The notes under the pieces are model-generated. The model was given only the letters and a program-made list of their open reading frames with translations. It had not been told where the DNA came from and searched no databases. From a virus, in the IMG/VR virus record IMGVR_UViG_3300031857_000912, positions 1 through 30,822 of that record: DNA of 30,822 bases; one strand, given 5' to 3'. The position numbers and the translations under genes are program-made. How positions within the stretch are numbered: the first letter of the stretch is position 1; each line of letters starts with the position of its first letter. This document shows, one piece after another, positions 1-30,822 of the stretch.

Positions 1-29
1 TAGAACCCCCCGGCTTTAAATTTGGTTCC

Positions 30-629
30 ATGCCCTTTTCTGTGCTATATATCCAACAACTTGGGCCAAACCCCATGCAGATGGAACCACACGTGCCAGA
101 CATAGAAGAGGACATCCCTCTTCCCAAGAACGCATCCGATGCGTTGCCGGAGCTATCTGCCCGTGAAGAACTGGATGGCATAGCCCATACCATCACCGAT
201 TTGTGTGAGATGACCGGCACTACCCTGCAGGTAGACCCCTCCGATGTCGAAGAAGGCAAGAAAATTGCCAAAGACATCATCCAAAACCCTAAAACACGCC
301 CAAATTACAATGCATTACGGGACAGTACTAAGGCGGTACTGGCCGGAATGGTGGCAAAATACGACTTTGAAGTGGTCGAAGACCTCGTCCAACTGAAGAA
401 TTTTGTCGTAAACGCTCTGTTGGATGAGTACAACAACGCCTCAGAGAGCAAAACCCGTATTCAGGCGCTCTCCAAGCTTGGTGAAGTAGATGGTGTAGAC
501 GCTTTCAAGAAGCGGACGGAGACCACACACATCATTAAGCCCATCGAAGAGGTGGAAAAAGAGCTTATGTCGGTGCTGGAGGGTATCGAGTACCGGGTGA
601 TTGAGGAAAAGGAGGTAATCGGTGGTTAA
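30..629 (+). CDS. probable terminase small subunit
   Basis: A 199-residue acidic, mostly helical protein immediately upstream of the packaging genes. The middle reads as a helical bundle (around residues 100-160, with ALRDSTKAVLAGMVAKYDFE and a later ALSKLGEVDGVDAFKKRTE), a pattern I associate with phage small terminase subunits that recognise DNA and recruit the large subunit. That identification rests mainly on position and recalled pattern. The start is uncertain: the ATG at 30 has no clear ribosome site, and the in-frame ATG at 75 (MQMEPHVPD) would remove 15 residues that look less natural. Its stop overlaps the GTG of the next gene, so the two are probably translationally coupled. It could instead be an unrelated early-late boundary protein. 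Confidence 0.6.
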   Translation: MPFSVLYIQQLGPNPMQMEPHVPDIEEDIPLPKNASDALPELSAREELDGIAHTITDLCEMTGTTLQVDPSDVEEGKKIAKDIIQNPKTRPNYNALRDSTKAVLAGMVAKYDFEVVEDLVQLKNFVVNALLDEYNNASESKTRIQALSKLGEVDGVDAFKKRTETTHIIKPIEEVEKELMSVLEGIEYRVIEEKEVIGG

Positions 630-816
630 GTTGGCCGCTAAAGAGACCGTGCAGGACCGCCTTTCGTACTGCGACCCGTGCGAACACAACAAATTGGGCA
701 TCTGCAAGCAGTGTGGATGCATTATTCAGGGGAAAACCCGGCTTGCTGACACGTCTTGCCCGATTGGGCTGTGGGGCAAAGAAGAATTTGGCATCAAATC
801 GCTGGTCGAAGACTAA
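622..816 (+). CDS. small zinc-ribbon-like protein
   Basis: A 64-residue protein starting at GTG 622, with GGAGG at 611-615 six bases upstream; the start lies inside the end of the preceding gene. It carries YCDPCEHNKLGICKQCGC and later SCPIGLW, giving CxxC, CxxC and further cysteines that would make one or two zinc sites. Small proteins with a CxQCGC...CP.G.W pattern are common in tailed phages, but their function is not known to me. Its place between the two terminase genes suggests a role in packaging or late expression, which is inference. Confidence 0.75.
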   Translation: MVKLAAKETVQDRLSYCDPCEHNKLGICKQCGCIIQGKTRLADTSCPIGLWGKEEFGIKSLVED

Positions 817-821
817 ATCTA

Positions 822-2330
822 GTGCAACTCACCGCTGAAAACCTGCAAAAGCTGAAGTTGGCGCTGCCAAACCTGCCGGACAAAGAGAAACGGCGGGTGG
901 CGACCCTCCTGAAGCAGTATCAAAGCCAGATTACGCAGAAGTTGGGCAAGGATTCCTTCCTCGACTTTATACATCACGTATATCCCGGCTATAAGGTCGG
1001 CCCTCACCACAAACGGCTCGCCAAGATTTTTGAAGACATAGCCGATGGGGTAAAAAAGCGCGTAATTGTTAACATTGCGCCGCGACATGGTAAGTCTGAA
1101 ATGATTTCTTACCTTGCCCCTGCTTGGTTTCTGGGCAAATACCCGCAGAAGAAAGTGATTATGGCCTCCCACACTGCCGATCTGGCGGTGAACTTCGGTA
1201 GGCGTGTGCGTAACTTGGTCGGGAGTGACCTGTACCGTGATATTTTCCCTACCGTCGAGCTTCAGGCTGATTCAAAGAGTGCTTCTCGTTGGGGCACTAA
1301 TTTTAACGGTGAGTACTTCGCTATTGGTGTCGGCGGTGCTCTTGCTGGTCGCGGTGCCGACCTTTTTATTATTGATGACCCTCACTCTGAGCAGGAAGCT
1401 AAGCAAGGACGTGCGGATGTCTTTGAACCGGCTTGGGAGTGGTTCCAGTCAGGTCCCGTACAACGATTGATGCCGGGTGGTGCGATCATCGTGGTGATGA
1501 CTCGTTGGTCCAAAATGGATCTGACGGGCAAGATCATCGACCACATGACCAAGAACGAGGATGCGGATGAGTGGGAAGTGGTGGAATTTCCCGCGATTCT
1601 GAACGATAAGCCGCTGTGGCCTGAGTTCTGGGGGATCGATGAGTTGCTGGCTAAAAAGGCCAGTATGGACGTGCGGTATTGGCAAGCCCAGTACATGCAG
1701 GAGCCGACCTCCGAAGAGGGTGCGCTCATCAAACGGGAGTGGTGGCAGACGTGGGAGGCAGAGTCCCCGCCGTCCTGTGAGTTCATCATCATGTCCTTGG
1801 ACGCCGCCCAAGAAAAGAACACCCGTGCGGACTACAACGCCTTGCTCACGTGGGGCGTGTTTAAGAACGAGAGCACGCAGAACTACAACATAATTCTGCT
1901 CAATGCGGTCAAAGAACGCTTGGAGTTCCCAGAGCTTAAGGCCCTCGTGCTGGAGGAGTACAAGGAGTGGCAGCCCGATAGTTTCATCGTGGAGAAGAAA
2001 TCTAACGGTGCGGCGCTGTATCAGGAGATGCGGCGCATGGGTGTGCCGATATCGGAGTTCACACCGGGTAAGGGCCAAGACAAGATCAGCCGAGTTAACG
2101 CGGTGACGGACCTCTTTTCGGCGGGTATAGTCTGGGTGCCCGACAGACGTTGGGCATGGGAGGTCGTGGAGGAATGTAATGATTTCCCCTCCGGGTCGAA
2201 TGACGACTTGGTGGACGCGACCACGCTCGCCTTACTGCGCTTTCGGCAGGGGGGCTTTATTAGGTTGCCATCGGATGAGCCGGAGCCAACGAAATGGTTC
2301 AAGAGCCACCGAGGCGCTGGGTTCTATTAG
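822..2330 (+). CDS. terL: terminase large subunit (packaging ATPase/nuclease)
   Basis: This is the motor ATPase and nuclease that pumps DNA into the prohead through the portal. From GTG 822 the protein is 502 residues. An upstream ATG at 756 is in frame, but it would lie inside the previous gene and add residues unlike a terminase N-terminus. Seen motifs: Walker A APRHGKSE (residues 86-93), Walker B DLFIIDDP (180-187), the coupling motif VVMTRWSKMDLTGK, and a C-terminal RNase H-like nuclease with acidic residues in MSLDA (Asp327) and SNDDLVDA (Asp461, Asp462, Asp465). Length and motif order match the XtmB/Terminase_6 type. It sits directly before the portal, as is usual. Confidence 0.97.
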   Translation: MQLTAENLQKLKLALPNLPDKEKRRVATLLKQYQSQITQKLGKDSFLDFIHHVYPGYKVGPHHKRLAKIFEDIADGVKKRVIVNIAPRHGKSEMISYLAPAWFLGKYPQKKVIMASHTADLAVNFGRRVRNLVGSDLYRDIFPTVELQADSKSASRWGTNFNGEYFAIGVGGALAGRGADLFIIDDPHSEQEAKQGRADVFEPAWEWFQSGPVQRLMPGGAIIVVMTRWSKMDLTGKIIDHMTKNEDADEWEVVEFPAILNDKPLWPEFWGIDELLAKKASMDVRYWQAQYMQEPTSEEGALIKREWWQTWEAESPPSCEFIIMSLDAAQEKNTRADYNALLTWGVFKNESTQNYNIILLNAVKERLEFPELKALVLEEYKEWQPDSFIVEKKSNGAALYQEMRRMGVPISEFTPGKGQDKISRVNAVTDLFSAGIVWVPDRRWAWEVVEECNDFPSGSNDDLVDATTLALLRFRQGGFIRLPSDEPEPTKWFKSHRGAGFY

Positions 2331-2339
2331 GAGATTTAA

Positions 2340-4907
2340 ATGGCCGTCGATAAAAGTTTGATGGAGGCTCCCCAAGGCATCGCGGCTATGGCTGCGGAGA
2401 TGGAGCCGATTGAGATTGAGATCGTGGACCCTGAAGAGGTTCGCATCGGCATCGATGGGATGATGATCGAGTTGGAGAAGGCAGAGCCTCGCGCTGAGGA
2501 CTTTGATGCCAACCTCGCCGACTACATGAGCGAGAACGAGCTACAGAGCATGGCCTCTGAACTGATCGGCAACTACGAGCAGGACCTCGCGAGCCGCAAA
2601 GACTGGCTGGATACCTACGTCAAAGGTTTGAAGATTCTGGGTATTCGCTACGAGGATCGGACGGAGCCGTGGCCGGGTGCGTGTGGCGTGTTCCACCCGC
2701 TCCTGATGGAGAGTGCGGTCAAGTTCCAGTCTGAGACGATCATGGAGACGTTCCCGGCGATGGGTCCGGTGAAGACCAAGATTGTCGGCAAAGAAACCCC
2801 GGAGAAGAAAGATTCTGCGATTCGTGTCGGTGACGACATGAACTATCAGTTGACCGAGGTGATGAAGGAGTACCGCCCGGAGCACGAGCGCATGTTGCTC
2901 AGCATGTCTCTTGCCGGTAACGCGTTTAAGAAGGTGTACTACGATCCGTCACTGGGTCGTCAGACTTCGATCTACATCCCCGCCGAAGATATCGTGGTGC
3001 CCTACGGTGCTGCGAACTTAGAAACGGCGGAGCGTGTTACGCACCGGATGCGTAAGACGAAGAATGAACTACACAAACTTCAATACGCTGGGTTCTATCG
3101 GGACGTGGATCTCGGTGAGCCGATGCGTGTCATGGACGAGGTCGAGAAGCAGAAGGCCGAGGATCAAGGCTTTAGTGCTTCGATGGACGACCGGTTCCAG
3201 TTGCTGGAGATGCACGTCAATTTGGACTTGGCGGGCTATCCGGATGTGGACGACGACAACAACGAGACAGGGATCGCACTACCGTACGTGGTGACGATTG
3301 AGAAGGGAACAGGAACGATTCTGGCGATTCGACGAAACTGGAGAGAAGACGATGAACTCAAAGAAAAGCGACAACACTTCGTCCACTACGGATACATTCC
3401 CGGATTTGGATTTTACTATTTCGGCCTTATACACCTCATCGGGGGACATAGTAAGGCTGCAACGTCCCTCCTTCGACAACTTATCGATGCAGGAACTCTC
3501 TCAAATCTCCCCGGAGGACTTAAGTCCCGAGGACTACGTATTAAGGGAGACGATACTCCGATTGCACCGGGAGAGTTCCGAGACGTAGACGTACCTTCGG
3601 GCGCGATCAAGGACAACATCCTTCCGCTTCCGTATAAGGAGCCATCGCAGACTTTGGCGATGTTGATGGACAAGGTGGTCGAGGAAGGCCGCCGCTTCGC
3701 TGCGGTGTCGGATCTGAAGATCTCCGATATGTCCTCGCAGTCTCCGGTGGGCACGACACTCGCTGTACTTGAGCGCGTGTTGAAGGTGATGACGGCGGTG
3801 CAGGCTCGCGTGTACTACGCGATGAAACAGGAGTTCAAGCTCCTCGCCACAATCATCCGAGACAATACGCCAGAGGAGTACAGCTACGAGCCGGAGGTTG
3901 GTAAGGCCAGCGCGAAGAAGTCGGACTACGACAACGTCGATGTCATTCCGGTCTCAGATCCGAACGCGTCCACCATGTCGCAGAAGGTGGTGCAGTACCA
4001 AGCTGTGTTGCAGCTAAGTCAGACCGCGCCGCAGCTTTACGATCTTCCGTATCTACATCGCCAGATGATCGAGACTTTGGGCGTGAAGAACGTCGATAAG
4101 ATCATTCCGATGCCGGAGGATCAGAAGCCTCGCGATCCGGTGACAGAGAACATGGATGCCATCACGGGCAAACCGCTCAAGGCGTTTATGTATCAGGATC
4201 ACGAAGCCCACATCGCAGTGCACATGGCTTTGGGACAAGACCCGAAGATGGCGCAGATGATTGGACAGAATCCGATGGCGCAGCAGATCACATCAACTCT
4301 GCAGGCGCACATCATGGAGCACGTGGCGTTCCAATACCGCCGCGAGATCGAGAAGCAGTTGGGTGCCAGCCTCCCGGCGCTTCCGCAAGACGAGAACGAG
4401 GAGTACGACCTGCCGCCAGAGATCGAGGTTCAACTATCTCAGATCAGTGCTGCGGCAGCAGCGAGACTCCTGCAGAAGGATCAGGCCGAAGTGCAGATGC
4501 AGCAGGCGATGCAGCAGATGCAGGACCCGCTCGTGCAGATGCAGCAGATGGACTTGCAGATCAAACAAATGCAAGCCGAAACCAAGCGGATGCAGGCGCA
4601 GATGGAAGCTCAGGCCAAGCAGGAAGAGCTTCGACTCAGAGAGCAGCAGATCCTGCTCGATGCGGCTTCAAAAGAAGACATCAATCGACTCAGAGAAGCA
4701 GAAATCTCTGGCCGTCAGCAGCTTGAAGCCGCCCGTCTCGGTGCGGAGATTCAGCAGCACAAGGCGGAAGAGTCGAACTATCAGCAACTTGAAGGGACCC
4801 GGTTGGGCGTCGAGATTGCCAAGGCGAAGGACCAACAGGAACAACGCCGGATCAATCCAATGGCTAGCAGTCCCAGATCGAGGAAAGAAGGCCAACCAAA
4901 GGAGTAA
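2340..4907 (+). CDS. portal protein (P22-like type)
   Basis: This is the dodecameric ring at the capsid vertex through which DNA enters and leaves. At 855 residues it is long for a portal, as in P22-type podoviruses. It has AGGAG at 2331-2335 before ATG 2340. The body carries motifs I associate with this family: DWLDTYVKGLKILGIRYEDR with EPWPGACGVFHPLL (about residues 85-120), and the core GYIPGFGFYYFGLIHLIGG followed by RQLIDAGTLSNLPGG. The last 200 residues are Gln/Met/Glu-rich with coiled-coil character (QMQQAMQQMQ), resembling the barrel of long portals. Between about 3300 and 3590 its codons switch towards GGA and CGA, unlike the flanks. A +1-frame open frame with its own ribosome site sits in the same stretch. 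Confidence 0.93.
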   Translation: MAVDKSLMEAPQGIAAMAAEMEPIEIEIVDPEEVRIGIDGMMIELEKAEPRAEDFDANLADYMSENELQSMASELIGNYEQDLASRKDWLDTYVKGLKILGIRYEDRTEPWPGACGVFHPLLMESAVKFQSETIMETFPAMGPVKTKIVGKETPEKKDSAIRVGDDMNYQLTEVMKEYRPEHERMLLSMSLAGNAFKKVYYDPSLGRQTSIYIPAEDIVVPYGAANLETAERVTHRMRKTKNELHKLQYAGFYRDVDLGEPMRVMDEVEKQKAEDQGFSASMDDRFQLLEMHVNLDLAGYPDVDDDNNETGIALPYVVTIEKGTGTILAIRRNWREDDELKEKRQHFVHYGYIPGFGFYYFGLIHLIGGHSKAATSLLRQLIDAGTLSNLPGGLKSRGLRIKGDDTPIAPGEFRDVDVPSGAIKDNILPLPYKEPSQTLAMLMDKVVEEGRRFAAVSDLKISDMSSQSPVGTTLAVLERVLKVMTAVQARVYYAMKQEFKLLATIIRDNTPEEYSYEPEVGKASAKKSDYDNVDVIPVSDPNASTMSQKVVQYQAVLQLSQTAPQLYDLPYLHRQMIETLGVKNVDKIIPMPEDQKPRDPVTENMDAITGKPLKAFMYQDHEAHIAVHMALGQDPKMAQMIGQNPMAQQITSTLQAHIMEHVAFQYRREIEKQLGASLPALPQDENEEYDLPPEIEVQLSQISAAAAARLLQKDQAEVQMQQAMQQMQDPLVQMQQMDLQIKQMQAETKRMQAQMEAQAKQEELRLREQQILLDAASKEDINRLREAEISGRQQLEAARLGAEIQQHKAEESNYQQLEGTRLGVEIAKAKDQQEQRRINPMASSPRSRKEGQPKE
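3352..3588 (+). CDS. candidate overprinted gene inside the portal gene
   Basis: A 78-residue open frame in the +1 frame relative to the portal, over portal residues 338-416. It begins MNSKKSDNTSSTTDTFPDLD and ends RLHRESSET, and is acidic and Ser/Thr-rich with a helical second half (LSMQELSQISPEDLSPEDY). The ATG at 3352 is preceded by GGAGAG at 3340-3345, six bases away, an excellent ribosome site. Over this interval the portal gene abandons its usual GGT/GGC and CGT/CGC codons for GGA and CGA, and its normal usage returns just after the nested stop at 3586-3588, as expected of dual coding. I recognise no family. The alternative is a recombined portal core of different codon bias with a chance open frame. 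Confidence 0.55.
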   Translation: MNSKKSDNTSSTTDTFPDLDFTISALYTSSGDIVRLQRPSFDNLSMQELSQISPEDLSPEDYVLRETILRLHRESSET

Positions 4908-4910
4908 TTA

Positions 4911-5105
4911 ATGGGTTATTCAAACGCTCTGGAATACTTGGACTCAAAACTCCAAGACGAGCGCACATTGATCGTAGAAACGCTGATCCAAGGCAAATTG
5001 GATGAGGCGGAGTACAAAAGACTTTGCGGGGCGTTACAGGGTCTCGACCTCGCACGGAACCACATTAAAGACCTTGCAAAACGCTTGGAGCGCGACGATG
5101 AGTAA
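4911..5105 (+). CDS. hypothetical protein, small, helical
   Basis: A 64-residue protein, preceded by AAGGAG ending at 4902, eight bases before ATG 4911. It looks like two or three amphipathic helices (EYLDSKLQDERTLIVETLIQ, then ALQGLDLARNHIKDLAKRLE) with no recognised motif. The stop overlaps the ATG at 5098 of the GroES-like gene, so the two are probably translated together. Small helical proteins are often found just after phage portal genes. A structural or assembly role is inferred from position only. Confidence 0.8.
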   Translation: MGYSNALEYLDSKLQDERTLIVETLIQGKLDEAEYKRLCGALQGLDLARNHIKDLAKRLERDDE

Positions 5106-5475
5106 TATCGACATTGAGAAAACGCAGGAGGAAGCCAAAAAGGCTTCACAACTGCCAGACCCGAAGGGCTATCGAATCCTCTGTGCGGTTCCGCACGTCG
5201 AAGAGGAATACGAAGGCGGCATCATTAAAGCTGAGGACACCAAACGAACTGAGGAAATGACTACGGTCGTTCTGTTCGTCATCAAGATGGGTGACCTTTG
5301 CTACAACGATAAGGAACGGTTTCCCACCGGACCTTGGTGTAAAGAGGGCGATTTCGTCCTTACCCGCCCCTACGCCGGTACCCGACTGGTCATCCACGGA
5401 CGTGAGTTCCGCATCATTAACGACGACACGGTGGAAGCAGTTGTAGACGATCCCCGTGGCATTCGTCGCGTTTGA
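5098..5475 (+). CDS. groES: GroES-like co-chaperonin
   Basis: A 125-residue protein of the Cpn10 family. GroES caps the GroEL cage; phage versions such as T4 gp31 adapt it for folding capsid protein. Seen features: an N-terminal extension of about 20 residues, the first strand GYRILCAVP (24-32), a shortened mobile-loop region ending in the GGII tripeptide-type motif (40-43, matching GGIVL of GroES), a VVLFVIKMG core, the basin strand WCKEGDFVLTRPYAGTR, and the closing INDDTVEAVVDDP that matches the ESDILAIV end of GroES. The start at 5098 has GGAG at 5087-5090, and upstream in-frame starts lie deep in the previous gene. Its position between portal and scaffold strongly suggests a role in folding the capsid or portal. 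Confidence 0.85.
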   Translation: MSNIDIEKTQEEAKKASQLPDPKGYRILCAVPHVEEEYEGGIIKAEDTKRTEEMTTVVLFVIKMGDLCYNDKERFPTGPWCKEGDFVLTRPYAGTRLVIHGREFRIINDDTVEAVVDDPRGIRRV

Positions 5476-5486
5476 GGTAAAACATC

Positions 5487-6458
5487 ATGGCTAATGAAGA
5501 ATATAAGTTCCCCGACGAGATTGAAGAAAAAGCTGAGCAAAAACAAGACGATAGCGACGATATTCAAGTCGAAATCGAAGACGATACCCCGCCAGAAGAC
5601 CGGGGCCGAGTCCCTATGCCCAAGGAGGTTGTAGAGGAACTCGACAACGATGACCTTGAGGAGTACTCCGAGAAGGTTAAGAAGCGCCTCTCCCAGATGA
5701 AAAAGGTCTGGCACGACGAGCGCCGAGAAAAGGAGCGGGCTATCCGAGAGCGTGAAGAGGCTCTTCGGTTTGTACAACTCCGAGAGCATGAGCTTAAACA
5801 ACTTAAAGAACGGTCCGAAGTCGATAAGAAAGCTGTCAGAGAGCACGCTATCAAGACTGCTAACGTCGAACTAGGCGTTGTTAAGGAACGGTTGAAACAG
5901 GCTTACGAGTCTGGGGATTCCGAACAGATTGCTAATGCTCAGGAGGCGATGACCGACATCAAGCTGCGCCTCCAACGTATAGAACATTTCGCACCTGCTT
6001 TACAAAAAGCAGAGGAAAGAGTAGAACAGGTTCCACAGGTACCGACGCCCCAAGCTGCGCCTGAACCGCAAGCGGACCCAAAAGCCGTTGCGTGGAGGGA
6101 CAAAAATACTTGGTTTGGCGTAGACGAGGAGATGACTGCCCTCGCACTCGGCCTGCACGAAAAACTAGTCCGGTCTGGTGTAGATCCTCGTTCTGACGAG
6201 TATTACCGCCGAGTCGATGAGACTATGAAGAAGCGATTCCCGGAAGCGTTTGACGACGCCGAAGAGGATGAGCCGATTCAAACGAAGCAGGCACAAAAGC
6301 CCGCTCGCACAAAACCAGCCAATGTAGTGGCTCCGGTAACGCGGGGAACCGCGCCGCGTCAGGTCCGCCTGACACCGACTCAAGTTGCTATCGCCAAAAG
6401 ACTGGGTCTGAGCAACGAACAGTACGCACGTGAACTTATGAAACTGGAGGCTAACTAA
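5487..6458 (+). CDS. probable capsid scaffolding protein
   Basis: A 323-residue, highly charged protein. The acidic N-terminus (residues 1-60, many Asp/Glu) is followed by a long coiled coil (about 65-185; KVWHDERREKERAIREREEA), a Pro/Gln linker (PQVPTPQAAPEPQ) and a basic C-terminal segment with a small helix-turn-helix-like end (TPTQVAIAKRLGLSNEQYAR). This layout, coiled coil plus a basic capsid-binding C-terminus, is typical of scaffolding proteins that template the prohead and leave before packaging. Its place between portal and major capsid gene supports this. A GAGG lies just before ATG 5487. The family is not named from sequence; role confidence is moderate. Confidence 0.75.
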   Translation: MANEEYKFPDEIEEKAEQKQDDSDDIQVEIEDDTPPEDRGRVPMPKEVVEELDNDDLEEYSEKVKKRLSQMKKVWHDERREKERAIREREEALRFVQLREHELKQLKERSEVDKKAVREHAIKTANVELGVVKERLKQAYESGDSEQIANAQEAMTDIKLRLQRIEHFAPALQKAEERVEQVPQVPTPQAAPEPQADPKAVAWRDKNTWFGVDEEMTALALGLHEKLVRSGVDPRSDEYYRRVDETMKKRFPEAFDDAEEDEPIQTKQAQKPARTKPANVVAPVTRGTAPRQVRLTPTQVAIAKRLGLSNEQYARELMKLEAN

Positions 6459-6459
6459 A

Positions 6460-6909
6460 ATGGCTGAGAACAGACTCGCTCGTGAAATCGAGAACAGAGA
6501 GTCCACGCAACGAAAGATGACGTGGGCCCCGCCCCAAACGCTCCCTGAACCGGAGCCGCAGGAAGGCTGGGTATTCCGCTGGATTCGGACCAGTATTATG
6601 GGTCAAGCAGATCCCTCTAATACGTCTGCAAAGTTTCGGGAAGGTTGGGAGCCGGTTAAGGCTTCTGAACAACCCAAGTTGATGATGCAAGCCGACCCCA
6701 ATGGACGTTTTAAAGACAACATTGAGATCGGTGGATTGTTGCTCTGTAAGGCTCCGGCTGAACTGATGAAGCAGCGTGATGATTATTACGCCAAGCAGGC
6801 TCAGTCTCAGATGCAGTCTGTGGACAACAACTTTATGAGGCTGAACGACGAGCGTATGCCCCTCTTCACTGAGAAGAAGACTACGGTCTCGTTCGGCAAG
6901 GGCAAATAA
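6460..6909 (+). CDS. hypothetical head-module protein
   Basis: A 149-residue protein with GGAGG at 6446-6450 before ATG 6460. The N-terminal part is basic and helical (ENRLAREIENRESTQRKM), followed by a Pro-rich patch (PPQTLPEPEPQ) and a conserved-looking segment EGWVFRWIRTSIMGQADP, then AEL.KQRDDYYAKQAQSQ. Proteins of this size and pattern sit upstream of capsid genes in other phages, but no function is known to me. It is probably a virion or assembly factor, from position. Confidence 0.75.
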   Translation: MAENRLAREIENRESTQRKMTWAPPQTLPEPEPQEGWVFRWIRTSIMGQADPSNTSAKFREGWEPVKASEQPKLMMQADPNGRFKDNIEIGGLLLCKAPAELMKQRDDYYAKQAQSQMQSVDNNFMRLNDERMPLFTEKKTTVSFGKGK

Positions 6910-6927
6910 CTTATTTTGGAGTGATCA

Positions 6928-7587
6928 ATGGCATATCCTACTGTTAGCAAGCCGTATGGCTTGAAACCGGTCAATCTGATCGGTGGACTGCCGTTTGCCG
7001 GAGCGACCCGTCAGCGTCGTATCGCTTCCAGTGCGTCAAGCATTGGTTTCGGTGACCCGCTGAAGTTTGTCAATGACGGCACGGTAGCTGTAACGACCGA
7101 AACCTCAACGGCTCCGACCACCGGTTTTGCTGGTGTGTTCTTGGGCTGTTCGTTCGTGTCCTCTGTGACGGGTCAGCCGACCTATTCGCAGTCGTGGATT
7201 TCGGGCACTTCGGTCAAGTCTGGCACCTACATCACGGCGTACGTCGCTGATGATCCGAATACGCTGTTCCAAGCGGTCGGTGTGACGGCTTCGTTGGTGG
7301 TTTCCACCTCGACCGGTTTCACCTATTCGAGCATCGGTCTGAACGTGCCGCTCGTGGCGAATACGCTGAACACGACAAGCGGCGACTCTCAGCAGGGTCT
7401 CCTCGTGGGTTCGGTCAACACCACGGCGTCGCTGCCGATTCGCATCGTTGATGTGGTTCAGGACTCGGCGTTTGAAGTGAGCGGTACCGTGTACTACCCG
7501 GAAGTCATCGTGAAGTTCAACGCTCCGTACGTTGATTCCGGTGTCATCACGGGCGGCCACGCTTACAACAACCCGGTCGGACTTTAA
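6928..7587 (+). CDS. probable virion structural protein (capsid decoration candidate)
   Basis: A 219-residue protein rich in Ser, Thr, Val and Gly, consistent with a beta-rich fold. It begins MAYPTVSKPYGLKPVNLIGG, a start I associate with structural proteins encoded next to phage capsid genes. The rest alternates short hydrophobic and Ser/Thr-rich stretches, and it has no membrane segment. TTGGAG at 6916-6921 precedes ATG 6928. It is directly followed by the major capsid gene, so decoration or capsid stabilisation is likely, but this is inference. Confidence 0.78.
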   Translation: MAYPTVSKPYGLKPVNLIGGLPFAGATRQRRIASSASSIGFGDPLKFVNDGTVAVTTETSTAPTTGFAGVFLGCSFVSSVTGQPTYSQSWISGTSVKSGTYITAYVADDPNTLFQAVGVTASLVVSTSTGFTYSSIGLNVPLVANTLNTTSGDSQQGLLVGSVNTTASLPIRIVDVVQDSAFEVSGTVYYPEVIVKFNAPYVDSGVITGGHAYNNPVGL

Positions 7588-7603
7588 TAGGGAGTTCTAA
7601 GAC

Positions 7604-8512
7604 ATGGCTATTTCACGTGCACAATTACTTAAAGAGCTCCTGCCGGGCTTGAATGCCCTGTTCGGCCTTGAGTACAAGACCTACGGCGAAGAGCACAAGG
7701 AGATCTACGAGACGGAGACCTCCGAGCGTTCCTTCGAAGAAGAGACGAAGCTGAGCGGATTCTCCGCTGCCCCGGTTAAGGCCGAGGGTGCCGCCATTGC
7801 GTATGACAACGCGCAGGAAGCTTGGACGGCTCGTTACAACCACGAGACCATCGCTCTCGGCTTCTCCATCACGGAAGAGGCGGTTGAAGACAACCTGTAC
7901 GACTCGCTCAGCAAGCGTTATACGAAGGCTCTTGCTCGCGCTATGGCGTACACGAAGCAGGTCAAGGCGGCCTCGGTCCTTAACAACGGCTTCTCTTCGT
8001 CCTACACGGGCGGTGACGGTCAGCCTTTGTTCTCGGCCAGCCACCCGCTGGTTACCGGCGGTGTCAACAGCAACCGTTTGACGGCTTCGGATCTCAACGA
8101 AACCTCGTTGGAAGCGGCTGTCATTCAGATCGCTGGTTGGACCGACGAGCGTGGTCTCTTGATCGCGGCGAAGCCCAACAAGCTCATCGTGCCCCCGGCT
8201 TTGATGTTCACTGCTAAGCGCCTCCTCGATACGGAACTCCGTGTCGCGACCGCTGACAACGACATCAACGCCCTCAAGGCGATGGGTTCGATTCCGGGCG
8301 GTTACACCGTCAACCACTTCCTGACTGACACGAACGCTTGGTTCTTGACGACCGACGTTCCGAACGGCATGAAGCACTTCGTTCGCACCCCGCTGCAAAA
8401 CAGCATGGACGGCGATTTCGACACCGGCAACGTCCGGTACAAGAGCCGCGAGCGTTATAGCTTCGGCTGGTCGGACCCGCTGGGCATGTTTGCCTCGCCG
8501 GGCGCGTCCTAA
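7604..8512 (+). CDS. major capsid protein (Mu gpT-like type)
   Basis: A 302-residue protein forming the icosahedral shell. It resembles the Mu gpT major head subunit group (HK97 fold): an N-terminal helix (LLKELLPGLNALFGLEYKTY), an ETETSERSFEEET segment, a long central helix (LYDSLSKRYTKALARAMAYT), GGDGQPLFSASHP, and KPNKLIVPPALMFTAKRLL. Length is typical of the group. GGGAG at 7590-7594 precedes ATG 7604. Codons are strongly of the GC-ending, highly expressed kind. A strong terminator immediately follows, consistent with this being the most abundant late product. Confidence 0.92.
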   Translation: MAISRAQLLKELLPGLNALFGLEYKTYGEEHKEIYETETSERSFEEETKLSGFSAAPVKAEGAAIAYDNAQEAWTARYNHETIALGFSITEEAVEDNLYDSLSKRYTKALARAMAYTKQVKAASVLNNGFSSSYTGGDGQPLFSASHPLVTGGVNSNRLTASDLNETSLEAAVIQIAGWTDERGLLIAAKPNKLIVPPALMFTAKRLLDTELRVATADNDINALKAMGSIPGGYTVNHFLTDTNAWFLTTDVPNGMKHFVRTPLQNSMDGDFDTGNVRYKSRERYSFGWSDPLGMFASPGAS

Positions 8513-8539
8513 TAGCTTTCTCCTGAGAGGGTAAGCGTT

Positions 8540-8581
8540 GAGGGGTTACAAGTTCCTAGAGGCTTGTAGCCCCTCTTTTTT
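8540..8581 (+). terminator. intrinsic terminator after the major capsid gene
   Basis: A 13-bp stem (8540-8552 with 8563-8575, one G-U pair) closes a 10-base loop and is followed by six T residues at 8576-8581. It lies 28 bases after the capsid stop codon. It would end or attenuate the head operon and set capsid mRNA apart from the downstream genes. Confidence 0.93.
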
Positions 8582-8592
8582 GGTGTTATACA

Positions 8593-8659
8593 GTCGTTCA
8601 TCGGGAAAATTTTTTGCTTATCAGACAGCCCCGACTGACGACATGCAGACTGATAAGCA
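8593..8659 (+). other. interleaved inverted repeats, possible RNA pseudoknot
   Basis: Two stems interleave. Stem A pairs 8593-8605 with 8630-8642: two 5-bp blocks (GTCGT with ACGAC, TCGGG with CCCGA) around a 3x3 mismatch. Stem B pairs 8615-8624 with 8650-8659 (TGCTTATCAG with CTGATAAGCA, perfect 10 bp). The 5' arm of B is in the loop of A, and the 3' arm of A is in the loop of B, which is H-type pseudoknot topology with linkers of 9, 5 and 7 bases. It ends 12 bases before the GAGG ribosome site of the next gene. The rest of the 8513-8683 gap holds only the terminator. I found no convincing sigma-70 promoter there. Confidence 0.45.
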
Positions 8660-8683
8660 CAACTCGCATGTGAGGTTTTGAAA

Positions 8684-8881
8684 ATGGCTACTACTACGTT
8701 TTCCGGCCCGGTTGTTTCGCAAAACGGTTTTCAGTCCGACACGCTCGTGATTGGCAGCACCGTGATGACTTCGGGCAGCGCCGTTTCTGGCACGGTTGGT
8801 GCGACCCAGTTGGGTTACATCCCGGTCAGCATTAACGGGACCACTAAGTACATCCCGCTGTACACCAGTCTGACTCTGTAA
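8684..8881 (+). CDS. small virion-type protein
   Basis: A 65-residue protein beginning MATTTFSGPVVSQNGFQSD, a start I associate with small proteins near phage capsid genes. It is Ser/Thr/Gly/Val-rich with alternating beta-strand character and no cysteine or membrane segment. ATG 8684 has GAGG at 8672-8675 eight bases upstream; the in-frame TTG at 8678 is a poorer start. It is the first gene after the capsid terminator and the candidate pseudoknot. Decoration or fibre attachment is possible, but no function is established. Confidence 0.75.
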   Translation: MATTTFSGPVVSQNGFQSDTLVIGSTVMTSGSAVSGTVGATQLGYIPVSINGTTKYIPLYTSLTL

Positions 8882-8890
8882 GATTTCGTT

Positions 8891-8906
8891 GGGGGCGTAA
8901 GCCCCC
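8891..8906 (+). terminator. short GC hairpin, possible attenuator
   Basis: GGGGGC at 8891-8896 pairs perfectly with GCCCCC at 8901-8906 around a GTAA tetraloop (GNRA class, unusually stable). It is followed by TTCATCC, not a true T-tract, so termination would be weak. It may instead protect an upstream 3' end. It sits in the 49-base gap between two small genes. Confidence 0.45.
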
Positions 8907-8930
8907 TTCATCCATTACAGGAGATTAGAC

Positions 8931-9218
8931 ATGACAATGCAAACAGATGTCCTATCGGCACATACTGAAGCAACTGGCACTTTGGTGATTGGACGGTACC
9001 GATTGAAAGGGTACCAAGGTTTAGCGGCGTTTAGCGGTGCCGGAGATGTTACTTTTCGGGATGGTGGAGCAACCGGCCCCATTCGACTTCGGTATAACAT
9101 TCCCGGAAATACTAACAACCCATATTCGACCCTTATTCCGGGCCAAGGAATTGTGTTCTATACAGACATCTATGTAGAACTTCCGACTAGCGCGACAATT
9201 ACGGTGTTTTATGGCTAA
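8931..9218 (+). CDS. small beta-rich virion-type protein
   Basis: A 95-residue protein with AGGAG at 8919-8923 before ATG 8931. Its body, LVIGRYRLKGYQGLAAFSG, then DVTFRDGGATGP and PTSATITVFYG, reads as a small beta sandwich of the kind found in virion surface proteins. No catalytic motif, membrane segment or signal is seen. Its end overlaps the ATG at 9211 of the next gene. Function unknown; a structural role is inferred from composition and position. Confidence 0.78.
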   Translation: MTMQTDVLSAHTEATGTLVIGRYRLKGYQGLAAFSGAGDVTFRDGGATGPIRLRYNIPGNTNNPYSTLIPGQGIVFYTDIYVELPTSATITVFYG

Positions 9219-9465
9219 GTCACCGGCTTGGCAACGTGCCGAAGGCAAGAATCCCAAAGGGGGTTTAAATGCCAAAGGCCGTGCTTCTTATAACCGGGCG
9301 AACCCCGGTAAGCCGGGACTCAAGGCTCCGCAGCCTGAAGGCGGACCTCGTAAGAAATCCTTCTGTGCCCGGATGTCGGGGATGAAGAAGAAACTCACGA
9401 GCGCCAAGACTGCGAACGATCCCAACAGTCGTATCAACAAGTCCTTACGTGCATGGAAGTGTTAA
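9211..9465 (+). CDS. basic conserved phage protein (DUF6321-like)
   Basis: An 84-residue, strongly basic protein. The blocks PAWQRAEGKNPKGGLNAKGR, RKKSFCARMSGMKKKLTS and ANDPNSRINKSLRAW match a widespread phage family that I recall as DUF6321; the number is from memory. The conserved Cys/Arg/Lys core suggests nucleic-acid binding, but no function is established. It starts eight bases before the end of the previous gene. It opens the cluster of small basic proteins that runs to about 12050. Confidence 0.85.
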   Translation: MAKSPAWQRAEGKNPKGGLNAKGRASYNRANPGKPGLKAPQPEGGPRKKSFCARMSGMKKKLTSAKTANDPNSRINKSLRAWKC

Positions 9466-9468
9466 GAC

Positions 9469-9711
9469 ATGGACATGCTTGTTTGGAACCTTGCGCTTAG
9501 TGGGGTCGTAGCCGTGATTGGGTACGTTATGAAAGAAAAGTCAGACGAATTAAAACGGCTGAATATTCTTCTTAACAAAACCCGTGAAGAAGTGGCTAGA
9601 GAGCACGTGACCCGTGCTGAAGTTCGTGCTGATGCCCAATTACTTCTCGATAGGCTTGATCGGTTGGAGCAGAAGATTGACAGGCTTGTGGAGCAGCATC
9701 GTGCCCAGTAA
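9469..9711 (+). CDS. single-pass membrane protein with coiled coil
   Basis: An 80-residue protein. One hydrophobic segment near the N-terminus (residues 4-20, VWNLALSGVVAVIGYVM) is followed by a charged heptad-like helix to the end (LLLDRLDRLEQKIDRLVEQ). An N-terminal anchor plus soluble coiled coil is the layout of inner-membrane spanins and some holin-associated proteins. It is not next to the lysozyme, so a spanin role is only a suggestion. The end overlaps the GTG start at 9701 of the next gene. Confidence 0.78.
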   Translation: MDMLVWNLALSGVVAVIGYVMKEKSDELKRLNILLNKTREEVAREHVTRAEVRADAQLLLDRLDRLEQKIDRLVEQHRAQ

Positions 9712-9850
9712 GTCCGGCAAACAGCATAGATTGATGGCCTTGGTCGCTAATGATCCGAAGGCGGCTAAGCGATTGGGTATCCCCGCAAAAGTGGGGAAAG
9801 AGTTCATGAAGGCCGACAAAGGCCGCAAATTTAGGAGCAAATCAAAATGA
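9701..9850 (+). CDS. small basic protein (DUF3008-like)
   Basis: A 49-residue protein starting at GTG 9701, with GGAG at 9690-9693 seven bases upstream. Longer in-frame starts would lie deep inside the previous gene and give an unnatural N-terminus. It begins PSKSGKQHRLMALVANDP and has RLGIPAKVGKEFMKADKG, a pattern that recurs in many phage and some bacterial small proteins (DUF3008-like, from memory). It is strongly basic, so nucleic-acid binding is plausible but unproven. Its stop overlaps the next ATG. Confidence 0.8.
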   Translation: MPSKSGKQHRLMALVANDPKAAKRLGIPAKVGKEFMKADKGRKFRSKSK

Positions 9851-10086
9851 GCAAAGGTCCAAAAACGCGTGGGTCATATGGCCCGACGAGTCCCCGTGGC
9901 ATATACAGCCGTTCGATGGCGGCTCCGGGCATGAGCCTTGATATGCCGGATAAGGTTGTTAAGAAGGCGAAGGGCGGTATGGCTAAGTCAGGCGGTTCTT
10001 ATCGAAAAGCCGCTGATGGCATTGCTCATAAGGGCAAGACCAAAGGCAAGATGATCAAAATGATGAAGGGCGGCTACTGTGGCTAG
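9847..10086 (+). CDS. small Lys/Gly-rich protein with basic tail motif
   Basis: A 79-residue protein, rich in Gly, Lys and Met and with little predicted structure. The first half has TRGSYGPTSPRGIYSRSM. The second half is basic, with KKAKGGMAKSGG and the tail motif ADGIAHKGKTKGKM, which recurs in the next gene as ADGIAKRGRTRGRYI. The ATG at 9847 overlaps the previous stop (ATGA). Its stop overlaps the GTG of the next gene. The function is unknown. The shared tail suggests a common partner or shared binding to DNA or to the capsid interior. Confidence 0.8.
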   Translation: MSKGPKTRGSYGPTSPRGIYSRSMAAPGMSLDMPDKVVKKAKGGMAKSGGSYRKAADGIAHKGKTKGKMIKMMKGGYCG

Positions 10087-10861
10087 CAAAAAGCTGAGTG
10101 AGATGACCGACGAGGAACGCTACGGCAAAGTCGGCGCGGAAATTCGTCGCCTTGATCCGGAAGCGTATAAAAACCGCCCACGATCAATGGAAGGTAATCT
10201 TAAACTGCTGAAAGAGTTGCGAGCCAAGGGCAAAGAAACTCCCGCTAGCGCAGCGCCTGCTACCCCTGCAGCACCAATTCCGAAAGGCCCAACCACTCGT
10301 GGTGGTCGCCGGGCGTCTGCAGGAGAGACGGAAGCGAGTAACCGCCGTATTGAAGATCAGATGATCGCCAAGCGGGCTACCGCAGCGATGGAGCGTAATC
10401 GTTCGGCGCTTCCGAGTGACCGGGCGACTAACTTCCGTACTCAGGCTGAAGAGACCGGTATGGACGCTGAGCAGCGTGCAGCCAAAGCGCGGGGCTACGC
10501 TAAAGACATCGCTATGACGGCGGGTGCAGCCAAGCTCGGTTCCGCTGCAGGTTCTGCTTACGGTCGTACGGCTGGGCAGTTCCGTAGAGCCGGTGACAAG
10601 ATATCGGAGATGGAGGGCAAGGTTCTTGCCCGCAAAGACATCCCGTCGTACTCGGAGCGTTATCGTGCGAGCGAGTCTGCAGCGGCTCGTCGTGCTTCAT
10701 CCCCGAGGCGTAAGCGTGAAGAGGCTGAGCGCATGTTGGACGAGAAATTGTCCTCTGACATGGCGGGCGGCTACAAGCGCGGTGGCAAGGTCAAATCTTC
10801 GGCTTCTAGCCGTGCTGACGGTATCGCTAAGCGGGGCAGAACCCGAGGACGGTACATCTGA
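10079..10861 (+). CDS. basic, Ala/Arg-rich phage protein with shared tail motif
   Basis: A 260-residue protein starting at GTG 10079, with AAGGGCGG a few bases upstream. An N-terminal helical section (KLSEMTDEERYGKVGAEIRR) is followed by an Ala/Pro linker (PASAAPATPAAPIP), a long Arg/Ala/Glu-rich helical region, and a basic C-terminus RGGKVKSSASSRADGIAKRG. It has no enzyme motif. The C-terminal ADGIA element is shared with the preceding gene. High positive charge and disorder suggest DNA association or packing inside the head, which is inference. Confidence 0.8.
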   Translation: MASKKLSEMTDEERYGKVGAEIRRLDPEAYKNRPRSMEGNLKLLKELRAKGKETPASAAPATPAAPIPKGPTTRGGRRASAGETEASNRRIEDQMIAKRATAAMERNRSALPSDRATNFRTQAEETGMDAEQRAAKARGYAKDIAMTAGAAKLGSAAGSAYGRTAGQFRRAGDKISEMEGKVLARKDIPSYSERYRASESAAARRASSPRRKREEAERMLDEKLSSDMAGGYKRGGKVKSSASSRADGIAKRGRTRGRYI

Positions 10862-11160
10862 TGATGGCGTGTCGCGGCATGGGCGTGATTGCCCCCAGTA
10901 AAGTTCCTAGGGCCAAGCGTCGTGGGGACAATAAGCCTGTTGAGGGCACTGGGGAGCCAATCCGCCACGCAAAAGGCGGCAAGGTGAAGAGCAAGGTCAA
11001 CGCGGCTGGCAACTACACTAAGCCGAGTATGCGGAAGAGTCTGTTTAATAGTATTAAGAATAGTGCGGTTCAGGGTACGGCAGCAGGCCAGTGGTCAGCG
11101 CGTAAGGCGCAGTTGTTAGCCAAGCGGTACAAGGAGAAGGGCGGTGGATACCGGGACTGA
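10861..11160 (+). CDS. conserved basic phage protein (GQWSARKAQ motif)
   Basis: A 99-residue basic protein. It begins at ATG 10861 or 10864 within the preceding TGATGATG, so it is coupled to the previous gene. The N-terminus is MACRGMGVI with a following basic stretch. The middle has AKGGKVKSKVNAAGNYTKPS and the end GQWSARKAQLLAKRYKEKGG, a C-terminal pattern common in small phage proteins. Its function is not known to me. The AKGG element links it to its neighbours. Confidence 0.82.
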   Translation: MMACRGMGVIAPSKVPRAKRRGDNKPVEGTGEPIRHAKGGKVKSKVNAAGNYTKPSMRKSLFNSIKNSAVQGTAAGQWSARKAQLLAKRYKEKGGGYRD

Positions 11161-11557
11161 CATCGAACTTTTTAAGGCGCAAGTTCAGGCTGAACTCAAT
11201 CGGCTTGAGGCTAAAGCGTCTGCTAAGACTGTTGCTGGTAAGGCTATCGGCAAGGACGGTCTAAAGTACATTACGGCCATCGTCGTAATTGGCGTCGTCT
11301 CTAGCCTCTTCTTGGATAACGACAAGATCGCTGCCGTGATGGGTTTGCTTGGCGCGTCTCTGACTGCTTTGATCTCCATGCTTAATGGCATTGCAGGCAC
11401 GGTGGAGAAGGAAGAGAAGCCTGAGTACGCGGTTATCAAGGAACTTATCGCCAAGTTGGATCGGCTGGATCGCAAAGAGATGCCGATGAGGGTTGATGTC
11501 GAGGGCGACCATGTGACCGTCACTAAGGGTGATGATGTGGTTAGGGCAAGCAAGTGA
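11144..11557 (+). CDS. two-pass membrane protein
   Basis: A 137-residue protein starting at GTG 11144, with AAGGAG at 11131-11136 seven bases upstream. It has an amphipathic N-terminal helix (ELFKAQVQAELNRLEAKASA), two hydrophobic segments at about residues 42-58 (YITAIVVIGVVSSLFL) and 63-88 (AAVMGLLGASLTALISML), and a charged C-terminal tail of about 50 residues. Two close membrane spans suit a holin or other inner-membrane factor, yet a better holin lies at 18409. It may help lysis control or superinfection exclusion. Function unproven. Confidence 0.8.
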   Translation: MDTGTDIELFKAQVQAELNRLEAKASAKTVAGKAIGKDGLKYITAIVVIGVVSSLFLDNDKIAAVMGLLGASLTALISMLNGIAGTVEKEEKPEYAVIKELIAKLDRLDRKEMPMRVDVEGDHVTVTKGDDVVRASK

Positions 11558-11811
11558 ACATGCAGAAGATTGTAGATATGTTGTTTCCGGTTCTTCTGGC
11601 CGCCGTTGGCTGGCTATTGGCCGAGATTGCATCATTCAACAATCGGCTGATTGCTATCGAGTCGAAGATTCCGATCCTCATTACCGAAGACGGCGTGCCG
11701 ACCGACAGCCCGTTGAGCGCCTCCAAGCGGCAGGAACTCAAGGACGATCTGATGGAAGACATCCATGACTTGCAGGTGCGGGTCAAGTTGATGGAAGAGC
11801 GCGGCAAATGA
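11554..11811 (+). CDS. single-pass membrane protein with coiled coil
   Basis: An 85-residue protein starting at GTG 11554 (AGGG eight bases upstream) inside the previous stop; ATG 11560 is an alternative. It has one N-terminal hydrophobic helix (LFPVLLAAVGWLLAEIA), a short beta-like linker (KIPILITEDGVPTDSP) and a charged C-terminal helix (DLQVRVKLMEER). This resembles small phage proteins with a membrane anchor and coiled coil, including spanin-like ones, but it is not assigned. It is coupled to the preceding membrane protein and to the following basic gene. Confidence 0.8.
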   Translation: MNMQKIVDMLFPVLLAAVGWLLAEIASFNNRLIAIESKIPILITEDGVPTDSPLSASKRQELKDDLMEDIHDLQVRVKLMEERGK

Positions 11812-12053
11812 AGTCCCCGCAGCAGTCCTTAAAGGCTTGGGGCGACCAGAAGTGGAGAACGAAGAGTGGTAAACGATCTTCTGACACGGGTGAAAGATAT
11901 CTTCCAGAAGCTGCGATCAAAAGTCTCAGCCCTGCTGAATACGCCCGAACCACAGCGGCCAAACGTCGCGGAAAGGCCCAAGGTAAGCAGTTCGTCGCGC
12001 AGCCGAAAGGTATCTCCGAAAAAACCCGTGCGTATCGTCAAAGGGGTAAGTAA
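11808..12053 (+). CDS. conserved small basic phage protein
   Basis: An 81-residue basic protein. SPQQSLKAWGDQKWRTKSGK, then SSDTGERYLPEAAIKSLSPA and a Lys/Arg-rich end (KGISEKTRAYRQRGK), match a family widespread in aquatic phage genomes. I recall it as a DUF and am not certain of the number. The Trp/Arg/Lys-rich N-terminal segment could bind nucleic acid. The ATG at 11808 overlaps the previous stop (ATGA). It is the last of the small basic cluster before the connector genes. Confidence 0.83.
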   Translation: MKSPQQSLKAWGDQKWRTKSGKRSSDTGERYLPEAAIKSLSPAEYARTTAAKRRGKAQGKQFVAQPKGISEKTRAYRQRGK

Positions 12054-12055
12054 AC

Positions 12056-12781
12056 GTGGTTGATAGAACATCAGCAACGACAGACTTTAACCTCGACCTC
12101 AATACGCTTATTGAAGAGGCTTTTGAACGTTGCGGTGCTGAACTGCGGACGGGATATGACTTTCGGACCGCCAAGCGCAGTCTTGCCCTTTTGTTGATGG
12201 ACTGGGCGAATCGGGGCATCAATCTCTGGACGCTGGAAGAAGGTCAGCAAATCCTGACTTATAACCAAGGTACGTATGATCTGCCGGTAGATACGGTTGA
12301 CCTGCTCGATCACGTGATCCGTACCGGGTCTGGCACGAACCAGCAGGACATCAACATCTCGCGCATTTCGTCCAGTACCTACCTGTCCATTCCGAACAAG
12401 AACGCGACGGGGCGTCCGATTCAGATCTGGATTAATCGCCGTACGGGTGCGACGAATGCGGCTGGTGTGGTGCAGTACCCCCAGTACACCGTGTGGCCGA
12501 AGCCGGATAACAGCACGACTTGGACGCTGGTCTACACGCGTTTGCGGCGGATGCTGGACCCCGGCGTGGGTTCTAACGGACAGGACGTTCCCTACCGGTT
12601 CCTCCCCTGCATGGTGGCAGGGTTGGCTTACATGCTGTCGATGAAGATCCCCGGAGCGGCGGAGCGTACGACCCTGCTGAAGGCGGAGTACAACGAGGCT
12701 TGGGATCTGGCGGCTGGGGAAGACCGCGAAAAGGCGGCGGTGCGGTTTGTCCCACGTGAGAGCTTCTTGGGTGGCTACTAA
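12056..12781 (+). CDS. probable head-tail connector/adaptor protein
   Basis: A 241-residue protein starting at GTG 12056, with AAGGGG nine bases upstream. The N-terminal part is helical (LNTLIEEAFERCGAELRTGY, then DFRTAKRSLALLLMDWANRG), and the remainder is mixed beta and helix with a YTVWPKPDNSTTWTLVYTRL section. The pattern recalls phage adaptor or head-completion proteins that dock on the portal. Its place upstream of the SU10-like adaptor at 13547 supports this. I cannot name the ring position. Confidence 0.72.
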   Translation: MVDRTSATTDFNLDLNTLIEEAFERCGAELRTGYDFRTAKRSLALLLMDWANRGINLWTLEEGQQILTYNQGTYDLPVDTVDLLDHVIRTGSGTNQQDINISRISSSTYLSIPNKNATGRPIQIWINRRTGATNAAGVVQYPQYTVWPKPDNSTTWTLVYTRLRRMLDPGVGSNGQDVPYRFLPCMVAGLAYMLSMKIPGAAERTTLLKAEYNEAWDLAAGEDREKAAVRFVPRESFLGGY

Positions 12782-13158
12782 TGCCGAACAGGTTTGCAAG
12801 TGGCAAGCACGCTATCGCTATGTGCGACCGGTGTGGCTTTCAGTACAAGCTGCGCCAGTTGAAGTCTATAGTGATCAAAACCAAGAACGTAAACATCTTG
12901 GTTTGTCCGGAGTGCTGGGAGCCGGATCAGCCGCAGTTATCACTTGGTTTATATCCCGTGGACGACCCGCAGGCTTTGCGGAATCCAAGGCCGGATACAA
13001 GCTACTTCGAGATTGGTAATGACGGTGCCAACGGTAGCCGTGAGATACAATGGGGCTGGAACCCCGTAGGCGGGGCAAGAGCCGACGACGCAGGATTAAC
13101 CCCTAATACTCTTGTAGGCCAAGGGCAGGTGGGGACGGTAACGGTCAGTACGACCTAG
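12781..13158 (+). CDS. conserved zinc-ribbon phage protein
   Basis: A 125-residue protein whose start overlaps the previous stop (TAATG). It has MPNRFASGKHAIAMCDRCGF, and later VCPECWEPDQPQLSLGLYPV, giving a CxxC...CxxC zinc ribbon (cysteines near residues 15, 18, 42 and 45). RNPRPDT follows the ribbon, and the C-terminus is Gly/Thr-rich and disordered. The same N-terminal arrangement recurs next to phage connector genes. It may be a minor virion or assembly protein; function unknown. Confidence 0.85.
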   Translation: MPNRFASGKHAIAMCDRCGFQYKLRQLKSIVIKTKNVNILVCPECWEPDQPQLSLGLYPVDDPQALRNPRPDTSYFEIGNDGANGSREIQWGWNPVGGARADDAGLTPNTLVGQGQVGTVTVSTT

Positions 13159-13167
13159 GAGATTAAG

Positions 13168-13353
13168 ATGAAAGACGGAATGCGTAAGGTTGCAAGAGAA
13201 GAAGTGCGAGCGCACGAGTCTCGTATGCACAAGGGCGTTAAGAAAATGCGTGCTGGCGGCAAGACCAACAGCGAGATGAAGAAGTACGGTCGTGGTATGG
13301 CGAAGGTGATGAACCAGCGCAGCCCGATGCGTGGCTCTTCTGGCCCGAGGTAA
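13168..13353 (+). CDS. small basic protein
   Basis: A 61-residue basic protein with TAGGAG shortly before ATG 13168. A helical N-terminus (MRKVAREEVRAHESRMHKG) is followed by RAGGKTNSEMKKYGRGMAKV and a flexible end. The GGKTN...GRGMAKV pattern is common in small phage proteins of unknown role. It lies between connector genes with close spacing, so it is part of the same transcript. Confidence 0.8.
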   Translation: MKDGMRKVAREEVRAHESRMHKGVKKMRAGGKTNSEMKKYGRGMAKVMNQRSPMRGSSGPR

Positions 13354-13358
13354 TTGCC

Positions 13359-13550
13359 ATGAAAGATATGGGCAAGATCAAGAAGAACACCGAATTAACG
13401 GGGCGTAATGGCTACCCGGAGACGGACGTGAACAAGGGCGTCACGCACATGAAGATGAAGGGTGCGGGGGCTGCTACGAAGGGCACGAAGTTCGTGTCAC
13501 AAATCAACCTTGAGAACAACTCCAAATACAGGTCTGGCTGGTCGCCGTGA
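13359..13550 (+). CDS. small hypothetical protein
   Basis: A 63-residue basic, Gly/Lys/Asn-rich protein. It has the block KGVTHMKMKGAGAATKGTKF and no recognised domain, membrane segment or cysteine. GAGG at 13347-13350 lies nine bases before ATG 13359. The stop overlaps the GTG of the adaptor gene at 13547. The GAGAATKG element resembles other small phage tail-module proteins. Function unknown. Confidence 0.75.
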   Translation: MKDMGKIKKNTELTGRNGYPETDVNKGVTHMKMKGAGAATKGTKFVSQINLENNSKYRSGWSP

Positions 13551-14185
13551 ACTACACGCAGCTTTCACAAGCAATTCAGGACTACTGTCAGTCCACGGAG
13601 GCTTCCTTCGTGGCAAACATCCCGAATTTTGTGCAGCTTGCAGAAGAGCGGATTTATAACTCCGTTCAGATCCCGGCTATTCGTAAGAATGTGACCGGTA
13701 CGATGACCAACACGTTCCCGTACTTCCAGTTGCCGTCAGACTGGCTTTCGACCTTTTCGTTGGCCGTGATTGACCCGGTGACTGGCGAGTACGAGTATCT
13801 GTTGAATAAAGATGTGAACTTCATCCGTGCGGCGTATCCGCCCCCAAACAGTACGGGCAAGCCCAAGTACTATGCAATTTGGGATGACAACACGATGATT
13901 CTGGGACCGACCCCGGACTTAGCGTATACGGCTGAACTTCATTACTATTACTACCCTGTATCCATCGTAAACTACGGCACTTCGTGGCTCGGAGATAACT
14001 TTGAGTCAGTCCTGCTTTATGGCTCGTTGCGCGAGGCGTACACCTACTTGAAGGGTGAGCAGGACATGATGACGTACTACGAACAGAAGTATCAGGAGGC
14101 GTTGGGTCTCTTGAAGCGCCTTGGCGATGGCTTGGATCGTCAGGATGCGTACCGTTCCGGACAAGTGAGAGTACAGGTCACATGA
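13547..14185 (+). CDS. head-tail adaptor protein (SU10-like)
   Basis: A 212-residue protein that should form the ring between portal and tail nozzle. It has the N-terminal YTQLSQAIQDYCQSTEASFV with NIPNFVQLAEERIYNSVQIP, a pattern I associate with the adaptor of podovirus SU10 and relatives, then a beta-rich middle (PYFQLPSDWL, VIDPVTGEYEYL) and a C-terminal helical section (SLREAYTYLKGEQDMMTYYE). The GTG start at 13547 overlaps the previous stop, with only a weak ribosome site, so coupled translation is likely. Length is normal for the group. Confidence 0.82.
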   Translation: MNYTQLSQAIQDYCQSTEASFVANIPNFVQLAEERIYNSVQIPAIRKNVTGTMTNTFPYFQLPSDWLSTFSLAVIDPVTGEYEYLLNKDVNFIRAAYPPPNSTGKPKYYAIWDDNTMILGPTPDLAYTAELHYYYYPVSIVNYGTSWLGDNFESVLLYGSLREAYTYLKGEQDMMTYYEQKYQEALGLLKRLGDGLDRQDAYRSGQVRVQVT

Positions 14186-14427
14186 GTTTTGTAGGTGGCG
14201 GAGAGATTGGTCAGGTTTTTGTTCAGACGACTGAACATCGGGGGCATACCCCGGAAGAGATTGCAGAGCGTGCAGTCAACAAAGTACTGCGGGCTCAGAA
14301 TGAGGTTGAGTTAAAACAGGTCCTGATAAAGTACCTGCAAGAAGCGCAGAATTCCGAACGGATGAATGCACGGCGTAAATTGATTGACAATGGTTTTAGT
14401 GACGCGGCGTCGCGTTTAGGAGACTGA
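14182..14427 (+). CDS. conserved small phage protein
   Basis: An 81-residue protein overlapping the adaptor stop (ATGA). It begins MSFVGGGEIGQVFVQTTEHR with RGHTPEEIAERAVNKVL, then a charged helix (VLIKYLQEAQNSERMNARRK). The MSFVGGGE...GHTPEE start is a recurring small phage protein of unknown role, recognised from memory. It sits between adaptor and fibre genes and may be a minor virion or assembly component. Confidence 0.82.
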   Translation: MSFVGGGEIGQVFVQTTEHRGHTPEEIAERAVNKVLRAQNEVELKQVLIKYLQEAQNSERMNARRKLIDNGFSDAASRLGD

Positions 14428-14428
14428 A

Positions 14429-14884
14429 ATGGCTATTACTCAGGCAATGGCGACTTCGTTCAAGGTTGAGATCCTTGACGGAATCCACAACTTTGGTACC
14501 GGCGTTATCCGCGCCTCGACGGCTGCGGATGTGTTTAAGCTGGCCCTGTTCACTTCTTCGGCTACGCTGAGCGCGGCTACGACTGCGTATAGCACCACGG
14601 ATGAAGTGTCTTCGTCTGGCACGAACTATCCCGCTGGTGGTTTGACGCTGACGATTTCGCAGGTGCCGACTTCGAGCAGCACGACGGCTTTCATCGACTT
14701 TGATGATCTGACGTTCCCGAGCGCCACGATTACGGCGAACGGTGCGCTGATCTACAACGCGACCCAAGGCAATAAGGCTGTTGCGGTACTGGCGTTCGGC
14801 GGTGACAAGACCTCGACTGCTGGTAACTTCACCATCCAATTCCCTGCCGCTGCTGCTTCGACGGCGATCCTCCGAATCGCTTAA
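14429..14884 (+). CDS. probable virion (tail/fibre-module) protein
   Basis: A 151-residue beta-rich protein. AITQAMATSFKVEILDGIHN, a VFKLALFTSSATLSA section, and GALIYNATQGNKAVAVLAFG with a C-terminal GNFTIQFPA match a widespread phage structural protein family found with fibre and connector genes. No enzyme motif. TTAGGAG at 14416-14422 precedes ATG 14429. It is likely an exposed virion component, but its exact place is not known. Confidence 0.83.
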   Translation: MAITQAMATSFKVEILDGIHNFGTGVIRASTAADVFKLALFTSSATLSAATTAYSTTDEVSSSGTNYPAGGLTLTISQVPTSSSTTAFIDFDDLTFPSATITANGALIYNATQGNKAVAVLAFGGDKTSTAGNFTIQFPAAAASTAILRIA

Positions 14885-14897
14885 TTAGGCAATAGCC

Positions 14898-15941
14898 GTG
14901 GCAGGCGTAATTGTCGCCTTCGACGGTTGGAACGCTTCTGGCGTAGGCTGGGGCGAACAAGGTTGGGGCGAAGGTGTTGGCAATCTTACTGCGACAGGTG
15001 CGGTAGGAACTGTCTCGCTTTCTACTGACCAAGTAATAGTTATTACTGGCCTAGAGGCGACAGGACAACTTGGCATTGTATTTGTAGTTACGGATCAAGT
15101 TTTAGCCGTTACCGGCGTTGCGGGTACGGGGCAGACTGGTGATGTAACGGTAGATACTACTCAGTACGTACTGGTCACAGGTGTTGAAGCTACGGGCGAA
15201 TTGGGCGATGTAGCAGTCATCGCTAATTCCGTTATTGTTAAAGAAGTCGGCGTCGATGCTACCGGGGAACTTGGCACTGTATTTGTAGTTACAGATCAAG
15301 TTCTTGCCGTTACCGGGCTTGAGGCTATAGGCGAGCTAGGCGATGAGATCGTCGTTGCCACGGCGGTAGTAATAGAAGACGGTGTTGAAGGTACGGGAGT
15401 TTTGGGGACTATATCCGTCGTCACGGATCAAGTTCTCGCTGTAACAGGAGTTGCAGCCACCGGGCAGATCGGCACTGTATCTATATTTATTACTACCGCT
15501 GCGGACGTTACTGGGGTATCCGGTACTGGGCAGCTTGGTACGGTAACAGTTGGCGCGGACGCTCCGTTTGCAGTAACCGGAGTAGCAGGTACTGGACAGC
15601 TTGGCGATGAAGTTATTGTTGCTACAGCCGTTGTAATTGAGGACGGCGTTCAGGGCGGCATAATACTTGGAACTGTTTCGTTAGTGCTCGATTGTGTCTT
15701 CCCGGTTACGGGGGTTGGGGCAACGGGCGAACTAGGAACCGTAACTCAAAATTCCGTCTATTTGGTGACGGGCGTGGCAGCGACCGGAGAACTCGGTACT
15801 GTGCACGTAAGGCAGGATAGAATAGTAATTGTGACCGGGGTTTCTGCAACAGGTAATATCGGGTCTCAGTCGCCCGCAGTGAACGTATGGGGTCTGATTA
15901 ATACTAACCAGAGCGCGAACTGGACCCAAATCGCGGCGTGA
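14898..15941 (+). CDS. repeat-rich virion protein, likely fibre
   Basis: A 347-residue protein starting at GTG 14898. It has a short N-terminal region WNASGVGWGEQGWGEGVG, then about 14 copies of a degenerate unit of roughly 20-26 residues built on VTGVxATGxLGTVxV, and a C-terminus with VWGLINTNQSANWTQIA. It has very little charge and no enzyme motif. Such Val/Thr/Gly repeats suit a beta-solenoid or stacked-strand shaft. Codons are AT-richer than those of the capsid genes. It is inferred to be part of a fibre or spike. Confidence 0.78.
   Translation: MAGVIVAFDGWNASGVGWGEQGWGEGVGNLTATGAVGTVSLSTDQVIVITGLEATGQLGIVFVVTDQVLAVTGVAGTGQTGDVTVDTTQYVLVTGVEATGELGDVAVIANSVIVKEVGVDATGELGTVFVVTDQVLAVTGLEAIGELGDEIVVATAVVIEDGVEGTGVLGTISVVTDQVLAVTGVAATGQIGTVSIFITTAADVTGVSGTGQLGTVTVGADAPFAVTGVAGTGQLGDEVIVATAVVIEDGVQGGIILGTVSLVLDCVFPVTGVGATGELGTVTQNSVYLVTGVAATGELGTVHVRQDRIVIVTGVSATGNIGSQSPAVNVWGLINTNQSANWTQIAA
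14980..15860 (+). repeat. degenerate coding repeats in the shaft protein
   Basis: About 14 imperfect units encode VTGVxATGxLG-type modules. The closest nucleotide pair is about 15068-15117 and 15267-15316, sharing TTGGCAxTGTATTTGTAGTT and flanks about 200 bases apart. A second pair of EDGV units is near 15340-15390 and 15605-15660. Paired similarity points to multi-unit duplications after the original repeats diverged. Confidence 0.8.
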
Positions 15942-15950
15942 GGTAATTAA

Positions 15951-17060
15951 ATGAGCACATACTCAACTAATCTGGCTCTTGAACTCATCGGTACCGGTGA
16001 GCAGGCCGGTACTTGGGGTAACACGACCAACACGAACCTTGGCACTCTGATTGAGCAAGCCATCTCGGGTTATGTTACTCAGGCCGTCGCCACGGGCACG
16101 GACACTACTCTGACCATCCCGAACGGTGCTACGGGCGTTGCTCGTAACATGTATATCGAACTGACGGGGACGGGCGGCACCAATACGAACCTGATTGTTC
16201 CTGCGAACAAGAAGCTTTACTTCATCTACAACAACGCTTCAGGCGCTGTGACGGTGAAGGTGTCGGGCCAGACCGGTGTATCGGTTGCGGCAGGCAGGAA
16301 GCTTCTTCTGGTTAGTAACGGCACAGACATTGTTGAAGCGACGAGCTACATCACGAGCGGCGGCGCGATCAGCTTTGATAGTTTGTCGGTTACGAACCTG
16401 ACGGCGACTTCTGGCACGGTTACGACCCTTGCTTCTACGTCGGCCAATATCACTACGCTGACCGGAACAAGTGCAAACATCACCACGATGTCCGGCACGA
16501 CAGCTACGTATACGTCAGCCACGGTCTCAAACCTGAGTTCAACCTCAGCCAATATCAGCACGCTGACGGGTACAAACTGGTCGGCTACGAGCCTGACGTT
16601 GTCGAATGCTCTTACGAGAGCGCAAGGCGGTACAGGGATTTCTACTGCTCCGACAGACGGACAGGTCCTGATCGGCAACGGCTCTGGCTATACCCTGTCT
16701 ACGATTACGGCAGGGTCGGGCATCATTGTCACCAACGCAACGGGCAGTATTTCAATCTCTGCTTCGGCTTCTGGCGGTGGGCTTCCGACGATGAACGTCG
16801 TGACGGGAACTACTCAGGCAGCAGTGGCAAGTAATCAGTATGTATTGACCAATGCAGCGACAACGACGGTAACTTTGCCTGCTTCACCTGCCGCTGGGGA
16901 TACGGTTTATATAACGGTACTAAATAGATTGACTACGAATGTTGTGGCGCGTAATGGACAAAATATTCAGGGACTCGCTGAAAATTTAACTCTGGATGCC
17001 CCTTACGCATCAGCGCAACTTCGCTTTTCTGACGCAACTAGAGGATGGGTTTTGACATGA
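15951..17060 (+). CDS. tail fibre protein
   Basis: A 369-residue protein. The N-terminus, NLALELIGTGEQAGTWGNTT with NTNLGTLIEQAISG, is a start I associate with phage tail fibres. The centre is a long Ser/Thr/Ala stretch with repeated TSANITTLTGTSANITT-like units, then RAQGGTGISTAPTDGQVLIG, the G-G-T-G turn typical of trimeric fibre shafts, and a beta-rich C-terminal cap. ATG 15951 has a GAGG about nine bases before. Its stop overlaps the next ATG. It likely forms the shaft carrying receptor-binding parts encoded downstream. Confidence 0.85.
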   Translation: MSTYSTNLALELIGTGEQAGTWGNTTNTNLGTLIEQAISGYVTQAVATGTDTTLTIPNGATGVARNMYIELTGTGGTNTNLIVPANKKLYFIYNNASGAVTVKVSGQTGVSVAAGRKLLLVSNGTDIVEATSYITSGGAISFDSLSVTNLTATSGTVTTLASTSANITTLTGTSANITTMSGTTATYTSATVSNLSSTSANISTLTGTNWSATSLTLSNALTRAQGGTGISTAPTDGQVLIGNGSGYTLSTITAGSGIIVTNATGSISISASASGGGLPTMNVVTGTTQAAVASNQYVLTNAATTTVTLPASPAAGDTVYITVLNRLTTNVVARNGQNIQGLAENLTLDAPYASAQLRFSDATRGWVLT

Positions 17061-18004
17061 GCGTTTATTCACAATTCAACACGATGCCGACTAACCCTCG
17101 TGCAGTGCAAGTTATTACCTCTACACAAAACTGGTCTCCTCCCGCATCAGGCTGGGTCAATTTTGTTGCCATAGGCGCTGGCGGTGGCGGTACTGGTGGG
17201 TACAACCTATATGACTATGGCGGGACCTTTTCCGGTAGTTCAGGGGGTAGAGGTGGCGCTGCTGGCGGGCTTGCTATCAAATCGATTTATGTAACTAAAG
17301 GGCAGTCTTATACGATCACTATAGGCGCTGGTGGCGCTGGCGCGACGAACGGAAATAACGCTGCTACTGGTGGATCTACTACCATAGTAGGTCCCGGTAT
17401 CAGTCTGACAGTTACTGGCGGGGCCGGAGCTAATAAAAACGTTGCCTCTGTTGGTGGCACCGTAGTAAATACAGCAAACGCCACTTACGATTTTTATGCA
17501 CAAGGTGGTGGCGCAAATAGTTATGGCGGAGGCGCTGTAGCACTTTATGGAAATACTGCATTTGCAACTTCTAATACTGCACAGGGTGCAGGCACAGGGA
17601 GTTCATCAGGTTACGGGTTCCCGGCTGCATTAGGGCCTAACGGTACACCTAAAATTCCTGCGGTGTCTTCCGAAGGTGGATTAGTACCGGCTGCTGCTAC
17701 TGCCGCTCAATCCGCTGCAAATTCTGGCGGTGCAGGAATGAGTAACTACGTAAGCGGTAATAGTTATATGGTTACTCAAGCATCTGGTTCTGGAGCATTC
17801 GCTGGTGGAACTCAATCTTACGCCGAGGGATATTTGTATAACTACGGTGCCGTTTCGATTTCACGCGGCGGTATTCCGGGCACTGGAGCCGGCGGCGGAG
17901 GCCCTTATTCGTCTACAGTGACAGATTATGCTAATACTCAAGCATATGTGTCTGCTGAAGGTAGTGCCGGCGGCGCTGGATGCGTAATTGTGGAGATCCT
18001 CTAA
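17057..18004 (+). CDS. glycine-rich tail fibre tip / receptor-binding candidate
   Basis: A 315-residue protein starting at ATG 17057 (ATGA overlap; the upstream ATG at 17045 lies in the fibre gene). It begins with WSPPASGWVNFVAIGAGGGG and continues with many Gly-rich runs (GGRGGAAGG, TITIGAGGAGATNG, GAGGGG). This matches glycine-rich phage domains, and recalls polyglycine-II folds of T4-like gp38 adhesins. Codons are more AT-ending than in capsid or portal genes, suggesting recent module exchange. Host-receptor binding is inferred. Confidence 0.8.
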   Translation: MSVYSQFNTMPTNPRAVQVITSTQNWSPPASGWVNFVAIGAGGGGTGGYNLYDYGGTFSGSSGGRGGAAGGLAIKSIYVTKGQSYTITIGAGGAGATNGNNAATGGSTTIVGPGISLTVTGGAGANKNVASVGGTVVNTANATYDFYAQGGGANSYGGGAVALYGNTAFATSNTAQGAGTGSSSGYGFPAALGPNGTPKIPAVSSEGGLVPAAATAAQSAANSGGAGMSNYVSGNSYMVTQASGSGAFAGGTQSYAEGYLYNYGAVSISRGGIPGTGAGGGGPYSSTVTDYANTQAYVSAEGSAGGAGCVIVEIL

Positions 18005-18396
18005 TGGAGAACGTATACGAAGTTTTTTCAACTAGTGGCGTATCTCTTGGGATAATCGTTGCCACAGAAGAAGTGGTAAATGCTAAATATCCGGGGCGGT
18101 ACGTTTTTATTCGGGAAAATAATACTATCCCCCCTGTAATAATTAGTCAGGAATTTAAAAAACGGTTTACAGAAACGGAACTTACTGCCCTGACTAATTT
18201 CGTTGCTGCGACTCAAAAGACATGCCTTAAAAATCTTTTAACGGCACTCGATACCGTTGACGCAGAGTATGTTTTTGGAAATGAACCTGCTAATAAAGAT
18301 AAAACGGCAGCGATTGCAGCAAACATACTTACTGCGGAGCGAGCCGACATTGTATTTAGTACGCATGTGACCCCCGCTGAATCGCCGTTTTATTAA
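18004..18396 (+). CDS. small protein next to fibre tip (assembly helper?)
   Basis: A 130-residue protein starting at ATG 18004, overlapping the preceding TAA, with GGAG at 17992-17995. It has a short beta N-terminus (MENVYEVFSTSGVSLGIIVA), then mixed regions and a helical second half (LTALTNFVAATQKTCLKNLL). It has no recognised domain. It is AT-rich like its neighbour, so the pair probably moved together. A position directly after a receptor-binding gene fits a fibre assembly chaperone, but this is a guess. Confidence 0.72.
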   Translation: MENVYEVFSTSGVSLGIIVATEEVVNAKYPGRYVFIRENNTIPPVIISQEFKKRFTETELTALTNFVAATQKTCLKNLLTALDTVDAEYVFGNEPANKDKTAAIAANILTAERADIVFSTHVTPAESPFY

Positions 18397-18408
18397 GAGG
18401 GCGCTGCT

Positions 18409-18897
18409 ATGATGACTCTCGTCAGTACGTTTCTGTCATTTCTGGCAGGTGGCTTGCCTAAAATTTTGTCGATCTTCCAAGACCGGCAGGATAAGAAGCA
18501 TGAGCTTGCTCTCGTTGCTGCCCAGAAAGAACGCGAGTTGGCTTTGGCCGAGCGCGGCTTCATAGCACAGGCACGGGTAGAAGAGATCAAGCTGGAGCAG
18601 ATACAGACACAGACGGCTGCCGAGGAGCGTCAGGCGCTTTACCAACACGATGTCGAAATCGGCAAGGGTGCAAGCCAGTGGATGATCAATCTGCGCGCTT
18701 CGGTGCGTCCGGTCGTGACTTACATCTTTGTGCTGGAACTCGTGGCGCTGAATGTCGCAGGGGTCTGGTATGCCTACACCACGGGCATCCCGTTTGCGAT
18801 TGCAATGGAGAATGTTTTCTCGGACGACGAGATGCTGATTCTGAGTTCAATCATCGCCTTTTGGTTCGGGACACAAGCATTCCAGAAAAAGGGATAA
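18409..18897 (+). CDS. holin (GTA 3TM type)
   Basis: A 162-residue membrane protein that should form lesions letting the lysozyme reach the cell wall. Seen features: an N-terminal hydrophobic/amphipathic segment (MMTLVSTFLSFLAGGL), a long charged helix (residues 24-80, rich in Glu, Lys, Gln), the conserved RASVRPVVTYIFVLELVALN (from about 97), a second span ending VAGVWYAY and a third near the end (MLILSSIIAFWFGTQAF). This matches the three-span holin family of gene transfer agents and phages. GAGGG precedes ATG 18409 or 18412. The next gene is the lysozyme. Confidence 0.88.
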   Translation: MMTLVSTFLSFLAGGLPKILSIFQDRQDKKHELALVAAQKERELALAERGFIAQARVEEIKLEQIQTQTAAEERQALYQHDVEIGKGASQWMINLRASVRPVVTYIFVLELVALNVAGVWYAYTTGIPFAIAMENVFSDDEMLILSSIIAFWFGTQAFQKKG

Positions 18898-18900
18898 GCG

Positions 18901-19389
18901 GTGAAGGTCAGCCCCGCCGCTATCCAGATGATCAAGCATCACGAGGGGGTAAGGACAAAACCTTACCGCTGTCCGGCGCTGCTTTGGACGGTTGGCGTCG
19001 GCCATGTGATTGATCCTACCCACGCGGCAGTAAAATATGAGGAGCGGAAGAATCTACCGATACCCGCAGGCTGGGATCGCGTCCTTTCGGTGGGAGAGGT
19101 GGATGCGCTTCTTGCTGAAGACCTTCGCAGGTTTGAGCGTGGTGTTCTTCGACTTTGCCCTGCTTCTGCTGGCAATCAGGGAATCTTCGATGCTCTCGTA
19201 TCTTTTTCGTTCAATGTCGGACTAGGCAATCTCCAGAGATCTTCTCTCCGGATGAAGACCAATCGGGGCGACTTCGACGAGGCGGCTGACGAGTTCCTGA
19301 AATGGACGAAGGCGGGTGGTAGAGTACTGCCGGGATTGGTTAAAAGGCGCAACGACGAACGTGCGTTGTACCTGTCGGGAGTACGGTAA
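18901..19389 (+). CDS. endolysin, GH24 lysozyme
   Basis: A 162-residue muramidase that cleaves the peptidoglycan glycan backbone. GTG 18901 has AAGGGA seven bases upstream. The catalytic region HHEGVRTKPYRCPALLWTVG has Glu15, Cys24 and Thr30: the E-8aa-(D/C)-5aa-T triad with Cys in place of the T4 Asp20. WTVGVGH and FSFNVGLGNLQRSSL are further family marks. No signal or membrane anchor is seen, so export should depend on the holin just upstream. Codons between 19090 and 19260 are unusually rich in CTT, GCT and TCT. Confidence 0.92.
   Translation: MKVSPAAIQMIKHHEGVRTKPYRCPALLWTVGVGHVIDPTHAAVKYEERKNLPIPAGWDRVLSVGEVDALLAEDLRRFERGVLRLCPASAGNQGIFDALVSFSFNVGLGNLQRSSLRMKTNRGDFDEAADEFLKWTKAGGRVLPGLVKRRNDERALYLSGVR
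19103..19225 (+). CDS. possible nested membrane peptide inside the lysozyme gene
   Basis: A 40-residue open frame in the +1 frame of the lysozyme gene: MRFLLKTFAGLSVVFFDFAL followed by LLLAIRES and a short tail. ATG 19103 has GGGAGA at 19092-19097 five bases upstream. One clear hydrophobic span makes a small lysis-associated membrane protein conceivable. Evidence is weak: it is short, in a T-rich stretch that favours Leu/Phe codons in this frame. Confidence 0.22.
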   Translation: MRFLLKTFAGLSVVFFDFALLLLAIRESSMLSYLFRSMSD

Positions 19390-21680
19390 TGCCCTTACAA
19401 AGAGTCGATTTCAAACCCGGCGTCAATCGAGAAGTCACCAATTACGCTGGCGAGGGCGGCTTCTTCACCGTAGACAAGGTGCGGTTCCGTGGTGGCTACG
19501 CCCAAAAGATCGGTGGCTGGACCAACATTTCGTCCATCGGTAGTACATTTAAAGGCGTCGCCCGGTCACTCTGGAACTGGACCCTCCGCACTGGCTTGAC
19601 CATGCTTGGCGTGGGTACCAATCAGAAGTTCTACGTGGAATCGGGCGGCGAGTATCACGACATTACCCCGCTGGCCTTTTCGGGCGTCATTACTCAAAAC
19701 CCAATCCGGACAACCTCTGGCAGCAAGCAAATTGCCATTACCTCGACAGGGCATGGCGTATCAATCGGTACGTACGTTAACTTCTCCGGTGCGTCGGCTG
19801 TAGGCGGTATCACTGTCAGCGGGCAGTACGAAGTCATCGCGGTAGAAAGTTCCGATTCGTTTGTCATTCTTAGCTCTACTGCGGCGTCCTCATCCGCGAC
19901 TGGGGGCGGCTCTCTTGTTGTCGGTCAATACGATATCGACGCGGGTCCTGCAGTTTATACGAGCACAGTCGGTTGGGGCGGGCCTCCGTGGAGTTCTGGC
20001 GGCTGGGGGTCTAACACCCCTGCGGGTCTTGCTTTGCGCCTATGGTCACAATTTAACTACGGCGATGATCTGGTCTTCGCGGAGAACGGCGGAGATCTTT
20101 ATTACTGGACTGCTGATCCAACCACATGGTCTCGCGCCATGACGCTGGAGGCCAAGGCTAACTCCGTAGAGAAGTTCGCTACGGTTGCCACCGCTGCTTC
20201 AGGTTCCGTCACGTTGGTCGTGGCTGACGCTACGGGAATCAATACTGGCGCAATTGTTACGGGTAGTGGCATCGTCTCGGGCGCATATGTGCTCTCTACA
20301 TGGGACGGCAGCACGTCAGTCACTATCTCGGCGGCTACTACGTCTTCTCTGACGGCTACAAACATTTCGTTTAGCTACGCTGGTCGGCACGTACCAAACA
20401 AGACCAACCTGATCATTGACTCGCCGGTTGATGACTTCACGATCTGCTTTGGTGCAAACCCATACGATCCGACTAATTTCATTACAAGTTTTGACCCGTT
20501 GCTGATTCGTTGGTCGGATGCAGACAATCCGTACGAGTGGGTACCGGAGGTTACGAATCAATCTGGTGAACAGCGTCTGGCTAACGGCTCTAAGATCGTA
20601 GCGGCAACGACGGCGCGTCAAGAAATTATTCTTTGGACTGATACTTCTGTGTACTCCATGCAGTACCTTGGGCCTCCGTTTGTCTTTGGCTTCACGCTCC
20701 TTGATCAAGACATTTCTGTGGCTTCGCAGAATTCGGTCATCAACGTCAACAATGCCGTGTACTGGATGGGAACGGACAAGTTCTACGTCTATGACGGTCG
20801 CGTGAACACTTTGCCTTGCACCATTCGTCAACATGTCTACAGCACGCTGAACAAGGACCAGATTGCTCAAGTTGTCTGCGGGAACAACGAGCCATTCAGC
20901 GAAATCTGGTGGTTCTATCCGGGCACCGGCAGCACCGTTAATGACCGGTTTGTGATCTATAACTACCTTGATAACGTCTGGTCGTACGGTAATTTAAGTC
21001 GTACTGCGCTATCGCCTCAGACAATTCGGGATAACCCACAGATGGCATTTAGCGTTCAGTCGTCTTATCTTGATACGGATATCAACGCTTCCATTACGAC
21101 CATCACGCTTGTCGATGCTTCGTCCTACCCACGCGCAGGTACGATTGTTATTGACTCAGAGAAAATTACGTACACCGGTATCACCAACAACACTCTTACC
21201 GGATGTGTACGTGGCGCGAACGGGACGACGGCTGCTTCTCATACGGCCTACACGCCTGTGACCCTACCGGCTCCAAACCAAGTTATGTATCACGAGGTTG
21301 GCTGGGACGATGTGTCTACGGGCACAGCGGAGCCGATTGACTGCTTCATTGAGTCGTCAGACTTTGACATTGGTGACGGGCACAACTTTGGGTTTGTCTC
21401 GCGCATCATACCGGACATAAAGTTCTTGGGGTCAACGGTTACTAATCCGTCCCTGACGATATCTGTCCTGTCGCGTAACTACCCCGGCTCTGCTTACAGT
21501 ACGCCGGATATAAATCAGGTCAACGCGACGGCGGTTCTGCCGTACGAGATCTATACGGAGCAGTTATTCACTCGTGTCCGTGCGCGTCAGATGTCGGTAC
21601 GGGTTGGCTCTTCAGGGCTTGGCGTGTCGTGGCAGATGGGTGCCCTGCGTCTTGATATCAGGCCGGATGGTCGCCGGTAA
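19389..21680 (+). CDS. tail nozzle / DNA-stabilisation protein
   Basis: A 763-residue protein overlapping the lysozyme stop (TAATG). The N-terminus, VDFKPGVNREVTNYAGEGGF with KVRFRGGYAQKIGGW, is a start shared by large podovirus tail proteins of the nozzle or P22 gp10-like packaged-DNA stabilisation group. The body is beta-rich, with NPTTW-type and WSDADNPYEWVPEVTNQSGE segments and WSYGNLS, which suit a propeller-like fold. It should form the tube tip below the adaptor ring. Family placement is by pattern. Confidence 0.8.
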   Translation: MPLQRVDFKPGVNREVTNYAGEGGFFTVDKVRFRGGYAQKIGGWTNISSIGSTFKGVARSLWNWTLRTGLTMLGVGTNQKFYVESGGEYHDITPLAFSGVITQNPIRTTSGSKQIAITSTGHGVSIGTYVNFSGASAVGGITVSGQYEVIAVESSDSFVILSSTAASSSATGGGSLVVGQYDIDAGPAVYTSTVGWGGPPWSSGGWGSNTPAGLALRLWSQFNYGDDLVFAENGGDLYYWTADPTTWSRAMTLEAKANSVEKFATVATAASGSVTLVVADATGINTGAIVTGSGIVSGAYVLSTWDGSTSVTISAATTSSLTATNISFSYAGRHVPNKTNLIIDSPVDDFTICFGANPYDPTNFITSFDPLLIRWSDADNPYEWVPEVTNQSGEQRLANGSKIVAATTARQEIILWTDTSVYSMQYLGPPFVFGFTLLDQDISVASQNSVINVNNAVYWMGTDKFYVYDGRVNTLPCTIRQHVYSTLNKDQIAQVVCGNNEPFSEIWWFYPGTGSTVNDRFVIYNYLDNVWSYGNLSRTALSPQTIRDNPQMAFSVQSSYLDTDINASITTITLVDASSYPRAGTIVIDSEKITYTGITNNTLTGCVRGANGTTAASHTAYTPVTLPAPNQVMYHEVGWDDVSTGTAEPIDCFIESSDFDIGDGHNFGFVSRIIPDIKFLGSTVTNPSLTISVLSRNYPGSAYSTPDINQVNATAVLPYEIYTEQLFTRVRARQMSVRVGSSGLGVSWQMGALRLDIRPDGRR

Positions 21681-22291
21681 TGACAACTCCTCGCGGTGTA
21701 GTGCCGCCCAATTTGCCGATTGCGCTCAAGGAGTACAATCAGCGCAGCACAGAGCAGTTCAACAATGTTCTGCGCCTGTACTTTAACCAAGTATCAAACC
21801 GGATTAACGCACCGGTCCCACACGCTTCGTATTTTGACACCACGACACAGACGAATCCCGTAGCCAATACAACCAATCTTTTTACGTACAACTCGGTAGT
21901 TTCGGATTACGAAGTCACTCGCGGGACGCCAACCTCCAAGATCTACGTAGCCAATACGGGGGTCTATAACTTTCAGTTCTCGGCGCAGTTGGATAAGACC
22001 GGCGGTAGCGCAAGTGCTGTCTATATATGGCCTCGTATCAACGGGGTAAATGTCCCAGACTCGGCTACCAAGGTTGTCATTGACGGTCCGAACAGCGAGA
22101 TCGTGGCTGCTTGGAATTTTGTGCTGGTTATGAAGGCAAACGACTACTTTGAGTTGGCTTGGGAGTCTTCAGACACCGCTGTGGTCATCCCATACGTACC
22201 GATCAATAACATCCCATCTATCCCGTCTATCATCCTGTCGGTTACGTGGGTATCGAACTACGGCTCAGCTATTTATCAGGCTGCTACATGA
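21680..22291 (+). CDS. virion protein with C1q/TNF-like jelly-roll
   Basis: A 203-residue protein overlapping the previous stop (TAATG). A helical N-terminus (PIALKEYNQRSTEQFNNVLR) leads to a beta domain with NTGVYNFQFSAQL, a WPRINGVNVPDSA turn and ANDYFELAWESSDTAV, a pattern I associate with C1q/TNF-like jelly-roll domains of phage fibres and capsid spikes. It probably trimerises and binds the tail or head surface. The 34-base gap after it contains CCCCACGGGG, which could pair partly with the next gene's ribosome site. Confidence 0.8.
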   Translation: MTTPRGVVPPNLPIALKEYNQRSTEQFNNVLRLYFNQVSNRINAPVPHASYFDTTTQTNPVANTTNLFTYNSVVSDYEVTRGTPTSKIYVANTGVYNFQFSAQLDKTGGSASAVYIWPRINGVNVPDSATKVVIDGPNSEIVAAWNFVLVMKANDYFELAWESSDTAVVIPYVPINNIPSIPSIILSVTWVSNYGSAIYQAAT

Positions 22292-22325
22292 TAGTATTTA
22301 AACAACTTTTCCCCACGGGGGGTTT

Positions 22326-25300
22326 ATGAATCAGCGATATCCTGCGGCGGGGCTTGCGTCCCTTGTAGCCGCTCAAGGCCGTGGACCTGACTCAACTCTA
22401 GTCCACATGACTCCTGCCGAAGTACGAAGCCTGCAGGAATTTGCACGTTCCCAAGGTATGGAACTGCCGGTCAATCCTCAGACCGGAATGCTTGAAGCAG
22501 GTGTGCTGGACACCATCATGCGGTTCTTCACAAGCGCAGGGCGTGTTCTAAAAGATGTTGGCACGGCTGCCATTCAGAACCCACAAGTAACGGGGCTTTT
22601 GGCTGGCACAGCTTACGGCGCGATCAAGGGTGACCTGCAGAAGGGGCTTGAGGCCGGTATGAAAGCCTACGCCGGAGCGACCGTGCTGGGTGGTATCCCT
22701 TCCGTGGCTAGGGGGATGGATCGTCGAGCCGCAGAAAACTATGCCAAGAGCATTGGCATGGAAGGAGACAAGGACACTATTGAAGGGTTCTTGAGCAGTG
22801 TTCCGGCACGTAGTTTAAATCTCCCGCAGACGGTAACTCAGCAACCTCAAGCGGGTGGAACTGCTCAAGGTGGTCCGGGGGGCATTTTCAGCGCACAAAA
22901 CCCACTTATGCAGGCTATTGCCCTGTACGGAATTGATCGTGCGGAGCGTAAAGCGCAAGCCAAGAGTATGCCGACCGCTGAGCCTCAGACGTATATCCCT
23001 GCTACATTTAGTTGGGGACAGGTCAACCCGCGACGTGGCGAACCGGGACAACCATACTTTATTGGTGGGGGTTACACTGCCGGGGCACCGACCACGCAGT
23101 TCCCGGATTACACACGTCCGACTATACCGGCTGGGCAGGCACCACCCGGTCAGGCACCACCTAGGCAACCTCCACCGGGACAACCTAATCAGCAGCTACC
23201 CCGACAGCCGGGGCAGTTTGGCTTTAGAAACCCGTCTGAGCCTGAGCAAAAAACTGCTATGGCTAAGGGGGGCGTGGCCGCATCTTTTGCTGAAGGTGGA
23301 GAAACGGACACCGAAGAACAACGGAGGCGGAAGTATTTCGAGAATCTCCGCCCTTTCGCTCCCGCCCTGACTGATTGGTATCGCACTGACGCTTCAAGCG
23401 TTGGGTCAGTTCAGGGCGTAGATCCGTATAACCGCGATCCGCTTACCCGCCTTACTCAGCCCACTCCTCGCGGGGTGGGTACGGGTATTGGCTCCCTTCA
23501 ACCTTATGACGAGAGTCTTGCTGAGTGGTACAGGTCGCTACTTGTGCCGCCGGTTGGCCGCCCAGCTATAGACTCGACTGATTATTACAAACGAGGCCCG
23601 GCTTCTACTGCGCGACCCATCTTCGGTCCAGTGCCGACATTCGCACCCGAGACTGTGGCTCCGCCGCCCCCGCCGCCCCCGCCTCCTCCACCCCCGCCAC
23701 TTAGTTGTTCGCCGGGGTTTGAATTCAATCCTAGAACGGGCCAATGTGAGCCTGTACGGCCTACGCCGCCGCCAACTCAACAACCGGTTACTTGCCAAGA
23801 CCTTGGCTATCCTCCGGGGTACGATTACAACGCGCAAGGTGAGTGTGTTGCTCCCCCTGAGACCCCGTCTCCGCCCACTCCTACGCCTTCTGTAGGACCC
23901 TTTACTTGCCAAGACCTTGGCTATCCTCCGGGCTATGACTTCAACGAAAAGGGCGAGTGTGTTGCTCCCCCTGAGACCCCGTCTCCGCCCACTCCTACGC
24001 CTTCTGTAGGACCCTTTACTTGCCAAGACCTTGGTTATCCGCCGGGGTATGACTTTGACGAAAACGGTGAATGCTCACCGCCGCCTGAGACTCGGGAGCC
24101 GCCTAGAACACCGTTCCCGCCGGTTTCTTTTGAGCCTCCTGTTGAGACTCAGCCGCCTGATCCTACGCCTGATCCGAAGACGGGTGAGTGTCCGAGCGGG
24201 TGGTATCGCAACGCAGCGACTAACATTTGTATTCCTTACCCGCGACAAGGTTTCTGTCCGCCGGGCTGGTACTTTGACCCGTTCAAGTTGGGTTGCGTTA
24301 AGTACTTTGATCCGACAATTGGCGACCCGACTCCGGGCTGGCCGGGCACAAGTATGCCTCCGTCGCCGCCACCGCCGATAAAGGGCATACCTAATTGTGG
24401 TAAGGGGTTTAAAGAAGGCCCCACGGGCGAAGGCTGCGTACCCGAAGAGATGGAAATTATTGAGATAGGCGAACGAGAAACTTGCCCAGAAGGATATTCA
24501 CGGCAGGGTTCCGTCAAAATTGAAGCTGGTCCAGACGCAGGTAAAACGCGCAGTTTCTGCGGAAAAATGCCGGACATGACTTCAACTCCAACTCGCGTAC
24601 CAAAAAAGCCGGACGGTACGTGCCCTGCTGGGTACCAACCTGAAATTGCACAGGGCGGTTATACGGGTGGATGCATCCTGCAGTCCTACGTTGATGAACA
24701 AGACCGCGATGGTGGCGATGGCGGAGATGGCGGAGATGGTGGAGATGGTGGAGATGGCGGCGGTGGCGATGGCGGCCAACCTTTCTATAAAGTTTGTCCG
24801 GGCGGATCGGTTGTAGCAATTGGAGACAAGTGCCCGACTGTCACCGTGGAAGAAGAAGACATTTGCTGGGGTCCGCGTGGACCTTATCCAAGACATCCTG
24901 AGTATGGCTGCGGTAGACCCCCTGATGAAAAAGGCGCAGCAGGAGGCTATGTGAAGAAAGGTAAGATCAAAAAGAAAAAGTATCAGGCTGGTGGTATCGC
25001 CTCCCTGACCCGTGACCCCAGTCTTGGCGGAGCCGTGAATCCGATGGACGGATACAACTTTGGCTTTGCCTCTGGTGGTATGGCGCAGATGCCGGAATAT
25101 CGCGCTGGTGGTAAGCTCCTGCGTGGTGCAGGGGACGGTATGTCGGACGATATTCCTGCTGTTATTCGCGGGAAAGGTGTTCAGCGTGCTGCACTAGCTG
25201 ACGGCGAGTTCGTCATTCCTGCCGATGTGGTATCGCACCTTGGTAACGGCTCGACTGAAGCAGGAGCCAAGAAGTTGTACAAGATGATGGAACAGATTCG

Positions 25301-25370
25301 CCGTGCACGGACGGGTAAGAGTAAGCAGGCCCCTCGCGTGAATCCTGACAAATACCTGCCGCGTATCTAA
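22326..25370 (+). CDS. large Cys/Pro-repeat virion protein
   Basis: A 1014-residue protein with GGGGGG just before ATG 22326. The N-terminal region (1-160) is helical with a Gly/Ala hydrophobic stretch (TGLLAGTAYGAIKG). The middle has GG-rich motifs, Pro/Gln-rich linkers and a 13-proline tract (446-458). Residues 462-780 carry about eight modules of CxPG[YWF]x(n)GxC type joined by Pro/Thr linkers. Residues 796-817 are Gly-Gly-Asp repeats. The C-terminus (939-1014) holds DDIPAVIRGKGVQRAALADG and DGEFVIPADVVSHLGNG, a region recurrent in phage proteins. Role unknown; an internal or tail-associated virion component is inferred. Confidence 0.82.
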   Translation: MNQRYPAAGLASLVAAQGRGPDSTLVHMTPAEVRSLQEFARSQGMELPVNPQTGMLEAGVLDTIMRFFTSAGRVLKDVGTAAIQNPQVTGLLAGTAYGAIKGDLQKGLEAGMKAYAGATVLGGIPSVARGMDRRAAENYAKSIGMEGDKDTIEGFLSSVPARSLNLPQTVTQQPQAGGTAQGGPGGIFSAQNPLMQAIALYGIDRAERKAQAKSMPTAEPQTYIPATFSWGQVNPRRGEPGQPYFIGGGYTAGAPTTQFPDYTRPTIPAGQAPPGQAPPRQPPPGQPNQQLPRQPGQFGFRNPSEPEQKTAMAKGGVAASFAEGGETDTEEQRRRKYFENLRPFAPALTDWYRTDASSVGSVQGVDPYNRDPLTRLTQPTPRGVGTGIGSLQPYDESLAEWYRSLLVPPVGRPAIDSTDYYKRGPASTARPIFGPVPTFAPETVAPPPPPPPPPPPPPLSCSPGFEFNPRTGQCEPVRPTPPPTQQPVTCQDLGYPPGYDYNAQGECVAPPETPSPPTPTPSVGPFTCQDLGYPPGYDFNEKGECVAPPETPSPPTPTPSVGPFTCQDLGYPPGYDFDENGECSPPPETREPPRTPFPPVSFEPPVETQPPDPTPDPKTGECPSGWYRNAATNICIPYPRQGFCPPGWYFDPFKLGCVKYFDPTIGDPTPGWPGTSMPPSPPPPIKGIPNCGKGFKEGPTGEGCVPEEMEIIEIGERETCPEGYSRQGSVKIEAGPDAGKTRSFCGKMPDMTSTPTRVPKKPDGTCPAGYQPEIAQGGYTGGCILQSYVDEQDRDGGDGGDGGDGGDGGDGGGGDGGQPFYKVCPGGSVVAIGDKCPTVTVEEEDICWGPRGPYPRHPEYGCGRPPDEKGAAGGYVKKGKIKKKKYQAGGIASLTRDPSLGGAVNPMDGYNFGFASGGMAQMPEYRAGGKLLRGAGDGMSDDIPAVIRGKGVQRAALADGEFVIPADVVSHLGNGSTEAGAKKLYKMMEQIRRARTGKSKQAPRVNPDKYLPRI
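23661..23699 (+). repeat. 13-codon polyproline tract
   Basis: Thirteen consecutive proline codons (mixed CCG, CCC, CCT, CCA) at residues 446-458 of the large Cys/Pro protein. Such a run should stall ribosomes without EF-P. Mixed codons suggest amino-acid-level selection, not simple slippage. Confidence 0.95.
23790..24104 (+). repeat. 114-bp tandem repeat (three copies, last partial)
   Basis: Unit starts at 23790, 23904 and 24018, an exact 114-base period (38 residues). Each begins ACTTGCCAAGACCTTGG and encodes TCQDLGYPPGYD...GEC. The first two are nearly identical through the linker; the third diverges after about 85 bases. Probably recent duplication. Confidence 0.95.
24711..24776 (+). repeat. 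Gly-Gly-Asp microsatellite
   Basis: Twenty-two codons of GGN-GGN-GAT type (9-base period) in frame in the large Cys/Pro protein. It is prone to length change, and codes a flexible acidic linker. Confidence 0.92.
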
Positions 25371-25381
25371 CGGAGACTGGC

Positions 25382-26437
25382 ATGTCAACAGCACCTACTT
25401 CGACTGAAACAATCAGCACTACGATCCCGTCTTGGGCAAAAGAACTTTCCCAGCGGATGTTGGGATTTGGTGCTGCGCTGACATTCCCGAAACAGCGGAT
25501 CGATCCTGCAACGGGGCAGCCGATGAAAGATTCGGCGGGCAATCCGATTCTTGAGACAGGGTTTCAGCCTTACGCTGGTGAGCTTGTCGCAGGGGAAAGC
25601 CCTCTTCAGAAGCAGGCTATTTCTGATATCTCGCGGATGCAGGTTGCGCCGCAGACCTCGCAGGCTACAGGCTTCACCGGTCTGGCTGCTTTGCAGGCAC
25701 AAGACTTAGCGCGGTACCGCCCGCTTTCAAGCCGTAGGGAGTATTACCAGTCTCCGTTTACTCAGCCGGAAGGACTTAGTCCTTACATGTCGCCCTACAT
25801 GCAGGGCGTAGTTGAGCAGCAAAAGAAACAGGCAATCGCGGACTATGGACGGCAACTTCCGGGCGTCGCTGCGGCTGCTGCTCGTGCTGGAGCGAAAGGC
25901 GGTACGCGTGAGGCGTTGGTTCGCGCCGAAGGGCAGCGTGGTTTAAATGAGCAGTTGCAGACCATTCAGGCAACCGGACTTCAAAACGCGTATCAGCAGG
26001 CGGTTCAGCAGGCAGCCCAAGATGCTCAGCTTCGCGCTCAGTACGGTCTGGCTGGCACGCAATTAGGTGAGCAGTCTCGTCAGTTCGGTGCAGGTCTTGG
26101 TCTGCAGGGGCTTCAGCAGCAGTTGGCCGCAGCCGGTCAGTTGGGTCAGTTGGGTCAGCAGCAGTTCCAGCAACAGTCAGGCATCCTCCAGCAGCAGTTG
26201 GGCGCAGGCGCTCAGCAGCAGGCACAGAAGCAGGCGGAGTTGTCGTCTGACTATCAACGCTTCATCGACGAGATGACGTACCCGTACAAGCAGTTGGAGT
26301 TCATGTCGAACTTGCTGCGCGGCATCCCGACTGGTGATAAAACGATTAGCACGTACTCGGCCCCGCCCAGTACGATTGGTATGCTGACGGGTATAACGGG
26401 CGGGTTAGGTGGACTGTTTGGCGGATTGGGGAAATAA
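25382..26437 (+). CDS. Gln-rich internal virion / ejection-type protein
   Basis: A 351-residue protein with GGAG at 25372-25375 before ATG 25382. It starts with a Ser/Thr-rich end, then PKQRIDPATGQPMKDSAGNP, a helical Ala/Gln section (PGVAAAAARAGAKGGTREAL) and long Gln/Leu/Gly-rich helices (LQGLQQQLAAAGQLGQLGQ). It closes with FMSNLLRGIPTG and a Gly-rich hydrophobic end (GMLTGITGGLGGLFGGLG) that could insert in a membrane. Composition suits a protein ejected with DNA, but there is no direct family match. It is adjacent to two more large helical proteins. Confidence 0.78.
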   Translation: MSTAPTSTETISTTIPSWAKELSQRMLGFGAALTFPKQRIDPATGQPMKDSAGNPILETGFQPYAGELVAGESPLQKQAISDISRMQVAPQTSQATGFTGLAALQAQDLARYRPLSSRREYYQSPFTQPEGLSPYMSPYMQGVVEQQKKQAIADYGRQLPGVAAAAARAGAKGGTREALVRAEGQRGLNEQLQTIQATGLQNAYQQAVQQAAQDAQLRAQYGLAGTQLGEQSRQFGAGLGLQGLQQQLAAAGQLGQLGQQQFQQQSGILQQQLGAGAQQQAQKQAELSSDYQRFIDEMTYPYKQLEFMSNLLRGIPTGDKTISTYSAPPSTIGMLTGITGGLGGLFGGLGK

Positions 26438-26440
26438 ACC

Positions 26441-27811
26441 ATGATTGGACCGGTAAGCACCACAGGGCAGGCCATGATGCAGTCGTTGCAGAACGCGATG
26501 GCTAAAGGTATGCCCGCAGAACAAGCGATTGCCTACGTCAAAAGTTTGGCGATGGATGGCATTGCTCCGCTTACCGATCTGTACGCAATGATGATGCAGT
26601 TCCAGCGTTTAAAGCAGCCCTCGCGTCGTCCCCCTGAAGGCGGCAGCATCCGTGAAAACATGGCGATGCTTAATCAGGCCCCGCAGGATGAAGGAATTAG
26701 ACAAGCTGCTGGCGGCGGACTAATGCGCGACCCGATGTCGATGGGCCTTGGTGGTATGAATGCTGGATCGATGGAGAACCCGTCATTCGCTGGTGGCGGC
26801 ATCGTGGCTTTCCAACAGGGCGGTGGAGCACAGACTCAGCCCGCACAGAATCAGGGCTTTACCCCGGAGCTTTACGGCGGCCCTGTTCCGCAGTTCAAGA
26901 CCTATGACGAAATGGCGGAGTTCTACAACAAGCAACTGCAAGACCCAAGATTCGTCCAGCAAGAGATGGCTCGCCGTGAAACTTTGGCTCGTGAGCAGGG
27001 TTTGGGCGAGTTTGGTCAGTCGTTTGAATTGCGCGAAGACTTGTTGGAAGAAGACAAGAAGCGTGCTGAGACCGTAGCGGCTGAAGAGGCTGGCTACGAT
27101 GAAGATGAGTACTGGGGCGATGTTGCTGATCAAGCTTCTAAAAGCGGCGCTACGCTACTGACTTCACTTGCCAAGGCCCAGAAGGGCAAAGCTTCGCGTA
27201 AGCGTGCGACGGCAGAGAAAGCCCGACAGGCTATCCGCGAGGCCAAGACCACTGAGATTCTGCTGGAGCAGGCTCGTGAGGCTGAGAAGGCTGGCCGACT
27301 CAAAGAAGCTGAAGCCCTCCGTGCGAAGGCCGCTGAAAGTGCTGCGTCGGCGCGTAAAGATGCGCTTGAAGCTAAGGTCAAGGAGGCAGACAATAAGTAT
27401 TCTCGCGATACTCAGCTTATGGTCGCGCAGGTTCAGAAGAATCCGACCGGGCGTGAAAAAGTTTTGGCAGATTTGTCAGCGCAGCTTTCTAAACTAGACC
27501 CCGGTTCACCTGAGTATATTAAGGTCAAGACCCGGTATGACGCGATTGACAAGTCAATTGCCACGGCGAACATTCGTGCTGGCGCAAAACCCAATCCTGC
27601 AGATATGCAGAAGTTGAAGGATCTGGGCGCTCAGTTAAAACTGATGACGTACCTTCCTGCGGACAATAAAAATAAAATGAATATTGAGAGCCAGTACAAC
27701 GCGCTATATGGCAAGTTGACGAGAAGTGGCGTCAATCCAGAAGATATTGAAAGCGAGTTAGGAGCAGGTCAGCAAGGCGGGGCTAATAACGATCCGTTAA
27801 ATCTTCGTTAA
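26441..27811 (+). CDS. coiled-coil internal virion protein candidate
   Basis: A 456-residue protein. The N-terminal 60 residues are helical with AMAKGMPAEQAIAYVKSLAM, followed by Gly/Met-rich flexible stretches including FAGGGIVAFQQGG, then a long charged coiled-coil section (about residues 235-325, Ala/Lys/Glu-rich) and a compact end rich in Lys/Asp. The FAGGGIVAF element recurs in large phage structural proteins. It sits between two other large late proteins. An ejection or core role is inferred. Confidence 0.77.
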   Translation: MIGPVSTTGQAMMQSLQNAMAKGMPAEQAIAYVKSLAMDGIAPLTDLYAMMMQFQRLKQPSRRPPEGGSIRENMAMLNQAPQDEGIRQAAGGGLMRDPMSMGLGGMNAGSMENPSFAGGGIVAFQQGGGAQTQPAQNQGFTPELYGGPVPQFKTYDEMAEFYNKQLQDPRFVQQEMARRETLAREQGLGEFGQSFELREDLLEEDKKRAETVAAEEAGYDEDEYWGDVADQASKSGATLLTSLAKAQKGKASRKRATAEKARQAIREAKTTEILLEQAREAEKAGRLKEAEALRAKAAESAASARKDALEAKVKEADNKYSRDTQLMVAQVQKNPTGREKVLADLSAQLSKLDPGSPEYIKVKTRYDAIDKSIATANIRAGAKPNPADMQKLKDLGAQLKLMTYLPADNKNKMNIESQYNALYGKLTRSGVNPEDIESELGAGQQGGANNDPLNLR

Positions 27812-27820
27812 GATACCGCC

Positions 27821-30800
27821 ATGCCGTCTCTTGCAGAAATCAGACAGCAATACCCGCAGTATCAGGATCTGTCCGACGAACAACTTGCGCGTGGGCTGTA
27901 CAACAAGTACTACAGCGACATCCCGTATGAGGAGTTTGCGAGCAAGATCGGCTTGCAGCCTCCAAAAGAAGAGTCGGGATTCCTGCGTCAAGCTCTTGAC
28001 GTTCCTGTACAAGCCGCAACCGGTATAGCGACTGGCGTACGTCTGATTGCCGATTCGTTCGGTGCAGATAACCCAGTCTCACAGAATATCCGTGGGGTCG
28101 AGGACTACCTGCAGGGACTGCTGAGCGCCCAAGCCAAAGATGACCAGCAAGAAATTGCTAGGATCATGAAGGCTGCAGAGGATCAAGGCATAGGGGCTAA
28201 CCTTCGCGCAGCGTTGGAAGCTTTTGCCACGGCACCGGTTGATTTGATCGCGCAGGCTGCAGGCACTGCCGTCCCAACGATTGCGGGTGGTCTTGCCGCA
28301 CAGGCACTTAAAGCCCCGGCGCTTCTGGCTTCGACCGGTGTTGGCGCTGTCATGGGTGCAGGCACCGTCAAGAGTTCGATTTACGATGAGGTCAAGCAGA
28401 CGCTGACTGACCTTGGTGCGTCACCTGAAGAAGCCGAAAAGAAGGCGGTGTTAGCCCAAGAGTACGGCGGCGAGAACCTTGATCAGATCCTGCTGGGTAC
28501 CGTGATTGGCGGTGCTGCTGGTCGCTTCGGTATCGAGCCTGCGGTTGCCAAGCAATTGGCTGGCAACATTACTCAGAAGAATCTTGTTAAGGCTGGTCTG
28601 GAGGAAGCTGCACCTGAAGCCCTTCAAGCCGCGCAAGAGCAAGTGGCTCAAAACGTTGCCCTGCAGCGTGAAGGCGTCGATGTCCCCACATTCCGAGGTG
28701 CAGTTGGTGCGGGTGCACTAGAGGCAATAGCAGGTGGGTTCCTTGGTGCTGGGGCTGAAGCAGCCTCACGTCGATTCCGTCCTGAAGCACCTGTAGCCGA
28801 AGAACCTGCGCCAGAAGGGGAAGCCCCTCCGACAGTACCTACCACTGAAGCCGCGCCTGTTGATGAAGAGCGGGCCAAGCTACTCGCTGATATTGAGGAA
28901 GTAGACGAGGCGGCGGCAGACGAAGAAAAGAAGAAGTTTGAAGAGACTGTCCAGAAAGTCACTGAAGGCGAGACTGGCACTGCTTTGAACATCGCCCGCA
29001 CTAAAGTGCAAGAGTCGGGTAAGACTGCTGCGCCGTACATCATGAACGCCGTAAACGCCTACCTCCCTGAAGGTATGGAACGGATTACGATGTCTCAGGC
29101 CAGCCAGATCCGTAAGCAGTTGGTCGATGAAGGCGTCATCCAAGGTAAAGACAAAGTTCGTAAGGCCGCAGTTACTGAACAAAAAGTTGAGCCTATCGAA
29201 GTAGTCAAACCCGCAGAGACGGTTCGTGTTTACCACAGCGGATCACAGGGCGAAGGAGAGACCGGACGTTGGGCTTCTACTGATAAAGAGTACGCCAAGA
29301 ATTACAGGCCGGACATGCCGCTGTTTTATACAGACATACCTGCGGATGACCCGAGAGTACGTAATCTTGACTACCCAGAGCAGGGTATAAAACAGGGCTT
29401 TACGTTTAATTTTGAATTAACACCCGAAGAAGCTACGCGATTAAAACCCGTAGAGACGGAGGTTAAAGATGTATCCGCCGCAGATGCACGAGTTGCTGCA
29501 GAAGCTAAGTCTGAAGAACTTGGAGAGCGCACTAGAGTACCTGTATCTGGAGCAGCAGTGGCCGGAGCTAGACCCGCCCGTCCCAGAACAAGAGTCTCTG
29601 AGAAAGTTATCGACTCAAGAGTGGCGCTTACTCCTGATACTGCTGAACGGATTGATGCAGGAGAAGAGTCAACTCCCCCTGCACTGAAGACTAAGACGGT
29701 CGAAGCCCCGCAGGAGAAGTACGATTCCTTGGAGCGCAGGCTTGAGGGCTTGCGTAACGCCGGACGCATCACGCCAATTCTGCTGAATCGTATCCGTACT
29801 CAACTCAAGCAGGGTAATCCGCTTACTAACCCGGAAGGGTACGAGCCTGTATTGAAGCAGGCCGATGAGATCATCAGTCGGTTTGAAACTGTTGCTGAAG
29901 GCATAGAGTCTGGCGAGTCGGCAGCGGGTATTGACCTCCGCACGCGGCAGTTAAAGCAGCAAGAGCAAGTCGCTCTAGAGAGAGCGCAGCGCCAAATTGA
30001 GCAAGATCGTATTGCCGATTCGTTGCGAGATCAGTACGACCGCGCCCGCACTGAAGAAGAGATTCTACCGAAGCAAGCTCGTAGGCTCCGTCAGGCTTTG
30101 GAGAGTAATGATCTTAAGTCTGTAACTCAGATGCTCGTTGAGCCAGCGTCTGCGGTGGATGCCTACCCGAAGAAGGCGGAAAAGTATCGCCCCATCTTCA
30201 CGTCAGTTGCACGAAAGCTAAACCAAACGGACTTCTCCAACGTCCGTGTCGTGACTGAAGCAACGCCGGGCGCAGACCTCAAGGTATTCAAACGACTCAA
30301 AGATGAATTTAAATTAGCTGAATACGACCCAGCTAATAACACGATGTACGTACGCCGCGACAAGGTGTACTCCAACAACATCATGCACGAGCTTATTCAC
30401 GCAGGCTCGGTGCAGACAATTCGGCAATACGAACTCGACAAGAGCAAACTGACTGACGAGCAGCGACTGGGTGTAGAAAGGCTGATTGGTCTCTATGACT
30501 TCGCGCAGACGCAGGCGGGCGATGTTTCTCTTGTGCGCGAGTTCCCCGAAGCGTTCGACAACGTTTACGAGTTCTTAGCCTACGGCCTGACAAATGCAGC
30601 GTTCCAGTCACGCCTTGCGCGGATCGAAGTATCCATGCCTGTTGGGCGCAAGAACATTTGGACCGAGTTTGTCAAAGCGGTTGCGAATCTGTTCGGGTTG
30701 GACTTCAAGTCGGTCGGTGACGCGTCTGCGCTAAGTGAACTCGGCCAAGCCTTCAGCGAAGTCCTCGCAGCCCCCACTTCTCAGGGGGTAACTGGTGTCA

Positions 30801-30822
30801 GTCCTCTGGCTGGACGAGAGCG
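27821..30822 (+). CDS. large internal (polyvalent-type) protein, ADP-ribosyltransferase-like and HExxH motifs, cut by window end
   Basis: An open frame from ATG 27821 running off the window, at least 1000 residues. A charged N-terminus (PSLAEIRQQYPQYQDLSDEQ) leads to a Gly/Ala hydrophobic region (about 150-190, with AQAAGTAVPTIAGGLAAQAL), then a Pro/Glu linker. Residues 468-530 have VRVYHSGS and WASTDKEYAKNYRPD, resembling ADP-ribosyltransferase domains of phage polyvalent proteins. A disordered linker (about 540-625) overlaps the nested frame at 29469. Residues 856-860 are HELIH, with a candidate third ligand Glu917 in NVYEFLAYG, so a zinc peptidase is plausible. It could be ejected to act in the host. 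No activity is shown. Confidence 0.85.
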   Translation, partial: MPSLAEIRQQYPQYQDLSDEQLARGLYNKYYSDIPYEEFASKIGLQPPKEESGFLRQALDVPVQAATGIATGVRLIADSFGADNPVSQNIRGVEDYLQGLLSAQAKDDQQEIARIMKAAEDQGIGANLRAALEAFATAPVDLIAQAAGTAVPTIAGGLAAQALKAPALLASTGVGAVMGAGTVKSSIYDEVKQTLTDLGASPEEAEKKAVLAQEYGGENLDQILLGTVIGGAAGRFGIEPAVAKQLAGNITQKNLVKAGLEEAAPEALQAAQEQVAQNVALQREGVDVPTFRGAVGAGALEAIAGGFLGAGAEAASRRFRPEAPVAEEPAPEGEAPPTVPTTEAAPVDEERAKLLADIEEVDEAAADEEKKKFEETVQKVTEGETGTALNIARTKVQESGKTAAPYIMNAVNAYLPEGMERITMSQASQIRKQLVDEGVIQGKDKVRKAAVTEQKVEPIEVVKPAETVRVYHSGSQGEGETGRWASTDKEYAKNYRPDMPLFYTDIPADDPRVRNLDYPEQGIKQGFTFNFELTPEEATRLKPVETEVKDVSAADARVAAEAKSEELGERTRVPVSGAAVAGARPARPRTRVSEKVIDSRVALTPDTAERIDAGEESTPPALKTKTVEAPQEKYDSLERRLEGLRNAGRITPILLNRIRTQLKQGNPLTNPEGYEPVLKQADEIISRFETVAEGIESGESAAGIDLRTRQLKQQEQVALERAQRQIEQDRIADSLRDQYDRARTEEEILPKQARRLRQALESNDLKSVTQMLVEPASAVDAYPKKAEKYRPIFTSVARKLNQTDFSNVRVVTEATPGADLKVFKRLKDEFKLAEYDPANNTMYVRRDKVYSNNIMHELIHAGSVQTIRQYELDKSKLTDEQRLGVERLIGLYDFAQTQAGDVSLVREFPEAFDNVYEFLAYGLTNAAFQSRLARIEVSMPVGRKNIWTEFVKAVANLFGLDFKSVGDASALSELGQAFSEVLAAPTSQGVTGVSPLAGRE
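29469..29687 (+). CDS. candidate overprinted gene inside the large polyvalent-type gene
   Basis: A 72-residue open frame in the +1 frame of the large gene. ATG 29469 has a full GGAGG at 29458-29462, six bases upstream. It reads MYPPQMHELLQKLSLKNLES, then ALEYLYLEQQWPELDPPVPE and a helical SLRKLSTQEWRLLLILLNGL followed by a short PLH end: two amphipathic helices round a Pro-rich turn. Its codons (CTG, GAG, CAG, CCG) look like a normal gene, whereas the larger frame here is an Ala/Arg/Glu linker with unusual AGA, GGA and GCA codons. That asymmetry suggests the nested frame is the constrained one. No named family is claimed. Confidence 0.65.
   Translation: MYPPQMHELLQKLSLKNLESALEYLYLEQQWPELDPPVPEQESLRKLSTQEWRLLLILLNGLMQEKSQLPLH

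Follow-up and report, generated by a model that had tools for sequence, protein, structure and literature searches.

A probable overprinted gene family in the linker of giant polyvalent protein genes of uncultured phages

Whether a short reading frame lying out of phase within a long phage gene is a gene in its own right, or an accident of the composition of the sequence that it occupies, is the question raised by the last gene of a 30,822-nucleotide stretch of DNA from IMG/VR record IMGVR_UViG_3300031857_000912. This stretch, referred to here as the window, ends within a giant gene that encloses, entirely and on the same strand, a second open reading frame (ORF) in a different frame (Table 1). 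A first-pass annotation had described this nested ORF as 72 codons in the +1 frame with GGAGG six bases before the ATG, all of which is borne out by the sequence: the spacer between GGAGG and the ATG at 29469 is TTAAAG, the stop codon occupies 29685-29687, and the offset from the start of the enclosing gene at 27821 is 1648, or 549 codons plus 1.

Table 1. Positions of the nested gene, its enclosing gene and neighbouring features in the window
Feature	Position	Strand	Basis
DNA ejection protein, upstream of giant gene	25382..26437	+	phrog_4287, E 4.5e-18
Giant large-polyvalent-protein gene, runs off window end	27821..30822	+	ORF list; 2127 aa in sister contig L001; LPD38 in L001
'VYHSGS...RWASTDKEYAKNYR' domain of giant, immediately upstream of nested gene	29210..29455	+	alignment; downstream of nested gene in L006, L007
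Shine-Dalgarno GGAGG, 6-nt spacer before ATG	29458..29462	+	sequence; family statistics
Giant-protein linker overlapped by nested gene	29468..29687	+	giant frame without detectable purifying selection across family
Nested gene (probable), 72 codons plus stop, +1 frame of giant gene	29469..29687	+	family conservation, selection, codon score
HELIH motif, putative zincin-like metallopeptidase domain of giant	30386..30400	+	motif and alignment

The nested frame and its enclosing gene

Because the window contains 148 ORFs of at least 60 amino acids in its six frames, many of them overlapping longer ORFs, length alone is no proof against chance, and what places the nested ORF beyond chance is comparative evidence: the frame kept across a family, selection, Shine-Dalgarno enrichment and prevalence in giants. 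Codon usage was scored as log-odds per codon. Across the overlap the short frame scored +0.105 and the giant frame -0.099; outside it the giant frame scored +0.180, and the +1 frame upstream within this gene -0.379. In the overlap, the giant frame encodes a linker of low complexity with abundant Gly, Ala, Pro, Val and Thr. Its AGA and GGA codons are indeed rare elsewhere, as had been claimed, making up 9 of 72 codons in the overlap versus 10 of 926 in the rest of the gene within the window, and 70 of 4615 in eleven other window genes.

The enclosing gene had been called a large terminal protein, a name that holds only insofar as this is the last gene in the window; the gene belongs to the large polyvalent proteins. 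Its counterpart in the sister contig L001, identical across the 1000 residues present in the window, encodes 2127 amino acids and contains an LPD38 domain (54.3 bits versus a Pfam cut-off of 27) in a region beyond the window end; the portion of the giant protein encoded in the window had no match to a Pfam model. Among other enclosing giants, LPD38 is present in L049 and LPD39 in L104, with the LPD39 of L095 slightly below the cut-off. A zincin-like metallopeptidase motif was recognized in the window giant by motif and alignment, and of 63 giants examined that carry the nested gene, 60 have an HExxH-type motif downstream of it, the exceptions being L149, with a variant of the motif, and L071 and L152, the sole members of this set in which it is missing. 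The LPD38/LPD39 domains and the HExxH-type zincin-like motif are shared with the large polyvalent proteins of phages treated in PMC5512222, the main text of which contains neither 'overlapping' nor 'alternative frame' and uses 'nested' twice, about a hairpin structure. Similarity to the DarB-like, or PLxRFG, giants of cultured phages such as Serratia phage Parlo involves the C-terminal part, at 22-28% identity to the L119 giant.

The domain that immediately precedes the nested gene ('VYHSGS...GRWASTDKEYAKNYR...FTFNFELTP') has counterparts with 43-70% identity in other long ORFs of L006-L014. It has the look of a mobile module, enzymatic or toxin-like, and may resemble ADP-ribosyltransferase motifs. 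Because the nested frame lies upstream of this domain in L006 and L007 and downstream of it in the window, the neighbouring giant sequence is not the conserved element.

The DNA ejection protein encoded upstream suggests a late, virion-gene setting for the giant gene, and the same gene order is the evidence on which the giant polyvalent protein is probably injected with the phage DNA. From its position within a polyvalent protein gene that follows the ejection protein, the nested gene would likewise be expressed late. Elsewhere in the window, a 216-residue Arg/Ser-rich ORF at 4261-4911, overlapping the portal gene at its Gln-rich C terminus, is probably an artefact of composition; a 347-residue protein at 14898-15941 is built of repeated units of the 'VTGVxATGxLGTVxVxxDQV' type; and a Pro-rich protein of 1014 residues at 22326-25370 has a Gly/Asp repeat as well as 'TCQDLGYPPGYDF...ECVAPPETPSPPTPTPSVGPF' units that recur along it.

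Distribution among relatives

An initial search using the short protein returned the sister contig as the sole match. Relatives of the giant gene yielded matching short frames in L004-L006, to which a pattern search of the loci added L007. A DNA pattern for the motif EWxxLxxLLxxLxxExxxxPLH-stop, blind to gene context, was then scanned in IMG/VR, where its strict form retrieved 33 stretches and its relaxed form at least 120. A profile search found the nested domain in 144 of 155 sources (152 rows), window included. The enclosing long ORF occupies the same relative frame in all 144, so that the short gene is always in the +1 frame. The 11 sources that lack the domain are L008-L017 and L142, the last with a fragment at its end. 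Duplicates are included among the 144: L002 is the record from which the window comes, and L001, L003 and L039 represent a single sister contig. Of the 144, 129 extend 300 bases to both sides, and 101 of those remain at less than 97% nucleotide identity in the last 33 codons. Where the giant ORF is complete (40 nested-bearing loci, duplicates included), it encodes 1659-3204 amino acids.

Compared with L044 and L004, the window gene is 55% and 48% identical in the short frame and 36% and 35% identical in the giant frame over the same stretch, and the giant flanks around the overlap are 57-81% identical in these comparisons. The nearest nested neighbour belongs to the same giant group for 97 of 101 members. 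The first-pass annotation had held that loss of the +1 frame or of the GGAGG/ATG in relatives would speak against a gene; the +1 frame is kept in relatives, and in most the start has a Shine-Dalgarno site. In one locus, L218 (3550-10464), the giant gene is broken across several frames, and the nested gene and an open frame through it are intact. This locus, which lies outside the complete giants counted below, was considered as a free-standing copy and rejected, as an open frame still crosses the nested gene.

Giants were also gathered through their C-terminal 500 residues, regardless of the nested gene. This gave two blast-linked groups of 80 loci each, one being the group of L001 and L049 (LPD38) and the other, taken among the matches listed, that of L104 and L095 (LPD39, just under the cut-off in L095). 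With 53 of the 160 loci left out as incomplete or with ORFs of 1500 amino acids or fewer, 107 giants with a 5'-complete ORF of more than 1500 amino acids were counted among the matches listed. The nested gene is present in 90 of these 107, again among the matches listed (49 of 56 in the LPD38 group and 41 of 51 in the LPD39 group), in all 90 in the +1 frame and in none in another plus-strand frame.

The remaining 17 of the 107 complete giants among the matches listed are without the nested gene, which is thus dispensable in some lineages. No copy was found elsewhere in the records of these 17, which may be fragments and were searched with a query that matched in 6 of 16 records of another set. 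On a tree of the 56 LPD38-group giants, presence and absence require four changes, three of them forced by well-supported branches. This pattern fits an old gene that was lost a few times, and the same tree is compatible with regain. A link to the metallopeptidase, suggested by the motif in 60 of 63 nested-bearing giants, was dropped, as the HExxH-type motif is present in all 107 complete giants whether or not they bear the nested gene.

Selection in the two frames and initiation of translation

The third codon position is normally the freest. In pairs of relatives, variability across the overlap was highest at the third position of the short frame (the first of the giant frame) and lowest at the second position of the short frame (the third of the giant frame), a pattern that was true in all identity bins except the topmost, which held 21 changes. 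Comparison of substitutions in each frame, proposed as a check in the first-pass annotation, was carried out in disjoint pairs with an omega-like ratio (non-synonymous over synonymous changes, both scaled to their expectation). Among loci found with the scan pattern, the overlap (39 disjoint pairs) gave a ratio of 0.38 for the +1 and 1.92 for the giant frame; the upstream flank (16 pairs) gave 0.33 for the giant and 1.42 for the +1 frame, and the downstream flank (9 pairs) 0.51 and 0.89, respectively. Members found by the scan pattern necessarily share the residues that it specifies in the short frame, which raises their identity in the motif, and the test was therefore repeated on loci fetched via the C-terminal region of the giants, some contigs of which are shared with the first set. 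Here, the overlap (27 pairs) gave 0.34 for the +1 and 2.68 for the giant frame, and the part of the overlap outside the scan pattern gave 0.35 and 3.20. The flanks gave 0.39 for the giant and 1.29 for the +1 frame upstream (14 pairs), and 0.55 and 0.94 downstream (12 pairs), the flank controls in both sets using fewer pairs than the overlap and the disjoint pairs not being fully independent.

Selection thus flips frames within the overlap: the short frame is under purifying selection, and the giant frame is without detectable constraint. A chance ORF arising from the biased composition of the Gly/Ala/Pro-rich linker would be in keeping with the low complexity of this linker and with a window full of overlapping ORFs of similar length. 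However, the low ratio in the short frame beside a relaxed giant frame was obtained on loci fetched without the motif, nine positions are invariant in 65 members, with Leu5, Glu11, Ala13 and Pro26 outside the scan pattern, and Shine-Dalgarno matches are enriched before the start, which together make chance scarcely credible.

For this enrichment, the start with the best Shine-Dalgarno match was chosen in each of the 101 members, and the identical choice was applied in 4823 control windows elsewhere in the +1 frame. Matches of at least 6, 5 and 4 nucleotides preceded the start in 51, 77 and 99 members, versus 2.3, 12.5 and 35.9% of the control windows. Sites are weak in some loci: L004 and L029 are without a strong Shine-Dalgarno site, that of L018 is weak, and by the best-start count 2 of the 101 members have none. 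These matches also bear on the idea that the short frame encodes the end of a protein made by programmed +1 frameshifting, in which the N-terminal part of the giant would be fused to the nested sequence. Such a product would agree with the invariable +1 frame and with a broadly similar site in the giant, the nested gene starting at a median of giant residue 513 (range 57-799 in the 102 loci with the giant 5' end). However, the matches lie far above the control, and the +1 frame is open for no more than 62 codons in 11 of 101 members. In L061, L091 and L122 an in-frame stop directly adjoins the ATG, with aaggag or aaggaa just upstream, which rules out frameshifting ahead of the start as the explanation in these members. 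A frameshift origin is accordingly regarded as very improbable.

The nested ORF therefore lies wholly within another gene on the same strand, has initiation signals of its own, as seen in the sequence, the Shine-Dalgarno statistics and the stops abutting the start, and is under selection in the second frame. The proposal of the first-pass annotation that it is a real, separately translated protein gains support from the frame kept, the Shine-Dalgarno site and the purifying selection, and on this comparative evidence is very probably correct, translation itself being what we infer from it. Ribosomes would very probably start at the nested GGAGG/ATG within the message of the giant gene and produce a small, mostly acidic, helical protein, while other ribosomes would read the same bases in the giant frame as the Gly/Ala/Pro/Val/Thr-rich linker.

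The nested protein, its possible role and its origin

The family core has 57 residues and a median net charge of -5 (range -13 to +3), and most members end in PL[HQ]. The protein had been described as helical from its sequence, and the AlphaFold2 model of the window protein agrees (helical, pLDDT 86.3, pTM 0.70); the model of the L022 member (65 rows) gave pLDDT 83.0 and pTM 0.62. A membrane role for the N-terminal part was considered and dropped, as a hydrophobic window was found in 23 of 101 members.

Profile libraries searched with 24 members contained no clear family match, the best E values being 0.05 in PHROGs, 0.0087 in Pfam, 0.041 in NCBIfam and 0.0019 in PADLOC (PDC-M16B, 2 of 24 members). 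The best E value among PDB sequences was 0.1, and Foldseek returned no match at E of 0.001 or below for the nested protein models in PDB or BFVD. Matches in VIA-align to an anti-CRISPR (the best, with Z 4.3, rmsd 4.0 and 64 residues aligned) and to a Bacillus phage protein (Z 4.0, rmsd 5.7, 70 aligned) were too weak to use, and the second model gave one row, with Z 2.4.

A standalone homologue of the 72-residue product, for which a search among phage proteins had been proposed, was not found in INPHARED, PLSDB, GTDB (patterns) or the viral loci. INPHARED gave no match for queries P0001 and the L022 member, PLSDB none for the L022 member, and exact patterns in GTDB genomes 0 hits in strict and 2 in relaxed form, neither of which scores with the family profile. 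A 71-residue o-spanin query served as a positive control and worked. The reach of these searches depends on the query: BLAST with the low-complexity filter recovered 123 of the 144 family loci with the L022 query, 33 with the window protein, which alone is thus weak for distant members, and 4 with L049, the standalone search of which is thus uninformative. No family member was found in the 43-50 kb examined of each of some of the terminase-nearest records (HTVC027P, HTVC023P, DSL-LC04 and 023Pt_psg01, 58-62 kb each), nor was a match to the nested family in the four cultured-phage stretches examined (L157-L160). A literature search of open full texts found no report of this nested gene.

Small genes of this kind are familiar from phages. 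In lambda, Rz1 is nested within Rz, and in phage Parlo an o-spanin lies inside the i-spanin gene. Rz1-like outer-membrane spanins carry a lipobox cysteine near the N terminus; the 72-residue product has no cysteine, and its enclosing gene encodes a polyvalent protein rather than Rz (i-spanin). Gene E of phiX174, within D, is likewise a nested, overprinted phage gene (PMC8227390). As in the phiX174 E/D and lambda Rz1/Rz pairs, a small protein with its own start is encoded in another frame wholly inside a longer gene. Unlike in those pairs, to which no sequence relation was seen, the host gene encodes a giant polyvalent protein, and the overlapped part is a linker on which no constraint is detectable.

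Capture of a separate gene inserted into the linker, with the giant frame reading through it by chance, is rather unlikely relative to birth by overprinting: the nested frame is the constrained one and complete giants without the nested gene exist, as capture would have it, but the collections searched (INPHARED, PLSDB, GTDB genomes by exact pattern and viral loci) hold no standalone homologue.

Two kinds of role may be envisaged. Tentatively, the nested protein might serve its enclosing giant, as a chaperone, a packaging adaptor or a pre-injection restraint. In its broadest form this reading, no less tentative, would describe a hitherto undescribed family that exists only overprinted in giants of uncultured phages and whose product is a cis-encoded partner of an injected, peptidase-bearing giant. 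The partner role is a guess because it is founded on common location and inheritance, for which vertical descent is an equally good explanation. A late role apart from the giant is no less likely, with about an even chance that the gene acts on its own account, in host take-over, lysis timing or counter-defence, and is merely parked in a permissive linker. The giant frame shows no constraint in the overlap, the nested gene is missing in some lineages whose giants retain both the peptidase motif and the C-terminal region, and nothing points directly to contact with the giant. Against such independence, the nested gene was not found outside these giants (144 sources with the domain and, among the matches listed, 107 complete giants), and nearest nested neighbours mostly share a giant group, a pattern that would equally follow from vertical descent.

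Genes nested within others are well known, but this family as a whole seems, within reach of the searches, to exist in a second frame only. Giants whose sequences have diverged widely retain it, in an overlap where the giant frame is without detectable constraint. A gene finder that does not allow long overlaps on one strand would miss such a nested gene, and the linkers of giant phage proteins may merit systematic re-reading. The nested product offers a concrete small protein for testing beside the polyvalent proteins.
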